Shown in pieces: positions 1 through 64,000 of a DNA stretch of 64,000 nucleotides. Position 1 is the first letter of the stretch. The number at the start of each line of letters is the position of its first letter. Below the pieces are notes generated by a model. That model made no database searches, was not told the DNA's origin, and saw only the letters and a list, made by a program, of their open reading frames with translations. The DNA is from Halomonas sp. CH40. Its GTDB lineage: Bacteria > Pseudomonadota > Gammaproteobacteria > Pseudomonadales > Halomonadaceae. The DNA lies in NCBI GenBank assembly GCA_041875495.1, contig CP112982.1, positions 3,100,001-3,164,000 of the forward strand. The letters run 5' to 3'. A program made the position numbers and the translations under genes.

Positions 1-1667
1 GCAGTGGGAATCCCCACGTCGTCGCCGTCGATATCGCCGCCCAGCTCAAAGGTCAGGGTGGTGGCGTTATCCACCGGGTTGCTCAGGCTGACATCAAAGG
101 TGGCGGTGTCGCCTTCATTGATGGTGCCCGGGTCTGCCACCGTCAGAGTTAATGCCGGAGTAGCGTCGATATCAACATCACGCGTTGCGGTGGCGGTCTG
201 GCTATTACCAGCCTCATCGGTAGCTGTAACGCTGGCTTGAATGCTGTTATCTGCTAGAAGGTCAGCGGTAGCCACTGTAGTGCTGTAAATCAGGTTGCCA
301 TCGCCATCTTCCAGCACATCAGTCGTCGTGGTAGTTCCGTTGACGCTTAGGGTGACAGTGTCACCCACAACGACATCACCACTGACCGTACCGCTGATGG
401 TGGTGAACTCTTGATCAGCTTCTTCAGTGTTGATTATGTCGTCACCAGCAATGGTGTCGATGGTCACAGTAGCAATAGCTTCCAGATCAACGGCGTAATC
501 ACGGTTAGTATCAGCAGCAAACTCATTGCCATTTTCATCGGTGCCGGTGACTTCACCTTCAACATTACTGTTCTCGGCCAGCACACTGCCCGGCACGTCG
601 ATGGCGTAGGTCAGGTCTTCACCCACCGTACCTGTGTACGTGTCTTCACCTACGGTAAGAGTGACGGTATCGCCTTCACTGGCGTCGCCGCGGACGCTAC
701 CGGTAATGGTAACGCTGCCTTCGGCTTCTTCACCGTTGATCACACCGTCATCGGTGATGGTGTCGATGATAATGGTTGCCGTGGCTTCCAGATCAACGGT
801 GTAATCAGTACTTGTCTCAGCAGAGTAGTCGATATCGTTTTCGTCTGTACCGGTCACTTCTGCATCAACACTGTCATTCTCAGCCAGCAGTCTCCCCGGT
901 ACATCAATGGCGTAAGTCAGATCTTCCGTGACGGTGCCGTTAAAGGTGTCATCACCCACCGTCAGTGTAATGGTATCGCCTTCGCGGGCATCACCACCGA
1001 CTGAACCCGTAATAGTGATGTTGTTGCCTTCTTCAGCATCAACACTATTGATCACGCCAATCTCATCAATCGAGATGGTAGGCTCAGGCGCAGGCTCAGG
1101 CAGCGGCGCGGGTTCAGCCTCTTCTTCCGGCTCAGTGGTATCACCTGTATCTTCAGAAGACTCTTCTGGCTCTTCTTCTACGTCGGCGGCTGCGATTCTT
1201 GAAAATTCAGCCGTTGTCGGGCCACCATCTATGCCGACATCAAAATCATATTGGAGACCTTCAACCGGCTCAACGATGCGTGCCAGCTGAACAAAGTCAG
1301 AGCCGCCACCGCCACCACCGGCGGCGCCACCACCGGCTGCAGTGGCTTCAAGCAGCTCAAGAATATCGCCTTCTTCATCTTCCAGGGCGGCGAGAATCGC
1401 TTCCAGCTCATCATCCTGAGTGGCGGATTCGCCTTCATCCGCGGCGCTTTCTGCGTCAACATCACCGTTCATGGCAACTTCTTCACCCCCTCCAATGGAG
1501 GTGGGTGGAAGGCCATCGTTAAAGTCCAGTTGAACCTCGCCATTGGGCGAGGTGACCAAGGTTTCGCCTTCCTGCAGGGTATCCCCGACGCTTAGCTCTC
1601 GAAGGTTTCCATCTTCATCACGGGCAAAGGCCTGACCGGTAATGGCAACAACAGTAGCAATACTCAT
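1..1667 (-). CDS. LapA-type giant surface adhesin, N-terminal part (partial)
   Basis: The reading frame opens at ATG 1667 and stays open to the left edge, so about 555 N-terminal residues are visible. Residues 1-108 (start MSIATVVAITGQAFARDEDG) look like the retention module of LapA-type adhesins, which plugs the outer-membrane TolC pore. The segment LLEATAAGGGAAGG puts TAAG at residues 109-112, matching the di-alanine site cut by the periplasmic protease LapG in this family. An acidic, proline-rich linker follows, then three tandem Ig-like repeats of about 100 residues (roughly 1079-784, 783-475, 474-160) sharing phrases such as ITGSVxGDAxEGDT and LTYAIDVPG. It is last in the leftward transport operon. 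Inferred role: cell-surface adhesion and biofilm. The C-terminal RTX/secretion part must lie outside the window. Confidence 0.9.
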   Translation of the reverse strand, partial: MSIATVVAITGQAFARDEDGNLRELSVGDTLQEGETLVTSPNGEVQLDFNDGLPPTSIGGGEEVAMNGDVDAESAADEGESATQDDELEAILAALEDEEGDILELLEATAAGGGAAGGGGGGSDFVQLARIVEPVEGLQYDFDVGIDGGPTTAEFSRIAAADVEEEPEESSEDTGDTTEPEEEAEPAPLPEPAPEPTISIDEIGVINSVDAEEGNNITITGSVGGDAREGDTITLTVGDDTFNGTVTEDLTYAIDVPGRLLAENDSVDAEVTGTDENDIDYSAETSTDYTVDLEATATIIIDTITDDGVINGEEAEGSVTITGSVRGDASEGDTVTLTVGEDTYTGTVGEDLTYAIDVPGSVLAENSNVEGEVTGTDENGNEFAADTNRDYAVDLEAIATVTIDTIAGDDIINTEEADQEFTTISGTVSGDVVVGDTVTLSVNGTTTTTDVLEDGDGNLIYSTTVATADLLADNSIQASVTATDEAGNSQTATATRDVDIDATPALTLTVADPGTINEGDTATFDVSLSNPVDNATTLTFELGGDIDGDDVGIPT

Positions 1668-1894
1668 GGGATACCCCTTTTTTGACTTGGCCTGAATGCT
1701 TTGCGCGTTCTAAAACAGACGCAAAGTTTCAAAATGTTAATTTTTATCTATTAACAAGTGTATCCTGGCAAATCAAAAAAAGTATTGGACCGAGGTACAG
1801 TTAAAAAATGTTAATTTAGAGCTTTCTGTACTTGCTTGAGAGATGTACCGCTACAGAGGATATGAGACAGGAAAAGGTAAGACGATAGAACAAA
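1668..1894. other. AT-rich leader upstream of the adhesin gene
   Basis: About 230 bases with no convincing coding frame, much richer in A+T than the flanking genes. It lies between the adhesin start and the hairpin that ends the luxR-type gene, so it probably holds a separate adhesin promoter. I could not pick one unambiguous -35/-10 pair. Confidence 0.5.
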
Positions 1895-1935
1895 GCTGCT
1901 AGCGAATATCACCGAAGTGGATACTCGCTAGCAGC
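1895..1935 (-). terminator. Hairpin terminator after the LuxR-type gene
   Basis: An 11-bp perfect stem (GCTGCTAGCGA with TCGCTAGCAGC) extends to 16 bp with one mismatch around a 9-base loop. On the minus strand it is followed by TTTGTTCT, a modest U-tract. It lies 40 bp past the stop of the regulator gene, between it and the adhesin, so it probably reduces read-through from the exporter operon. Confidence 0.6.
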
Positions 1936-1974
1936 CTGAAAACATAGCTAAAATATTGATTTTATTTGTAGTTT

Positions 1975-2610
1975 TTAAACTCTTTCTTTAGCTGATACCT
2001 TCTCCGTCAATTTCAACATTAGCTGCATCCGATCCGTAATCTCAAGCTTATGAAAGATTGAAGTCAGGTGCGCCTTGACCGTGCGCTCGGTAATATTGAG
2101 GGTGCGTGCCACCTGTTTGTTACTCGCCCCTTGTACCACCGCCAGCGCAACCTCGCGTTCGCGTTCGGTGAGCTTGTCCAGCAGGGCAAGCCGGAGTTGC
2201 TGTTCGCCGTTGAGCGCTTGCCAGGTGTGCCCCATCACCTGGGCCATCAGGTCGGCCGGCACCCAGATACCGGCATTCGTCACCACGGTGGCGATCTGTT
2301 GCAGGGTGGCCACCGGGCTGAGCGCGTGGGCATAGCCTCGCGCCCCGGCTTGCAGGGCCTGCAGGGCATCGGCCTGCTGGGGGGCGTTGGCCAGCACGAC
2401 CACGGCGCTCTCAGCGGAAAGACGTGTCACCGTCTCCAGCAAGGGCGCTGACAGGCGTTGCTGTTCGCTTTCGCAGACGACCCATACGATATCCGGCAGT
2501 GTTGTCAGGCGGGCTGCTTCAGGGGCGATCGCGACGACCTCAGCCTGTGGAAACGCTGCCTGCCAGCGGGGCTGTAAACGCGCGGCAGGGGTGATAAAGA
2601 GGTGGTTCAT
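1975..2610 (-). CDS. LuxR-family regulator with a degenerate receiver domain
   Basis: A 211-residue protein whose C-terminal third (about 145-200) is a clear LuxR/NarL helix-turn-helix: LTEREREVALAVVQGASNKQ, then ITERTVKAHLTSIFHKL. The N-terminal part has the size and hydrophobic pattern of a receiver domain. Where a phosphoacceptor Asp is expected (after PDIVWVV) there is none, and the conserved Lys near SP is also missing, so phosphorylation control is unlikely. Its ATG overlaps the stop of the adaptor gene by one base (TGATG), so it is cotranscribed with the exporter. It probably tunes adhesin or exporter expression. Confidence 0.85.
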   Translation of the reverse strand: MNHLFITPAARLQPRWQAAFPQAEVVAIAPEAARLTTLPDIVWVVCESEQQRLSAPLLETVTRLSAESAVVVLANAPQQADALQALQAGARGYAHALSPVATLQQIATVVTNAGIWVPADLMAQVMGHTWQALNGEQQLRLALLDKLTEREREVALAVVQGASNKQVARTLNITERTVKAHLTSIFHKLEITDRMQLMLKLTEKVSAKERV

Positions 2611-4079
2611 CAGCGTTCTCCCAATGAGTTATTCCAGGCCCGTAGCACCGGCTTGAGCAGAAACTCCATCACCGTGCGCTTGCCGGTCATGATGTCGACC
2701 TGGGCGGTCATACCGGGGATGACGTCTATTTCGTCGGTGTCGACCTGGCCTTCCTGGGTGCGCACCCGCACCTGGTAAAAGGTGTTGCCTTCTTCGTCGG
2801 TAATGGTGTCGGCGCTGATGTGCTCAAGTTCGGCGTCCAGCCCGCCGTAGACGGCGTAGTCGTAGGCGGTCAGCTTGACGGTGGCCGGCTGGCCGGGGCG
2901 CAAAAAGGCGATGTCCTGGGGAGCAATCCGCGCTTCGACCAGCAGTTGTTCGTCGCTGGGGACGATATCGACCACTTCCTGGCCGGGCTGAACCACCCCG
3001 CCGCGGGTGTTGATATACAGCTGCTGGACGACGCCGTTGACCGGGGAGCGGATTTCTGACAGTTGGACGCGGTCTTCCAGGCCGGTACTGGCTTCTTCAA
3101 GCGATTGGATATCCCCAATGGTGTTGGCCAGGTCATCCCGCCATTCGCTGCGCCGTTCGGCGCCGAGTTCACGCAGTTGGGATTGACTTTCTTCCACCGC
3201 GGCCTGCAAGCGGTCAATCGCGGCATTCGCTTGGTCGCGCTCGCCGCGGTTACGCGAGACTTCCCGCTCCAGGCGCAGCACTTCCACCTCGGAGACGGCG
3301 CCGGATTGCAGCAGCGGCCGGGTGAGCTGGAGTTCCTGGCTGGCCATGTTGAGCTCGCGGGAGGCGGTATCGCGGCGCAGCCGGGCTTCCAGCAGCTCGG
3401 CCTCACGCTGGCGGATGCGATCACGCAGCACGGTTTCCTGTTCGCGCAGTTCTTCCCGGTGGCTGTCGTAGGCTTCGCGCTCCTGGGCCACCACGGAGGG
3501 GGCGTCGCGAAGCAGGTCTTCATCAGGGGCAAAGGGGGTATCGGTGACCAGGGCGCGCAGCCGTTCGGCGCGGGCGCGCAGGGCCTGCACCTGGGACTGG
3601 TTTTCGCGGAAGTCCGAGACAAAGCGGGTTGGGTCGATTTCCATCAGCACTTGCCCGGTCTCGACCAACTGGCCTTCGCGTACCTTGATGGCCTGCACCA
3701 CGCCGCCGTCAAAGGATTGCACCTGTTGCAGCTGCTGGGCGGGGATCACCCGGCCCTGGCCGCGGGTGACTTCGTCGATCTCGGCAAAGTACGACCAGGT
3801 GATCAGGGCGACCACCGCGAGCACTACCGTGTACAGAAACAGCCGGGCGCGCAGCGGGTTCTGCTGCATCCGCGCCCAGTCGGCGTCGCTGGCCCAGTCG
3901 CGGTTGAGGTGAGCCGAGGTCACCCGCTTGGAGAACAGCCGGTCCATAAAGGGGCGGAAAACCTTGCCGCCTTTGGCAGTAAAGCGGCCGAGGTTATCAA
4001 AGCTCTTTTCTTCGGCGGTTGGCTGCTTCCGAGTCGCTTGTGTCTCGTTTGACGTAGAGGGTAACGTTTGCTTGGCCAT
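2610..4079 (-). CDS. HlyD-family type I secretion adaptor (LapC-like)
   Basis: A 489-residue periplasmic adaptor of a type I secretion system. A cytoplasmic N-terminus of about 85 residues precedes one membrane segment (LFLYTVVLAVVALITW), then a lipoyl half-motif (GRVIPAQQLQQVQSFDGGVV), a long Arg/Glu-rich coiled coil (about 165-330), the second lipoyl half (IRSPVNGVVQQLYI) and a beta-barrel domain. It joins the ABC exporter in the inner membrane to the TolC-like channel. Its ATG shares one base with the exporter stop (TAATG), showing tight translational coupling. Length and layout fit LapC/LssD adaptors paired with giant adhesins. Confidence 0.93.
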   Translation of the reverse strand: MAKQTLPSTSNETQATRKQPTAEEKSFDNLGRFTAKGGKVFRPFMDRLFSKRVTSAHLNRDWASDADWARMQQNPLRARLFLYTVVLAVVALITWSYFAEIDEVTRGQGRVIPAQQLQQVQSFDGGVVQAIKVREGQLVETGQVLMEIDPTRFVSDFRENQSQVQALRARAERLRALVTDTPFAPDEDLLRDAPSVVAQEREAYDSHREELREQETVLRDRIRQREAELLEARLRRDTASRELNMASQELQLTRPLLQSGAVSEVEVLRLEREVSRNRGERDQANAAIDRLQAAVEESQSQLRELGAERRSEWRDDLANTIGDIQSLEEASTGLEDRVQLSEIRSPVNGVVQQLYINTRGGVVQPGQEVVDIVPSDEQLLVEARIAPQDIAFLRPGQPATVKLTAYDYAVYGGLDAELEHISADTITDEEGNTFYQVRVRTQEGQVDTDEIDVIPGMTAQVDIMTGKRTVMEFLLKPVLRAWNNSLGER

Positions 4080-6247
4080 TAGCTGGCCCTCCCGATTTGC
4101 CCTTTGCGCAGCGCTTCCACCACCTGTTCGCGGGGGCCGTCGGCCATCACCTTGCCGCCGTCCATAACGATAATCCGGTCGACCAGGGAAAGCAGTGAGG
4201 TGCGGTGAGTCACCACGATCAGGGTTTTGTCGGCGGCGTAGCGGGTCAGCTGTTTCTTGAGCCGGTCTTCGCTGGCGTGATCCATGGCGCTGGAGGGCTC
4301 ATCGAGCAGCAGCACCTGGGGCGCATGCACCACGGCACGGGCGATCGCAATCGCCTGGCGTTGGCCGCCAGAGAGCAGACTGCCGCCTTCCCCCACGGGT
4401 AAATCCACGCCTTGCGGGTGGGAACGCACCAGATCGGCCAGGCCGCTGAAGTTAATGGCGTCGAGCAGTTTGTCGTCATCCACGCCGTCGATACCGCCGC
4501 CGGCCACAATGTTGTCGCGCAGGGTGCCGTAGAACAGGGTAATGTCCTGGGGCACATAGCCGATATGGCGGCGCAGTTGCAGGGGGTCGTACTGGCGAAT
4601 GTCCACGTCGTCGAGCAGCACGGCACCGCTGGTCGGCTGGTAAAACCCCAGCAGCAGCTTGTTGAGGGTGGATTTGCCGGAGCCAATCCGCCCGATCAGG
4701 GCGACTTTTTCGCCCGGTTTAAGGCGGAAGCTGACCTCGCGCAGGGCATCGCGTTCTTCATCCGGGTAGCGCAGTGAGACGCTGTCGAAGCGAAGGTCGC
4801 CCTGCACCACGGGACGGTCAATGTAGCGTTTGCTGTCGGTGCGTTCCTGGGGTTTGTCCATCACGCCGTTGAGCGCTTCCAGGGCGGTGGCCGACTGGTG
4901 GTATTGGGCCATCAGGCCGGCGGCCTGGCTGATCGGCGCCATGGCCCGGGAGGACAGCAGGTAGGCGGCAATCAGGCCGCCCTGGGTCAGGTCGCCTTCA
5001 ATGATCAGGTAGACGCCGGTGATAATGATCACCACCGAGACGGTGTGCTGGGCCCAGAGCGCCACACTGGTCACCGAGGTGCTGACCAGGCGCAGCTGGG
5101 CGGCGGTACGGGACAGAAAGGCCGAGGCCCGTTCCCAGCTGCCCTGCAGGCGGCTTTCGCCGCGCAGGGCCTTAACGGTTTCCAGATTGCCCACCGCTTC
5201 CACCAGAGTGGAATTACGCTGGGCGCTGATCCGCCAGGTGGTCTCGGAGAGTTCGTGCAGCTTGCTTTGGGCGGCCATGGCGTACAGCAGGACAAACACC
5301 GCGCCCACCACAATCGGGATCACCAGGGGCACGCCGATCAGGGCAATGATGGTCATGAACAGCAGCACAAAGGGCAGGTCCACCAGGGCAACGATGGTCG
5401 CCGAGCCGATAAAGGCCCTGACCGCTTCAAACGACTGCAGGGTGGAGGTAAAGGAGCCGGTAGAGGCCGGCTTGGCTTCCATGCGCATGCCCAGTACCCG
5501 CTGCATGATCGACGAGGTCAGCTTGACGTCCGCCCGGCTGGCGGCGAGATCGACAAAGAAGTTGCGCATCAGGCGCAGGGCCAGATCAAAGCACAGCACG
5601 ATCAGAATGCCCGCCGCCAGCACCCAGAGCGTCTCGGTAGCCGCGTTGGGCACCACCCGATCGTAGACGTTCATCACAAACAACGGCATGGCCACGGCAA
5701 ACAGGTTGATCAGCACCGAGCCCAGAATCACATCCCGATAGAGCTTGCGGTTTTCGCGGATCACGCCCCAGAACCAGTGGCGCTCGCGGGACTGTTTGAC
5801 TTCCGGCCCGCGGGCGTCAAAGCGGAACTTGGGGCGCACATAGATGGCCTGGCCGCTGTAGGCCTCTGCCAGGCCGTGCAGGCTGATATCGGTGGTGGCG
5901 TCGCTAAGTTCCGGAAAGCTGACCGTCGCCTGCCCGCTACTCAGGTCCACCGCTTGCAGCAAGCAGGCACGGCCTGATTCCAGCAGCAGGATGACCGGGA
6001 ACAGCGCCGGGTTCAGCTCGCCCAGCGGGCTTTTGATAATCCGCGCGGTCAGGTCAGCGCGGGCAGCGGCACGACCCACAACGCCCGGGGTCAGCTTGCC
6101 CTCTTCCAGCGGCAACCCCGCCCGCAGGGCTTCCCGGGTGGTCTCGTGATGGTGCTGGTGGGCAATACTCAGCAGGCATTCCAGCAGTTCATCCGCCTCC
6201 GCCAAGGTCGCTGGCTCGTCTGGCATTGAGTGGCTTTCGTTAGGCAC
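4079..6247 (-). CDS. Type I secretion ABC transporter (LapB-like)
   Basis: A 722-residue ATP-driven exporter. Residues about 10-150 form a C39-peptidase-like domain with no cysteine protease signature, as in LapB/HlyB-type exporters that do not cleave a leader. Six membrane helices follow (for example VILGSVLINLFAVAMPLFVM), then an ATPase with Walker A GRIGSGKST, signature LLSGGQRQ, Walker B VLLLDEPSS and the H-loop VTHRTS. It sits between the TolC-like gene and the adaptor gene and should export the adhesin at the left edge. ATG 6247 is 107 bp from the outer-membrane gene, in the same direction. Confidence 0.95.
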   Translation of the reverse strand: MPNESHSMPDEPATLAEADELLECLLSIAHQHHHETTREALRAGLPLEEGKLTPGVVGRAAARADLTARIIKSPLGELNPALFPVILLLESGRACLLQAVDLSSGQATVSFPELSDATTDISLHGLAEAYSGQAIYVRPKFRFDARGPEVKQSRERHWFWGVIRENRKLYRDVILGSVLINLFAVAMPLFVMNVYDRVVPNAATETLWVLAAGILIVLCFDLALRLMRNFFVDLAASRADVKLTSSIMQRVLGMRMEAKPASTGSFTSTLQSFEAVRAFIGSATIVALVDLPFVLLFMTIIALIGVPLVIPIVVGAVFVLLYAMAAQSKLHELSETTWRISAQRNSTLVEAVGNLETVKALRGESRLQGSWERASAFLSRTAAQLRLVSTSVTSVALWAQHTVSVVIIITGVYLIIEGDLTQGGLIAAYLLSSRAMAPISQAAGLMAQYHQSATALEALNGVMDKPQERTDSKRYIDRPVVQGDLRFDSVSLRYPDEERDALREVSFRLKPGEKVALIGRIGSGKSTLNKLLLGFYQPTSGAVLLDDVDIRQYDPLQLRRHIGYVPQDITLFYGTLRDNIVAGGGIDGVDDDKLLDAINFSGLADLVRSHPQGVDLPVGEGGSLLSGGQRQAIAIARAVVHAPQVLLLDEPSSAMDHASEDRLKKQLTRYAADKTLIVVTHRTSLLSLVDRIIVMDGGKVMADGPREQVVEALRKGQIGRAS

Positions 6248-6353
6248 ACAGACCTCTATCTAGGGTAGGATCAGCATTTAGCAGCACGCTCACTCTGACC
6301 ACTCCGCTTCCTGTTCAGGATGCAGAGTGGCCGGCTTCATTAAACGCGATTAA

Positions 6354-8579
6354 TTAGCTGCTGACAGGGAAGGCATCGTGGTAGCCCAATGAATCGAGCT
6401 GACGGCGCAGCTCCATGGCACTGCCATTGGTACCCACCTGAACACGGAAGAAACCACCCCCATTGACCACGCGAACCGGCCCATCAAGACGCTGTTGAAG
6501 AGAGCTCTGCAGCTCACGTGCAGATTCCTCGTTGCTCAATGCCATAACCTGCAGATAGAAATTGGCGGTTGACTGATTAGCGGTTTGGCGCATGGCTTGC
6601 GCGGGTTGCTGACGCGACGAAGTTGACCCGGCGTAGCTCGCATTCAAGCTGCCCTGCTGTTGCTCAGCAGATAAGGTCGGCACAGGTTGGGCGCTCCGAG
6701 TATCGGTTACCATATAATCGCCGAGTTCACTCAAGGTTTCCAGGGTCACCTCAACGCGACGATTTTGGCGTCGCCCTTGCGCTGTGTCGTTGCTTGCTAC
6801 CGGCTGGCGGGAACCGAACCCTTCGGTTTGTATCAGGCTGCCGTTTACCCCTTGCTGGATAAGGAAGTTGGCGACACTCTCAGCACGCCGACGTGACAAA
6901 GGCTCATTAATCGCGTCATTCCCTGTTGTATCCGCATGTCCAGCGATATAGATGCGCCCAAGATCTTCGCGACCACGAATCTGATCGACCAGCTGCATCA
7001 GCTCCGAACGCGCTTCTGCACTAAGCACCGCACTGTCAATAGCAAACAATGCATCTGCCGACAGAATAGCATCCGGTGCACGGGTAGGCTGTGCTGTCAC
7101 ATCACCTACCAGGTCGGCTAACGTAAAGCCTTCCGGGCCATCAACCGGGCACACGGTTTCCGGGTCGATATTGACACCCTGACTGTTAAGATCAGACAGG
7201 CTCGGGATATCACCGTTAGCCACTTCCAGGGTTTGCAACAGCTGCCCCATCGAGGCCAGTGTACGCGCATCCGCAATCAGCACGTCATATTCAGCGTTAA
7301 CGTAAGCGCGGCTGGCTTCGAAGTATTCGTTTTCACTGTCAAGCACGTCCAACAAGGTACGCTCGCCAATATCAAATTGCTGCTGATAGGCACCGCGCAC
7401 GCGGTCAATTGACTGACGGTGCTGGTTAAGATATTCCATCTGCTCGCGCAGACGCTGGGTATCGTTGTAGGCAATCTGGGTAGTCTGGCGAATGTTATGA
7501 CAGATCAGCTCACGTTCATTAACTGCAAGATCAATACGCTCACTGGCTGCGCGGAAAGAAGCCAGGTCAGAGCCCCCACGAAACAGGTTAACGCTGGCCA
7601 CCAGCTCAATGCTTTGCTCATCACGACGCCCCTGCAGGCCTGCATCGCTGTTATTGTTGGTGCCAGTACGCCCAACAATATCCATACGCGGCTGAAAGCC
7701 AGAGCGAGTCACATCCTGCTGAGCACGGGCTGCGTCAATATTCTCAATGGCCGCATGAAATTCCGGGTTACCTTCAAAGGCTAGATTGACCGCGTCAGTG
7801 ACCGAAGGTGGCAAAAACCCAGCCATTTCAGGCGCCTGTTCAAGGTTTTCAGCAGGTAAATCACCCACTATGCGCTTATAGCGGGCTGACACATCGTGAA
7901 GGTTGGAAGCCTCTGTCATCAGATTGGATTCGGCCAATGCCAGTCGGCCAGATATCTGTTCAAGATCCACGCCCCGTCCTGCCCCTGAGAGAGCACGCTC
8001 TTCAATCTGATTATAAACCCGCAGATGCTCGGCATAGTTATCCTGCGCCAAGCGCACCAGTTCCCTGTGACGTTTGACATCTGCGTAGGCACGGGCAGCT
8101 TCAAGGGCGACCTGCTCACTGGCATCCAACAGTTCGTAGTAACGTACTAGACGTGCCTTGTTGAGACGCTCAACTTCATTGGCCGTTGCAAAACCATCAA
8201 ATACCATCTGATTGAGTTCAAGCTGCACAAAATCGCTATCAAAGCTGCCTCGACCATCCCCTTCCACACTTTCACGCCCGATACCTGCTGTGGCATCAAG
8301 CGTGGGCAAAAAACCTCCGCGCGCTTCATCGGTATCAAAGCCTGCAGCACTAAACGCTTGGAAGGCAGCCTTCACTTCGGGGTTCTGAGTAATAGTTTGC
8401 TGGACCACAGAGCGTAGATCGGCGGAACCTGCTGCCGACATACCACTGGGCAACGACTGAGCCACGGCCTGTGTCAACGGCAACAGTGCCAAGCCCCCTC
8501 CTACAAAAGCCGCTGTAGAAAGCAGTGTCGCTTTGCGAACCGCTGACTTGCCTAGTGTGTACATTGGTTTCATATCCAT
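6354..8579 (-). CDS. TolC-family outer-membrane channel fused to OmpA and SPOR domains
   Basis: A 741-residue protein starting at ATG 8579 (MDMKPMYTLGK), chosen because AAGGGA lies six bases upstream; an in-frame GTG at 8600 is weaker. A signal peptide ends near LTQAVAQ. Residues about 50-460 are a TolC-type outer-membrane efflux domain (SFDSDFVQLELNQMVFDGF). About 500-620 is an OmpA-like peptidoglycan-binding domain (IYIAGHADTTGNDAIN, LSRRRAESVANFL, GRRQNRRVEVTL). The last 75 residues (YLQVMALSNEESARELQ to LGYHDAFPV) look like a SPOR domain, which binds denuded glycan. It should be the outer-membrane exit for the adhesin, held on the cell wall by two modules. First gene of the operon. Confidence 0.9.
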   Translation of the reverse strand: MDMKPMYTLGKSAVRKATLLSTAAFVGGGLALLPLTQAVAQSLPSGMSAAGSADLRSVVQQTITQNPEVKAAFQAFSAAGFDTDEARGGFLPTLDATAGIGRESVEGDGRGSFDSDFVQLELNQMVFDGFATANEVERLNKARLVRYYELLDASEQVALEAARAYADVKRHRELVRLAQDNYAEHLRVYNQIEERALSGAGRGVDLEQISGRLALAESNLMTEASNLHDVSARYKRIVGDLPAENLEQAPEMAGFLPPSVTDAVNLAFEGNPEFHAAIENIDAARAQQDVTRSGFQPRMDIVGRTGTNNNSDAGLQGRRDEQSIELVASVNLFRGGSDLASFRAASERIDLAVNERELICHNIRQTTQIAYNDTQRLREQMEYLNQHRQSIDRVRGAYQQQFDIGERTLLDVLDSENEYFEASRAYVNAEYDVLIADARTLASMGQLLQTLEVANGDIPSLSDLNSQGVNIDPETVCPVDGPEGFTLADLVGDVTAQPTRAPDAILSADALFAIDSAVLSAEARSELMQLVDQIRGREDLGRIYIAGHADTTGNDAINEPLSRRRAESVANFLIQQGVNGSLIQTEGFGSRQPVASNDTAQGRRQNRRVEVTLETLSELGDYMVTDTRSAQPVPTLSAEQQQGSLNASYAGSTSSRQQPAQAMRQTANQSTANFYLQVMALSNEESARELQSSLQQRLDGPVRVVNGGGFFRVQVGTNGSAMELRRQLDSLGYHDAFPVSS

Positions 8580-9050
8580 TTTTGATCCCTTATGTGTCAC
8601 TCAGTCGGGCTATTTCAGCAGGACTGTTGATGAAGACGTTGTGGTGAGCGCACGCAGTGCCTGGAGAAACATTTTTTAATTATTTTCTTCCGGCACCAAG
8701 CTTTTGGACGATTTATAGCCAGCCGCTTCAGACATTGCCTCTACGTCCATCAAGAGCAAAATGACCCAGTCGCGCGGCGCAAAATTTTTTGCATGGAACA
8801 GATAAATTTTATTTAAGTGCTGCCAGAGTATTTCAATGCTATAAGCAATATAACGTAACCCGATTTAACATTCCAATCCACGCAAAAAATTTTCGCCTAA
8901 AAAAATCTGATAAATTCTCACGCAATTAGGGTTACATTCTGCCTTATTCCTAAGCACGCTTTAGAACAACCACATCATCCACCATAGCACCTGCTATCAG
9001 GAGACAACTTCCACTCAGCGCTACTGATACGAATATTTTTTTACTTTCTA
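8580..9050. other. Long AT-rich promoter region of the Lap-type operon
   Basis: No coding frame with a plausible start or composition is visible. A/T runs are abundant (for example near 8770-8830 and 8880-8910). The stretch lies upstream of the TolC-like gene, the first gene of the adhesin export operon, so it should carry its promoter and regulator sites. I could not name a specific operator. Confidence 0.5.
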
Positions 9051-9108
9051 GCGTAGGGTCTGTTGATGTTTCATCACGGCCGCGATGAAACATCAACAGA
9101 CCCTACGC
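9051..9108. repeat. 58-bp perfect palindromic repeat (intact copy)
   Basis: Two 25-bp perfectly complementary arms (9051-9075 and 9084-9108) flank an 8-base loop that itself contains the palindrome CGGCCG. The arm core reads GATGAAACATCAACAGACCC. Related half copies occur at 38220-38243 and 41330-41359. There is no flanking U-tract, so it is not an ordinary terminator. It looks like a dispersed REP/MITE-type element. Confidence 0.8.
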
Positions 9109-9228
9109 TTCCGCCAATCATTTCAATGACCCACAAGCCATCGGCTACATAAGTATTATGTTTATAAATTAAATCTTAATAACCTAAGACCCCTTCAGTT
9201 CAATTGAATGTATCCATGCGAATTGCTT

Positions 9229-9259
9229 AAAAAAAACCCCGATCACTGATCGGGGTTTT
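9229..9259 (-). terminator. Intrinsic terminator after the YeeE/YedE gene
   Basis: Stem CCCCGATC-act-GATCGGGG with eight A on the left and four T on the right. It is strongest on the minus strand, where eight U follow the stem 10 bp after the transporter stop codon. Confidence 0.92.
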
Positions 9260-9268
9260 CAATATGGG

Positions 9269-10498
9269 CTAGCACCCTTTGGCGGTTGGAGCAGGTTGCC
9301 GCTCACCCGGGAAGAACAGTGGCCGTAACCGAACGCCTGCCATGTTGCCGGCAAAAGCGGCAATCAGCCATATCCAGCCATGCAGGCTCCCGGATGCAAT
9401 ACCACTGAAGTAGGCGCCAATGTTACAGCCAAATGCCAGGCGGGCTCCGTAGCCCAACATGATGCCGCCAATCACTGCGGCTGCAACTGAACGTAAAGGT
9501 ATCCTGAAGTTAGGCGCAAAGCGCCCAGCCAGGCTCGCCGCCATCAAGGCACCCAGCATGATGCCCACGTTCATGACGGTAGTGATATCGCCCCAGATGC
9601 TGGAATTCAATGCGGCTGCATTCCATGAAGATTGCCAGTAACCCCACTGGGTGACATCACCGCCAACCAGCTGATACGCCTTGGCTCCCCACAGCGCAAA
9701 AGCCGATGTAATACCCCAGGGGCGGCCTGCCAGTGCCAGAGTGGCAAAATTCAACAGCGCCAATGCCACTGCCCCAAACAACAGCGGCCAGGGGCCACTC
9801 AACCAGCGTTCAGCCCCTTGCTTGTTGACGACGCTGGTACGCTCAAGCTGTCCATGACGACGTTTCTCCATTACCACCGTAAAGACAGCAATGGCGGTGA
9901 AAAGCGCAAGGCTAATGGCGATACCTCCCCAGGCGCCAGCAAGTTTGACCAGCGAGACAGGTGCAAAGGCCGGCAAGCTTTGCCACCAGGCAAAATGTGC
10001 TGAACCAATCACTGAACCGACAATAAAGAACACCAGCGTGATCAGCATGCGGGCATTGCCGCCACCGGCAGTAAACAGGGTGCCTGACGCACAGCCACCG
10101 CCTAGCTGCATTCCCACGCCGAAGATAAAGGCCCCCACAATCACTGAAAGCCCAATCGGGGCGACAAAGCCATAAACAGAGGTACCAAACAGCGAACCAG
10201 CATCCAGCGCCGGGAAAAACAGCACAACCGCAAGGGCCAGCATCACCATCTGGGCGCGTAAACCGCGCCCTTTGCGTTCAGTAATAAATACTCGCCAAGC
10301 GGCAGTAAAACCAAAGGCCGCGTGGTAAAGCACCATACCCAGCAGGCCACCTACCAGCATCAACAGGCCGTTACTGGCATCAAACACCATACCCACCAAT
10401 AGGGAGCCAAGAATAATCAGGGCGCCAGCCGCCAAGGCCAGGCGTGAAGGTGGCGAAGCCGTCAGGGATGAAGAAACAGGGGAGGAAGCGGTCGACAT
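9269..10498 (-). CDS. YeeE/YedE-family sulfur-compound transporter
   Basis: A polytopic membrane protein of about 409 residues with roughly ten hydrophobic helices. It has the two signatures of the YeeE/YedE (TsuA) family: GMQLGGGCASGTLFTAGG near the middle and FGCNIGAYFSGIASGSLHGW near the C-terminus. The paired cysteines are those thought to relay thiosulfate or related sulfur compounds across the membrane. ATG 10498 is preferred over 10516 because AAGGTG lies seven bases upstream. Substrate is inferred from the family only. It is monocistronic, with hairpins on both sides. Confidence 0.9.
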   Translation of the reverse strand: MSTASSPVSSSLTASPPSRLALAAGALIILGSLLVGMVFDASNGLLMLVGGLLGMVLYHAAFGFTAAWRVFITERKGRGLRAQMVMLALAVVLFFPALDAGSLFGTSVYGFVAPIGLSVIVGAFIFGVGMQLGGGCASGTLFTAGGGNARMLITLVFFIVGSVIGSAHFAWWQSLPAFAPVSLVKLAGAWGGIAISLALFTAIAVFTVVMEKRRHGQLERTSVVNKQGAERWLSGPWPLLFGAVALALLNFATLALAGRPWGITSAFALWGAKAYQLVGGDVTQWGYWQSSWNAAALNSSIWGDITTVMNVGIMLGALMAASLAGRFAPNFRIPLRSVAAAVIGGIMLGYGARLAFGCNIGAYFSGIASGSLHGWIWLIAAFAGNMAGVRLRPLFFPGERQPAPTAKGC

Positions 10499-10529
10499 GG
10501 TAATCACCTTGAGCAACTCGAAGTAAAAG

Positions 10530-10549
10530 CGCCGGCTGAAAAACCGGCG
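10530..10549 (-). terminator. Hairpin terminator downstream of trpS
   Basis: Six-bp GC stem (CGCCGG / CCGGCG) around an 8-base loop, followed on the minus strand by CTTTTACT. It lies about 90 bp past the trpS stop codon and before the YeeE gene, so it may separate the two units. The U-tract is short. Confidence 0.5.
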
Positions 10550-10640
10550 TTAAGTAGACGAATTGATTCAGGTTACCGTGGAGGTTAAATAGCGTAAAAT
10601 TACTTATTCAAAGATTAATAGACAAAAAAAGAATATCAGC

Positions 10641-11663
10641 TTAGATAAAGCGCCCAAGACCGGCGGCACTGCGCAATTTATCCATGGTGATGGCAGCTTC
10701 TTCACGGGCGCGCTCGGCGCCTTTCTGCAGTACCGCCTCAATATGCGCTGGGTCTTCCATCAGCGCATTGTAGCGCTCACGGGGTGCTTCCAGATGGGCA
10801 TTAAGATATTCAAACAGCTGATTTTTGGCATCTCCCCAACCAATACCCTGGGCATATTGCTCGCGCATGGCAGCCACGTCTGACGCTGAGGCAAAGGCCG
10901 CATAGATCTGAAACAGCGTGCAGGTCTCCGGGTCTTTTGGCTCGCCAGGTTCCAGCGAATTGGTCTTGATCTTGCGCACCAGCTTCAGCAGTTTTTTCTC
11001 ACTGACAAACAGCGGAATAGTATTGTTATAGCTTTTCGACATCTTGCGGCCATCCAGGCCCCCCAACACTTCCACTTTTTCATCCACCACTGCTTCCGGC
11101 AGAGTGAAGTACTGGCCTTTGTAGAGATGGTTAAAGCGCCCGGCGATATCCCGCGCCATCTCAATATGCTGAATCTGATCACGCCCCACCGGCACCTTGT
11201 TGGCATTGAACATCAGAATATCCGCCGCCATCAGCACCGGATAGCCAAACAGCCCCATGGTAATGCCTTTATCCGGGTCCTGGTTACCCGCTTCTTCGTT
11301 TTCAGCTACCGCCGCTTTATAGGCATGGGCGCGGTTCATCAGCCCCTTGGCGCACACGCAGGACAGCATCCAGGTCAACTCGGGGATCTCGATGATATCC
11401 GATTGACGGTAGAAGATGGCGTTATCGGTATCGAGCCCCAGTGCCAGCCAGGTGGCCGCGATTTCCAGCCGCGATTGCTGTACGCGTTTAGGATCCTGGC
11501 ACTTGATCAGGGCGTGATAATCAGCCAGAAAATAGAACGACTGGACGTCAGGGTCCTGGCTGGCTTCGATTGCCGGTTTGATCGCTCCGACATAGTTGCC
11601 CAGGTGCGGCGTACCTGTGGTGGTAATACCGGTAAGAACGCGAGTTTTGCTGGTTGGATGCAT
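10641..11663 (-). CDS. trpS: Tryptophanyl-tRNA synthetase
   Basis: About 340 residues starting at ATG 11663 ([20 protein letters not shown]). The open frame continues upstream to 11738, but that extension is not family-like. The class I signatures are present: the HIGH-equivalent [11 protein letters not shown] and the KMSKS loop [11 protein letters not shown]. It charges tRNA-Trp in the cytoplasm. Length is normal for the bacterial enzyme. It follows the minor pilin genes in the same direction after 110 bp and probably has its own promoter. Confidence 0.96.
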
Positions 11664-11773
11664 GCGGTTAAGGCTCTTGGTCAAATGCGCCAATGATAAC
11701 GCGACGCCTGCGCCAAGGCGACCATCGCCAACCGTCAATCCATGCCTGAATATTCAGCGCTAGTTGCAACAGG

Positions 11774-12277
11774 CTATAACGCATGCCAGCGTAGCGTCGC
11801 GGCTGCGTCAATCTCATCATACAGACGGGTCATCACCAGAGTCCGGCTGGCAATTGCGCGCGCCCTGGCCTGATCAACCAACTGTGCACGCAGCAAGACG
11901 GTGGCCGTGACGCTGTGCTCAACCGCCACGCCATCGATAACAACGTCAAACTTATCTCCATCGTTCAGACAATGGCCGGCAATGCTGTCAACACATTGAC
12001 GACACTCAAGCTGTACGGCTGGATGTACATCGCTGAAAGCGTTAAAAACGCCCCAACCGTGTTGGCTTACGCAGGTGGCAAGCGCTGAATTCGCCGGATT
12101 TTCCAGTAGCATGACGGCCGCACCTTCGCTGGCCATCTGCACCAGCGCCGCCGCACGGTAGCTGGCCGCCTGCTTATTTTCCAGCAAGCTGGCATGCATG
12201 GCTGAAATACCTATTAGGGCGGTACTGGCCAGCAGCATCATAACAATCACCAGGGCTACGCCGCGCTGCGCCTGCAT
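11774..12277 (-). CDS. pilX: Type IV pilus minor pilin PilX-like
   Basis: About 167 residues. The N-terminus MQAQRGVALVIVMMLLASTA has a short basic leader and a hydrophobic helix as in PilX, with G-V at the presumed prepilin peptidase site. Several cysteines (ECRQCVDSIAGHC) could form disulfides. ATG 12277 is preferred: GGAGG lies six bases upstream and the A is shared with the stop of the upstream pilW-like gene. PilX-type proteins sit in the pilus-tip priming complex. Assignment rests on N-terminus and gene order. Confidence 0.75.
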   Translation of the reverse strand: MQAQRGVALVIVMMLLASTALIGISAMHASLLENKQAASYRAAALVQMASEGAAVMLLENPANSALATCVSQHGWGVFNAFSDVHPAVQLECRQCVDSIAGHCLNDGDKFDVVIDGVAVEHSVTATVLLRAQLVDQARARAIASRTLVMTRLYDEIDAAATLRWHAL

Positions 12278-12834
12278 CACTTACCTCCTGTGAGCACTGT
12301 CCTCGCATCATGCTGAGCCAGTGCAGCAACCCTGCTCTGCACGTTGAAGACAATGGTTTCATAGCCCTGGGAGTTATCAGCGCCAAGCTGCAGAGTCAGC
12401 TGATAGCGGCCCTTGCCTTTCGCCTCTACGGCAAACGCACTGTCATCATAAAAGCCACTGATCAACGGCTGGCTGGTTTTCCATCCCCCAGGCTCCCTGC
12501 ATTCGCTGAGGGTCAGTGAATAACCGCCTGAGGCGACCGGATTGAGGTAATAACGTTTATCCAGATCGGACGTGTCACAGCTGGATAGCGCATCCTTGGG
12601 CACCGCCAGCCTGATGGCATGGCTTTCGTGAGTGGCCGTATGGGCATTGCGGATATCGCGGATCAGCGTTTCCGTCACAAAAATCAGGGTTTCCTGACGA
12701 CGGCTTAAGGCATCTACCTGCTGAAAAGTGGTCAGTGCTGACAAGTAAAGCTGCCCTGCCCCGAGGATGATAAGCACCGCGATGGCCAGAGCGACCATCA
12801 GCTCCACCAAGGTAACCCCCGCCTGACGGTTCAT
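12277..12834 (-). CDS. pilW: Type IV pilus minor pilin PilW-like
   Basis: A 185-residue prepilin-like protein with leader MNRQAG followed by VTLVELMVALAIAVLIILGA, a class III signal with Glu at position +5. The body (ALSRRQETLIFVTETLIRDI) resembles PilW. The start is 2 bp after the pilV-like stop, and the end overlaps the pilX-like start. It should help prime pilus assembly at the inner membrane. Confidence 0.85.
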   Translation of the reverse strand: MNRQAGVTLVELMVALAIAVLIILGAGQLYLSALTTFQQVDALSRRQETLIFVTETLIRDIRNAHTATHESHAIRLAVPKDALSSCDTSDLDKRYYLNPVASGGYSLTLSECREPGGWKTSQPLISGFYDDSAFAVEAKGKGRYQLTLQLGADNSQGYETIVFNVQSRVAALAQHDARTVLTGGK

Positions 12835-12836
12835 GA

Positions 12837-13250
12837 TCAGGCATCGCTCAGGTCGGGCAAGTGGAAGGTATAGGAATAAGCAGGGTTACCATCGTTCAGG
12901 GTAACCTCAACTTCAAAGATACAGCCGGAACCTTTGAGATGGCCGCTTAGCGCCGCAAGTGGTGTCTGGCTATCGGCAAACCAGGCGGCTTGCCAGTCAC
13001 TTTTGACACTGGCGGTAAGCCCGCTGCAGTTGCCATCCGCGGAATTTGCCAAGGCGGCCCAAAGACGCTCCTGGGCATCAATAGCCGCCAGGGTAGCAAC
13101 ACTGCGCTGATAGCTTTGGGTGGCATTTTTCAGCGCATTCAGCTGGAGTGCAGCCATCCCCAACAGCCCAAAGGCCAAAACTACCAGCGCTACCAAGACT
13201 TCTATCAGCCCAAAACCCGTTTGTCTGCTCGCTGCGATTCGATATGCCAT
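12837..13250 (-). CDS. pilV: Type IV pilus modification/minor pilin PilV-like
   Basis: About 137 residues from ATG 13250 (MAYRIAASRQTGFGLIEVLV), selected because GGGAGG lies four bases upstream; the frame is open to 13265. The prepilin motif G-FGLIEVLVALVVLAFGLLG and the downstream MAALQLNALKNATQSYQRS pattern are those of PilV. It lies between pilE-like and pilW-like genes in one transcription unit. Confidence 0.88.
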   Translation of the reverse strand: MAYRIAASRQTGFGLIEVLVALVVLAFGLLGMAALQLNALKNATQSYQRSVATLAAIDAQERLWAALANSADGNCSGLTASVKSDWQAAWFADSQTPLAALSGHLKGSGCIFEVEVTLNDGNPAYSYTFHLPDLSDA

Positions 13251-13286
13251 TGTGCCTCCCTGCACATGCGCGATGTCGTCCCATGA

Positions 13287-13706
13287 TTACCAGCATTCTT
13301 GCGGTGCACGCTCTCCGAGGGCATTGAGGGTGATGGCGCCGTCACAACCATCTTCACGTTCTGTGGTTGCGGTTAGCGTAAATCCACCATCATCGCCATC
13401 GTCCGTCGTCAGCTCGATATCATAATTGTCATCTGGAGATGCATCCGCAATGTTCTCACAATCAGTATAGGCATAGTTTCGCGAATAGCAGCGTTCCATT
13501 TCTGAGGCGGCCTGTAGCAGCCCTGCGTGGGCATCGCTGCGCAGGGAACGCTCCACATAGGCGGTATAGCGCGGGTAGCCGATGGCTGCCAGTATTCCGA
13601 TGACAGCCACTACAATCAGCATTTCGATCAGTGTAAAGCCGTGCTGAAAGCGTCCAGCACGCAGATGTAAAACGTAGGGAGAGTAAGATGACACGGGGCG
13701 CTCCAT
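13287..13706 (-). CDS. pilE: Type IV minor pilin PilE-like
   Basis: From ATG 13706 the protein has about 139 residues; an in-frame start at 13739 is also possible and neither has a good ribosome site. A long leader ends at HG, followed by FTLIEMLIVVAVIGILAAIG, the canonical type IV pilin helix with Glu5. The C-terminal part has four cysteines (RCY, DCE, DGCDG, QEC) for the pilin disulfide loop. First gene of the minor pilin cluster pilE-pilV-pilW-pilX. Confidence 0.87.
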   Translation of the reverse strand: MERPVSSYSPYVLHLRAGRFQHGFTLIEMLIVVAVIGILAAIGYPRYTAYVERSLRSDAHAGLLQAASEMERCYSRNYAYTDCENIADASPDDNYDIELTTDDGDDGGFTLTATTEREDGCDGAITLNALGERAPQECW

Positions 13707-13769
13707 AAGCTGCGTGGGTATACAGGCAGTATGTCGCAAGCCCCGGATGATTGCATTAGAGAGAAAGCG

Positions 13770-14783
13770 CTAGCTGCTGGCAATAACCCTTTCGCGCAGT
13801 TCGCTGGGCATTGAAAACGTGATCGTTTCCTCACGCCCCGCCAGCTCCTGTGGCGCTGTCGCACCCAGTGACTGCAGCCGCTCAATCACACCTTTTACCA
13901 GTACTTCAGGGGCACTGGCGCCGGCGGTGATGCCGATACGGCTGACGCCTTTCAGCCAGCTTTCGTCAATCTGTTCAGCGTCATCCACCAGATAAGCGGC
14001 CGTGCCCATACGCTCAGACAGCTCACGCAAGCGGTTGGAGTTGGAACTGTTGGCACTGCCGACGACCAGCACCAGATCGCTATCTGCGGCCAATTCACGT
14101 ACCGCATCCTGACGGTTCTGGGTGGCGTAGCAGATATCGTCCTTGCGCGGCCCCTGAATTTCGGGGAACTTGTCGCGCAGGGCATCAATGACCCGAGCGG
14201 TATCATCCATGGAGAGCGTGGTCTGGGTAACAAACGCCAGGGTTGTCGGGTCATTGACTGTCAGGCGAGCCACATCCTCTTCGTCTTCGACCAGATAGAT
14301 GCGCCCCCCTTTCGAGTCATCGTAGCGACCCATGGTGCCTTCCACTTCAGGGTGGCCCTCATGGCCAATCAGAATACATTCCTGACCGCGCTTGGCGTAG
14401 CGCAGCACTTCCATATGCACCTTGGTGACCAGCGGGCAGGTGGCATCAAACACCTTGAGACCGCGGCGCTCGGCATCCTGCTGCACCGCCCGGGAAACGC
14501 CATGGGCCGAGAAGATCACGATGACGTCATCCGGCACTTCATCGAGTTCCTCAACAAATACTGCCCCACGTTCACGCAGGGTATCGACCACATAGCGATT
14601 ATGTACCACTTCATGACGTACATAGATCGGTGCGCCAAACACATCCAGCGCACGGTTGACGATATCAATTGCCCGGTCGACGCCCGCGCAGAACCCGCGC
14701 GGGTTGGCCAGCTTGATCTGCACCGGTTGAGTTGGCTCGGAAAGCTCTGTTGCACCTTGTGATGAAAGCTCTGGTGACTGCAT
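13770..14783 (-). CDS. ispH: 4-hydroxy-3-methylbut-2-enyl diphosphate reductase
   Basis: About 337 residues from ATG 14783 ([10 protein letters not shown]), preceded by AAGG at seven bases; an in-frame GTG at 14804 is possible. This [4Fe-4S] enzyme makes IPP and DMAPP in the last step of the MEP isoprenoid pathway. The cluster cysteines lie in [27 protein letters not shown] and [11 protein letters not shown]. The substrate-binding EGHPEVEGT motif and the [10 protein letters not shown] segment are also present. It is downstream of fkpB in the conserved ileS-lspA-fkpB-ispH order. Confidence 0.97.
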
Positions 14784-14824
14784 AAAAGCGCCTTGATGCC
14801 TCACGCATCGGTTAGTAAATAAAA

Positions 14825-15271
14825 CTAGTGTTTGGTGACCGGCGTTACATTCAGCACTTCAACTTCAAACGTCAGCGTACGCCCTGCCAGCGGGTGGTTG
14901 AAATCCACCTCGACCCGCTCGTCATCAATGGTTTTGACCACACCGGGCAATTCAGTTCCCGCTTTGTCGGCAAACGACATCACCATGCCAATCTCGGGTT
15001 CCTGGTCACCAAAGTCTTCACGTTTGAGGGTCTGGATATTTTGCGGATTATGCTGGCCAAAGGCATGCTCAGGCGTAATGGTGTAGCGCCCGCCCTGGCC
15101 AACCCCCAGCCCCTTGATCGGGTTCTCAAAGCCCGGCGGCAGGTTGCCATCACCAAACTGGAAGGTGGCCGGGGCTTTTTCACGGGTTGAATCCACTACC
15201 GTGCCATCTTCAAGCGTCAAGGTGAAGTGCAGGGTAATTTCCATACCATCATCAATCAGATAATCGCTCAT
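14825..15271 (-). CDS. fkpB: FKBP-type peptidyl-prolyl isomerase, SlpA/FkpB type
   Basis: About 148 residues from ATG 15271 ([20 protein letters not shown]); the longer frame to 15310 overlaps lspA and is not family-like. It has the SlyD/SlpA layout: an FKBP half, an inserted chaperone flap ([20 protein letters not shown]) and a second half ending [11 protein letters not shown], without SlyD's histidine tail. It is a cytoplasmic prolyl isomerase/chaperone. It sits between lspA and ispH as in other gammaproteobacteria. Confidence 0.95.
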
Positions 15272-15306
15272 CGGTAATCTGTGCCCTTGAAAAGTAGAAG
15301 CAGGCA

Positions 15307-15834
15307 TCAAGCCTTGCGTTGTTTGCGCCGACGGTCGGCAAAGAGTGATTCCCAGATCATACCCGCAGCGCCCAGGGTAATACCGATATCCGCTATGTTA
15401 AACGCTGGGTAATACCAGCCCGCCACGTGGAACGACAGAAAATCCACCACATAGCCGTGTACCAGCCGATCATAAAGGTTACCCAAAGCGCCGCCAATAA
15501 TCAGCGGCAGGGCAATCGCCAGCAGCTTTTCATCCGTCTTCAACCGCGACAGCCAGACCGTCAGGGCAATACTTGCCCCGATGGCCACCGCTGCAAAGAA
15601 CCAGCGCTGCCAACCCGGGTGCCCGGCCAGAAAGCTGAACGCCGCGCCGGTATTGTGCAACAGCGTCAGGTTAAAGAACGGCAGCACCTCTACCGGCTGG
15701 GCATAATTCAGCCAGTGGCTGGCGGCATACTTGGTCGCCAGGTCAAGCACTATCACCACCAGCGCCAGCCACAGCCAGCGCAGCGGTTGATGCATGGGTG
15801 CCAGCGGCGCTTGCGAGCCCGCCTGATCAGGCAT
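15307..15834 (-). CDS. lspA: Lipoprotein signal peptidase (signal peptidase II)
   Basis: About 175 residues from ATG 15834 ([20 protein letters not shown]), which overlaps the end of ileS by 8 bp; the open frame upstream lies inside ileS. Four membrane segments are visible. The catalytic aspartates of this inner-membrane aspartyl protease lie in [13 protein letters not shown] and [11 protein letters not shown]. It removes signal peptides from lipidated prolipoproteins. Translational coupling to ileS is likely. Confidence 0.95.
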
Positions 15835-18658
15835 AGCGGCGCGTCTCGCCCGGGCCTTCCGGCAGGTTACTGATACAGCGCCCGCACAGATCCGGATGAT
15901 CTGCGTGGGTGCCAACATCTTCACGGTGGTGCCAGCAGCGCTCACACTTGGTGTGTTCGCTGGCCGCTACCGCCACCTTGAGGTTAGCAAGCTCAGTGAC
16001 TTCGGCGTTGTCTCCTTCAGCAAGCGGCGCCAGATGTACCTCGCTGGTCAGCATTACAAAACGCAATTCATCGCCCAGTTTGGTCAGCGTCTGCTGCAGG
16101 CTGTCATCTACATACAGGGTAACATCCGCGGCCAGGCTGCCCTTGATCACCTTGGCATTACGTACATCTTCCAGGCACTTGTTGACCGCATGCTTGACTT
16201 CCAGCACCTGCTCCCAGAAATCACGCCCCAGCTCCGCCTGATCATCCAGGGTGCCAAGCCCCTGATAATATTCTTCCAGCAGAACGCTATCGCCCCGCTC
16301 ACCCGGGATATGGGTGTAGATTTCTTCAGCGGTGAACGACAGGATCGGCGCTACCCAACGGGAAAGCGCTTCCACTACATGGTAAAGCGCAGTTTGCGCA
16401 CTGCGCCGGGCCAGCGAATCTGCCTGGGTGGTGTACTGGCGATCCTTGATCACATCCAGATAGAAACCGCCCAGTTCCCGGGCGCAGAACCCATGAACCT
16501 GCTGGTAGACATCCAGGAAACGGTATTCTTCATAGGCTTTTTCAATCCGCCCCTGCAGCTGGGCAGCACGGTCGACCACCCATTGATCCAGCGCAAGCAT
16601 ATCGCCAAAGGCCACCTGATCACGTGCCGGATCAAAGCCGTTGAGGTTGGAAAGCAGGAAACGCGCCGTGTTGCGAATACGCCGATATACATCTGCGGTG
16701 CGCTTGAGGATTTCATCAGAAACCGCCATTTCGCCGGAGTAATCCGTTGAGGCCACCCATAAACGCAGAATGTCAGCCCCCAGCTTGTCCATCACTTCCT
16801 GGGGCGCTACCACATTGCCCACGGATTTTGACATCTTGCGACCCTGTGCATCGACGGTAAACCCATGAGTCAGCAGGCCACGGTAAGGCGGGTGGCCGTC
16901 AATCGCACAGCCGGTCAGCAGTGACGAATGGAACCAGCCACGATGCTGGTCGGAGCCTTCCAGATACAGATCAGCCTGCGGGCCGCTGGCATGCCCATGC
17001 GGGTGAGAGCCGCGCAGCACGTGGCGGTGGGTGGTACCGGAGTCAAACCACACATCCAGGGTATCGGTAACCTTATCGTACTCGGCGGCTTCTGCCCCCA
17101 ACAGTTCAGCGGGGTCAAGCTTGAACCATGCCTCAATGCCTTCCTGCTCGACGCGCTTGGCGGCTTCTTCCATCAGTTCAAGCGTTTTGGGATGCAACTC
17201 GCCAGTCTGTTTGTGAAGGAAGAACGGAATCGGCACGCCCCAGTTACGCTGGCGGGAGATACACCAATCCGGGCGATTGGCAATCATGCTGTGCAAGCGC
17301 GCCTGGCCCCAGGCAGGCGTGAAGACGGTGTCTTCGATCCCCTTGAGCGCCTTGTCACGCAGGGTCTGGCCGTCTTTGCCCTGAATATCCATGCCCACAA
17401 ACCACTGCGCTGTGGCCCGGTAGATAACCGGCGTCTTATGGCGCCAGCAGTGCATATAGCTGTGCTGATAGCGCTTGTGATTCATCAGCGCGCCCACCTC
17501 GCGCAGCTTATCGACAATCTGCGGGTTGGCCTTCCAGATCATCTGGCCACCAAAGAAGGGCAGATCATCAACATACACACCGTTGCCCTGCACCGGGTTG
17601 AGCATGTCATCAAAGCTCATGCCGTGCTCACGGCAGGTGTTGAAGTCATCAACCCCGTAGGACGGCGAAGAGTGAACAATACCGGTACTGCCCACCTCGG
17701 ATTCCACATAGTCGGCCAGATACACCGGCGAGAGGCGCTCATAGAAAGGATGGCGGAAGTTGATCAGGTCAAGCTGCTGACCCTGAGTCGTGGCGATCAC
17801 CTCGCCGCTTAGCTCATAGCGTTCCAGGCAACTTTCCACCAGCTCTTCTGCCAGTAGCAGCAGCTTGTCACCCACATCGACCAGCGCATAGGTAAACTCA
17901 GGATGAACGTTAAGCGCCTGGTTGGCCGGAATCGTCCAGGGTGTGGTGGTCCAGATCACGATGGAGGTCGGCTTGGGCAAGGCATTAAGGCCGAACGCCG
18001 CCGCCAGCTTGTCGGCGTCTTCCACCGGGAAAGCCACATCAATGGCGTCTGATGTCTTGTCGGCATATTCCACTTCAGCCTCGGCCAGCGCCGAGCCGCA
18101 GTCAAAGCACCAGTTAACCGGCTTTAGCCCCTTGAACACGTAGCCCGCATCGACCATATCGGCCAGAGCACGCATCTCACCCGCTTCGTTGGCGTAGTCC
18201 ATCGAGCGGTAGGGGTGTTCCCAATCGCCGATAATACCCAGGCGGACAAAGTCCGTCAGCTGGGTTTCAATCTGGGAAGTGGCATAGTCACGGCACAGCT
18301 CGCGAGCTTTATCCGCTCCCAGATGTTTGCCGTGGGTAGTTTCTACCTTATGCTCAATCGGCAGGCCATGGCAGTCCCAGCCCGGCACGTAAGGGGCATC
18401 AAAACCGGCCAGGTTCTTGGACTTAACAATAATATCCTTGAGAATCTTGTTGACGGCGTGACCGATATGAATGCTGCCATTGGCGTAGGGAGGGCCATCG
18501 TGCAGAACAAACTGCGGCCTGCCCGCGCGGGCGTCGCGCAGGCGCTGATACAGGTTCATGTCCTGCCATTTGGAAACCCGGCCAGGCTCTTGCTTGGGCA
18601 GCATGCCGCGCATCGGAAAATCTGTTTCAGGCAGGTTCAGCGTGTGCTTATAATCCAT
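15827..18658 (-). CDS. ileS: Isoleucyl-tRNA synthetase
   Basis: 943 residues, full length for the bacterial enzyme. HIGH motif in [21 protein letters not shown] loop in [15 protein letters not shown], the editing-domain [13 protein letters not shown], and a C-terminal zinc finger ([12 protein letters not shown] ... LCGRC). It charges tRNA-Ile. The start is 7 bp after the ribF stop and its end overlaps lspA, so ribF-ileS-lspA-fkpB-ispH is likely one operon. Confidence 0.98.
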
Positions 18659-18665
18659 AGTCCGG

Positions 18666-19733
18666 TCAGCCGTCGTTAGCGTCAGCGGAATCGTCCGCCG
18701 ACCTTATGTCAGAGAAGGTCGTTGCCGCTGCAGGAATATCAGCGGCAGAAATATCAGATAAAGGGGCCGGCGCTGAGGCAAGCGGCAAGGCGTGGTTAGC
18801 GCCCTGATAGTTGGCCAGATAGCGCCGCGCGCGCGCCTGATCCGCGTAAATCTGCGCTTTCAGGGCATCAAAGTCATCAAAGCGGGTTTCACCACGCAGC
18901 CGGGCGCAAGGGTAAACCGTGCAGCGCTGGCCGTAGATATTACGGTCAAAATCAAACAGGTGTACTTCCAGGGTTGGGCGCTGCGCGCCGACGGTGGGGC
19001 GATAACCAATATTGGCCACACTCGGGTAGCAGCGGCCATCTTCAAGCTCTGCTACCGTTGCAAATACCCCGCGCAGGGTCAGCGGTTGCGGAAGCAGCGG
19101 CAGGTTAGCGGTGGGCACGCCAATCGTGCGCCCCAGCTGCTGATCGCGTACCACACGCCCACCCAGTGAATAAGGGCGACCCAGCAGACGCGCCGATGCG
19201 TGGAAGTTCCCACTGGCCAGCAGGGTGCGCACTCGGGTACTGGAAACCCGCTCATCATCCACTGTGAAGGTGCGGGTATGTTCGACGCCAAACCCCTGCT
19301 CGCGGCCTACCGCTTCCAAGAGGTTAAAGTCACCGCGCCGGTCGCAGCCAAAGCGGAAATCATCCCCCACCACCAGATGACGAACGTCCAGGCCCTTGAT
19401 CAGCACCTGATCAATAAATTCACGCCCGGTGAGGCTGCGTAGCGCATCATTGAACGGCAGACACAGCACCTGCTCAGCGCCATGGGCCATCAAAAGGCGG
19501 ACTTTTTCACGCAGGCGGGTCAGGCGTGGCGGCGCCTGCTCACCGGCGAAGAACTCACGCGGCTGAGGCTCGAACACCACCACCGTCAGCGGCACATCAT
19601 GGCTGGCCGCGTGTTCGCGGCACTGCTGCAAAATGGCCTGATGCCCACGGTGCACACCATCAAAATTACCGATGGTTGCCACGCAACCCCGGTGTGCATC
19701 GGTCAGATTGTGCAGCCCTCGAATAACGCGCAT
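18666..19733 (-). CDS. ribF: Bifunctional riboflavin kinase/FMN adenylyltransferase
   Basis: 355 residues. The N-terminal FAD synthetase domain has the nucleotidyltransferase motif [15 protein letters not shown] and [15 protein letters not shown]; the C-terminal riboflavin kinase domain has GVPTANLPL and the catalytic [14 protein letters not shown]. It makes FMN and FAD from riboflavin. A tail of about 45 residues after [13 protein letters not shown] is Ala/Ser/Asp-rich and not part of the fold. It lies directly upstream of ileS, the usual proteobacterial arrangement. Confidence 0.96.
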
Positions 19734-19820
19734 GGCACCTCAACTGTGTGAAACCTGTAACATCAGGCGATTATAACCAACCTGCCCGCGTCAATGTATG
19801 CCTGGCCCTGTATTGTAACC

Positions 19821-21398
19821 TTAACTGTGCATTTTAAGTTGTTTAAGGCGCAGACCAAAGGCCGCCAGCCAGGCAAAGTAGACACCGGCGCCCAGCCCTA
19901 CCAGCACGCTCACCCAGCCAACCCGCTGGAAAAGCGAAAACTCAAGCCAGGCCTGCCATTCCGGCGCCAGCCAGTAAAGGCCAATGCTCATCACCGCACT
20001 GCCCCCCACCAGCTGGAGCGCAAAACGCGGCCAGCCTGGCTGAAACACCAGAATGCCTTGCTTACGCAATAGATAGCCCAGCATGCCTGCATTCATAAAG
20101 GCCGACAAAGCCGTCGCCAGCGCCAGCCCGGCATGGGCCAGCGGCCAGATCAGAATCAGGTTGAAGACCATATTCGCCAGCATGGCGATGATACCGATCT
20201 TGACCGGCGTCTTGGTGTCCTGGCGGGCGAAGAAGCCCGGCGCCAACACCTTGATCAGCATGAAGGCCAAGAGGCCAAACGCATAGGCGCGCAGGCTCAT
20301 CGCGGCCATCTGGATATCGTGATCGGTCATGGCGCCATAATGGAACAGGGTAATCAACAGCGGCTTGGCCAGCACCGCCAGCGCCAGCGCCGCAGGCAGG
20401 CCCAGCAACAGCACCATGCGTATTGCCCAATCCAGCATGGCTGAAAAATGCTCCCGGGACTGGCTGGCATGGCGCTTGGAAAGCGCCGGCAGAATCACTG
20501 TGCCAATCGCAACGCCAAACACCCCTAGCGGCAGCTCGACCAGACGGTCTGAATAATACAGCCAAGAAACGCTACCCGCTGCCAGAAATGAAGCCAGAAC
20601 GGTATCCAGTAAGAGGTTGATTTGCGATACCGAGACTCCAAACAGCGCCGGTGCCATCAGCTTCAGAATGCGCCGCACTCCTTCATGGGCAAAATTCGGC
20701 CAGGGTTTGGGCAAAAGCCCCAGGCGAAAAAGAAACGGCACCTGAAAAGCCAGCTGGGCGGCACCAGCAATCAGCACCCCCCAAGCCAGCGCCATGGCCG
20801 GGGTATCCATCAGAGGCACCAGCAAAAGCGCGGCGCCAATCAGCGAGAGGTTAAGCAGCACGGGCGTAAAGGCCGGTACTGCAAAACGGTTCCAGGTATT
20901 CAGCACGCTGCCTGAAAACGCTGTTAATGAGATCAACAACAGGTACGGAAAGGTCAACTGCAGCATGTCCGCCGTCAGCGCCAGCTTTTCCGGGTCACGC
21001 CCGAAACCGGGCGCAAACACCCATACCAGCCAGGGAGCTGCGAGCATGGCCAATGCGGTAATCAGTGCCAGCACGGCGGCCAGACTACCGGCGACCGCGT
21101 TGAGCAACTCGCGGATCTCTTCCCGGGTGCGCGTCGTGGAATACTCCGAGAGCACCGGAACAAAGGCCTGGTTGAAGGCTCCCTCCGCAAATAGACGGCG
21201 CAAAAAATTGGGGATCTTGAACGCCACAAAAAAGGCGTCTGCACCGGTGCCTGCCCCTAAAAGGGCGGCGATCACCACATCCCGCGCCAACCCCATGACG
21301 CGGGAAAGCATCGTCATTGCACTGACAATCAGCCCCGACCCCATCAGCCCACGACGGGCGGGCGGCTGATCGGTGCGATCAGGCGTTGGTGTACTCAT
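19821..21398 (-). CDS. murJ: Lipid II flippase MurJ
   Basis: About 525 residues from ATG 21398 (MSTPTPDRTDQPPARRGLMG), preceded by GAGG at five bases; the frame is open to 21419. It has many hydrophobic helices and the MurJ/MviN hallmarks: TMLSRVMGLARDVVIAALLG, DAFFVAFKIPNFLRRLFAEG, and FNQAFVPVLSEY. It flips lipid II across the inner membrane for peptidoglycan synthesis. Neighbours rpsT and ribF match the conserved cluster. Confidence 0.96.
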   Translation of the reverse strand: MSTPTPDRTDQPPARRGLMGSGLIVSAMTMLSRVMGLARDVVIAALLGAGTGADAFFVAFKIPNFLRRLFAEGAFNQAFVPVLSEYSTTRTREEIRELLNAVAGSLAAVLALITALAMLAAPWLVWVFAPGFGRDPEKLALTADMLQLTFPYLLLISLTAFSGSVLNTWNRFAVPAFTPVLLNLSLIGAALLLVPLMDTPAMALAWGVLIAGAAQLAFQVPFLFRLGLLPKPWPNFAHEGVRRILKLMAPALFGVSVSQINLLLDTVLASFLAAGSVSWLYYSDRLVELPLGVFGVAIGTVILPALSKRHASQSREHFSAMLDWAIRMVLLLGLPAALALAVLAKPLLITLFHYGAMTDHDIQMAAMSLRAYAFGLLAFMLIKVLAPGFFARQDTKTPVKIGIIAMLANMVFNLILIWPLAHAGLALATALSAFMNAGMLGYLLRKQGILVFQPGWPRFALQLVGGSAVMSIGLYWLAPEWQAWLEFSLFQRVGWVSVLVGLGAGVYFAWLAAFGLRLKQLKMHS

Positions 21399-21486
21399 GG
21401 CAGCCTCTCTGCGTCTCATCCATTAAGACGGGCGTTAACCCAATCGTGTTGACGTCGTTATGGCAGGCAACACAGCTGACAGACAC

Positions 21487-21514
21487 AAAAAAACCGGCCT
21501 TGGCCGGTTTTTTT
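21487..21514 (-). terminator. Intrinsic terminator of rpsT
   Basis: Perfect stem AAACCGGCC-tt-GGCCGGTTT with seven A on the left and a T-run on the right, 15 bp past the rpsT stop codon. It can act in both directions. It separates rpsT from murJ. Confidence 0.93.
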
Positions 21515-21529
21515 AAGGCGCTTGCCGGC

Positions 21530-21796
21530 TTACGCCGCCAGAGCCTTGATACGCTTGTTCAAGCGGCTCTTCAGGCGAGCAGCCTTCTTCTTGGAGAGCA
21601 CGTCCTTGTCAGCAATACGGTCGATAACCGGCTGCATGGCATGGAAAGCTTCCATTGACTTGGCGTGGTCACCAGTGCTGATTGCCTTGATCACGCGCTT
21701 GATATAAGTGCGGACCATGCTGCGCTGGCTGGATTTCAGGACGCGACGCTTCTCGGCCTGGCGGGCGCGCTTGCGAGCTTGCTTGCTGTTCGCCAC
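21530..21796 (-). CDS. rpsT: 30S ribosomal protein S20
   Basis: 88 residues, basic throughout (MANSKQARKRARQAEKRRVL ... KRIKALAA), full length for S20, a primary 16S rRNA binder. The start codon is GTG with AAGGAGA six bases upstream. A rare start codon is a known feature of rpsT in E. coli (UUG there), where S20 represses its own translation. A hairpin plus U-run lies just before the ribosome site (see the attenuator entry). Confidence 0.97.
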   Translation of the reverse strand: MANSKQARKRARQAEKRRVLKSSQRSMVRTYIKRVIKAISTGDHAKSMEAFHAMQPVIDRIADKDVLSKKKAARLKSRLNKRIKALAA

Positions 21797-21811
21797 AGGG
21801 TATCTCCTTGG

Positions 21812-21840
21812 AGAAAAAAGGTTGCCGTTAATGGCAACGG
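21812..21840 (-). promoter_or_regulatory. Terminator-like hairpin in the rpsT leader
   Basis: On the minus strand GTTGCC-attaac-GGCAAC is followed by CC and six T. It ends only a few bases before the AAGGAGA ribosome site of rpsT. The position suggests an attenuator or a translation-control hairpin. It could also be a weak terminator for an upstream transcript. Confidence 0.45.
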
Positions 21841-22169
21841 ATTAACTGTATATTCATCGCTTGGCACCTGGCTGTTAATCAGACAGTGCCTGCTGCGACG
21901 TTTCCGACACTCAGTTACCGCTCAGTAAATAATGCGGTAACCGCTTAATTGGATTGGCATTTTGCCTTACCAAAATGTGCAACTGGCAGTGTTGAAAACT
22001 GCCCGTTCACGGGCCTTGTCTGAGAGGATGGCATAGTCTATCACCTGTCAGCCGGGCTTGCCAGCGGTTAGGCGTGTGCCGTGTCGCCGTCAAAGGCAAC
22101 CCCTATCGGGGCGGCCAAGCAGGCTCCACCGGGTGAACCTGCCTTGCATGGTACAAACGCTCCGCACGG
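21841..22169. other. Intergenic region upstream of rpsT
   Basis: No gene is visible. It must hold the rpsT promoter, though I could not settle on one -10/-35 pair. It contains a perfect 8-bp inverted repeat GTTACCGC / GCGGTAAC (21914-21941). It also holds a small GC hairpin at 22001-22014 followed by AGTTTTC on the minus strand, possibly the terminator of the GST gene. Confidence 0.5.
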
Positions 22170-22841
22170 CTATATGCCTGGCAGCGTCAATGATCCGGCG
22201 CGCTCGACAACACGCTGCCAGGCCGAGTCAGCTTCAATACGTGCCACATAGCGGCTGATCGCTGGATAATCGCGCAATGAATCAGACAGGGCCAACGCCT
22301 GTAGTGGAAAGCTCATCTGCACATCTGCGCCACTCGGCCAGGTGCTGGAGAACTGGCCGCGTGGCTCCAGATGAGCCTCAATCATGGAGAGGTGCTCTGC
22401 CAGCTGAGGCGCCAGAAAACGCTCATTGACCGTGGCATTGATGCCCTTGGCGATTGGCTTGATCAGAAAGGGCGATTGTTTGGGCAACTGGCTGAACACC
22501 AGACGCATCACCAGCAGCGGCATCAAGGAGCCTTCTGCGTAGTGTCGCCAGTAACGTTCATTGACCCAGGCCGCGCTATTATCCGACGACGGCTCCGTTT
22601 GCCCTTGGCCGTAACGCATCAGCAGGTAATCCACGATGGCGCCTGATTCGGCAATGGTAATATCGCCGTCAGTCACCACCGGCGACTTACCCAGCGGGTG
22701 GATCTCTTTCAGTGCCTTGGGTGCCAGTTGAGTGTCGTTATCGCGAGCATAGGTAACGATTTCATAGTCAAGCGCAAGGATCTCCAGAAGCCAGAGAACC
22801 CGGTGTGAGCGGGACTTTTCCAGATGATGGACACGAATCAT
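22170..22841 (-). CDS. Glutathione S-transferase family protein
   Basis: About 223 residues from ATG 22841 (MIRVHHLEKSRSHRVLWLLE), chosen because GGAG lies five bases upstream; the frame is open to 22895. The N-terminal thioredoxin-like domain has the GST glutathione-binding phrases GKSPVVTDGDITIAESGAIV; the C-terminal helical domain follows. The Ser in KSRSHRVLW is in the position of the catalytic Ser/Tyr. It probably conjugates glutathione to electrophiles; the substrate is unknown. Appears monocistronic. Confidence 0.92.
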   Translation of the reverse strand: MIRVHHLEKSRSHRVLWLLEILALDYEIVTYARDNDTQLAPKALKEIHPLGKSPVVTDGDITIAESGAIVDYLLMRYGQGQTEPSSDNSAAWVNERYWRHYAEGSLMPLLVMRLVFSQLPKQSPFLIKPIAKGINATVNERFLAPQLAEHLSMIEAHLEPRGQFSSTWPSGADVQMSFPLQALALSDSLRDYPAISRYVARIEADSAWQRVVERAGSLTLPGI

Positions 22842-22979
22842 GGCGACTCCACGGTCAAAGAATGTGCTGACAAACGTCAGCAACAGGTAAAACAAGCATA
22901 CCTATTTTGTTGTGCTAAACCCTACCGGCACCCATCTGGCCACACCAGAGACAAACGTCTACACATCCGCCTTCGGCCA

Positions 22980-23210
22980 CTAACGCCGCGCAGCTAAAGG
23001 TTTAATACTGACAAACTTCCCCTCATCGGAAAAGTGCAGCCGAAAAGCGCCGTGTACGCCATCTCGACTGACGACACGGCGAATGGCTTCCGCCGGAAAA
23101 ATCACCCAGCGGCCATCCAGGCTGCGAGTGCGCACATTACCAATCCGCCCTTCATAGTGGGCCAAACATTCGTCATAAGAAAGATGCAGTACGATATCAA
23201 TAGAAGGCAT
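22980..23210 (-). CDS. DUF2835 family protein
   Basis: 76 residues: MPSIDIVLHLSYDECLAHYE and RSLDGRWVIFPAEAIRRVV match the DUF2835 family, small cytoplasmic proteins of gammaproteobacteria with no known function. It is complete in length. It is transcribed away from the SprA-like gene, and the roughly 90 bp between them should hold both promoters. Confidence 0.85.
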   Translation of the reverse strand: MPSIDIVLHLSYDECLAHYEGRIGNVRTRSLDGRWVIFPAEAIRRVVSRDGVHGAFRLHFSDEGKFVSIKPLAARR

Positions 23211-23303
23211 TGACGTTGTGATGTTCCTGTCTTGCAGTCTGAGGACGAGTTGCCGATACTAGTCTATAATGTTACTTCATCGTTTACTTTCTCGGTACCG
23301 CTT

Positions 23304-24224
23304 ATGTCCATCTCAGCTGTCAGTAGCGCATTACCGTCAACCTACTGGTCGGTCACTGCCTCTGCGACGAGCCGCGTAGGCAGCGCCGAGCGAGCCGCAG
23401 GCGCGACGCTTTCCCAGGCAGACCAGCGCCCGATTGCCGAAACAGGCAATGACTACGCGCGGGTAGCTTTATCTACCGCCAACCCGGCGGAAAGCACCGC
23501 CAACAGCCGCAGGTCTACCGAACGCGCCAGTGATGACGCTGCGCCGATCAACTCGCCGGAAGGATCAGAACAGAACCGATCCGCACGGTCAGGTGACGAA
23601 ACTCAGGAAAACCGGGAAAGCGACGAGAACCCTTTTGGTAACGCCCCCACACGCTCGGACGGCACGCCGCTGAACGAACAGGAAATCCGCCAGGTTGAGC
23701 AGCTCAAACGCACCGACCAGGAAGTCCGCCAGCACGAGCGCGCCCATGAAGTTGCCGGAGGCCCCTATACCGGCAGCGCCAGCTACGATTATCAATCCGG
23801 CCCGGATGGCAACCGCTATGCGGTTGGCGGTGAAGTGCCGATTGATTACGGCCCGGTGAAGGGTGACCCCCAGGCCACCGTTGAGAAAATGCAGACCGTG
23901 ATTGCCGCCGCCCTGGCACCGGCAGAGCCTTCGTCCAAGGACCTGCAAGTCGCTGCCCAGGCGCGCCAGTATCTGCTGGAAGCCAAACTTGAGGCCTCAA
24001 GGCTGCAAAGTGAAATGAACAATGCCCGCGCGACGGGCACAGAAAGCAGCAGCGCTGCTGATGCTGAGAATGCACAAGCCGACACAGCCAGCAGCGCCGC
24101 TGCTGGCAACACGGGCAACGGTATTGACCCCAGCGCCATGCCTGCCCGAGGCAACCTGGCCGCTGATACAGATGGCTCGGCGGTTGACCCCAGCAGCAGC
24201 GCTGACAATTCCCGCGCCGCTTGA
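23304..24224 (+). CDS. SprA-related putative metalloprotease CJM1_0395-type family protein
   Basis: About 306 residues from ATG 23304 (MSISAVSSALPSTYWSVTAS); the frame is open from 23232. Residues about 20-120 are low-complexity Ser/Asp/Glu/Arg. The conserved core is QEIRQVEQLKRTDQEVRQHE-RAHEVAGGPYTGSASYDYQ, with an HERAH motif like the HExxH zinc site, then YAVGGEVPIDYGPVKGDPQA. This layout is that of the SprA-related family, annotated as putative metalloproteases. The C-terminal 90 residues are Ala/Ser/Asp-rich. It ends 9 bp before the oppositely oriented PAS gene. Activity is unproven. Confidence 0.8.
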   Translation: MSISAVSSALPSTYWSVTASATSRVGSAERAAGATLSQADQRPIAETGNDYARVALSTANPAESTANSRRSTERASDDAAPINSPEGSEQNRSARSGDETQENRESDENPFGNAPTRSDGTPLNEQEIRQVEQLKRTDQEVRQHERAHEVAGGPYTGSASYDYQSGPDGNRYAVGGEVPIDYGPVKGDPQATVEKMQTVIAAALAPAEPSSKDLQVAAQARQYLLEAKLEASRLQSEMNNARATGTESSSAADAENAQADTASSAAAGNTGNGIDPSAMPARGNLAADTDGSAVDPSSSADNSRAA

Positions 24225-24232
24225 CGGCTTCT

Positions 24233-25018
24233 TCAAAGGTCGTGAAACACTGCCACAAAGCGGCGTACCTGGCCCTCATCATCATGCACCGCGGTGATGG
24301 CCTGCCAATAACGGGCAATCTCGCCGCTCTTGTTGCGATTCCACACTTCACCCTGCCAGTGGCCCTTCTCACGCAGTGAACGCCACATCTGCTGATAGAA
24401 GTCGTCATCGTGGCGGCCAGACTTGAGCAGGCGTGGCGTTTGTCCTACCGCTTCGGCGCTTGAATAGCCGGTAATCTCTACAAATGCCTGGTTCACCCGT
24501 TCAATGACCACATCCGCATCGGTAATCAAGGTAGCCTGACCGGTTTCAAACGCGGCCGCCATCAAGCGCAGCTCATTCTCCTGGCGGCGCCAGTGAGTAA
24601 TATCCTCCTTGACGGCAACATAGTTGAGAATCTCACCGTCTGAATGCTTGACCGGTGTGATGGTCTGCTTCTCCCAGTACAGCTCGCCGTTCTTGCGTCG
24701 ATTGAGAATTTCACCTTTCCAGACATCGCCAGCTTTCAGCGTTGCCCACATGGTGTCGTAGACCGCATTCGGCGTCATGCCAGACTGAATCAAGGCGGGC
24801 GTCTTACCCAGGAGCTCCTCACGGTCATAGCCGGTGATTTCCAGAAAACGCTGGTTAACAAACTCGATGCAACCATTCGCATCAGTAATGGCTGTCGCCA
24901 CCGGGCTCTGCTCAACGGCCACGTAGAACTGCTCAAAACGCAGCCCGGAAAGCGTATCGACCGTTGAGGTTTTTTTATCAGGGTGGCCGCTGTTGGCAGA
25001 GTGAAGAGTATGGGTCAT
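24233..25018 (-). CDS. Tandem PAS/PAC-domain protein without an output domain
   Basis: About 261 residues from ATG 25018 (MTHTLHSANSGHPDKK), chosen for AGGAGG nine bases upstream; the frame is open to 25123. Two PAS domains with PAC motifs follow each other: FEQFYVAVEQSPVATAITDA and ITPVKHSDGEILNYVAVKED, then LITDADVVIERVNQAFVEIT and ITAVHDDEGQVRRFVAVFHD. The protein ends right after the second PAC, with no kinase, GGDEF or HTH. It lies 117 bp downstream of the chemoreceptor gene on the same strand and may be cotranscribed, perhaps as an accessory sensor. Cofactor unknown. Confidence 0.85.
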   Translation of the reverse strand: MTHTLHSANSGHPDKKTSTVDTLSGLRFEQFYVAVEQSPVATAITDANGCIEFVNQRFLEITGYDREELLGKTPALIQSGMTPNAVYDTMWATLKAGDVWKGEILNRRKNGELYWEKQTITPVKHSDGEILNYVAVKEDITHWRRQENELRLMAAAFETGQATLITDADVVIERVNQAFVEITGYSSAEAVGQTPRLLKSGRHDDDFYQQMWRSLREKGHWQGEVWNRNKSGEIARYWQAITAVHDDEGQVRRFVAVFHDL

Positions 25019-25134
25019 GGCCGGTGGCCTCCTACCTACGCTGATCGTCAATATCCAGGCAGCCTCCGGCACAAATGCCATAAGATACCCGGGCGCCCTT
25101 GATAAAAAGCGCCCGAATATCATGACGGCTGTGG

Positions 25135-27078
25135 CTAGGAAGACGCAAGCCGCGGCGTGGTGCCAACTTCGTGAACCTGATATTTACCGATCATTTGTGC
25201 CATTTCTTCTGCCTGTTCATCCAACGAGCGGCTGGCAGCCGCCACTTCCTCTACCAGGGCGGCGTTCTGCTGGGTGACTTCTTCCAGTTGGGTCATGGCA
25301 CGGTTGATTTCCTCAATCCCTGATGACTGTTCTGTGGTCGCCGAGGCCATTTCATCGACCAGATTGGCGACTTTCTGCACCCGCTCGGAAATGGTCTTGA
25401 GCGTTTCGCTGGTAGACGTCACCAGCGCTTCCCCTTCACTGATCCGCGCAACATTGTTATCAATCAAGTGGCGAATCTGGTCGGCTTCCTCAGAGCTACG
25501 GCTAGCAAGCTTACGCACTTCATCAGCAACGACTGCAAAACCACGCCCATGCTCACCGGCGCGGGCCGCCTCAACCGAGGCATTCAATGCCAACAGGTTG
25601 GTCTGGAAGGTGATGTTGTCAATCGCGGCAATAATGGTAGTGACCTGATCATTGGCACCATGAATCTGATGCATGGCGTCCTGAGCGCGGGTGGCCACCG
25701 ACGACGCTTCCTGTGCTTCACGAGCAACGTCCTTGGTCATACTCTGGGCCTGATGGGCATTATCAGCGCTCTGGCGAACAGTCGCAGTGATTTCTTCCAT
25801 ACTTGAGGCCGTCTGCACCAGAGAGGCCGACTGCTCCTCGGTACGCTGGGCCAGATCCTGGTTGCCCTGGGCAATTTCACCGCTGGCCACTTCCACAGAT
25901 TGAGCATTGCGTTTGAATTCGGCAATCAGGGTTTCGATTTCCTCAGAGGCGTGGTTAAAGGCCGTGTAAAGCTTTGAAAGCTCATCGCTGCCCGGCACTG
26001 CCAGGCGCTGAGTCAGGTCATTGCCACGTGTCTCGATATTCTCCAGGGCGCGTTTCAAAGGCCGCGTAATGCCACGTACGATCAACACCGCTGCCAGCAC
26101 AGCGGCCAGCGCCGTCACCAGCGCGACGACCAGATAGCTCCATAGCGCCGTGCGAGCCTCGCCACGCAGGGTAGCGGTACTCTCGATCACCTTATCAGCC
26201 AACTGGTCTTCCAGCGCCTTGAGGCGGCCAATCTTGACGGTCTGCCATTCAAACCACTGCTCTGGGGAGACGTTGTAGCCGCCACGCTCATAGCGCTCAA
26301 TTGCCAGCTCGCGACGCTCGATCAGGCGCTCAATTTCCGGGCCACTCAACGCCTGATCCAACTGTTCAAGATCTTCAGGGCTGGCAAAAGTACGCAGACT
26401 GGTCAGAAATGCCTGTTCCCGGCCTAACAGAGACAGAAAGTTGCGCAGCATATCCGTCGACATACCATCCGCCGCAAAGGCATTGGACAACATGGCCCGC
26501 TCAATACCCGCCAGATCCTTGGCCTCCAGCAGGCTATAATAAGCGGTCAGCTGGCGGCTGATTTCGCCCTCACTGGTCAACCGCGACAGCGCACCTACCA
26601 GCCGCATCAACTGACCGTTAATTGAGGTGTAGTGGCTAATCGCCTCGCCGCTGGGAATATCCAGGCGATCCACCCTGGCGCGCACCTGGCGGGTTGCGTT
26701 CCACTGACGGTTAAGCTGTTCAAACTGGGTAAGGGCCGCAGCACTCAATACGCCTTCTTCAAGCGCGTCGCGTTGATTAAAGAACGCCTCGGCAGCAGCG
26801 TCGACTTCAGGGCGCTGCCCGTTCAGACGTTGCCCGAACGACTGCCCTTCACTGCCGATAAAGCCAGCGGTCATCCCCCTTTCCAACTGCACCTGATGCA
26901 CCCAGTCGCCAGCCCGCTGAGCCAGTTCGGTCATCGCATAGAGACGATCAAGCTCGCGCACCAAGCTCTGGCGTTCCAGCACGCCGTTAACCGCAAACCA
27001 GGCCAGCGCCAATAAAGGCAATGCCAACACCAGGGCGAATTTGGCGCGCATCGGAATTCGATTCAAAAACTGTGTCAT
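25135..27078 (-). CDS. Methyl-accepting chemotaxis protein with NIT-type sensor
   Basis: 647 residues. One N-terminal membrane helix ([18 protein letters not shown]), then a periplasmic helical domain of about 280 residues with the NIT-like phrase [21 protein letters not shown] second membrane helix ([19 protein letters not shown]) precedes a HAMP domain and the signalling hairpin, with the conserved tip [20 protein letters not shown] and [23 protein letters not shown] domains sense nitrate/nitrite in some receptors; the ligand here is inferred. No C-terminal CheR-binding pentapeptide is seen. The PAS gene follows it. Confidence 0.93.
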
Positions 27079-27322
27079 GGCTTAGCCCCGGGTATAAAAA
27101 TGTATTAACGTCACACGCAGCATCGCCAACAATAGCAGCGATTTTTAAGACCGCATCACCGCTAGTCCAATTGTTAAACAATGATAAGCAATGCGAAGAA
27201 AGACAAGTCTAGAGGCTTTCTACTGCGACGTCTTGCCCCAAGTCATAAGATTTATGATTCCCACGCAGGAGAATGGGAAGGGGGAAGAAAGTGTCGAAGG
27301 AAAAGTGAGCACCAAGGCCTGT

Positions 27323-29317
27323 TTAACACCTCAATGCCTTGGGCGGTGGAAAGACCACATCCATGCCCCGAACGTCCAGTTGGCGGATATCTAGCGGCCG
27401 GCCTTCTTCATCCAGAGTCACCAACCCAATACCGCTGCCGTTCCATAGCCGTTCACCTGCTTTTGCCTGCTCAGGGTCGCGGGGGTAGACGCTGAACTTA
27501 CGGCGCTTGGTCAGCCAATTAAGCGGCGACAAGGGGGCGTATAGCCAGCGGTTAAGGCGGTCAAAGGTATTTAATAGCGTCTCTGGAAAGGTGTTCTTGA
27601 TCCCGCTTGAGGTAATCTGCCAAAGGTGGGGCGTTTCTTCACGATGGCTGACCAGAATGTCGTAGGCAAAGGAGTAGTGCACATCACCGGAAAGAATAAC
27701 GAAATTACCCGGAGTTTTTGAATGCCGCCAGATCTGCAGCAACACGCTGGCCGCACCGCGATGGGCCATCCAGTTTTCGGCATCGACTACCAAGGGTTTG
27801 CCCAGCCAGGTGAAGATCTTCTGGATGCCCTCGATCAATTTGACGCCAAACATCGGCGCGGGGGACACAATGATCGCGCCTGGGGCATCAATCAGTGCCT
27901 GCTGCATTTCCATCAGCGCTTCCCAGTCCATCAGCCCAGAGGGCCGCTTGGGGTTACTTTCACTGCGCCAGCGGCGGGTACGGGTATCCAGCACAATCAA
28001 GGGCGGGCTGCCCGGCAGTTGGTATTCCCAGCCCTGAAAGCGCAGCAGTTGCTCGATAAACTCATCATGCTGTTCAGCCACCAGCGGCCTGGGTGCGGGT
28101 GAGGAAGTGCGCAACAGCGCCTGAGTGCTATCAATCAGCCCTTGCAGTTTTTCCGGAGCATTCCCCCAGCCCTGGCACAGCAGATAGGCAAACAGCGCAT
28201 TACCGATAATCCGCTTGGAAAACGGATGGCCATAGGCCGTCATTTCCCAATCAGCGGTCAGGTTCCAGTCATCAGTGACGTCATGATCATCAAAAATCAT
28301 CAGGCTGGGAATATGCGCCATCACCCGGGCACACTGCGGCAAACCATCCACAAAAGCATCAATAATGCCTTTCTCCTGCTGATAAAGCTGCGCCTTGTCG
28401 GCTTCCAGTTCGGGCGCTGTCACCTCGACCAGCCGCCAGGGCGTGGGTGACCAGGTCAGAAAATACATGGCCAGCATTTCTGCCAGCGTCATCAAGTGAT
28501 TGTGGGCGTTGGCCGAGGTGAATATCGGTTTTTTGACGCCACCAAAAAAACGCTCACGCAAGGCGGCATTGCTGGTCGCATCGGGCAACAACGCCTCACG
28601 CTGGTAGTAGCTGTTGGCTGACTGATACAGCGCCTGGCTGTCGCCCACGGTCGCCCCTTCCAGCACTTCATCTACCAGCCCCAGGCGCGCAATCAGGGCA
28701 TGAATTGCCCGCAGCAGCGGGCCAGCCACGTCATCGACATATACCTGATCACCGGTCATCAACAGCCAGGCCGGGCGCTGCTCGCTATCCATCAGGCGGC
28801 TCTCCAACCAGCTATCAGCGCGCACCAGGCCATCCGGGCCATCATGATGAGGCTTGCGACAAGAGCCATGCAGCAGCCGCCGATGATCAGAGGCAATCAC
28901 CAGATTCGGGCAATCCCTGCCTGCATAGCACAGCCAGGGCGCCCATTGACCGATACCGGCAACCTCGCCATCCGCGTTTTCCACCAAGACGTCATAATCA
29001 ATCAGCGTATCGGTCGGCAGCGGCGACCCCAGCTCCAGGTCAATCAAGTACAGGCAAGCGTGGCGCCCTAGCCACACACATTGCTGGGCATCTTCAAGCG
29101 CGTGACATTGCGCAGGCTGCCCGATAGGCTGCAGTTTGAGCTGAAGTTTCACTTCCCGAGAGGCCACTAACCACATCACCCAGCGGCCTGACGTTATTCT
29201 GCGCAGCAAGGGCCCCACCAAAATATCTGGCAGGGTTTGTGTCGACGGAGTTTGTGTCGATAGGGTTGGTGTAGAAAGGGTTGGTGCAGATAAAGGTGTC
29301 TGTTCTGATTCAGGCAT
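27323..29317 (-). CDS. PhoD-like phosphatase family protein
   Basis: About 664 residues from ATG 29317 (MPESEQTPLSAPTLST), with GAGGG five bases upstream; an in-frame TTG at 29329 overlaps the kinase stop. Metal-binding phrases of the PhoD-like metallophosphatase fold are present: LLMTGDQVYVDDVAGPLL, MIFDDHDVTDDWNLTADWEM and FVILSGDVHYSFAYDILV. There is no signal peptide, unlike secreted PhoD, so it is probably cytoplasmic. It follows the sensor kinase by 8 bp, suggesting co-regulation. Substrate unknown. Confidence 0.85.
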   Translation of the reverse strand: MPESEQTPLSAPTLSTPTLSTQTPSTQTLPDILVGPLLRRITSGRWVMWLVASREVKLQLKLQPIGQPAQCHALEDAQQCVWLGRHACLYLIDLELGSPLPTDTLIDYDVLVENADGEVAGIGQWAPWLCYAGRDCPNLVIASDHRRLLHGSCRKPHHDGPDGLVRADSWLESRLMDSEQRPAWLLMTGDQVYVDDVAGPLLRAIHALIARLGLVDEVLEGATVGDSQALYQSANSYYQREALLPDATSNAALRERFFGGVKKPIFTSANAHNHLMTLAEMLAMYFLTWSPTPWRLVEVTAPELEADKAQLYQQEKGIIDAFVDGLPQCARVMAHIPSLMIFDDHDVTDDWNLTADWEMTAYGHPFSKRIIGNALFAYLLCQGWGNAPEKLQGLIDSTQALLRTSSPAPRPLVAEQHDEFIEQLLRFQGWEYQLPGSPPLIVLDTRTRRWRSESNPKRPSGLMDWEALMEMQQALIDAPGAIIVSPAPMFGVKLIEGIQKIFTWLGKPLVVDAENWMAHRGAASVLLQIWRHSKTPGNFVILSGDVHYSFAYDILVSHREETPHLWQITSSGIKNTFPETLLNTFDRLNRWLYAPLSPLNWLTKRRKFSVYPRDPEQAKAGERLWNGSGIGLVTLDEEGRPLDIRQLDVRGMDVVFPPPKALRC

Positions 29318-29325
29318 GGAAACCC

Positions 29326-30693
29326 TCAAGGCTGTGCTACGACAGGCAACATCACGGTGACCTGCAACCCTCCCTGTACTGCCCGTGATAGCGTCAATTC
29401 TCCCTGATAGAGTGCCACCAGATCTGCCACGATGGAAAGCCCTAAACCGCTCTGCGAGCGCTGCTCATCAAGGCGGCTGCCGCGCTCAAAGGCTGCCTGG
29501 CATTGCTCATCCGTCATGCCGGGGCCATCATCGCTGATCTGCAGGGTCAGCCACTTCCCTTGGCAGGCAGCTTCCATTATGACCGCATGGCTTGCCCAGC
29601 GCAGCGCATTATCCAGAAGATTGCCAACCAGCTCCTGGGCATCCTGCTCATCAAGGTAGACAGAGCGTTCCCCATGCCACTGGGAGCACAGTGTGAGCCC
29701 GCGCCGCTGGGCCAGCCTGCCAAGGCCTGAAAGCATGGGTGCCAGGGTGGTTGATAGCTTCAAGGGGGCTATGCGGGCACCTTCCCCTGCCGCTGATGCT
29801 CTTGCCAGGTGATGGCGAACGGCATTATCAATACGCGCAAGCTCTGCCTCCCAGCGCGGCCGCTGGGCCTCTGGCAGTTGGGCGAGCTGCAAACGCATCA
29901 CACTCAACGGGGTTTTAAGGGCGTGGGCAAGATTGCCTGCTGTATGCCGCCCTCGCTCAATCAGGCGTTGATCCCTGGCCAGCAAGGCATTCATTGCGCT
30001 GGCCAGGGCATTCAGCTCATCCGGAAAGTCGTTGGGCAGCTGCTCGGCGCGTCCGTCATGAATGGCTTGCAGATGAGCGCGCAAGCGGCGCAGTGGTGAC
30101 AGCCCCCAGCGTACCTGCAGCGCCAGCACAGCCAGTAAAACGCCCCCCAATGCGGCCAGTCCAGCCCATAACCATTGGCTGAATGAGTGAATATCAGCGT
30201 TCAGTTCAGCATCACTGGCGGCGATACTGACATGCAGGACAGACGGCAGCGACGCTAGCTGGATATCGCGCTCAACCACCCGCAAGGTTTGTTCGCGCGG
30301 GCCGCTCAGGGTGTTTGCGACTTTTTCTACGCTATGCACTGGCAGGCGCTGATCCCATAATGAACGTGAGGTCAGAGTACGCTCGCCACCATCACTGATC
30401 TGCCAGTACCAGCCTGAAAACACCTGCTCAAAGCGCGGATCGCCCAGCGAGCGATCCATCATCAACTTACCCGTCTGCGGATCAACCTCCACCCCGGCCA
30501 AAAGAACGTTAAGCACTGCCGTCAGGCGGTTATCAAACCCCTGCGTGGCAGCTTCACGATAATGCTGGGACAGGAAAATGCCCGCTGCAGGGAGCGCCAG
30601 GCCCACGATCAACAAGGCAGCAAGCAGCAAACGGCTGGCAATCGAACGCCGCCTCCAGCGACGACGATAGTGAGTCAGGCTAGGTCGCGTCAT
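29326..30693 (-). CDS. Two-component sensor histidine kinase
   Basis: 455 residues. Membrane helix near 19-42, a periplasmic sensor of about 125 residues, a second helix (LWAGLAALGGVLLAVLALQV), HAMP, then the kinase core: H box NLAHALKTPLSVMRL, N box ELVGNLLDNALRWA, G1 ISDDGPGM, G2 QSGLGLSIVADLV. The H-box form (AHALKTPL) is that of PhoQ/QseC-like kinases. The start overlaps the regulator stop by 4 bp (ATGA). Likely partner: the regulator just upstream. Confidence 0.93.
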   Translation of the reverse strand: MTRPSLTHYRRRWRRRSIASRLLLAALLIVGLALPAAGIFLSQHYREAATQGFDNRLTAVLNVLLAGVEVDPQTGKLMMDRSLGDPRFEQVFSGWYWQISDGGERTLTSRSLWDQRLPVHSVEKVANTLSGPREQTLRVVERDIQLASLPSVLHVSIAASDAELNADIHSFSQWLWAGLAALGGVLLAVLALQVRWGLSPLRRLRAHLQAIHDGRAEQLPNDFPDELNALASAMNALLARDQRLIERGRHTAGNLAHALKTPLSVMRLQLAQLPEAQRPRWEAELARIDNAVRHHLARASAAGEGARIAPLKLSTTLAPMLSGLGRLAQRRGLTLCSQWHGERSVYLDEQDAQELVGNLLDNALRWASHAVIMEAACQGKWLTLQISDDGPGMTDEQCQAAFERGSRLDEQRSQSGLGLSIVADLVALYQGELTLSRAVQGGLQVTVMLPVVAQP

Positions 30694-31364
30694 GGCGTAT
30701 CAAGTGGCTCCGCCAGGAGCCGATAGCCTTGACCACGCAGGGTGGCAATCCGCCAGGCCCCCAGTTTGCGGCGTAGACGGCTGACCTGGACGTCTATCAC
30801 GTTGGAATCCGGCTCATGATCGCGATCATACACATGCTCGGAAAGCTCAGTACGGCTAACCACGCGGGGCGCCGCCTGCATCAGATAGCGCAGCAAGCGG
30901 GTTTCCTGAGCGGTTAGCGACACCGGCCGACTGGCCAGAGCAACGTGCTGAGTATGGGTGTCGAGGGTCAACTCACCCACGCTCAGCAGCGGATGGGCAT
31001 GGCCGTGGCTACGCCTTACCAGCGCATGCAGGCGGAACAGCACTTCAGCGGCTTCAAAAGGCTTGGTGACATAATCATCGGCGCCGGCGGAAAATCCTGC
31101 CGCCTTGTCCGCCCAGCGCTCGCGGGCGGTCAGGATCAACACAGGCAGGTTGATTCCATCGTCTCGCCAGGCACTCAGCCAGCGCACGCCATCACCATCG
31201 GGCAAGCCCAAATCAAGAATGATCGCATCATAGGTTTCGGTACGCACCAGGAAATCCGCTTCCTGGCCAGTGGCGGCAGATTCCGCCAGCCAATCGCCCT
31301 GACGCAGAACATCCATCAGCGCCTCCGCCAAAGCCAAGTCATCTTCTACCAGCAGGCATTTCAA
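30690..31364 (-). CDS. OmpR-family response regulator
   Basis: 224 residues. Receiver with acidic pocket EDD, phosphoacceptor in IILDLGLPDGDG, Thr in LILTARE and Lys in YVTKPFE, then a winged helix DNA-binding domain (RTELSEHVYDRDHEPDSNVI, DVQVSRLRRKLG). It resembles PhoP/QseB. The start codon is TTG at 31364 with GGAGG seven bases upstream. It is followed by the kinase and preceded by a PepSY gene on the same strand, in the order expected for a PepSY-containing regulon. Confidence 0.94.
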   Translation of the reverse strand: MKCLLVEDDLALAEALMDVLRQGDWLAESAATGQEADFLVRTETYDAIILDLGLPDGDGVRWLSAWRDDGINLPVLILTARERWADKAAGFSAGADDYVTKPFEAAEVLFRLHALVRRSHGHAHPLLSVGELTLDTHTQHVALASRPVSLTAQETRLLRYLMQAAPRVVSRTELSEHVYDRDHEPDSNVIDVQVSRLRRKLGAWRIATLRGQGYRLLAEPLDTP

Positions 31365-31388
31365 ATAACATCCTCCTGAGGGGGCACA

Positions 31389-31739
31389 TTACGGCCTGCG
31401 CATGGCATCAATGTGCACCCCCTCGATTTCCATCAACTGACCTGTGTGGCCATCAAACTCGAACTCAACAATCTGGCCCCGCTCACCGAGCAGTTTGATT
31501 TCATACTCTACTTCACCGTCATCCCGTTCGACTTCCACTTCCAGCACGTCGCCGATATAGTGCGCTTCCAGCCAGTCCAGAATATTTTCCAGAGGCACCA
31601 CTTCACCTCGCTGGACATCATCATGCAACGAATGCCAGTGCTGGTCTGCCCCCGGGGAGGCAGAAAAAAGCAGGCACCCCAAGGCAAGCAGCCCGCCCTT
31701 AAGGGCACGACGATAAAGGTAGTGATTAAGTCTCATCAT
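31389..31739 (-). CDS. PepSY-domain periplasmic protein
   Basis: 116 residues. An N-terminal signal peptide (LKGGLLALGCLLFSASPGA) precedes one PepSY-type domain: VVPLENILDWLEAHYIGDVL, EVEVERDDGEVEYEIKLL, and the typical ending VEFEFDGHTGQLMEIEG. Such small proteins are often made with, and may modulate, a two-component system. It is 24 bp upstream of the regulator on the same strand and divergent from a second PepSY gene, so the 150-bp gap probably holds operators for both. Confidence 0.88.
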   Translation of the reverse strand: MMRLNHYLYRRALKGGLLALGCLLFSASPGADQHWHSLHDDVQRGEVVPLENILDWLEAHYIGDVLEVEVERDDGEVEYEIKLLGERGQIVEFEFDGHTGQLMEIEGVHIDAMRRP

Positions 31740-31889
31740 TTACTCAGCATGCCAAAAGGAACATGAACCATCGATGAACCCAGGCGTCAGTTCCAGGCAA
31801 GCCAAGCAGTGCTATAACGGTGATCACGGTCACGCTGACGTTCCTTTCAATCCACATGCGTGACGTTTGATCCACCCAAGGAGAATATG

Positions 31890-32360
31890 ATGACCTCTAT
31901 CAAGAAAGCTCTGCTGATCCCCGCCGCGGCCCTGCTGTTTATCGGCACTGCCCAGGCGAACGACACAATGGATATCAACCGCATCGACCAAATTCTTGAA
32001 CAGACTTCCGCTTACGGGTTTACCCATCTTGAGGAAATCGAAATCAAACGCCAGGGGCATGCTGAAGTAGAAGGCTGGCTGGATGATGAATGGAACGCCG
32101 AGGTTCGTTTTGATCTGGAAAACGGCGACACCCTGAGTGAAAAACGCGAACGCCTGATCACCGGTGCCTGGGGCATGAGTGACGAGGAGGTGCGTTCAGC
32201 CTTTGAGCTCGCCCGTTCAGAAGGCATGACAACCTTTGAAGAAATCGCGATTGACGAAAGCGGTATGATCGACATTGAAGGCCGCGATGCCAATGGGCGC
32301 GAGATTGAAATCAGGCTACGCCAGGGTGCTGCCCAAATCAGCCATATCGAACGTGACTGA
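31890..32360 (+). CDS. PepSY-like periplasmic protein
   Basis: About 157 residues. ATG 31890 is preferred over 31887 because AAGGAG then sits six bases upstream. The signal peptide is KKALLIPAAALLFIGTAQA with cleavage before NDT. Two PepSY-like halves are visible: LEQTSAYGFTHLEEIEIKR ... VRFDLENGDTL and ARSEGMTTFEEIAIDESGMI ... IEIRLRQGAAQI. It is divergent from the other PepSY gene and the two-component genes, a layout in which the regulator often controls both sides. Exact function unknown. Confidence 0.82.
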   Translation: MTSIKKALLIPAAALLFIGTAQANDTMDINRIDQILEQTSAYGFTHLEEIEIKRQGHAEVEGWLDDEWNAEVRFDLENGDTLSEKRERLITGAWGMSDEEVRSAFELARSEGMTTFEEIAIDESGMIDIEGRDANGREIEIRLRQGAAQISHIERD

Positions 32361-32422
32361 CAACCTGAATTAGTGGCAGGATAACCTCAACCATACATCG
32401 GCGTTAGCCAGCGGCTACGCCG

Positions 32423-33502
32423 ATGATGGTGCTACAGGAGGCAAGCCTTTTGAGACACTTTTTCCTGCCACAGGATGACACAGGCGGACACATTCATTCT
32501 TCCACACTGGAAGGCGTATCATCAGGCTGGCGCACTAGCGTCATGCGCGATATGGCCTGGCTGCTGAACGCGCCGGATCTGGTGGCGCTTGGGGATATTC
32601 CCGGGCGCCCTAGCCTTGCAACCCTGGGATTGCAGTCACCGGCTGATATTGATGCCTGGCTGCATTGTCAGCAGGATGCCCTGCATCATCTGCCACTGCG
32701 TGAACTGCGCCACGCGCGGATGGGCCATTACCACGAACGGCTGTGGCATTATCTGCTCGACCACGCTCCTGGCACGCGGCTGCTGGCCCGCAATGTACGC
32801 ATCTTTGCCCAGCGCAATACACGCGGCGAGCTGGACATGCTCTACCGCACCTGCCAGAACCCCACGCCCATTCATCTTGAAGTGGCCATCAAGTTTTATC
32901 TGGGGTTACCCGATGGGCCGGGGGCCGCCGATAGCCAGAGCCGCTGGATTGGCCCTGGCGGATTCGACAGCCTCGATATCAAGCGCTACCACATGCAGCA
33001 CCGCCAGTTGCCGCTTTCCAACACGGCAGACGCCCGGCGAGCCTTACGCCACTGGCTCACCCCACGTGACAGCCTGGCAAATAACGGCCCCGAACCTGTG
33101 GCAATAGCGCATCAGATGGCCATGCCAGGCATTCTTTATTACCCTTGGCACCGTCATTTACCGCCACCCCAGGGTGCCACGCCTGAGCATCGTCGCGGCC
33201 TGTGGTGCCATGCCCATGACTGGCCAGCGCTGGCCGCAAGCCTTGCGCCGGACACTCTGGCCACCTGGCTGACCAAACCTCACTGGCTGGCGCCACCGCC
33301 GCTGGAGCAATGGCACTCCCTGGCAGAGATTGTAGAGCAGACGCACCTATACGCAGACGCAGACGCAGCCCCAGAGCCAAGAGGCCCAAAACGCTGGCCG
33401 CAGCAGCTGATGTGCTATACCCCTGCCGACGACCAGACAACACGTATTTTTATTGTGCCCAATCAGTGGCCAACGCATATCCCGCTCCCAGCGCCGCCTT
33501 AG
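32423..33502 (+). CDS. DUF1853 family protein
   Basis: About 359 residues from ATG 32423; a TTG at codon 10 (32450) has AGGAGG eight bases upstream and may be the true start. Conserved DUF1853 phrases: LRHARMGHYHERLWHYLL, ARNVRIFAQRNTRGELDMLY, and IHLEVAIKFYLGLP, with E-D and E-x-K residues suggesting a PD-(D/E)XK-like nuclease fold. Family function is unknown. A near-perfect hairpin (ATCGGCGT/ACGCCGAT) overlaps the upstream ATG. It lies 24 bp from the convergent proB end. Confidence 0.82.
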   Translation: MMVLQEASLLRHFFLPQDDTGGHIHSSTLEGVSSGWRTSVMRDMAWLLNAPDLVALGDIPGRPSLATLGLQSPADIDAWLHCQQDALHHLPLRELRHARMGHYHERLWHYLLDHAPGTRLLARNVRIFAQRNTRGELDMLYRTCQNPTPIHLEVAIKFYLGLPDGPGAADSQSRWIGPGGFDSLDIKRYHMQHRQLPLSNTADARRALRHWLTPRDSLANNGPEPVAIAHQMAMPGILYYPWHRHLPPPQGATPEHRRGLWCHAHDWPALAASLAPDTLATWLTKPHWLAPPPLEQWHSLAEIVEQTHLYADADAAPEPRGPKRWPQQLMCYTPADDQTTRIFIVPNQWPTHIPLPAPP

Positions 33503-33526
33503 CCAACCAGCCTCAAGCCGGTTGGA

Positions 33527-34660
33527 TCAGACAACCACCAGATTATCGCGGTGAATCAGCTCGTGGGCCTCGACATAGCCCAGAATGGCTTCGATCTGAT
33601 GGCTGGGTTTACCCGCCAGCCGACGCGCTTCGTCCGCGCCATAATTGACTAGCCCTTTGGCCACCCGAGTGCCCTGTTCATCCACGCAGAGCACCATATC
33701 GCCGCGCTTGAAGCTGCCTTGCACCTCACGCACACCGACCGCCAGCAGGCTGGAGCCTTTATCCCGCAATACCTTGACCGCACCGGCATCCAGCACCAGC
33801 GAACCGCGCACCTGCAGCTGACCCGCCAGCCAGCGCTTGCGCGCGGCCATCGGCGCCTGTTCAGGGCGCAGCAGCGTGCCCAGGGCTTCACCGGCCATCA
33901 GGCGGGTCAAGACATTCGGCTGGCGGCCGCTGGCAATCACGGTGACAGCACCGGAGCGCGCGGCCAGCTGGGCGGCGCGTACCTTGGTGCTCATGCCGCC
34001 TCGCCCTAGCGCACCGCCGGTGCCTGCCACCGCCACCAGGTGCGGATCATCGGCCCGGCCTTCGGCAATCAGCTGAGCGTCTGCATGGTGGCGAGGGTCA
34101 GCATCAAACAGGCCTTCCTGGTCGGTCAGCAGGAACAGCGCTTCGGCTTCGAGCAGATTGGCGACCAGCGCCCCCAACGTATCGTTGTCGCCAAAGCGGA
34201 TCTCGTCGGTCACCACGGTGTCATTTTCATTGATCACCGGCACCACACGCATTTCCACCAGGGTACGCAAGGCCGAGAGCGCATTCAGGTAGCGCTTGCG
34301 GTTGGAAAGGTCGTCATGGGTCAGCAGGACTTGGGCGGTCAGAATACCGTGGCGGGCAAAATGCTGCTCATAGCACTGGGTCAGGCCGTTCTGCCCCACC
34401 GCAGCGGCAGCCTGCAACTCATGCACCGCACTTGGCCGCGCCTGCCAGCCAAGGCGTACCATGCCCGCCGCCACGGCCCCTGACGAGACCAGTACCACTT
34501 CAACACCGCGCTGATGCAGCTCGGCAATCTGGTCAACCCAGCCACCGATGCCATCGGTATCCAGGCCACGCCCGTCGTTGGTCAACAGGGCGCTACCAAT
34601 CTTGACCACGACGCGGCGCGCGCGACTCAGACTCTCCCGCCCCAGCTCATGCTCGCTCAC
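33527..34660 (-). CDS. proB: Glutamate 5-kinase
   Basis: 377 residues from a GTG start with GGGAG seven bases upstream. The amino-acid kinase domain shows [36 protein letters not shown] and [22 protein letters not shown]-terminal PUA domain follows ([20 protein letters not shown]). It phosphorylates glutamate, the first step of proline synthesis; proline is also an osmoprotectant in halophiles. It is downstream of obg in the same direction. Confidence 0.97.
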
Positions 34661-34706
34661 AGTCTTTCTCCCATACCGTCACTTCCCTCACTATGATGCA
34701 AGGTGT

Positions 34707-35975
<1,269 letters not shown>

Positions 35976-35993
35976 TCAATGACGTTAGCAGAC

Positions 35994-36021
35994 AAAAAAG
36001 CCCCGCCGTAGCGGGGCTTTT
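35994..36021 (-). terminator. Intrinsic terminator of rplU-rpmA
   Basis: Stem GCCCCGC-cgta-GCGGGGC with six A before it, giving six U on the minus strand, about 35 bp past the rpmA stop codon. It separates the ribosomal genes from obg. Confidence 0.92.
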
Positions 36022-36051
36022 CCTGTTCAACGTCTTGCCTGGCAAAAATGC

Positions 36052-36309
36052 TTAGGCAGAAACAACGCTGACGAACTTGCGGCTTTTCGGGCCTTTGGTC
36101 TCGAACTTCACAACGCCTTCGTCAAGTGCGAACAGCGTGTGGTCACGACCCAGGCCGACACCCGCGCCCGCATGGAACTTGGTGCCGCGCTGACGAACAA
36201 TGATGTTACCCGGAGCGACGGCCTGACCGCCGAAAAGCTTCACACCCAAACGTTTGGATTCGGAATCGCGGCCGTTACGCGTGGAGCCCGCTGCCTTCTT
36301 ATGTGCCAT
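36052..36309 (-). CDS. rpmA: 50S ribosomal protein L27
   Basis: 85 residues, the normal length. [20 protein letters not shown] and [20 protein letters not shown] are diagnostic for L27, which reaches towards the peptidyl transferase centre. AGGAGG precedes the ATG. It follows rplU with a 43-bp gap in one unit. Confidence 0.98.
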
Positions 36310-36352
36310 GGTAAAAACCTCCTACAAAGGAAATAACCTGGAAAATGACTGC

Positions 36353-36664
36353 TTACGCAGAAATTCCGGTAATTTTGACTTCAGTGAACCACTGACGGTG
36401 GCCCTGACGCTTCATGCTGTGCTTACGACGACGGAACTTGATGATGTTGATTTTCTTGGCACGGCCATGATCAACGATCTCAGCGGATACCTTAGCGCCT
36501 TCAACCAGCGGAGCGCCAACGGTAACGTCGTCACCGTCTGCTACCAGCAGAACTTCGTCAAACTCGATGGTTTCGCCGGTCGGAATTTCCAGCTTCTCGA
36601 GCTTCAGTGTCTGACCTTCCTGAACGCGGTACTGCTTACCACCGCTTTTAATGACTGCGTACAT
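36353..36664 (-). CDS. rplU: 50S ribosomal protein L21
   Basis: 103 residues: [20 protein letters not shown] and a basic centre [20 protein letters not shown] match bL21, a 23S rRNA binder. First gene of rplU-rpmA. A good sigma70-like promoter lies about 140 bp upstream (36800-36828). Confidence 0.98.
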
Positions 36665-36799
36665 GTTTCTCTCCGAGACGGCTTATAGATGCCGCGGCCC
36701 ATTGCCACGGCGCTCATCGGCGTGGCTCTTGATCGACCTGCTGCGAGTAGCGCCCCTTTCGGCAGCCATCTGACAGGGAGCATGATGAGCGGGCCGCGA

Positions 36800-36828
36800 A
36801 TTATAGCGACTTTACCCGCGTACTACAA
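36800..36828 (-). promoter_or_regulatory. Sigma70-like promoter for rplU-rpmA
   Basis: On the minus strand TTGTAG (36828-36823) and TATAAT (36805-36800) are separated by 17 bases. The -10 box is a perfect consensus and the spacing is ideal. It lies about 135 bp upstream of rplU, leaving a long leader. Confidence 0.7.
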
Positions 36829-36945
36829 CTATCCTGGCCGTTGTCAATGCCTGGCTTTTTTGACACGGCTTGACGGCCAACAGAGCTGACCATAGCATGA
36901 CATCAACTCTATTTGGCGCTGTCGCCACTTTCACCTGCCGCGATG

Positions 36946-37959
36946 AATGAATCAATGACTGCGAACGCTTCTCCAACCTCGCCTGCCAGCTCCTCTCCTG
37001 CCCCGCTGCACGCCGTGGTGGCGGATGATTTCGTCGCGGTTAACCGCACCATTGTTGAACAGCTCAGCTCCAAAGTGCCACTAGTAGCGACAATCAGCGA
37101 ATATATTATTGAAAGCGGCGGCAAGCGCCTTCGCCCGCTGATGGTACTGCTCGCAGCGCGCTCGCTTGATTATCAGGGAGACAAGCATATCCTGCTCGCC
37201 ACCCTGATCGAGTTCATGCACACCTCCACCCTGCTGCACGACGACGTGGTCGATGAGTCGCACCTGCGGCGCGGCAAGAAAACTGCTAACGACGCCTGGG
37301 GCAACGCCCCCTGCGTACTGGTCGGTGACTTTCTGTATTCCCGCTCCTTCCAGATGATGGTCGATGTAGGCTCCATGCGCATCATGGCCATCCTGTCTGC
37401 CGCTACCTGCACCATTGCCGAAGGCGAGGTGCAGCAGCTGACCAATATCGGCAATCCGAGCATTTCTGAAGCCGATTACTTTGAAACCATTCAGGGCAAG
37501 ACGGCCATGCTGTTCGAAGCCGCCTCACACAGTGGCGCCGTGCTTGCCAACGCTACCCCCGAACAGGAAGAAGCCCTGAAGCTGTATGGCCGCTATCTGG
37601 GGCTGGCCTTTCAACTGGTGGATGATCTGCTGGACTACCAGGGCAACGCGGATGCCATGGGCAAGAACGTGGGCGACGACCTGGCCGAAGGCAAGCCAAC
37701 GCTGCCACTGATCAACGCCATGGAACGCGGCACCCCCGAACAGGCCAAGCTGATTCGTCAGGTGATTCGCAAAGGCGGGCTGGAGCAGCTGGATGAAGTG
37801 CTTGAGATTGTCCACACCACCGGCGCCCTGGACTACACCCGCGCCCGCGCTGATGAAATGGCCGACAGGGCACTGGCACAGCTGGACGCCCTGCCCCCCA
37901 GCCCCTTCCGCGATACCATGGCGCACCTTGCCCGCCTCGCCGTAGACCGCGACACCTGA
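36946..37959 (+). CDS. ispB: Octaprenyl/polyprenyl diphosphate synthase
   Basis: About 337 residues from ATG 36946; nearby in-frame ATGs at 36958 and a TTG at 36913 leave the start uncertain, as no good ribosome site is seen. Both Asp-rich motifs of trans-prenyl synthases are present: LLHDDVVDESHLRRGK and FQLVDDLLDYQG, with GGKRLRPLMVLL near the N-terminus. It elongates FPP to the ubiquinone side chain. It is divergent from rplU, the usual gammaproteobacterial arrangement. Confidence 0.94.
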   Translation, partial: NESMTANASPTSPASSSPAPLHAVVADDFVAVNRTIVEQLSSKVPLVATISEYIIESGGKRLRPLMVLLAARSLDYQGDKHILLATLIEFMHTSTLLHDDVVDESHLRRGKKTANDAWGNAPCVLVGDFLYSRSFQMMVDVGSMRIMAILSAATCTIAEGEVQQLTNIGNPSISEADYFETIQGKTAMLFEAASHSGAVLANATPEQEEALKLYGRYLGLAFQLVDDLLDYQGNADAMGKNVGDDLAEGKPTLPLINAMERGTPEQAKLIRQVIRKGGLEQLDEVLEIVHTTGALDYTRARADEMADRALAQLDALPPSPFRDTMAHLARLAVDRDT

Positions 37960-38084
37960 TCAAGAATTGATCAAGAGCAACAACAGCTGGCGTTTAATCA
38001 ACAGTTTTCAGCCAACAGGGCTTGAAAAAAGCCACGCCGCCCCGTATTATCTGCCTCCGTTGAACGGCACATACCGCAACGCAT

Positions 38085-38161
38085 CGGAATATAGCTCAGC
38101 TTGGTAGAGCGCTGCCTTCGGGAGGCAGAGGTCGTAGGTTCGAATCCTGCTATTCCGACCA
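38085..38161 (+). tRNA. tRNA-Pro (anticodon CGG)
   Basis: A 77-base cloverleaf with encoded CCA: acceptor CGGAATA/TATTCCG, D arm AGCTCAGCTTGGTAGAGC, anticodon stem CTGCC/GGCAG with loop TTCGGGA (anticodon CGG), and T arm with GGTTCGAATCC. The C1-G72 pair is typical of proline tRNAs. It reads CCG codons. A strong terminator follows 12 bp later. It lies at the edge of an accessory stretch. Confidence 0.97.
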
Positions 38162-38172
38162 AAAATTCTAGT

Positions 38173-38212
38173 AAAAACGGCCACTTAGCTCATCGAGCAA
38201 GTGGCCGTTTTT
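38173..38212 (+). terminator. Intrinsic terminator after tRNA-Pro
   Basis: A 14-bp perfect stem (AAAAACGGCCACTT with AAGTGGCCGTTTTT) plus an inner GCTC/GAGC pair, ending in five T. It lies 12 bp downstream of the tRNA. Confidence 0.92.
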
Positions 38213-38219
38213 GGTTAAA

Positions 38220-38243
38220 GATGAAACGTCAACAGGCCCTAAC
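38220..38243 (+). repeat. Half copy of the dispersed palindrome
   Basis: GATGAAACGTCAACAGGCCC matches the right arm of the 9051-9108 palindrome with two differences. No complementary arm is found next to it. It lies right after the tRNA terminator. Confidence 0.65.
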
Positions 38244-38245
38244 AA

Positions 38246-38623
38246 TCAGTCTGCTTGGCCAGCATGGTTGTTCAAAAGAACGGCTATCAGATCCGCATAA
38301 GCCTGTTCAGACTTCTCTGCCTGCCTGTTCGCCCCATCAATAGCCCGGTCAACGTCATTGTTCGCTTTTACCAGTTCCCTCTGGATTGTCTTTTCAATAT
38401 GAAGATGCCCCGAGTAATCGCCTTCCGGCAAGGCCTTGATTGCCTCTCTCACTTCGTGACGAAGCCGCTCTGCCAATTCGCGGGCCTGTTCTTCCTCAAG
38501 GCGTTTCTTCCGAGCCTTATGTACCGCTGATGCGAGCTTCTGGGCGGCTGTCAGAATGTCACCGGAATGTGCCATCGCCTGAGGCAAGCTGATAACGGCG
38601 TTGCTGGATACATTGGTACGCAT
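38246..38623 (-). CDS. Coiled-coil hypothetical protein (paralogue of its upstream neighbour)
   Basis: 125 residues, not recognised as a named family. From about residue 20 it is helical and highly charged: AAQKLASAVHKARKKRLEEE ... IEKTIQRELVKANNDVDRAI ... AEKSEQAYADLIAVLLNN. The neighbour at 38649 shares the same pattern (AAKTLALAAKKREKNL, KSQGAYKELLSII), so the two are paralogues. No signal peptide or membrane segment. The 26-bp spacing suggests an operon. Both face away from a metallopeptidase-like gene at 39350. Confidence 0.65.
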   Translation of the reverse strand: MRTNVSSNAVISLPQAMAHSGDILTAAQKLASAVHKARKKRLEEEQARELAERLRHEVREAIKALPEGDYSGHLHIEKTIQRELVKANNDVDRAIDGANRQAEKSEQAYADLIAVLLNNHAGQAD

Positions 38624-38648
38624 ATATTTCCCCGTTTGCTTACAGCGC

Positions 38649-39131
38649 TTAGTTTGACGGAGTAATAATGCTCAGCAATTCCTTGTAAGCGCCCTGTGAT
38701 TTTTCCGTTTCCTCATCAGCGCTTTCCACTGCCTTGTCGAGTTTTTTCAATGCTTTCAGTACGTCCTTCTGGACATCTTCAAAGCTGCGCATCTCTGTTG
38801 TCACCCGTTTTTCCAGGCGGGCCTCAAAGGCATCATTGGCCTCTTTTTGAAGCGCCCTTGCGGCCTGCTCGGCTTCATCTTTTTCAACAAGATTTTTCTC
38901 ACGCTTTTTTGCTGCCAAGGCCAGGGTTTTGGCCGCTTCCAGGATATCGTCCACCCGTGGGGTGATCTCTTCCAGTGACAATACGGGATACCCGTGATCG
39001 TCTACGGACGCCGAGTGACTGCCCGTGTCATCGACTGTGGTTTCAGAGTCAATGTAACGCTCTACGCTGGCATCAGGGCCTGCGCCATGTTCGTGCCGAT
39101 CATTCATCAGATGCTGCTCTCCCGTGTACAT
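38649..39131 (-). CDS. Coiled-coil hypothetical protein (paralogue of 38246-38623)
   Basis: About 160 residues from ATG 39131 (MYTGEQHLMNDRHEHG), chosen for GGAGG eight bases upstream; the open frame continues to 39188. An acidic N-terminal 65 residues (DASVERYIDSETTVDDTGSH) precedes a long Lys/Glu-rich coiled coil ending EETEKSQGAYKELLSIITPS. No known domain. It is divergent from the HEWYH-motif gene over a 218-bp gap. Confidence 0.68.
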   Translation of the reverse strand: MYTGEQHLMNDRHEHGAGPDASVERYIDSETTVDDTGSHSASVDDHGYPVLSLEEITPRVDDILEAAKTLALAAKKREKNLVEKDEAEQAARALQKEANDAFEARLEKRVTTEMRSFEDVQKDVLKALKKLDKAVESADEETEKSQGAYKELLSIITPSN

Positions 39132-39349
39132 AAAGAATTCCTCCGGACGTGACTGGTGTTGCCCACCACATCGTAATCCGGCAATCAAACAGGTTGCTCA
39201 AGAGACACTCTGTCCCACGGCTATAGGCCGACGTAGGATATATAAACGACTGACGTGTTAATATAGCCGTTTCGAAAATTGGCGCGTTTGCGTTGGCATG
39301 AAGTCGTCGTACCGAAGGCGGTGCCTTCATTGAGCCGAGGAGAATATTC

Positions 39350-40099
39350 ATGGCAGCCTATACGGATATTTCCTTCGTCACGGTGCGACGCCGATTTGAT
39401 TTTCGTAGTATCGAAATCGGACGCTGGGTCACACCGGCTGAGCGCGATCGTGCCGCCGGTCATTTCCTGCACGCACTGGAAGATTTAATGGCGGTACTCC
39501 AGGGCCCGGAACACCTGGTGTCCCTGCGTGGCACCCTGGGGTTGCAATATGGCATCGGAGGCCAGCTGGGTGTGGCCGCGCATTATTTACCTGCCAGCCG
39601 ACAGCTGGCGCTGGCCAAAAATGCCGGTGCCGGAAGCCTGGCTCACGAATGGTACCACGCGTTTGATCACTACATAGGGGCGAAAGCCTTTCTTCATACC
39701 GCCCCTCTTCAGTTCGCCTCCAGTGCCTGGCTGGAAGGGGCGCTGCAAAAGCCTCATACGCTGAACCAGCGGCTGGCTGATGGCCTTAAAGCGATCTTTC
39801 TCACCGATGATGGCACTGGACCCAGTCAGCTTTTTGAGGCGTCACAGAAAGCAGATAACCAGTTAAAAGTGCTGTATTACGCCAGGCCTGAGGAAATGTG
39901 TGCCCGGGCATTCGAAGCCTTTGTGGAAGATTGCCAGCCCAGCAACCGTTTCCTGGTGAACGGCACTATCCAGTCCGATGAAGCTCATGCGGGCTTATAC
40001 CCTCAGGGACGGCAGCGCCAGCAAATTAATCAGGCCTTCGAGAGGTATTTCTCAGCACTTGGTCAAGCGCTCTACCGGGAGCAGGAAAAATCTGGGTGA
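39350..40099 (+). CDS. CLCA_X/LPD1-like protein with a metallopeptidase-type HExxH motif
   Basis: 249 residues, with AGGAG before the ATG. The centre reads LGVAAHYLPASRQLALAKNA then GAGSLAHEWYHAFDHYIGAK: HEWYH is an HExxH zinc site with an Asp three residues later, typical of the LPD1-type domain found in mobile-element polyvalent proteins and in stand-alone CLCA_X-family genes. The C-terminal part (YYARPEEMCARAFEAFVED) supplies an acidic residue that could complete the site. No signal peptide. Proteolysis is inferred only. Confidence 0.7.
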   Translation: MAAYTDISFVTVRRRFDFRSIEIGRWVTPAERDRAAGHFLHALEDLMAVLQGPEHLVSLRGTLGLQYGIGGQLGVAAHYLPASRQLALAKNAGAGSLAHEWYHAFDHYIGAKAFLHTAPLQFASSAWLEGALQKPHTLNQRLADGLKAIFLTDDGTGPSQLFEASQKADNQLKVLYYARPEEMCARAFEAFVEDCQPSNRFLVNGTIQSDEAHAGLYPQGRQRQQINQAFERYFSALGQALYREQEKSG

Positions 40100-40197
40100 A
40101 GCTTTCTGTTATAATGATGTGAACGTTATGGGCTTACCCGCCCACCCTATACGGTCAGCCTACCCGGCAATGACCGTCGTGTTTTAGGAGATATACC

Positions 40198-40776
40198 ATG
40201 TCTGCCTCACCTGTCACGTTAATGGTGGCTCGCCGCGTGGCGAATGGCCGCTATCAAGACTTTAATCGCTGGTTAAACGAAGGCCGTGAGCTGGCGGCTG
40301 ACTTTTCCGGTTACCTGGGGTCAGGCGTTTTGGCACCGCCAAAAGATGACGACGAATATCAGATTATCTTCCGCTTCAGCAGCACTGGCACCCTTGCTGC
40401 CTGGGAGCATTCTGCCTCGCGTCACGCCTGGCTGATGCGCGGTAAAGGCCTGTACGATGCACCCTATGAGCAGCGCGCAACAGGGCTAGATGCCTGGTTC
40501 CAGACCACACCCGGCGCAGTACCCCCACGCTGGAAGCAGGCCATTGCCATCTGGCTGGCATTTTTCCCGGTTTCGCTACTGTTTCAATCGCTGTTCGGGG
40601 GCCTGCTCGCGGAATGGTCATTAGTGCCCCGCGTTGCAGTGAGTACGCTAATGCTGACGCCCGTTATGGTGTTTGTGTTTATTCCTCTCTCCATGCGCTT
40701 ACTGTCACCCTGGCTGCAAGGAAAGTGGTCGTTGACAGACCTTTTGGCGCGGTGGCGTCATAGCCATAAAGCCTGA
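40198..40776 (+). CDS. Antibiotic biosynthesis monooxygenase-type protein with membrane anchor
   Basis: 192 residues. The N-terminal 95 residues form an ABM-like ferredoxin fold (VTLMVARRVANGRYQDFNRW ... YQIIFRFSSTGTLAAWEHSA), and two hydrophobic segments follow (AIAIWLAFFPVSLLFQSLF and VSTLMLTPVMVFVFIPLSM). Similar proteins are annotated as ABM transmembrane proteins; the role is unknown. AGGAG lies about eight bases before the ATG. A TATAAT box at 40110-40115 may be its promoter. Confidence 0.8.
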   Translation: MSASPVTLMVARRVANGRYQDFNRWLNEGRELAADFSGYLGSGVLAPPKDDDEYQIIFRFSSTGTLAAWEHSASRHAWLMRGKGLYDAPYEQRATGLDAWFQTTPGAVPPRWKQAIAIWLAFFPVSLLFQSLFGGLLAEWSLVPRVAVSTLMLTPVMVFVFIPLSMRLLSPWLQGKWSLTDLLARWRHSHKA

Positions 40777-40809
40777 GCCTTTACACATAGAATGTGTCAG
40801 CGCTGGTGC

Positions 40810-41271
40810 CTACGCCCCGGCGCTGCGCGACTGGTTAAAGGGGCCTCGAGGGTCCAGGTTATCAGGAGTGACCTGCACCAGCTGAACACGGCGTTGATGG
40901 GCAGCGCGGCACAACTCTGCGTACTGAAACGCTGGAAGCTCATCGAACTCCGCCTGCTCGGCGACGGAGAGCCCATAATAAACCTGCGTAATGCCGCTCC
41001 AGTAAATGGCACCCAGACACATGGGGCAAGGCTCGCAGTTGGTGTAGAGCACACACCCCGCTAAGCGCCTGGTACCCAAGTGCTTGGCAGCAGCCTGAAG
41101 CGCGCGAATCTCGGCATGACCGGCCACGTCTTTAGTAGCCTTTACATCGTTGACGCCTGTTCCGACCAAATGACCATCCTGCACTACCAGAGCGGCGAAA
41201 GGCGCCTGCCCCTGTTTAGCGTTGTCGAGGGCAAGCTCGATGCACTGCGCTACCCACTCCTGATGTGTCAT
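40810..41271 (-). CDS. Nucleoside deaminase (cytidine/deoxycytidylate deaminase superfamily)
   Basis: About 153 residues from ATG 41271 (MTHQEWVAQCIELALDNAKQ), with AAGGAGA upstream; the frame is open to 41301. The zinc motif is complete: GHAEIRAL with catalytic Glu, and TNCEPCPMCLGAIYWSG. Overall form is closest to guanine deaminase (GuaD-like) or tRNA adenosine deaminase relatives. A separate TadA is expected elsewhere, so a purine-base role is more likely. Substrate not certain. Confidence 0.88.
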   Translation of the reverse strand: MTHQEWVAQCIELALDNAKQGQAPFAALVVQDGHLVGTGVNDVKATKDVAGHAEIRALQAAAKHLGTRRLAGCVLYTNCEPCPMCLGAIYWSGITQVYYGLSVAEQAEFDELPAFQYAELCRAAHQRRVQLVQVTPDNLDPRGPFNQSRSAGA

Positions 41272-41329
41272 GGCTCTCTCCTTCCGGATCGATTTGCTCA
41301 ATAGACATGTATCTCAGCGGACAGATAAT

Positions 41330-41359
41330 TAGGGTCTTTTGACGTTTCCTTATGGCCGC
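41330..41359 (-). repeat. Degenerate half copy of the dispersed palindrome
   Basis: TTAGGGTCTTTTGACGTTTC followed by a GGCCGC match the left arm and loop of the 9051-9108 element, with several mismatches. The complementary arm is absent. It lies just upstream of the deaminase gene. Confidence 0.55.
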
Positions 41360-41472
41360 AAAAGAGGCCCTTTTGGTTCAGAGCAAGGCGTGAGGAGCGT
41401 GGTTGGGTGGTTCCCAGTTAGCGACGAACCTTGCCCAGTAACAGAGGCGCTTCAAGCGCCCTAGCATCGTGA

Positions 41473-42471
41473 TTAACGGGTAAACATGGCATCCAGATGG
41501 TTGGCAAACAGCACTTCACGCATCCACTGCTGCAGTTGCTCGTGGCCAGCTTGCATAAGCTGGGCTTCTACCCAGTCGGGCACATCGCCAAATTTCAAGC
41601 CAAGCTGGGTGCGCAGCACATCGCGTGCTTCAGTCAAACGTCCTTCCTGTCGCCCTTTCTTAATACCTAGCTGCTCACCTTCCAAACGTTCTTTCTTAAC
41701 CAGGTTCTCTAAATTCTCCGCCAACATGTCTTTGTCCTCCATCAGGCTGTCAAGCTGTGCCAGGTTCACCTCGGTGCCTAGCCAGGCCAGGTGCCGTTTA
41801 AGCCAGCGGGTGATGATCTTGTCAATACGCTGTTTATCCGGGTCGGCCTGTAAAATCGCTACCACCCTATCCACGGCGGCTTGTAGCGTTTCCCAACTTT
41901 CGCCGGCGTTTTCTACGCCGAACACGCCACTGAGCGGTGTCTGGCGCAACCCGAGCTCTTCGTCAGTATAACGCCCTTCGTCGATCAGGTAATAGCGCAG
42001 ATGCGGTTGGTACGCTTGCAGAAAACTTGGCGGTTCCGGCTGCACCATGGCGTAGATATCCAGTGGGGCTGTCCAGGGTTTCGAGCCGTTATAAAGCACC
42101 ACTGGAAATACCGGCGGCAAGCCTTGGCTGGGGGTGATTCTTTTCTGCTTGAGCAGTTCGCTGTAGAAGCAGGCCACGTAGTGCATCAGCCGAATCGGCA
42201 TGGTGCGGTCAACCGATGACTGAAACTCCAGCAAGATATACAAAAACACCCGCTGCGTAACGCCTAGCCAGGTGATCTCTACCGACCACACCACATCTTC
42301 GATTTTTTCCTCGAACAAAGGCATGATGTAGTGGCCGTTTTGTTTCTCGAGGGTGGTGAAATCCATTAACCCGGCAATCTCTGGCGGGGCGAAGCCTTCC
42401 ATCAATTGCTGAACAAACTCTGGGTGGCTGAAGAGTTCCTTGTAGCCGGTATCGTGGTGGTGGCTTGGCAT
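41473..42471 (-). CDS. Rpn-family recombination-promoting nuclease/putative transposase
   Basis: 332 residues. The N-terminus HHHDTGYKELFSHPEFVQQL and the core VVWSVEITWLGVTQRVFLYI-LLEFQSSVDRTMPIRLMHYV belong to the PD-(D/E)XK Rpn/YhgA-like family, with the ExQ-type active site in LLEFQS. Family members promote RecA-independent recombination in E. coli. The C-terminal region (LEGEQLGIKKGRQEGRLTEA) is the charged tail typical of the family. It lies at the left border of the hsd-rlo region. Confidence 0.88.
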   Translation of the reverse strand: MPSHHHDTGYKELFSHPEFVQQLMEGFAPPEIAGLMDFTTLEKQNGHYIMPLFEEKIEDVVWSVEITWLGVTQRVFLYILLEFQSSVDRTMPIRLMHYVACFYSELLKQKRITPSQGLPPVFPVVLYNGSKPWTAPLDIYAMVQPEPPSFLQAYQPHLRYYLIDEGRYTDEELGLRQTPLSGVFGVENAGESWETLQAAVDRVVAILQADPDKQRIDKIITRWLKRHLAWLGTEVNLAQLDSLMEDKDMLAENLENLVKKERLEGEQLGIKKGRQEGRLTEARDVLRTQLGLKFGDVPDWVEAQLMQAGHEQLQQWMREVLFANHLDAMFTR

Positions 42472-42709
42472 AGCGAGTCCCTGCTTGGTAATCCATGTCA
42501 GCCTAGCATAGCGCTGAACGACAATTTAAGCGGCAAAACAGCTGCAGAGCTCATGACAAAACCTAAACAAAACCTAGACATTCCGTACAAGAATGTATTG
42601 ACTGTACAAGTGACGTCCACCAGCAGCAGGAACCTGAATCCCTGCTTTCTGATGGGACGACTGGCTGAAACACGGTCAATCCATTGAACGTTCAGACGGG
42701 AGATACTTG

Positions 42710-43063
42710 ATGAGCATATCCATGATGGCACGAAGCGCGTTTGCCGCGGCTGTTGTAATGGGCACAATGACCACGGCGGCCATGGCCGCGTCCAGCGAAG
42801 AGGAAGTGCGCTCGGCGCTGGTCGGCAATACCTTCAAGGGAGGCATGGGCGGTGGCATCTATAACAGCTACTTCGCCGAGGACGGCACCTATGAGGATGC
42901 CTCCGGTGGGGGTAACTATGAGATCACCGAAGACGGTGTCTGCTACCCTGACACCGATTACGGCTGCTACGCGGCCGAGATCAATGGTAACCAGCTGGAA
43001 TGGTTCAAGGACGGTGAAAGCGTTGGTACAGGCGTCATCGAAGAGGGCAATACCTTAAGATAA
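42710..43063 (+). CDS. Small secreted protein of unknown function
   Basis: 117 residues from ATG 42710, with GGGAG seven bases upstream. A signal peptide (FAAAVVMGTMTTAAMA, cleavage before ASS) is followed by a short domain rich in Gly, Asp, Glu and Tyr: GNTFKGGMGGGIYNSYFAED and EITEDGVCYPDTDYGCYAAE with two cysteines. It resembles small periplasmic proteins annotated only as hypothetical. It stands alone between the Rpn gene and hsdR. Confidence 0.72.
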   Translation: MSISMMARSAFAAAVVMGTMTTAAMAASSEEEVRSALVGNTFKGGMGGGIYNSYFAEDGTYEDASGGGNYEITEDGVCYPDTDYGCYAAEINGNQLEWFKDGESVGTGVIEEGNTLR

Positions 43064-43223
43064 TCGCACAAGGCATGCGCCTCGTGGCGTGTCATGCGAG
43101 GCCATGCCAGTTTGCACCCAGGCTATTCATTTCACCTTATCCGGATAAAAGCTTAAGCTAGCCACATGCACTGGAGGTTGCGCCTTCAGTAATGGACAAG
43201 TGCGACAGCAAAGGGAGCCGTGT

Positions 43224-46200
43224 GTGCCAGCCAGCAACCCGACATCACAGAACTTCGCGTTTCTCAACGAGCATGACGCTCTGTTTGTAGAGCTGGCTGA
43301 ATCCGCCGAGCGCGCCTTTGCCAGCGACCCCAACACCACCCTGATCAAGCTGCGCCAGCTGGGCGAGGCGCTCTCCCAGCATCTGGCCGCCCTTTCCGGT
43401 ATCGCCTTTGATGACCAGACCACCCAGGCTGAGCTCCTTTACCGCCTGAACCGTGAGTTGCGCCTGGAACCGCAGATCAAGGAGCTGTTCCACATCCTGC
43501 GGGTTGAAGGTAACAAGGCCACCCACCAGTTTCGCACCCAGCATAAAGAGGCCATGAGTGGCCTCAGGGTGGCCCGCGATCTGGCCATCTGGTTTCACCG
43601 TTCCTTTGGCAAAGCGGGTGCTCAATTCAAGCCCGGCCCTTTCATTCCACCCGCTGACCCCAGCGCCCAGCTGCGCCAGCTGCAAAGCGATATCGAAAAG
43701 CTCCGCCACGACCTGCAGCAGGCCAACAGCGAGCTGGACAGCAGCCAGCAACTCAGCCAGCTGATCGAGAAGGAAAAAGCCGAATACGAAGCCCTGGCGC
43801 TGGCCATGGATGAAGAATCCCGCGCCCTGGCCGAGCAGGCTCGCCAGCACGAACAGGCCTTGAGCCAGCAGCAAACCGCGTACGAGCAGAAAATCAGCGC
43901 CCTGCAACACAAGCTGGCCCAACAGGACGCACAGAGTGCCGACCAGCAGCGCCAGCAGGTGGCCAGAAAGACTCAGGCGGCCAGCCATAGCCTGGTGATG
44001 AGCGAAGAAGTCACCCGCATCCTGATTGACCAACAGCTGCAGGATGCCGGCTGGGAAGCCGACAGCCAGGAGATCACCTACCAGAAAGGGGCCCGCCCGG
44101 AAAAAGGCACCTACCGGGCGATTGCCGAATGGCCCACTAATCACAACGGCGAGAAGGGCTGGGCTGATTACGTGCTATTTGCCGGGTTAACCCCCATTGC
44201 CGTGGTGGAAGCCAAAAAAGAAAACACCAACGTGGCGGGCAAGATCCGTCAGGCCGAACGCTACAGCAAAGGCCTCAAGGTCACGCCGCCGCTGGTCGCC
44301 GCCTGGGAACTGGTTGGCCGCACTATCGCCTGGCCTGCCGCGGACGAGAGCCACTATCATGTGCCCTTTGTGTATTCCTGCAACGGCCGCCCCTATGTGC
44401 CGCAGCTGGCGGAGACCTCCGGCACCTGGTTCCGCGATGTTCGCGACCCCAGCCACTTAAGCCGCGCCCTGCCCCGGTTTCATACTCCGGATGGCCTGCT
44501 GGACATGCTCCAGCGCGACAGGGAAGACGCTGAACAACGCCTGCAGGCCGAACCCTTTGGCTACCTGAAATTGCGTGACTACCAGCAGAAGGCCATTGCC
44601 GCCACCGAACATGCCCTTTCCCACGGCCAGCGCACCGCACTTTTGGCCATGGCCACCGGCACCGGCAAGACCCGCACCATCATCGGCCTGATGTACCGCT
44701 TCCTGAAAGCCGAACGCTTCCAGCGCATCCTGTTTCTGGTCGACCGCACCGCACTCGGCCAGCAGGCCCTCGATGCCTTTAATGAAGCGCCACTGGAGCA
44801 GAACCACACCCTCAGCAAGATCTACAACGTCGCGGAGCTGGGTGATATGGCCGCCGAGGCGGAAACCCGCATTCAGGTGGCCACCGTGCAGGCCATGGTC
44901 AAGCGCATCTTCATGAGCGACGCACCGCCGCCGATTGACCAGTTCGACTGCATTATCATCGACGAGGCCCACCGCGGTTACACCCTCGACCAGGAAATGA
45001 CCGAAGGCGAACTGGCCACCCGGGATACCCAGCAGTACCTGTCCAGCTACCGCCGGGTGCTGGATTACTTCGATGCGGTCAAGATTGCCCTCACCGCCAC
45101 CCCGGCCAGGCACACTAGCGAAATTTTCGGCAAGCCGGTCTACACCTACTCCTACCGTGAAGCGGTGGCCGACGACTGGCTGATCGACCACGAACCGCCC
45201 ATCCGCTATGAAACCCTGCTGACCCAGAACGGCATCACCTTCGAAAAAGGCAAGCCGGTGGACACGCTCAACACTCGCACCGGCGAAATCGACACCACCG
45301 AGCTGGAAGACGAGCTCAACTTTGAGGTGGACGCCTTCAACCGCCGGGTGATCAACGAAAACTTCAACCGGGTGATCTGCGAACAGCTGGTGCAAGAGCT
45401 CGACCCCTTCGGCGACGAAAAGACCCTGATCTTCTGCGCCACCGACCTGCATGCGGATAGGGTGAAACGCCTGCTGGATAGCGCCTTCAAAGCGCTCTAC
45501 AACGGCAGCTACCACGAGGCGGCGGTGGCCAAGATTACCGGCCAGAGCGAAAAGGTCGGGCAGCTTATCCGCCGCTACAAGAACGAGCGCTACCCCAATA
45601 TCGCCATCACCGTCGACCTGCTCACCACCGGCATTGATGTACCGCGCATCAGCCATCTGGTGTTTATGCGCCGGATTCGTTCGCGCATCCTGTACGAACA
45701 GATGATTGGCCGCGCCACCCGCCGCTGCGATGAGATCGGCAAGACGGTGTTCCGCATCTACGACCCGGTGGATATCTACGCCGCCCTGCAGGATGTGAAC
45801 ACCATGAAGCCGCTGGTCAAAGACCCGCATATCACCCTGGAGCAGCTGGTAGACGAACTCACCGATGATGACCAGCTGGAACAGGCGCTGACCAGCCCCG
45901 GCGAACACCCGGAGGAAAGCCAGGCCGATGTGGTGCTCAACCAGCTCAGCCAGAAGGTCATGCGGGTACTGCGCAAGGCCGACAAAAAAGCCGAAAACAG
46001 CCCACCGCTGAAGCACAAACTCGATGAGTTGGAACGCAGCTGGGGCGTGGAACCCAAGGCCCTGCACAGCCACCTGCATCAGCTAGGCCCGCGTCAGGCG
46101 TCCGCCTTCATCAAGCAGCACAGTGGCCTGTTGCACCAGCTGGCCGAGGTCAAATCCCTGGTGGGCAGCGAACACCTGCCGATTATCTCCGAGCACGACG

Positions 46201-46745
46201 ACGAAATCCGTGAACGCAGCCAGAGCTATGGCCAACATGCCAAACCGGAAGACTACCTGGACGAATTCAACCGCTTTATCAAGGAACAGCTCAACCAGTC
46301 GGCGGCGCTGGCAGTGGTGGTCAACAAGCCCCGCGACCTCACCCGGGAACAGCTGCGCGAAATCAAGCTGCTGCTGGATAACCACGGCTATTCCGAAGCC
46401 CGCCTGCAAAGCGCGGTGCGCAACCAGACCAACCAGGATATCGCCGCCAGCATCATCGGCTACATCCGCCGTGCCGCCCTGGGCGAGGCGCTGATTCCCT
46501 TTGAACAGCGCGTCACCCACGCCATGGACCGCATTCTCACCCAGCACAACTGGACCCCGAACCAGCGCAAATGGCTGGAACGCCTGGCCAAGCAACTCGT
46601 CCACGAAGTGATTATCGATCGGGAGTTCGTCAACCAGCGCTTTGCCGATGACGGCGGCGCCAAACAGATGGACAAGATACTCGGCGAGCAGCTGGATAGC
46701 GTGCTGGAGGAATTGAACGAGGCCATGTGGCCTAATGCTGGCTAA
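43224..46745 (+). CDS. hsdR: Type I restriction enzyme R subunit
   Basis: About 1173 residues from GTG 43224, chosen for GGGAG six bases upstream; another in-frame GTG lies at 43200. Residues about 10-125 resemble the DUF4145 domain seen on many HsdR proteins (LIKLRQLGEALSQHLAALSG). A coiled coil follows to about 240, then the HSDR nuclease domain (ADYVLFAGLTPIAVVEAKKE, an E-x-K site). Next is the SF2 motor: Walker A MATGTGKTRTI, IIIDEAHRGY, LTATPARH, IGRATRRCDE. The C-terminal part is EcoEI_R_C-like. It cuts unmodified DNA after translocation together with HsdM/HsdS. Confidence 0.95.
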   Translation: MPASNPTSQNFAFLNEHDALFVELAESAERAFASDPNTTLIKLRQLGEALSQHLAALSGIAFDDQTTQAELLYRLNRELRLEPQIKELFHILRVEGNKATHQFRTQHKEAMSGLRVARDLAIWFHRSFGKAGAQFKPGPFIPPADPSAQLRQLQSDIEKLRHDLQQANSELDSSQQLSQLIEKEKAEYEALALAMDEESRALAEQARQHEQALSQQQTAYEQKISALQHKLAQQDAQSADQQRQQVARKTQAASHSLVMSEEVTRILIDQQLQDAGWEADSQEITYQKGARPEKGTYRAIAEWPTNHNGEKGWADYVLFAGLTPIAVVEAKKENTNVAGKIRQAERYSKGLKVTPPLVAAWELVGRTIAWPAADESHYHVPFVYSCNGRPYVPQLAETSGTWFRDVRDPSHLSRALPRFHTPDGLLDMLQRDREDAEQRLQAEPFGYLKLRDYQQKAIAATEHALSHGQRTALLAMATGTGKTRTIIGLMYRFLKAERFQRILFLVDRTALGQQALDAFNEAPLEQNHTLSKIYNVAELGDMAAEAETRIQVATVQAMVKRIFMSDAPPPIDQFDCIIIDEAHRGYTLDQEMTEGELATRDTQQYLSSYRRVLDYFDAVKIALTATPARHTSEIFGKPVYTYSYREAVADDWLIDHEPPIRYETLLTQNGITFEKGKPVDTLNTRTGEIDTTELEDELNFEVDAFNRRVINENFNRVICEQLVQELDPFGDEKTLIFCATDLHADRVKRLLDSAFKALYNGSYHEAAVAKITGQSEKVGQLIRRYKNERYPNIAITVDLLTTGIDVPRISHLVFMRRIRSRILYEQMIGRATRRCDEIGKTVFRIYDPVDIYAALQDVNTMKPLVKDPHITLEQLVDELTDDDQLEQALTSPGEHPEESQADVVLNQLSQKVMRVLRKADKKAENSPPLKHKLDELERSWGVEPKALHSHLHQLGPRQASAFIKQHSGLLHQLAEVKSLVGSEHLPIISEHDDEIRERSQSYGQHAKPEDYLDEFNRFIKEQLNQSAALAVVVNKPRDLTREQLREIKLLLDNHGYSEARLQSAVRNQTNQDIAASIIGYIRRAALGEALIPFEQRVTHAMDRILTQHNWTPNQRKWLERLAKQLVHEVIIDREFVNQRFADDGGAKQMDKILGEQLDSVLEELNEAMWPNAG

Positions 46746-46810
46746 CCAACGCTTGAAGGAATAGTCATGAAGGCGCACAATCAACAAAATTCCGTTGATT
46801 TGGCATTTAT

Positions 46811-47995
46811 ATGATAAAAAATCTAAGCTTCAGCAATTTTTACAGCTTTGCCGATGAGACGATGATTGATTTTGGTCTAGGCAAGAAGCCCACGCCTTCA
46901 GGGTATGACATCAGCGTAGATGGCGAACGCTTCAACAAGGCCATCGCCATCGTAGGCGCGAATGGTTCGGGCAAAACCCAGTTTTTGAAGCCACTGGCTT
47001 TTCTGAGCTGGTTTGTCGACCAATCCTTCCTCGGCGGCGACCCTGAGGGGGATATCCCCTTCGCAGCACATCTTCTCCATACCGATTCCCCAAGCCATTT
47101 TGAACTTGAGTTTATATTGGATGGCGTCGACTACCGCTACCAATTGGAACTGACGCCTCAAGCGGTCATTTCCGAGGCGCTCTATAAAAAAACAAGCGCC
47201 CAATACAGCTATTTGTTCAAGCGTGAAAAAACCCAGCAAGGGTACCGCTTTAAACATAAGGGCTTCCCATTCCCTAAGGCGCAGGCTGAAAAACTGCGGG
47301 GGAATGCGTCACTGATCAGCGCGGCGCACAGCTACGATATCGCTGAAGCAAAACCTTTTGTTGAGTTCTTTGAACATATAAAGAGCAATGTGGTGAGCAC
47401 AGGACGCCAGCATTTTCAGCATGGCGATATTCTGGGTGCAGCTGAAAAGTATCAGAAGGCACCTGACTTGCTCCAACGGATGTCAGGCGCCATGTGTGAG
47501 TTCGATCTTGGGCTCAGCAGTGTTGAAATAAGAAAGCTGACAGCACGCGATAAAACCGGACGGGAAGAGCCTGTGTTTGTTCCTTTTGGGTTGCATGCCA
47601 CCGACAATGGCCAAACGTTTGAGCTGCCCTTCTTTGAGGAGTCCAGCGGTACCCAGTCGGCGTTCGTTTTGCTGGAGCCTATTTTGCATACCTTGCAACA
47701 TGGCGGCGTCGCGGTAATCGATGAAATCGACAACGACCTGCATCCACACCTGATCCCGCATTTACTGGAATGGTTTGAGTTTGACCATACCAACCCGCAT
47801 CAAGCGCAGCTGATCTTCACCTGCCACACCCCTGAGGTACTGAACCTGCTGCAGAAACATCAGGTGTACCTGATCGAAAAGCGTAACCAGCAAAGTGAAG
47901 CTTGGCGCCTGGATGATATGGCAGGCCTTCGAGCCGATGATAACCTTTACGCCAAATATATGGCGGGAGCGCTCGGCGCCACGCCGGAGCTGTGA
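46811..47995 (+). CDS. rloA: RloA-like AAA ATPase
   Basis: 394 residues. An OLD/AAA15-type ABC ATPase: N-terminus MIKNLSFSNFYSFADETMID, Walker A IVGANGSGKTQFLKPL, a long insertion, and Walker B/D-loop AVIDEIDNDLHPHLIPHLLE with H-switch LIFTCHTPEVLNLL. This is the RloA type, named as an R-linked ORF within hsd loci. The next gene encodes an RloB-type TOPRIM-like protein. Paired AAA15 ATPase plus TOPRIM-type effectors (AbiL, PARIS-like) are known anti-phage modules; that role is inferred here. Confidence 0.85.
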   Translation: MIKNLSFSNFYSFADETMIDFGLGKKPTPSGYDISVDGERFNKAIAIVGANGSGKTQFLKPLAFLSWFVDQSFLGGDPEGDIPFAAHLLHTDSPSHFELEFILDGVDYRYQLELTPQAVISEALYKKTSAQYSYLFKREKTQQGYRFKHKGFPFPKAQAEKLRGNASLISAAHSYDIAEAKPFVEFFEHIKSNVVSTGRQHFQHGDILGAAEKYQKAPDLLQRMSGAMCEFDLGLSSVEIRKLTARDKTGREEPVFVPFGLHATDNGQTFELPFFEESSGTQSAFVLLEPILHTLQHGGVAVIDEIDNDLHPHLIPHLLEWFEFDHTNPHQAQLIFTCHTPEVLNLLQKHQVYLIEKRNQQSEAWRLDDMAGLRADDNLYAKYMAGALGATPEL

Positions 47996-48419
47996 CGCCT
48001 ATGGCCAGAAAACATCCCCAACGCAAACAAAAACGCCAAGTCATCAAAACCGCCCTTTTGATTGTTGGTGAAGGCGACGACGATCAGGCCTTTATCAAAC
48101 ATATGCGTCAGCAGCTTCTGCAAAGGCATAGCGGCATCAAAGCGACGATTGAAAAGCAGTCGGGTGGGTCACCAGGGAATATCATCGAGAACGCAAGACG
48201 AAAATACCAAAGCCAAGACTTTGATCAGCGCTTTATCGTGCTGGATGCCGATATACCACCTTCACAGCAGGAGCGGGATAAAGCGCGCAAAAATGGTTAC
48301 AGCCTTATTTTCTGGGCACCGATTTGCCTTGAAGGTGCGTTACTAGACGTTCTTGGAGAAGGCGTGAACGCCCATGAAACCGCTCAGCAGCTAAAAGACC
48401 GTGTATGGACTCCTCCTCT

Positions 48420-48700
48420 ATTGCAAGCACTTTGTTTGGTCGCGACTAAGGTACGACTGCCTACGTGTATTCGGTCTCTCTAATGATGCCGTTTTTTAGC
48501 ATCAGACCCTAATGGGCTATCCGCGCACTGGTTCTCAATCGTTTACACGAGCTCGTGGCTCCATGTCCTTTAGGGGTTTCCCCGTGCCGGTTCGACCTGT
48601 TCGCCATCAATCAAAATGCCATGCAATCGCGGTGTGGAAGATCTCCAACAAAATTTTCGATACCGACTATTTCGAAGACGTGTCTATCTTCAACTAACTC
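48420..48700 (-). ncRNA. Candidate bridge/seekRNA region of the IS1111-type element
   Basis: The roughly 280 bases between the transposase stop and the left end of the element have no convincing reading frame. IS110-family elements carry a structured guide RNA in the non-coding end, downstream of the transposase in the IS1111 subgroup. This is the only non-coding stretch of sufficient size. I did not fold it; the call is by position. Confidence 0.35.
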
Positions 48701-48702
48701 AC

Positions 48703-49746
48703 TTAAACGCCGACACTCGCCGCAGCAAGATTTTCGTCATAAGCTGTTTCATTACGTACCAGCGCCCAGGCAATCCGAGCCGTTTTATTGGCCAGGGCTA
48801 CCGTTGCGACATTAATATGTTTTCGAGACGTCAGACCTTTAAGCCAATGACTCAGGCCGTCGTCCCTGCGATCTACCTGTCGCAACACGGCGCGTGCTCC
48901 GTGGACGAGCAGTTTGCGTAGATAGCTGTCACCGCGTTTGCTGATGCCTAAAAGACGGTCTCGTCCGCCCGTGCTGTGTTGTCGAGGTGTCAATCCTAGA
49001 GAGGCGGCAAAATCACGCCCTTTCTTGAATGCCTGGCCGTCTCCCAGCGCACCGGATAGCGCACTGGCCGTGAGTGGCCCAACCCCTCGCAATGTCATTA
49101 AACGCCGTGCGACGGGATCTTGTTTCACGCTTTCAACAATGCTCTCGTCGAGTGCTGTGATGCGGTCATCCAAGTGCCGAAGGTCGTCAGCCAAACCGTT
49201 AAGCAAAATGCGAAAGCTATCAGTTAGGCCGTTCTCTGCATCTTCCAGCCATCGAGGTAATGCTCGGCGCAGTTGCTGAATGCCAACAGGCGCGATAATC
49301 CCATATTCACCTACCAGTCCCCGAATCTGGTTGGCTTTAGCGGTGCGTTGCCCTACCAACTCTTCACGGATGCGATGTGCTGCCTGAACATCTTGCTGGG
49401 CAACAGTCTTGGGAGCAACAAAGCGCATATTGGGGCGGCTCATCGCTTCGCAGATGGCCTCTGCATCCACCCGATCATTCTTATTGCTTTTCACATACGG
49501 TTTGACGAACTGAGCGGCAATCAACCGGACGTTGTAACCCCGTTTCTGAAGCTCCCGTGCCCAATGATGAGATGAAGCACAAGCTTCCATGCCAATCGTT
49601 GCACCGGTGGGTACACGCTTGACGATGGCGTCCAACCACTTGCTCCGAGCATATTTACCACGCCACTGAACCTGGTCATGACGATCTACGCCGTGGACAT
49701 GAAAAACCGACTTTGCAATATCAACACCGACGCGGATAATGTTCAT
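48703..49746 (-). CDS. IS110-family (IS1111 group) transposase
   Basis: 347 residues, apparently intact. The N-terminal RuvC-like DEDD domain shows VGVDIAKSVFHVHGVD, IGMEACASSHHW and KNDRVDAEAICEAM; the C-terminal domain has LRGVGPLTASAL and FAASLGLTPRQHSTGGRDR, which holds the catalytic serine of this family. Transcribed opposite to rloB. The intact frame and repeats suggest a fairly recent insertion. Confidence 0.93.
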   Translation of the reverse strand: MNIIRVGVDIAKSVFHVHGVDRHDQVQWRGKYARSKWLDAIVKRVPTGATIGMEACASSHHWARELQKRGYNVRLIAAQFVKPYVKSNKNDRVDAEAICEAMSRPNMRFVAPKTVAQQDVQAAHRIREELVGQRTAKANQIRGLVGEYGIIAPVGIQQLRRALPRWLEDAENGLTDSFRILLNGLADDLRHLDDRITALDESIVESVKQDPVARRLMTLRGVGPLTASALSGALGDGQAFKKGRDFAASLGLTPRQHSTGGRDRLLGISKRGDSYLRKLLVHGARAVLRQVDRRDDGLSHWLKGLTSRKHINVATVALANKTARIAWALVRNETAYDENLAAASVGV

Positions 49747-49990
49747 CTGGGCTTCTCCTCATCTTCATGATGATTGATGGTTTCACCTACCATTTTCATT
49801 TTGGCACGTAGATGCCGGTTAGGTGAGGAGGAGTCCATCCCATTGTTTACACCCTCAATTAAACGGCACTCACACTCACCCGGACGCCTACACCGCACTG
49901 TTTCCCAAAGAAGTTCTCGAAAAAACACCCAATGCATCAGTGGTCGCTGTTAAGAGGGCACTGGTTCAGGACAATCCATGAAGCGAACAT

Positions 49991-50100
49991 GGGCTATGTT
50001 GATGCCATCGACATAGCCCTCAACCTATGTCGATTTTTTGGGCTTTTTTCGACATAGGTTGGCCGGCATGTATAGAAAACCGGCTTTTCTATACATGCCG
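49991..50100. promoter_or_regulatory. Three tandem palindromes upstream of hsdM
   Basis: IR1 49991-50019: GGGCTATGT ... ACATAGCCC, 14-bp arms with one mismatch. IR2 50021-50061: perfect 13-bp arms CAACCTATGTCGA / TCGACATAGGTTG. IR3 50064-50100: perfect 16-bp arms starting CGGCATGTATAG around a 5-base loop. A further half site TATACATG lies near 50131. They share CTATGT/ACATAG-like cores. They fill the gap between the rloB remnant and hsdM and are likely operators or RNA hairpins controlling hsdMS. Confidence 0.7.
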
Positions 50101-50181
50101 CCCACAACGTGCAAAGATTTTGCCACTTTTTATACATGTAGCGCTGTTCCTTGAACGCGCTTAAAAAAACACCGGAACCCC

Positions 50182-51810
50182 ATGACCCACAACGATATCG
50201 TCCAGAAACTCTGGAACCTGTGCGACGTGCTGCGCGATGACGGCATCAACTACTCGGATTACGTCACTGAGCTGGTGATGCTGCTGTTTATCAAGATGGT
50301 GCATGAGAACACCGAAGCCGGCACCCTGAAAAAGCACCCGCTGCCGGCGGGTTGCCGCTGGAGCGACCTGAACGGTAAATCCGGCATTAATCTGCTGGAT
50401 GACTACAAACGCATCCTGCTCAGCCTTTCCAGTGGCCGCGACGGCACGGGGCGCCTGATTCACAGCGACCCGCTGATCAGCGCCATCTACGCCGATGCCC
50501 AGACCCGGCTGCGCGAGCCGCGCCATCTGGAGCAGATGATCAAAACGCTGGATCAGATCGACTGGTTCAGCGCCCAGCAGGATGGCCTGGGGGATCTCTA
50601 CGAAGGCCTGCTGGAAAAGAACGCCAACGAAACCAAATCCGGCGCGGGGCAGTATTTCACCCCCCGCGCCCTGATCAACACCATGGTCAACTGCCTGAAG
50701 CCCCAGCCCGGCGAGCGCATTCAGGACCCCTCAGCGGGTACGGCGGGCTTTCTGATTGCCGCCCACGAGTACATCAAGGCCCACACCGATGACCTCTACG
50801 ACCTGACCGGCGAACAGAAGACCTTTCAGGCCACCCGCGCCTATGTGGGTATCGAGCTGGTGCCCGGCACCCGCCGCCTGGCGCTGATGAACTGCCTGCT
50901 GCACGGCATGGAAGGCGACGACGAAGGCGTGGTGCACCTGGGCAACGCCCTGGGCCAGGCCGGTGCCGGGCTGGAAAAGGCCGATATGATTCTCGCCAAC
51001 CCGCCCTTTGGCACCAGCAAGGGCGGCGATGCCAGCATCACCCGCGACGACCTGACCTATAAAACCAGCAACAAGCAGCTGGCCTTTCTGCAGCATATCT
51101 ACCGCAACCTGAAACCCGGTGGCCGCGCCGCCGTGGTGCTGCCGGATAACGTGCTGTTTGAAGCCGGTGTGGGCACCGAGGTACGCCGCGACCTGATGGA
51201 CAAATGCAACCTGCACACCATCCTGCGCCTGCCCACCGGCATTTTTTACGCCCAGGGCGTGAAAACCAATGTGCTCTTTTTCACCAAGGGCAGCGCGGCA
51301 GACAAGTATCAGGAAGAGCGCTGCACGGAAAACGTCTGGGTGTATGACCTGCGCACCAATATGCCCAGCTTTGGCAAACGCACGCCCTTCGGTGAGACGC
51401 ACCTGAAGCCGTTTGAGGCGGTGTACGGAAGCGACCCCAACGGCCAGAGCGCAAGGCAGGAAGGCGAGTACAGCTTTCATTCGGACAAGATCGAGCTGCC
51501 GGAAGCCACCAAAGCCACGGATGAAAACCAGGGCGTGGACGAACGCATGCTTCACAGCCGCTGGCGCTGTTTCAGCCGGGCGTGGATTGCTGAGCACAAG
51601 GACGACTCGCTGGATATCAGCTGGCTAAAAGACAGCGACAGCGTGGACGCCGCCAACCTGCCCGCGCCGGAGGTGCTGGCGGGTGAGGCCATGGGTGAAC
51701 TGGTGCAGGCGTTGGGGGAGCTTGATGCGTTGATGCGCGAGCTTGGCGCTGAGGAAGAGGCTGATGGGGCTAGGGTGCTTTTGCGGGAAGTGATGGGTGG
51801 GGAAGAGTAA
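50182..51810 (+). CDS. hsdM: Type I DNA methyltransferase M subunit
   Basis: 542 residues. N-terminal HsdM helical domain (NDIVQKLWNLCDVLRDDGIN), then a SAM-dependent N6-adenine methyltransferase: QYFTPRALINTMV, DPSAGTAGFL (motif I) and MILANPPFGTSKG (motif IV). It methylates adenine within the site specified by HsdS and forms the M2S core to which HsdR binds. Its TAA stop shares one base with the hsdS ATG. In this locus it is separated from hsdR by the rlo genes. Confidence 0.97.
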   Translation: MTHNDIVQKLWNLCDVLRDDGINYSDYVTELVMLLFIKMVHENTEAGTLKKHPLPAGCRWSDLNGKSGINLLDDYKRILLSLSSGRDGTGRLIHSDPLISAIYADAQTRLREPRHLEQMIKTLDQIDWFSAQQDGLGDLYEGLLEKNANETKSGAGQYFTPRALINTMVNCLKPQPGERIQDPSAGTAGFLIAAHEYIKAHTDDLYDLTGEQKTFQATRAYVGIELVPGTRRLALMNCLLHGMEGDDEGVVHLGNALGQAGAGLEKADMILANPPFGTSKGGDASITRDDLTYKTSNKQLAFLQHIYRNLKPGGRAAVVLPDNVLFEAGVGTEVRRDLMDKCNLHTILRLPTGIFYAQGVKTNVLFFTKGSAADKYQEERCTENVWVYDLRTNMPSFGKRTPFGETHLKPFEAVYGSDPNGQSARQEGEYSFHSDKIELPEATKATDENQGVDERMLHSRWRCFSRAWIAEHKDDSLDISWLKDSDSVDAANLPAPEVLAGEAMGELVQALGELDALMRELGAEEEADGARVLLREVMGGEE

Positions 51811-53318
51811 TGACAGAGCACAATCTCCCCGATAGATGGATACAAGCCAAAATTTCAGATATTTCGATCAAAGGCCTCCAACGGAAACCAACAGCGGATG
51901 AAAGCTTCGTCTATGTGGACATAGGCAGTATCGACAGACGCCTAAAAAAGATTTCAGAGCCTCAAATGATTTCTGGGGGCAGTGCGCCCAGCAGGGCAAG
52001 AAAGGTTATCGAAAACGGTGATGTTCTGGTTTCTTTAACTAGGCCAAACCTCAATGCTGTAGCCTTAGTCGATCAGAAATATCATGCACAAATCGCATCA
52101 ACTGGTTTTGAAGTCATAAAGCCTGTGCTGGTTGATAGTCGCTATGTTTTCGCACTCGTTCGCTCAAAAGAGTTCGTAGACCAGATCAGTGGTACCGTTC
52201 AAGGTGCGCTCTACCCTGCGGCGAAGTCATCGGATGTTCAGAGCTTTAGCTTTTCGCTACCTCCCCTCGCCGAACAAAAAGCCATCGCCGATAAACTCGA
52301 TACACTGCTGGCTCAGGTGGAAACCACCCAAGCCCGCCTTGAACGCATCCCGCAGATTCTCAAACGCTTTCGCCAGTCTGTGCTGGCAGCGGCGGTAAGT
52401 GGGAAGTTGACGGAAGAGTGGCGTAAGGAACAGTTCTTTGAACGCGTTTCCGTAAAAGACATCAAACAATGCCATTGTGACTATGTTCTGACTAAAACAA
52501 ATAAATATTCGGAGCCTACACGCTTCTCAGAAAGCAGCATCGCATACCAAATTCCTGAATCATGGGAGTGGTTTCGAGCAGAAGAGCTTTGCGACCTCAT
52601 CACCAAAGGCACTACCCCCAGAAAAACAGATATGTCAGGAAGTGATCAAGTTCCTTTCATCAAAGTATATAATCTAACATTTGACGGAAAATTAGATTTT
52701 TCTATAGAACCAACCTTCATTTCAAAAGTAATTCATGAAACAGCTCTCAAGCGGTCAAAGGTATATCCTGGCGATGTTTTAATGAACATTGTTGGTCCGC
52801 CCTTAGGGAAAGTATCAATCGTTCCCGATGACTTTCCTGAGTGGAATTTGAACCAAGCAATAAGTATTTTTAGGCCTGTTTGCGGCGTTACACCAAGCTA
52901 CCTTGCCATTTGCTTGAGGGATTATGCATTGCTGGAGCAAACAAAAAACAAAGCAAAGGCAACAGCTGGACAATTTAATTTAACTTTGGAAATATGCCGG
53001 GATTACGCTATACCCGTTCCTCCACTCAAAGAACAAACCGAAATCGTCCGAAGGGTGGACGAACTCTTCGCCCACGCTGACCGGATCGAGCAGCAGGTGA
53101 ATAACGCCTTGGCACGCGTTAATAACCTCACCCAGTCGATACTGGCCAAGGCCTTTCGCGGCGAACTGACCGAGCAATGGCGCAGGGACAACCCCGAGCT
53201 GATTAGCGGCGAGAACTCAGCCGAGGCGTTGCTGGAACGGATACAGGCCGAACGGGCGGCGGTGGCAGGGAAAAAGAAGGCGCGTAAGGTGGAGAAGAAG
53301 GTGGTGGATGGTGATTAG
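51810..53318 (+). CDS. hsdS: Type I restriction specificity subunit
   Basis: 502 residues with two target-recognition domains (about 1-150 and 225-400), each followed by a conserved helix: LPPLAEQKAIADKLDTLLAQ, and VPPLKEQTEIVRRVDELFAH then ADRIEQQVNNAL. This gives the usual pseudo-symmetric layout for a bipartite DNA site. The second recognition domain (52480-53020) is markedly AT-rich, as expected for domains exchanged between strains. The Lys-rich C-terminus (KKKARKVEKKVVDGD) is the usual tail. Confidence 0.95.
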   Translation: MTEHNLPDRWIQAKISDISIKGLQRKPTADESFVYVDIGSIDRRLKKISEPQMISGGSAPSRARKVIENGDVLVSLTRPNLNAVALVDQKYHAQIASTGFEVIKPVLVDSRYVFALVRSKEFVDQISGTVQGALYPAAKSSDVQSFSFSLPPLAEQKAIADKLDTLLAQVETTQARLERIPQILKRFRQSVLAAAVSGKLTEEWRKEQFFERVSVKDIKQCHCDYVLTKTNKYSEPTRFSESSIAYQIPESWEWFRAEELCDLITKGTTPRKTDMSGSDQVPFIKVYNLTFDGKLDFSIEPTFISKVIHETALKRSKVYPGDVLMNIVGPPLGKVSIVPDDFPEWNLNQAISIFRPVCGVTPSYLAICLRDYALLEQTKNKAKATAGQFNLTLEICRDYAIPVPPLKEQTEIVRRVDELFAHADRIEQQVNNALARVNNLTQSILAKAFRGELTEQWRRDNPELISGENSAEALLERIQAERAAVAGKKKARKVEKKVVDGD

Positions 53319-53358
53319 CGTGCTTAGCGGCTAGTAGCAGATTTTTTAGTCAGTTCTG

Positions 53359-53418
53359 AGATAACGCAAAGGTTGTTCGGTACCACGAAGCGGTATCCGA
53401 ACTAACCGATTGTTATAC
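53359..53418 (-). repeat. attC-like site a
   Basis: Minus strand: GTATAAC at one end and GCGTTATCT at the other, 60 bp apart. Between them is a stem of GGTT-A-GTTCGG-A-TACC with GGTACCGAACAACC, complete except for two extra unpaired A, the extrahelical-base pattern of integron attC sites. The TAA stop of the 53413-53961 gene lies inside the first end. It is the leftmost site, 40 bp from hsdS. Confidence 0.72.
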
Positions 53419-53961
53419 GGCCACAAGACCAGCCCATAGGTGCATGGAGGCATGCCGCTGTGTCTCTGACTGGCCGGCGCGTACAAACACCTCATGCATA
53501 ACACCTTCCGCTACACCCAATGCCCAAGCCGCGCGCTCGGCATCAAGCTGATCGTAAGCGGAAGTATCCGCTAGATCCTCAACGCGTACCCCAGGAAGCT
53601 CAAGAGTCTGGTGCGAACTCTGGAAGTGCATTAGCTTGTTGCGCAACTCACGCAACACTTTGAATTCGCTCCAGATATGATCACCATGCTCCGATCCAGC
53701 GTGAGGCAAGAGTGGAATCCACTCCGTAACCTTCCTCGCCAAAGACTTCCTCTTGTTGAGATCTTGTGCAACGCGACTGCCGGAATCTCCTAGCTTTCCT
53801 TCGCTAACGAGGACTCTGAAAAAGCAATTCAGAAACGACTCGACCAGTGTGACGCAGAGGAAAATGACTGTCGCGGCGTCTTGGCGAGCAAGAGAAGGGT
53901 CATCCTCTTGCTCAGCATGAGCCACTGCACGACGTACCGCAAACGAGTAGTTCCACACCAT
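53413..53961 (-). CDS. Hypothetical protein with a HEPN-like RxxxxH motif
   Basis: About 182 residues from ATG 53961 (MVWNYSFAVRRAVAHAEQED); TTG 53976 with AAAAGG upstream is an alternative. The longer frame to 54081 runs through an attC-like site and is not real. It is all helical, with VIFLCVTLVESFLNCFFRVL and the motif LRELRNKLMHFQSS, where R-N-K-L-M-H fits the Rx4-6H site of HEPN RNases. No named family was recognised. Its TAA stop is within attC-like site a. Confidence 0.65.
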   Translation of the reverse strand: MVWNYSFAVRRAVAHAEQEDDPSLARQDAATVIFLCVTLVESFLNCFFRVLVSEGKLGDSGSRVAQDLNKRKSLARKVTEWIPLLPHAGSEHGDHIWSEFKVLRELRNKLMHFQSSHQTLELPGVRVEDLADTSAYDQLDAERAAWALGVAEGVMHEVFVRAGQSETQRHASMHLWAGLVAV

Positions 53962-54009
53962 CTTGTTAGGTGACAAGAGTACCTTTTCCACTATGAGATT
54001 CCCATGGTC

Positions 54010-54120
54010 ATGTAACGCTGAGCACAGCGGCGACCTTGGAATGGCGACGAATGAGCCATGGAAAAGGCGTCCGGCGGCCATCGGCCGCGTACTGCTGCGA
54101 TTTGTTATAGATTCTCAACG
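54010..54120 (-). repeat. attC-like site b
   Basis: Minus strand: CTATAACAAATCG at the gene side and GCTCAGCGTTACAT at the far end, 111 bp, VCR-like in length. Arms pair imperfectly (for example GCAGTACGCGGCC with GCCGCTGTGC, and ATGGC with GCCAT). It follows the 54127-54393 gene by 6 bp and precedes the HEPN-like gene. Pairing is less clean than in sites a, c and d. Confidence 0.5.
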
Positions 54121-54126
54121 CCTACC

Positions 54127-54393
54127 CTACGGTCGATAATGAAGTTGAGGGTTCGTTTTCAGATCGTTCTCCGCATTGTCGGCCAGCCCCTCAATCAGGG
54201 ATTTTCGAAAATCAGCCACGAAGTCATTAGCGATATCATCGACCACAGCTTGATATGTGGCCGCAGTAACCTGCTTACCGTTGGCGTCAAAACCAGCAAC
54301 GTACACAGTCGATTGATCTGTCCAATATTTAATCTCAACAGTCTCTCCAGAGGGCATCGTTACTGACTTAAAAACAACTTGATTGATACTCAA
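54127..54393 (-). CDS. Small hypothetical protein in a cassette
   Basis: About 88 residues from TTG 54393, with AAGGAGA five bases upstream; this start lies just after attC-like site c, whereas the ATG at 54561 would read through that site. Sequence features: MSINQVVFKSVTMPSGETVE, IKYWTDQSTVYVAGFDANGK, and an acidic helix QAVVDDIANDFVADFRKSLI. Not recognised. Its stop lies 6 bp before attC-like site b, the position of a cassette gene. Confidence 0.65.
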   Translation of the reverse strand: MSINQVVFKSVTMPSGETVEIKYWTDQSTVYVAGFDANGKQVTAATYQAVVDDIANDFVADFRKSLIEGLADNAENDLKTNPQLHYRP

Positions 54394-54413
54394 AATTATC
54401 TCCTTACATATAT

Positions 54414-54473
54414 CTATAACGATTGCAGCAGGGGCGCGACGTAAGGAGCGTCCCTTGCCTGCACTGGTTAAAT
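54414..54473 (-). repeat. attC-like site c
   Basis: 60 bp. Minus strand ends ATTTAAC (a perfect RYYYAAC) and CGTTATAG; arms GCAGGCAAGGGACGC and GCGCCCCTGCTGC pair with two to three extrahelical bases. It lies 98 bp past the stop of the 54572-55963 gene and 20 bp before the next start codon. Confidence 0.72.
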
Positions 54474-54571
54474 CATTTTCGACGTCGACTCTTCCGCCTC
54501 GCGTTCTTCTGCTTTTTTCTTGTCTTTTTCCGCTTATTCTCTTTTTGGTGTTTTGCACCATGATCGGTGCT

Positions 54572-55963
54572 TTATTTTTCTACAGGGTATTGATAATGCC
54601 TTCTTCTTTCCTCTTTAACATTGCCTTCTTTGAAGAGCCCAAGCTTTTCACGCATATCCTGAGCTTCTGCATAGTCATCTTCAGACCAACTAGCAGTATC
54701 AATGTAGATCATATCTTCACTGCCCCCATTGGAACCGAGAGGATCGGTAGCAACTCCTACAATGATCCTTCTTTCAGGTTTTAGGAGCTTTGCAGACTGA
54801 CAGTAAGCGAGTAATAATCCGGCTCTAAATTCTCGATATTTTTGGTAGGACTCAAAATTTTCTGACACAGGTACTACCAACCAAACGTACATAGTCTCAG
54901 GGTTGGTGGGTGACAGTAGGAGACGAACGCCCCTCTGGCCTGCTTTTATTGACTTTAGCTTTTCATATATTGCTTCCGCAAGTACTCTACGGCCGACCCT
55001 TGATTCGGAAGCAAATTCCCGAATGCCTAGCGTGACTGAGTCAAAGTCCTCAGCGTTGCTAAAGTGCCAAGTTTTGTCTCGAGCGTGGTTTCCAAAGTGT
55101 TCAACAAATCGATCAATAAAATAGGAAGAAGCATCGAGCTCCTTGCCTTTTCTGTATTGCGGTAAAGATCTTATGTTTTCGTAGATGCCCTCTTGCACAA
55201 CAATAAGGTCGACATCGTCAGTATAGAATCCAGGATCACGATCCTTATTTGACTCAGACAGGTAATATCCAAGAAGATCTTCCTCACCAGCTGACATCCC
55301 TAGACATCCAGATGAAATCAATCTCTCTTTATCAGAGAGATAAGTGGTGAAATCGTGGACGGTATCAAGCTCTCGCATTAAGGTATCGAGAGCCACATCG
55401 TCAAGCACGTGGACAAAGCCTTTCTCAGGATTGACCGACCCTATTTGGAAGGGGGTTTTCTCCATTTGCTTTCCGACTATTCCGGGGTTCAGCAGCAGTG
55501 AGCCAGAGCCCGAGGTATGTTTTCGGAACCTCTCTGTAGCGTTTCTTGCGACCAATACTCGATGAATTATTATTTTGCTATTTGGAGGAAATGCGATAGG
55601 AAATGGATGAGTACATTTACGATCTAGGAATATTCGATCAGGGCGCTCGCGAATAAACTTTTCGGCGCCGAAAACTTGTGGAGCTGATTTTAATACCGCT
55701 TTTCTTACCCATCGCCCCCAATCTACATCCAAGTCTCCAGTATCTTTAAACGAAATATCCTTGTCGGAAAAGATAATCACGTGCTCTCTAAATACTACCA
55801 GAAGGTCACATAGCTCTTTTCCATCGCCACTCTCAGTTTTCTTTCCTTCATCTGTATATAGATTCGCAAAACACCAAGGACTAAGAAATGTGTTTCTACC
55901 TAGCAAAGCAAGGTATCGCTCTGATGCGGTCACTCCCTGTGCTTTTACCTCATCGTTGCTCAT
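54572..55963 (-). CDS. Hypothetical protein, possibly nuclease-like
   Basis: About 463 residues from ATG 55963, preferred over 55969 for AAGG upstream. The N-terminal 80 residues (SPWCFANLYTDEGKKTESGD, GKELCDLLVVFREHVIIFSD and KDISF) have the strand pattern of restriction-endonuclease-like folds, with D55 and D69/K70 as possible active-site residues, though not a canonical PD-ExK. The C-terminal part includes AGLLLAYCQSAKLLKPERRI. No known family was recognised. It starts 16 bp after the 55979-56332 gene, with no attC between, so the two form one cassette. Confidence 0.65.
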   Translation of the reverse strand: MSNDEVKAQGVTASERYLALLGRNTFLSPWCFANLYTDEGKKTESGDGKELCDLLVVFREHVIIFSDKDISFKDTGDLDVDWGRWVRKAVLKSAPQVFGAEKFIRERPDRIFLDRKCTHPFPIAFPPNSKIIIHRVLVARNATERFRKHTSGSGSLLLNPGIVGKQMEKTPFQIGSVNPEKGFVHVLDDVALDTLMRELDTVHDFTTYLSDKERLISSGCLGMSAGEEDLLGYYLSESNKDRDPGFYTDDVDLIVVQEGIYENIRSLPQYRKGKELDASSYFIDRFVEHFGNHARDKTWHFSNAEDFDSVTLGIREFASESRVGRRVLAEAIYEKLKSIKAGQRGVRLLLSPTNPETMYVWLVVPVSENFESYQKYREFRAGLLLAYCQSAKLLKPERRIIVGVATDPLGSNGGSEDMIYIDTASWSEDDYAEAQDMREKLGLFKEGNVKEERRRHYQYPVEK

Positions 55964-55978
55964 GACCATCCTTCAGAT

Positions 55979-56332
55979 TTAACAGTGATTGGACTGCGCG
56001 TACTGATATTGGATGAACACCGTTGCGCGTTTAACAGTATTATCCGACGCACCAAATTTCTTCCAACCCATTGATTTTAAATGCGCATAAACATATCCCC
56101 GCCACATATCCAGAACTCGCGCGCATGCGTAATTTGCCCGATTCAATAACGCTGGGAAGCTCACCAAGCTGAAGGGGGCTGGATCGTCGTTATCAGTCTG
56201 TGCAGGATTGATCGCGACACTGGCTGGCAATGTCGCCACCTGGGCGACTAGGCTGCCAACGTAGTGATAAGCCAGCCTGGATATACCGGGCTGGCGGAGT
56301 GATGTTTGTGTGATTGTCGCGTCTTGCGTCAT
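55979..56332 (-). CDS. Hypothetical protein, first gene of a two-gene cassette
   Basis: 117 residues: MTQDATITQTSLRQPGISRL, LVSFPALLNRANYACARVLD and MWRGYVYAHLKSMGWKKF. No recognised domain or signal peptide; two cysteines. It ends 16 bp before the nuclease-like gene on the same strand and should be cotranscribed with it. Confidence 0.55.
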   Translation of the reverse strand: MTQDATITQTSLRQPGISRLAYHYVGSLVAQVATLPASVAINPAQTDNDDPAPFSLVSFPALLNRANYACARVLDMWRGYVYAHLKSMGWKKFGASDNTVKRATVFIQYQYAQSNHC

Positions 56333-56477
56333 TAGGTGCTCTTCCTTGGCTTCTTTGAATTCACATTATCAGCTAATGCAGCATGTTTCTATAGGTTACG
56401 TTTAGTAATCTGTGATACTGGGGATAGTACTTTTGTCGCTATCGTCAAAGGCGTTGAGCTGGGCTTGCTGGCCGATA

Positions 56478-56521
56478 ACCCCTACTCGCCTGCGGCGAGT
56501 TGGTGGCTCCGGCAGAAAAGG
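56478..56521 (+). repeat. Partial copy of the 58-kb GC repeat
   Basis: ACTCGCCTGCGGCGAGTTGG then TGGCTCCGGCAGAAAAGG resembles segments of the repeat at 57918, 58112 and 59155. It directly abuts mini-element copy A. Confidence 0.5.
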
Positions 56522-56526
56522 GCAAA

Positions 56527-56615
56527 AATAAAAGGGGTCAGATCCAAATTAAATAAGATCAAAGTGTAAGGATGACGAAAGCCGATCATTTAATTTGGAT
56601 CTGCCCCCTTTTATT
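56527..56615. repeat. Inverted-repeat mini-element, copy A
   Basis: 89 bp. The ends AATAAAAGGGGTCAGATCC and its near-perfect complement extend inward through AAATTAAAT, about 28 bp per arm with one mismatch. The centre carries GATCAAAGTGTAAGGATGAC then GAAAGCCGATC, as in copies B-D. No open frame or transposase. Its right end forms the stop codon of the pentapeptide gene. Confidence 0.88.
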
Positions 56616-57258
56616 CACGAACTCCACAAGACTCAATTGAATTCTGGATAAATGCATTGTTGCTATATTTTTCTCTCCACTTTTTCTCTTGATCCTTGGT
56701 TAACCCCCGCTCTATACCGGATATGTGGCCTGGAAGTTCAGTGTTATTGCAGACAATTGCCAGTGAAATTTGCGCGCTTACAATATTCTTTGCGCCTCTC
56801 AGGTCTACCCCATTAAAATACGCACCACTCAAATTGGCACCTGCCATATCGACGTCATCGAACGTAGTGGCGGTGAATTCTGCATTTGACAAGTTGGCCC
56901 CTATAAGCTCGACGCTTCTTAAACTTGAGTCGTGAAAATCTGCTTCTCTGAAGTCCGCATTAGACAGGTCGACGTTGTAAATTGTCAGACTTGTGAGATC
57001 CATTCCAATTAGGTCTTGCTGTGCATTTATCAAGTCCTCTAGGGCCATACCAGCAGCAGTGGAACTGCGAAAATGCGCAAGTGCTAGGACTTCATGAGCT
57101 TGATATACCACCAGACGCTTGGCTATTTCTCTCTGCTCGTTCCGCTCAGGAATATCAATAGCCCAAGAAATCACAGCTATCAATATCCCAAACTTTGCCA
57201 ATGAATCCAAAGTTCTTATCAGCCAGTGCTTTTCGAGCCATATGGCTAGTTTGCGCAT
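56611..57258 (-). CDS. Pentapeptide-repeat membrane protein
   Basis: 215 residues. One N-terminal membrane helix (FGILIAVISWAIDI) and a run of pentapeptide repeats with central L/F from about 85 to 160: LTIYNVDLSNADFREADFHD, SVELIGANLSNAEF, MAGANLSGAYFNGVDLRGAK. GGAAGGTG precedes the ATG just after attC-like site d. Its last codons GTT CGT GAA and the TAA stop run into mini-element copy A, so the native C-terminus may be altered. Function unknown. Confidence 0.82.
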   Translation of the reverse strand: MRKLAIWLEKHWLIRTLDSLAKFGILIAVISWAIDIPERNEQREIAKRLVVYQAHEVLALAHFRSSTAAGMALEDLINAQQDLIGMDLTSLTIYNVDLSNADFREADFHDSSLRSVELIGANLSNAEFTATTFDDVDMAGANLSGAYFNGVDLRGAKNIVSAQISLAIVCNNTELPGHISGIERGLTKDQEKKWREKYSNNAFIQNSIESCGVRE

Positions 57259-57273
57259 GTTTTCACCTTCCGC

Positions 57274-57361
57274 GCTTAACGCCGCAACTCACCGGCGGCA
57301 AAAAGCAGAGCGAGGAACGAGTGGCGCTTTTTGCCGTCCGAGTGCATTTGCCTTGTTATAC
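57274..57361 (-). repeat. attC-like site d
   Basis: 88 bp. Minus-strand ends GTATAACAAGG and GCGTTAAGC (GTTAAGC fits GTTRRRY exactly). The inner stem CGGCAAAAAGC/GCTTTTTGCCG is perfect over 11 bp and the outer arms GCACTC-GGA and CCGGTGAGTTGC pair with extrahelical bases. It lies 16 bp upstream of the pentapeptide gene and 98 bp past the higA-like stop. The best attC candidate in the window. Confidence 0.82.
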
Positions 57362-57459
57362 CTGTTTATGAGGCTGGACTTTCCGGAATGACGGGTTGAG
57401 GCTCTCGGGAATGCCAGGGCTGGGGGGGTTGCGTAGGTGCGTCGGTCAACGGCTGCTGG

Positions 57460-57753
57460 TTAAGCTGCATCAAAATCCAGAGGGTGAATTTCATCAAGAT
57501 TAACCGTATTTCGGGCTAACCAAAGGTCGTACATATCCTGCATCGCCAACCAGCTCTCAGGTGTGCGCCCGAGCACCTTGGATAGCCGCAAAGACATTTC
57601 CGGGCTGATACCACTATCCCCTTTTAGAAGCCGAGACAGCGTAGAGGGCGAAACCTTCAGGTTAGACGCAAGCTGACGGGAACTGATGTCAAAAGGCTTC
57701 AGGTAAACTTCCCGAATGAATTCGCCAGGATGCGGCGGTTTGTGCATAGTCAT
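57460..57753 (-). CDS. higA: HigA-type antitoxin without a partner toxin
   Basis: 97 residues: MHKPPHPGEFIREVYLKPFD, an XRE-type helix-turn-helix (SSRQLASNLKVSPSTLSRLL) and the HigA C-terminus ESWLAMQDMYDLWLARNT. HigA binds DNA and neutralises HigB. No higB frame lies upstream. Only a short remnant, reading NYQNYH before a stop just upstream of the higA start, resembles a HigB C-terminus. A truncated paralogue lies at 60987. Confidence 0.85.
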   Translation of the reverse strand: MTMHKPPHPGEFIREVYLKPFDISSRQLASNLKVSPSTLSRLLKGDSGISPEMSLRLSKVLGRTPESWLAMQDMYDLWLARNTVNLDEIHPLDFDAA

Positions 57754-57917
57754 TAGTGATAATTCTGATAGTTAAGATGCCTGATGTGCTGCAGGTTAAG
57801 TAGAAACGTTTGCGCTTTTTGTGGCAGGCATTTATGGCGGAATGCTTTGATCTGAGTTTACATTAGCATATTGCGCACCACGCAACAAAATAGCTGAATG
57901 CCGAGGTACAGGGTCAA

Positions 57918-58082
57918 GTGGGTGGCTTGCTGCGCGAAGCCACCCTACGTTTGTGGCCCACCGTCCCGTCATTCCCGCATGCTTTTAGCGGGAATCCATT
58001 GTGACCTACCTTAGGGTTGGGTGGCTTCGGCTGAAAAGGTCAAGGTGGATTCCCGATTACCCCATTCGGGAATGACGGTGAG
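57918..58082 (+). repeat. GC-rich direct repeat, copy 1
   Basis: Starts GTGGGTGGCTTGCTGCGCGA and includes the stem CATTCCCGC-atgctttta-GCGGGAATC, then GGATTCCCGATTACCCCATT and CGGGAATGACGG. Copies 2 and 3 share most of it in the same orientation. No coding content. Confidence 0.8.
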
Positions 58083-58111
58083 GGGGGTGCTTACGGGTAT
58101 GGCGGCAACCC

Positions 58112-58250
58112 CGCTCGCCTGCGGCGAGTGGGTGGCTTGCTGCGCGAAGCCACCCTACGTTTGTGGCCCACCGTCCCGTCATTCCCGCATGCTTTTAGCG
58201 GGAATCCATTGTGGCTTTTGGGTTGGGTGGCTTCGGCAGAAAAGGTCATT
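58112..58250 (+). repeat. GC-rich direct repeat, copy 2
   Basis: The segment from GTGGGTGGCTTGCTGCGCGA through GCGGGAATCCATTGTG is identical to copy 1 over about 86 bp. It ends in GGTTGGGTGGCTTCGGCAGA and lacks the second hairpin. Confidence 0.8.
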
Positions 58251-58303
58251 TAATCCAGAAGCCTTCGCGGTGCATCTCTTTTTGCTGGAGTCGTTATGGC
58301 CTT

Positions 58304-58384
58304 GATGCTGATACGCTCAGTCACGAGGCTTTTCGCACAAGCTGCTGCGTATGGTTGTGCGGCCGAGCGCTAATTTTTGTTCTG
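58304..58384 (-). repeat. Degenerate attC-like palindrome (with 60672-60752)
   Basis: Minus strand: AACAAAAATTAGCGCTCGGC, a GCACAAC...TTGTGC inner stem and GAGCGTATCAG at the end. The region at 60672-60752 is a clear homologue (CCGCACAACC, AAAAGCCTCG, GACTGAGCG). Size and orientation fit decayed attC sites, but the GTTRRRY end is not intact. Confidence 0.4.
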
Positions 58385-58479
58385 ACCATTATGAAGTGCG
58401 ATTCGTATGTTTTTCCTTGTGTGCTTTACGCCTAGCTCACCGGTAGATTGGGCGTTTGGGCAATAAGACTTATCTTGCG

Positions 58480-58779
58480 TCAAAAGCCTAAAAACAGCAT
58501 ATCCAACGCCGCGGAGATGTCATCTTGGTGGTCTGCAAGATTACCAACGCAGGAGCGTAATTCGCCCGCGGGCACAGCAGCCATGAATTGAGTGGCCATT
58601 ACTAGCGCCTGACCCTCGATGCTAAATACAGGATTCAGCCGCTGGGCAGGAGATGGTGCGGAGGATTTGGGTAACAGTGGCACAACAACACGGGTGTTCA
58701 AGCCACTGAGGATATCTGACTGAATATCCAGCAGATAACCAGACCCGCCCTCATTTTCGAAGATGTCGAAACGAGCCAT
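58480..58779 (-). CDS. ccdB: CcdB-family toxin
   Basis: 99 residues: MARFDIFENEGGSGYLLDIQ, NTRVVVPLLPKSSAPSPAQR and LNPVFSIEGQALVMATQFMA match CcdB. The C-terminus ISAALDMLFLGF is where CcdB has its gyrase-poisoning WGI-type residues; here Trp is replaced by Leu/Phe, so strength is uncertain. The start overlaps the ccdA stop by one base. CcdB inhibits DNA gyrase. Confidence 0.9.
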   Translation of the reverse strand: MARFDIFENEGGSGYLLDIQSDILSGLNTRVVVPLLPKSSAPSPAQRLNPVFSIEGQALVMATQFMAAVPAGELRSCVGNLADHQDDISAALDMLFLGF

Positions 58780-59024
58780 CAGAACTGACGGTGCCGTACG
58801 AGGGGCAAGCCGTTAGCGTCAACGTATGCGTTAGAGCTTGCCAGGGCGCTCGCATTTTCTGTCAGCCATTTCTCTTGCTTGTGCAGCTTCACAGCCTCCC
58901 AGATCCCCTTCTCTGCAGAGCGAGAGATATTGACGCCCAGCGCTTTTGCCTCTTTGAGAAGCGCGCTATCTATCGATAGATTCGTCGGCCTACGGGCAGT
59001 TTTGGTAGCTTCAGTAGCATGCAT
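58779..59024 (-). CDS. ccdA: CcdA-family antitoxin
   Basis: 81 residues: a ribbon-helix-helix N-terminus (RRPTNLSIDSALLKEAKALG VNISRS with a break) and the CcdB-binding tail WLTENASALASSNAYVDANG. It binds and represses its own promoter with CcdB. GAGG lies eight bases before the ATG. Its coupled ccdB follows. Confidence 0.9.
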   Translation of the reverse strand: MHATEATKTARRPTNLSIDSALLKEAKALGVNISRSAEKGIWEAVKLHKQEKWLTENASALASSNAYVDANGLPLVRHRQF

Positions 59025-59465
59025 GGTTCAATCCTCGTACGGAACGTTAATCTAACTATATGCGCATAGTTTTTGCGCATCAAGACTGTGTCAAGGCAGC
59101 TTTGTTCCTACGTATCTTGGTGCAAAGGCCTTATCGTTGCCTGCCGCCGAGTTACCCCGCTCGCCTGCGGCAAGTTGCTGGCTTGCTTCGCGAAGCCACC
59201 CTACGTTTGTGGCCCACTACCCCGTCATTCCCGCATGCTTTTAGCGGGAATCCATTTTGACCTTAGGGTTGGGTGGCTTCGGCTGAAAAGGTCAAGGTGG
59301 ATTCCCGATTACCCCATTCGGGAATGACGGTGCTGGGGGAGGTTCGGGAATGGCGGTGCTGTGGGGAGGTTCAGGAATGCAGATGCTGGGGGGAAAGTTC
59401 AGGAATGACGGGGTGGGGCTCGGAAATATCCGCTACGTGTACCATCCCTATTCCAACTCTGCTTG
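59025..59465. other. Non-coding region with repeat copy 3
   Basis: No gene is supported. It holds the ccdAB promoter side and the third GC-rich repeat, followed by short direct repeats of a GGGAATGxCGGTGCTG-like unit (59330-59410). Confidence 0.6.
59155..59332 (+). repeat. GC-rich direct repeat, copy 3
   Basis: Contains CCCCGCTCGCCTGCGGCAAG, GCGAAGCCACCCTACGTTTG, the GCGGGAATCC stem and the second hairpin TTCCCGATTACCCCATTCGG. It combines left parts of copy 2 with right parts of copy 1. Confidence 0.8.
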
Positions 59466-59527
59466 ATATAACGCTTGGCTCTACGGCAAGCCAGCATGGA
59501 GACCGTTTTTTGTCCAGAGCGTTGAAC
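59466..59527 (-). repeat. attC-like site e
   Basis: 62 bp. Minus-strand ends GTTCAAC (a perfect RYYYAAC) and GCGTTATAT. Outer arms AACGCTCTGG and CCAAGCGTT pair with one extrahelical base; inner pairing is looser. It lies 29 bp past the brnA stop. Confidence 0.65.
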
Positions 59528-59555
59528 AGTTCGACATAAGCTGCTTGCTAACTGT

Positions 59556-59765
59556 TCACTGCCACTCGATTTTCAGATCCTTGTGTGATTGAGCGCAATC
59601 ACGCAGGTATAGGTTTATAAGGCTTTGATACGGAAGTCTCTTTTCCTCAGCAAGATCCTTAAAGTAGGCAACGGTGTCTTCATCCAACCGGATCGTAACT
59701 TGCTTCTTGAGCTTCTTGGCATATGGATTCTTGACGGATTCGGAAAAGTCGTAGTGATCACGCAT
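59556..59765 (-). CDS. brnA: BrnA-type antitoxin
   Basis: 69 residues from ATG 59765 (MRDHYDFSESVKNPYAKKLK), with AAGG upstream; ATG 59780 is an alternative. The phrase KQVTIRLDEDTVAYFKDLAE and LPYQSLINLYLRDCA is the ribbon-helix-helix of BrnA. It neutralises the BrnT RNase. It overlaps the brnT remnant by 8 bp. Confidence 0.88.
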   Translation of the reverse strand: MRDHYDFSESVKNPYAKKLKKQVTIRLDEDTVAYFKDLAEEKRLPYQSLINLYLRDCAQSHKDLKIEWQ

Positions 59766-59950
59766 GTCTGTACCCTTCATAAGTATTTTGTTCTCGCTTA
59801 TTGGCCTTACGGGCGGAGATAATTCGAATAATCTCACCGTCCCTAACGCAGTGACACACCACCAGTAAGCGAGAATGAATGCTTGTACCGAGGAGAATGA
59901 ACCGATTCTCCTCTTCAGAATGATCTGGGTCAGCTATAAGACGGGTAACA
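59758..59950 (-). pseudogene. brnT: BrnT-type toxin, 5' end lost
   Basis: The C-terminal 64 residues are BrnT-like: VTRLIADPDHSEEENRFILL, SRLLVVCHCVRDGEIIRIIS and ARKANKREQNTYEG. The N-terminal half, which holds the usual opening WDExKxxxNxxKHG, is missing: the frame runs directly into mini-element copy B. An ATG inside the element (60009) gives a chimeric frame, unlikely to make active toxin. Confidence 0.82.
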
Positions 59951-60033
59951 AAAGGGGTCAGATCCAAATTAAATAGGATCAAAGTGTAATGATGACGAAA
60001 GCCGTTCATTTAATTTGGATCTGACCCCCTTTT
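59950..60033. repeat. Inverted-repeat mini-element, copy B
   Basis: 84 bp with arms AAAAGGGGTCAGATCC and its complement plus AAATTAAAT, same orientation as copies A and C. It separates the 3' side of the higBA cassette from the truncated brnT. A short stub GAACGCATAACTAA between it and the higA stop may be what is left of an attC. Confidence 0.88.
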
Positions 60034-60055
60034 ACTTTTATTAGTTATGCGTTCT

Positions 60056-60343
60056 TCAAGCGGCGACCAGCTTCTTGACCTTGAGCTCTTTACGATGCTG
60101 CTCGGCATGCCAGAGCTCATACTGAGACTGCTGATTCAGCCAACTCTCTGCCGACGTATCGAATGCAATTGACAGACGAACAGCCATTTCGGGGCTAATT
60201 CCAGCCTTGCCGTTCAACACAGCACTCAGCGTTTTTCGACTGACTCCCAACGCTTCGGCAGTCGCAGTAACAGAGAGCCCCATAGGCTCCAGACAAAGCT
60301 CACGCAACACTTCACCAGGATGAGGGGGATTGTGCATTAACAT
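60056..60343 (-). CDS. higA: HigA-type antitoxin
   Basis: About 95 residues from ATG 60343, with GAGG eight bases upstream; ATG 60337 is also possible. [20 protein letters not shown], the [23 protein letters not shown] and [18 protein letters not shown] are HigA hallmarks. It follows higB by 10 bp, the usual toxin-first order. Confidence 0.92.
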
Positions 60344-60353
60344 CGGCAATACC

Positions 60354-60632
60354 TCAGTGATAATCTTCATAGTTGACTATCTCGGCGTCTCCGTCCTCGA
60401 ACCGGAAGGTCACGCGCCAGTTACCACTGACCGTTACCGACCATATTCCAGCGCGACTCCCTGAGAGTTCGTGCAGCCGCAGACCTGGTAAGTCCATATC
60501 TTGTACGTCTGTTGCTGCATTCAGCCTACCGAGAATCAATCGAAGCCTGTTCGCATGAGTGGCCTGTATCCCTGCGGTGCTGCCCGAGTTGAAAAACCTG
60601 GACAAGCCCTTGTGCTTGAAGCTTCGAATCAT
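60354..60632 (-). CDS. higB: HigB-type mRNA interferase toxin
   Basis: 92 residues: [40 protein letters not shown], and the RelE-fold ending [31 protein letters not shown] (split). The complete length and intact motifs suggest a functional ribosome-dependent RNase paired with the HigA that follows. Confidence 0.92.
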
Positions 60633-60671
60633 GATGTAATCGTAACCTGTTACGTATCGGGTTTCAATAAT

Positions 60672-60752
60672 GCATGGCGCTGCGCTCAGTCGCGAGGCTT
60701 TTCCACATTAGCGGCAGCATCTGGTTGTGCGGCTAAACGCTGGCTTTTGTTG
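60672..60752 (-). repeat. Degenerate attC-like palindrome
   Basis: Homologue of 58304-58384: minus strand ACAACAAAAGCCAGCG, GCCGCACAACC, AAAAGCCTCGCGACTGAGCG. It begins at the end of the DUF2442 pseudogene, where an attC would be expected. Confidence 0.4.
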
Positions 60753-60969
60753 TAAACAAACTCTGGATCAAGATCTCTACCCCTGCATCCCACTCTATGG
60801 TATCGAATGAAACGCGAACTCGGTTGAATGCCTTGCACTCCTTGAGGCGCTAAAAAATGCCAAAGTCCGGGTATGGCTGCATATCCAGTACACCTCTCTC
60901 TCCGTTATCAAAGTCAATTGAAAGAAGATAATCCCCGGTTGGAGTGACATTTTTCACAGATGGATACAT
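60686..60969 (-). pseudogene. DUF2442-type protein, broken
   Basis: From ATG 60969 (MYPSVKNVTPTGDYLLSIDF, then DNGERGVLDMQPYPDFGIF) the frame hits TAG, then continues RLKECKAFNRVRVSFDTIEW, and shifts frame near 60768 before DLDPEFVYNKSQ. The pieces match the DUF2442 family. One nonsense change (CAG to TAG would restore Q) and a 2-base insertion disable it. It lies 17 bp after the truncated higA paralogue. Confidence 0.75.
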
Positions 60970-60986
60970 ATTTTCACCCTTGATAC

Positions 60987-61171
60987 TTATGCTGCATCGA
61001 AGTTTAGGGGGTGAATTTCATCAAGATTGACAGTATTACGGGCTAACCAAAGGTCGTACATATCCTGCATCGCCAACCAGCTCTCAGGAGTGCGCCCGAG
61101 CACCTTGGATAGCCGCAGAGACATTTCCGGGCTGACACCACTATCCCCTTTTAGAAGACGAGGCAGCATAG
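60987..61171 (-). pseudogene. HigA-type antitoxin paralogue, 5' end lost
   Basis: The surviving 60 residues (MLPRLLKGDSGVSPEMSLRL ... HPLNFDAA) are almost identical to the C-terminal 60 residues of the HigA at 57460. The N-terminal HTH is cut off exactly at mini-element copy C. Recently duplicated, judging by the close match. Confidence 0.85.
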
Positions 61172-61259
61172 AATAAAAGGGGTCAGATCCAAATTAAATA
61201 GGATCAAAGTGTAAGGATAGCGAAAGCCGATCATTTAATTTGGATCTGACCCCTTTTAT
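61172..61259. repeat. Inverted-repeat mini-element, copy C
   Basis: 88 bp, same orientation as A and B, with arms from AATAAAAGGGGTCAGATCC. Its left end cuts the higA paralogue and its right end supplies the TAA stop of the GNAT remnant. Confidence 0.9.
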
Positions 61260-61650
61260 CCCAACCATTTGTACATGACCAAAGCATCAAGATACCCTTT
61301 GGACGGATGACAAAATGCCTTGGGTAACCGGCCCACGGTAGCGAAGCCAAGCTTGTTCCAAAGCCTTACCGCACCTTCATTGCTAGATGCGACGAAATTG
61401 AACTGCATGGCCTTATACCCAAGTTTTCCAGCGATTTCTTGTGAGTGCTCACACATTGATGTGGCCAAGCCTCGCCCGCTGGCGGCGGATGAAACCATAT
61501 AGCCACAATTGCAGACGTGGTCACCCGGACCCGCCTGATTGGTTTTTATGTAATACGTACCCAGGATCTGCCCTTCTTCTTCAACGACGTAGGTCTTTCT
61601 CGGGCTATCTATCCAAATCTTTTGTGCCTGCTCCTTGCTGATGTCTAAAT
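61256..61650 (-). pseudogene. GNAT acetyltransferase, 5' end lost
   Basis: An open frame of about 130 codons starts inside copy D without a start codon of its own: LDISKEQAQKIWIDSPRKTY, VVEEEGQILGTYYIKTNQ, then CGYMVSSAASGRGLATSMCE (acetyl-CoA loop) and AVRLWNKLGFATVGRLPKAF. An internal ATG at 61498 would give only 80 residues. About 30-40 N-terminal residues are missing. The stop TAA lies in copy C. Confidence 0.82.
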
Positions 61651-61739
61651 AAAAGGGGTCAGATCCAAATTAAATGATCGGCTTTCGTCATCCTTACCCC
61701 TTAGGGATTCTATTTAATTTGGATCTGACCCCTTTTATT
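61648..61739. repeat. Inverted-repeat mini-element, copy D (opposite orientation)
   Basis: 92 bp. Arms as in the other copies, but the centre reads GATCGGCTTTCGTCATCCTT, the complement of the centre in A-C, plus an extra segment ACCCCTTAGGGATTC. It cuts the GNAT 5' end and abuts the gabD 3' side. Confidence 0.9.
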
Positions 61740-61771
61740 CTTTTATTCCCGCTACCATCAGGCCGTGTGGT

Positions 61772-63223
61772 TTACAGCCCGCCGACGCAGACGTATTTCA
61801 GCTCGGTGAATTCTTCCAGGCCGTGGTGGGAGCCTTCGCGGCCGAGGCCGGATTCTTTCACACCGCCAAAGGGCGCAAGCTCTGTGGAGATAATGCCTTC
61901 GTTGACCCCGACCATACCGTATTCCAGGGCTTCCATGGTGTGCCAGATGCGCCGGTAATCGCTGGCGTAGAAATAGGCGGCCAGACCAAAGGGCGTGTCG
62001 TTGGCCATGGCGATGGCGTCTTCATCCTTGGTGAAGCGGAACACCGGCGCCAGCGGGCCAAAGGTTTCTTCCGTGGCGACCAGCATATCCGGGGTAACAT
62101 CCGCCAGCACCGTGGGGGCAAAGAAGCGCTCGCCGGCCGCATGGGGCTTGCCGCCGCAGATCAGGCGGGCGCCTTGGTTCACGGCATCATCCACATGGCG
62201 CTGCACCTTATCAATCGCCGCCTGGTTGATCAGCGGGCCAATGGTGGTGCCGTCTTCCAGGCCATTGCCTACCTGCAGCGCTTCTACCCGTTCTGCCAGC
62301 TTGGCAACAAAACGGTCGTAGATGCCGTCCTGAACCAGAAAGCGGTTGGTGCAGACACAGGTTTGCCCGGCGTTGCGGTATTTCGATGCCAGGGCACCGC
62401 TGACTGCCGCATCAATATCGGCATCATCAAAGACAATAAAGGGCGCATTGCCGCCGAGTTCCATGGCGGTTTTCTTGACGGTGCTTGCGCACTGGGCCAT
62501 CAGGTGCTTGCCCACAGGGGTCGAACCGGTGAAGGACACCTTGCGCACCCGCGCATCGCTGGTCAGCACATCCCCCACGGCCGCCGGCGTTTTGGCGGTC
62601 ACTACATTGATGGTACCCGCGGGCAGGCCTGCTTCCAGCGCCAGGTAGGCCGCGGCCAGGGCCGTCAGCGGCGTGGCTTCGGCGGGCTTGATCACTACCG
62701 TGCATCCCGCCGCCAGGGCGGGGGCGCATTTGCGGGTGATCATGGCCAGCGGGAAGTTCCACGGGGTGATGGCGGCGACCACACCGACCGGCTCACGCAG
62801 CACCAGTAGGCGCTTGTCGGCGGCGTGGGTGGGCAGGGTTTCACCGGCCATGCGCTTGGCTTCTTCGGCAAAAAACTCGATAAAGGAGGCGCCGTAAGTT
62901 ACCTCGCCGCGTGATTCCACCAGCGGCTTGCCCTGCTCCAGGGTCATCAGGCGGGCCAGGTCGTCGGCATGCTCCATGATCAGCGTGAACCAGCGGTGCA
63001 GCAGCGCATGGCGCTGTTTGGCAGGCGTCTTGCGCCAGGCGTTGCCCGCTTCATACGCCGCCGCGACCGCATCGCGGGCATCGTCTGCGCCCATGTCCGC
63101 CACCTGGGCGATGATCTCACCGGTAGCCGGGTTGTCGACGTCAAAGGTGGTGCCGGTGTGGCGCCATTCGCTGCCTACCAGACCGGGCACATCGGCTTGC
63201 AGCCACTGATCAATAAAGCCCAT
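61772..63223 (-). CDS. gabD: Succinate-semialdehyde dehydrogenase
   Basis: 483 residues, full length for the aldehyde dehydrogenase superfamily. NAD(P)-binding PWNFPLAMITRKCAPALAAG, catalytic Glu in MELGGNAPFIVFDDAD and catalytic Cys in NAGQTCVCTNRFLV. The C-terminal APFGGVKESGLGREGSHHGL is typical of GabD. It oxidises succinate semialdehyde from GABA to succinate. GGAG precedes the ATG. Divergent from the MocR/GabR-like gene, its likely regulator. Confidence 0.93.
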   Translation of the reverse strand: MGFIDQWLQADVPGLVGSEWRHTGTTFDVDNPATGEIIAQVADMGADDARDAVAAAYEAGNAWRKTPAKQRHALLHRWFTLIMEHADDLARLMTLEQGKPLVESRGEVTYGASFIEFFAEEAKRMAGETLPTHAADKRLLVLREPVGVVAAITPWNFPLAMITRKCAPALAAGCTVVIKPAEATPLTALAAAYLALEAGLPAGTINVVTAKTPAAVGDVLTSDARVRKVSFTGSTPVGKHLMAQCASTVKKTAMELGGNAPFIVFDDADIDAAVSGALASKYRNAGQTCVCTNRFLVQDGIYDRFVAKLAERVEALQVGNGLEDGTTIGPLINQAAIDKVQRHVDDAVNQGARLICGGKPHAAGERFFAPTVLADVTPDMLVATEETFGPLAPVFRFTKDEDAIAMANDTPFGLAAYFYASDYRRIWHTMEALEYGMVGVNEGIISTELAPFGGVKESGLGREGSHHGLEEFTELKYVCVGGL

Positions 63224-63460
63224 GAATATCTCCTGTTATCTGTTTATTTTTAATAACTTGTGTAATAGCAGCCATCAGTGCGGGTCAGGAATGCGACCCT
63301 GATGGACAGCCTTGTGTGGCATAGACGCTAGCACCTTCGGCGGCAAAGGCGAATGCACCACTTTGCCGTTCAACCAGACCACTTTAGGGATTTGGCGACA
63401 AGCAGATTACAATGACTGCCGAGCGGTGCATTCCACACTGTGAAACGAAGGCGCACGTAT

Positions 63461-64000
63461 ATGGCTCCCACGCCTTTAAAGGCCAGCATTCAGCGGCTCA
63501 CCGAGCATTACCGGCAGCAGTCGCCGCACCTGAGCAAGCAGGTGCGCATAGAGCAGACCCTGCGCCACGCGGCGACCCAGCTATGGCCAGCGGGAACGCG
63601 CCTGCCGCCCCACCGCCAGCTTGCCGAGGCTTTCGGGGTTGCCCGGCATACTCTGGCAAGGGCGGTGGCCAGCCTGATCAACGACGGCTTGCTGGCCACC
63701 GCCCATGGTCGCGGCACCTGGACCCGTCAGCCCGCTGAGCCCGTTCAGCTGCCGCCGATCAATACCCAGCTTTCCCGGCGCGCCAAGCGGGTGCTGGCAG
63801 GGCCAGGGGCGAGTCTCGTCCAGACCGGCTCCTTTATGCCGGGGGTGCCGGATATCGCCCAGTTCCCGATGCGTAAATGGCGCGAGCTGTACGCCAGCGT
63901 GACGGTGCCCCAGAACACCTTGCTGCTGACCTACTCCACCGGCGGCTACGGCCCGCTGAAGCGGGCGATTCGCGATTTTCTGCTGCGCTGGCGCCAGCTT
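63461..64000 (+). CDS. MocR/GabR-like GntR-family regulator with aminotransferase domain (partial)
   Basis: From ATG 63461 (MAPTPLKASIQRLTEHYRQQ) the frame is open to the right edge, 180 codons. Winged helix: LWPAGTRLPPHRQLAEAFGV and TLARAVASLINDGLLATAHG. The start of the aminotransferase-like domain follows (MPGVPDIAQFPMRKWRELYA, LLTYSTGGYGPLKRAIRDFL). Proteins of this class sense PLP/GABA and activate gabDT. Its divergent position to gabD supports that role. The 237-bp gap should hold the shared operator. Confidence 0.88.
   Translation, partial: MAPTPLKASIQRLTEHYRQQSPHLSKQVRIEQTLRHAATQLWPAGTRLPPHRQLAEAFGVARHTLARAVASLINDGLLATAHGRGTWTRQPAEPVQLPPINTQLSRRAKRVLAGPGASLVQTGSFMPGVPDIAQFPMRKWRELYASVTVPQNTLLLTYSTGGYGPLKRAIRDFLLRWRQL

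What the first reader, a model, noticed from the sequence alone, without database searches (positions are those of the whole stretch)
56527..61739. A non-autonomous inverted-repeat mini-element at four cassette junctions, cutting off gene starts
Copies A (56527), B (59950), C (61172) and D (61648) share about 25-28-bp arms and a common centre. In B, C and D the gene on the downstream side (brnT, higA paralogue, GNAT) has lost its 5' end exactly at the element, while the upstream gene's 3' side is kept and its attC is missing or a stub. This pattern suggests insertion into attC sites, or recombination between element copies that deleted attC plus the next gene's start.
Basis: partly seen in the sequence, partly recalled or inferred. 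Interest (0 to 1): 0.85.

Follow-up and report, generated by a model that had tools for sequence, protein, structure and literature searches.

The report
Transposase-linked hairpin repeats in cassette array
Four copies of a short hairpin-forming mobile repeat, of a family that also flanks an IS200-like transposase gene elsewhere in the same genome, sit in a decaying array of gene cassettes, and next to three of them the neighbouring gene has lost its start.

Summary
A–D are about 88–92 bp with 25–28 bp inverted arms. At B, C and D the next gene has lost its start exactly at the element: brnT 108 bp, higA paralogue 108 bp, GNAT mostly 94–96 bp. One element-free relative (L102) has an intact brnT start and an attC-like sequence where B sits; B stands in place of 231 bp there.

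They belong to a known kind. The genome holds 11 complete copies plus a half copy. Two flank an IS200-like Y1 transposase gene with the motifs of subclass 2.1 (TIRYT), whose published repeat consensus GGGGWSAS fits GGGGTCAG. A–D are best read as non-autonomous TIRYT-linked repeats.

attC targeting is not supported as a rule: 7 of 11 complete copies lie outside the array, and nearness to gene 3' ends, where attC lies in cassettes, would suffice. Whether the element itself removed the missing DNA is unproven. At E2 and at the transposase locus, relative G008 has other DNA in the element's place, but on short anchors. E3 is a clean insertion, and G008's own brnT is cut elsewhere with no element there. 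Recombination between copies remains open.

The parts
56527..56615 (.). Element A (TIR dimer), at the 3' end of the pentapeptide-repeat gene; no truncated neighbour
59947..60036 (.). Element B, between the attC stub of higBA and 5'-truncated brnT
61172..61259 (.). Element C, between the GNAT gene 3' end (stop codon supplied by the element) and 5'-truncated higA paralogue
61648..61739 (.). Element D, inverted relative to A-C, between the aldehyde dehydrogenase 3' flank and 5'-truncated GNAT gene; one extra CTTTTATT follows it
60035..60051 (-). Stub of the higBA attC (CGCATAAC on the minus strand, 60044-60051) plus an extra AATAAAAG-type repeat next to B
   Evidence: by eye, compared with L102
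59758..59944 (-). brnT, first 36 codons missing (Pfam BrnT_toxin from profile position 33)
60987..61172 (-). higA paralogue, first 108 bp missing; intact paralogue at 57460-57753
61256..61642 (-). GNAT acetyltransferase gene, about 94-96 bp of start and 4-8 coding bp plus stop codon of its end missing
57274..57361 (.). attC-like site of the array (motif and fold match on both strands)
59466..59527 (.). attC-like site after brnA (motif and fold match)

Best explanation
A-D are non-autonomous hairpin repeats (TIR dimers) of a TIRYT family. TIRYTs are IS200-like Y1/HUH single-strand DNA transposases flanked by long inverted repeats. The candidate autonomous unit (TIRtron) lies elsewhere in the genome, at about G000:C1:2572129-2573086. 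Inferred mechanism: the transposase acts in trans on the hairpin of a single strand and joins it, without target duplication, mostly near the 3' end of a gene. In an attC array a gene's 3' end is where attC begins, so the attC association would follow from that. At B, C and D the other end of the element is joined about 100 bp inside the next gene, so attC, leader and gene start are lost. Shown: the arms' fit to the family, the flanked transposase gene, clean insertion at E3, and other DNA of 231 bp at B's place in one relative. Inferred: mobilisation by this transposase, and that the insertion event itself removed the DNA.
For: 11 complete copies and 1 half copy in the genome; two of them (E4, E5) flank a PF01797 gene. 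That protein has NHVH, WE and YIELNP, as tabulated for subclass 2.1, and the arm GGGGTCAG fits the published TIR consensus GGGGWSAS. In 82 genomes of the genus a close relative of the protein is found only in this genome, the other 38 matching genomes giving 21-32% identity, and the arms only here and in G008. 8 of 11 complete copies lie within about 35 bp of a gene's 3' end by open-frame reading (E1, E5, E6, E7, A-D). E3 is absent at the same site in G008 and G053 with at most about 2 bp altered and no duplication. In L102 brnTA and higBA are adjacent without B; from the CATAAC half-site to the point where brnT resumes here there are 231 bp. At E2, G008 has about 73 bp of other sequence instead of the element (my count; the right-hand anchor is 27 bp). 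At the TIRtron, G008 has about 492 bp instead (right-hand anchor 32 bp). At B, D and the TIRtron an extra AATAAA-type repeat lies on the side facing the upstream gene's 3' end, and the plain side faces the lost DNA. At E6 about 95 bp of the neighbouring gene's start (92 bp aligned) is duplicated between a half element and a whole one.
Against: E3 shows a clean insertion, so loss of target DNA is not general. In the closest relative, G008, brnT is cut at another place and fused to another gene's start with no element between, so this array loses gene starts without the element. The 492 bp at the TIRtron locus may be an insertion in G008 rather than a loss here: a like gene pair lies beside Y1 transposase genes in two other genomes, and G008 has a further deletion inside the adjoining gene. 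The extra terminal repeats are a weak guide to polarity: E1 here has one that the same E1 in G008 lacks, E2 and E3 have them facing gene starts, and C has none. G008 has E1 and E7 but no close TIRYT, though its assembly is 89% complete. The C-terminal HTH domain described for subclass 2.1 was not found by Pfam at E up to 10, and the NCBIfam REP-associated transposase model scores 77.2, under its cut-off of 80.
Confidence: 0.56

Rival explanations
1. Plain insertions followed by homologous recombination between neighbouring copies, which deleted the stretch between them and left one hybrid element.
For: A, B and C are in the same orientation and 89-94% identical, sharing a 3-nt deletion in the centre that D and E2 lack. 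Four copies lie within 5.2 kb; under uniform placement P is about 1e-9, a window chosen after the fact.
Against: It needs a second insertion inside each of three genes, all near codons 32-37, with no such intragenic copy left. D is inverted relative to A-C. I ran no test for hybrid elements.
Confidence: 0.2
2. The array decays by deletions unrelated to the element, and elements settled in or survived at the resulting junctions.
For: In G008 brnT is cut and fused to another gene start without an element. A second repeat family is scattered through the same array and through that of G008.
Against: Three of four elements coincide with the gene break to within a few bases, and on both sides of B sequence that matches intact relatives resumes within about 25 bp of the element.
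Confidence: 0.17
3. The element recognises attC hairpins as its target, as IS1111-attC elements do (recalled).
For: The extra repeat of B follows directly on the attC half-site CATAAC, and C lies where the GNAT stop and the attC-like sequence lie in L112 and L113 (the motif-and-fold search flagged only the L113 one). 4 of 11 complete copies are in the array.
Against: 7 of 11 complete copies lie outside the array; E1 and E7 are shared with G008. No copy lies near the integrase gene at 2398587. D abuts a gene not shown to be a cassette.
Confidence: 0.05

Closest known systems
TIRYT / TIRtron repeats (Di Nocera et al. 2013, PMC3733652, passages read; subclass 2.1 of Quentin et al. 2018, PMC6006769, sections 12, 15 part 1 and 31 read)
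   Same: Y1 transposase with NHVH, WE and YIELNP; flanked by inverted repeats fitting GGGGWSAS; moderately abundant dispersed TIRs, dimers and clusters among them
   Different: Four copies sit in an attC array, three of them at gene breaks; the passages read do not mention such a setting
REPINs / REP-RAYT systems (PMC3116915, search listing only; PMC8266576, passages)
   Same: Paired inverted hairpins thought to be spread by a Y1 transposase acting in trans
   Different: No GT[AG]G tag; about a dozen copies rather than hundreds (the latter recalled)
IS1272 inverted-repeat-replacing transposition (PMC5678879, abstract and section list)
   Same: Insertion without target duplication that replaces target DNA, and tandem duplications of an end sequence
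   Different: IS1272 is not a Y1 element (recalled); here the lost stretch runs beyond any attC hairpin into the next gene
IS1111-attC elements and group IIC introns of integrons (recalled; PMC11187229 and PMC7923331 seen as search listings with abstract starts)
   Same: Mobile DNA found at attC in cassette arrays
   Different: Those target attC (recalled); this one is mostly elsewhere

Membership tests
TIRYT (TnpAY1 subclass 2.1) | Y1_Tnp (PF01797) core | tested here: met
   55.3 bits, cut-off 23
TIRYT (TnpAY1 subclass 2.1) | HuH NHVH, W[EQ] and YIELNP motifs, median length 238 aa | tested here: met
   NHVH at 59, WE at 99, YIELNP at 120, 230-233 aa; criteria
TIRYT (TnpAY1 subclass 2.1) | Flanking TIRs fitting GGGG[AT][CG]A[CG] | tested here: met
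   E4 carries GGGGTCAG on both arms; E5 carries AGGGTCAG on both arms, one base off
TIRYT (TnpAY1 subclass 2.1) | C-terminal helix-turn-helix domain | tested here: inconclusive
   No Pfam HTH at E up to 10
REP / RAYT (GT[AG]G-tagged) | GT[AG]G tetranucleotide at the hairpin foot | tested here: not met
   Arms begin (A)ATAAAAGGGGTCAG; no such tag by eye. NCBIfam REP-associated model 77.2 bits, cut-off 80
attC-targeting element | Most copies inserted at attC | tested here: not met
   7 of 11 complete copies outside the array
MITE of a DDE insertion sequence | Target-site duplication | tested here: not met
   None at E3; the other sites are not clean enough to judge
Active mobile element | Mobility in trans by the TIRYT | not testable with these tools
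   Needs an assay

The most novel reading that the evidence does not exclude
TIRYT hairpins move by strand replacement rather than plain insertion: one end is joined at a gene's 3' side and the other some 70-500 nt further along the same strand, so the element takes the place of that stretch. In cassette arrays this would swap an attC hairpin and the next gene's start for a transposase hairpin, fusing and freezing cassettes.
Probability: 0.16. Interest if true: 0.6.

Novelty: new member of a known kind. Interest (0 to 1): 0.35.

Why it matters
TIRYT is named in 2 papers of the library searched, and the passages I read do not establish how such repeats move. This genome offers an apparent autonomous unit, 11 complete copies, two copies shared with a relative (E1, E7), one clean empty site (E3) and sites where target DNA appears to be replaced, so plain versus replacing insertion becomes testable. 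For integrons it shows how an element without attC specificity may still break up a cassette array, if it favours gene 3' ends.

Tried and rejected
Element C was sought in plasmids and phages, and the arm in viral contigs: no match. A genome-contig scan for strict complete elements gave 3 contigs, titled Comamonadaceae (2) and Betaproteobacteria (1). A class scan for GGGGTCAGAT palindromes gave 5 of 369 genomes, this one included. Ten of these loci were read for general anatomy only; that reading has no statistics. A motif-plus-fold attC search also gave hits elsewhere in the window and missed the higA attC of L102, so attC calls at B and in L102 are by eye. An attC covariance model was considered and not built. 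Paper searches for RAYT with integron, MITE with attC, REPIN and RAYT terms, the arm letters, TIRYT, IS1111 with attC, REP transposase deletions and CALIN decay showed, among the rows listed, no title or abstract start that describes TIRYT repeats in cassette arrays; most of those papers were not opened.

The near-equal losses (108, 108 and about 95 bp) may be chance: three genes, looked at after the fact.

Full report
What was checked. The window is bases 3100001-3164000 of a single 3.67 Mb contig. The four elements are there as described: arms of 25-28 bp, 96-100% complementary, A, B and C in one orientation, D inverted. The arm core is found 8 times in the window and never in 100 shuffles, and each copy folds as a strong single-strand hairpin.

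What family it is. The whole genome holds 23 arm matches, that is 11 complete elements and one half element. A looser pattern added only 5 single matches, against 6 for its reversed control. Besides A-D the copies are E1 (191857), E2 (679240), E3 (1039201), E4 and E5 (2572137 and 2572996), E6 with the half copy E6a (2578453-2578666) and E7 (2628987). E4 and E5 flank a gene for a 233-residue Y1 transposase. Its NHVH, WE and YIELNP motifs are those tabulated for subclass 2.1 by Quentin et al. 2018 (sections read). Those authors write that this subclass probably corresponds to the TIRYTs of Di Nocera et al. 2013, and that the majority of the flanking repeats share GGGG[AT][CG]A[CG] (passages of the latter paper). 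The arm GGGGTCAG fits. The C-terminal HTH domain was not found, and the NCBIfam model for REP-associated transposases falls just under its cut-off. Protein relatives are very common (7998 scored, the limit of that search), but among 82 genomes of the genus the only close relative is this one, and the arms occur only here and in G008. No match was found in plasmids, phages or viral contigs.

Where the copies lie. Gene names around E1-E7 are recognised from memory, not scanned. E1 lies 11 bp after thiC, between convergent genes; E7 lies at the 3' ends of two convergent genes; E6 adjoins the end of a nucleotidyltransferase-like gene; E5 lies 12 bp from the end of a glycosyltransferase-like gene and E4 23 bp from the end of the transposase gene; E2 and E3 lie upstream of genes. 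In the array A and C touch gene ends, B lies 20 bp and D 32 bp after one. So 8 of 11 complete copies lie within about 35 bp of a gene's 3' end, leaving E4 aside; in cassettes that is where attC begins. No background rate for random intergenic sites was computed. The array has two attC-like sites flagged by motif and fold, and the one integrase gene over the integron family's cut-off is 757 kb away, so it is best called a cluster of attC sites without integrase. Four of 11 copies in 5.2 kb is far beyond uniform placement (P about 1e-9, for a stretch chosen after the fact), but tolerance of a dispensable region or local spread is enough to explain it.

What happened at the junctions. B: of 11 brnTA loci compared, 10 stop matching at B's edge and the eleventh, G008, stops at 59800. 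In G200 (L102) brnTA and higBA are neighbours as here, without an element; an attC-like sequence beginning CATAAC follows higA (by eye; one search did not flag it), and brnT has its full start. From the CATAAC half-site to the point where brnT resumes here, L102 has 231 bp, of which 108 are brnT coding sequence. C: the higA paralogue lacks 108 bp relative to the intact copy in the same array, and the GNAT gene lacks about 4-8 coding bp and its own stop codon, a stop being supplied by the element. D: the GNAT gene lacks 94-96 bp in four of six homologue comparisons; L114 gave 112 because of an upstream in-frame start and L115 gave no usable value. G008 has the aldehyde dehydrogenase flank without D.

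Other sites against relatives. E1 and E7 are shared with G008 and so are old. E3 is absent from G008 and G053 at the same place, with no duplication and at most about 2 bp changed. At E2, G008 has about 73 bp of unrelated sequence, but the right-hand anchor is only 27 bp. At the TIRtron, G008 has about 492 bp holding a DUF4258-DUF2283 pair; the right-hand anchor is 32 bp, because G008 also lacks most of the adjoining gene, and a like pair sits beside Y1 transposase genes in two other genomes, so which side is ancestral is open. At E6, G008 has a degenerate arm-like stretch (by eye), and here about 95 bp of the neighbouring gene's start (glmS by memory) is duplicated between the half element and the whole one. 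B, D and the TIRtron carry an extra AATAAA-type repeat on the side facing a gene end. This polarity is weak: the repeat at E1 is absent from the same E1 in G008, E2 and E3 carry it facing gene starts, and C has none. Similar terminal repeats are seen by eye in elements of unrelated genomes.

Reading. The identity of the element is well supported. The replacing insertion is an inference: it fits B, C, D and E2 and perhaps the TIRtron, but not E3. Against it, G008 shows brnT cut at another point and fused to another gene start, without any element. Recombination between copies cannot be excluded. attC targeting as a rule is not supported. IS1272 (abstract) offers a precedent for insertion that replaces target DNA and for tandem repeats of an end, in another transposase family.

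Verdict. A new member of a known kind, with an instructive setting; the bold reading, that TIRYT hairpins move by replacing a stretch of target, is testable and not excluded.

Noticed in passing
window 57898-58038, 58108-58248, 59154-59294: A second repeat family in the same array (74% and 91% identical to the reference copy, with inverted pieces around GGGAATGACGG); several matches also in the corresponding array of G008 (L118).
   Followed up: partly
G000:C1:2578446-2578590 (L036): About 95 bp of the neighbouring gene's 5' end (glmS by memory) duplicated between a half element and a complete element.
   Followed up: partly
L118 about 3970-4360: In relative G008 a PIN-like gene start (recognised from memory) is fused to the last 43 bp of brnT without any element.
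   Followed up: partly
L197 657-690: G008 lacks most of the glycosyltransferase-like gene that adjoins the TIRtron here, its ends being fused.
   Followed up: no
L242, L247: A DUF4258-DUF2283-like gene pair lies beside Y1 transposase genes in two other genomes (in L247 only the end of the first gene matched), and such a pair stands at the TIRtron locus in G008.
   Followed up: no
L069, L071, L207, L209, L210, L211, L214: Elements with GGGGTCAGAT arms in unrelated genomes carry tandem repeats of their terminal pieces, by eye.
   Followed up: partly
window 58480-59024: A CcdA-CcdB pair; with BrnTA and HigBA the array is rich in toxin-antitoxin genes.
   Followed up: no
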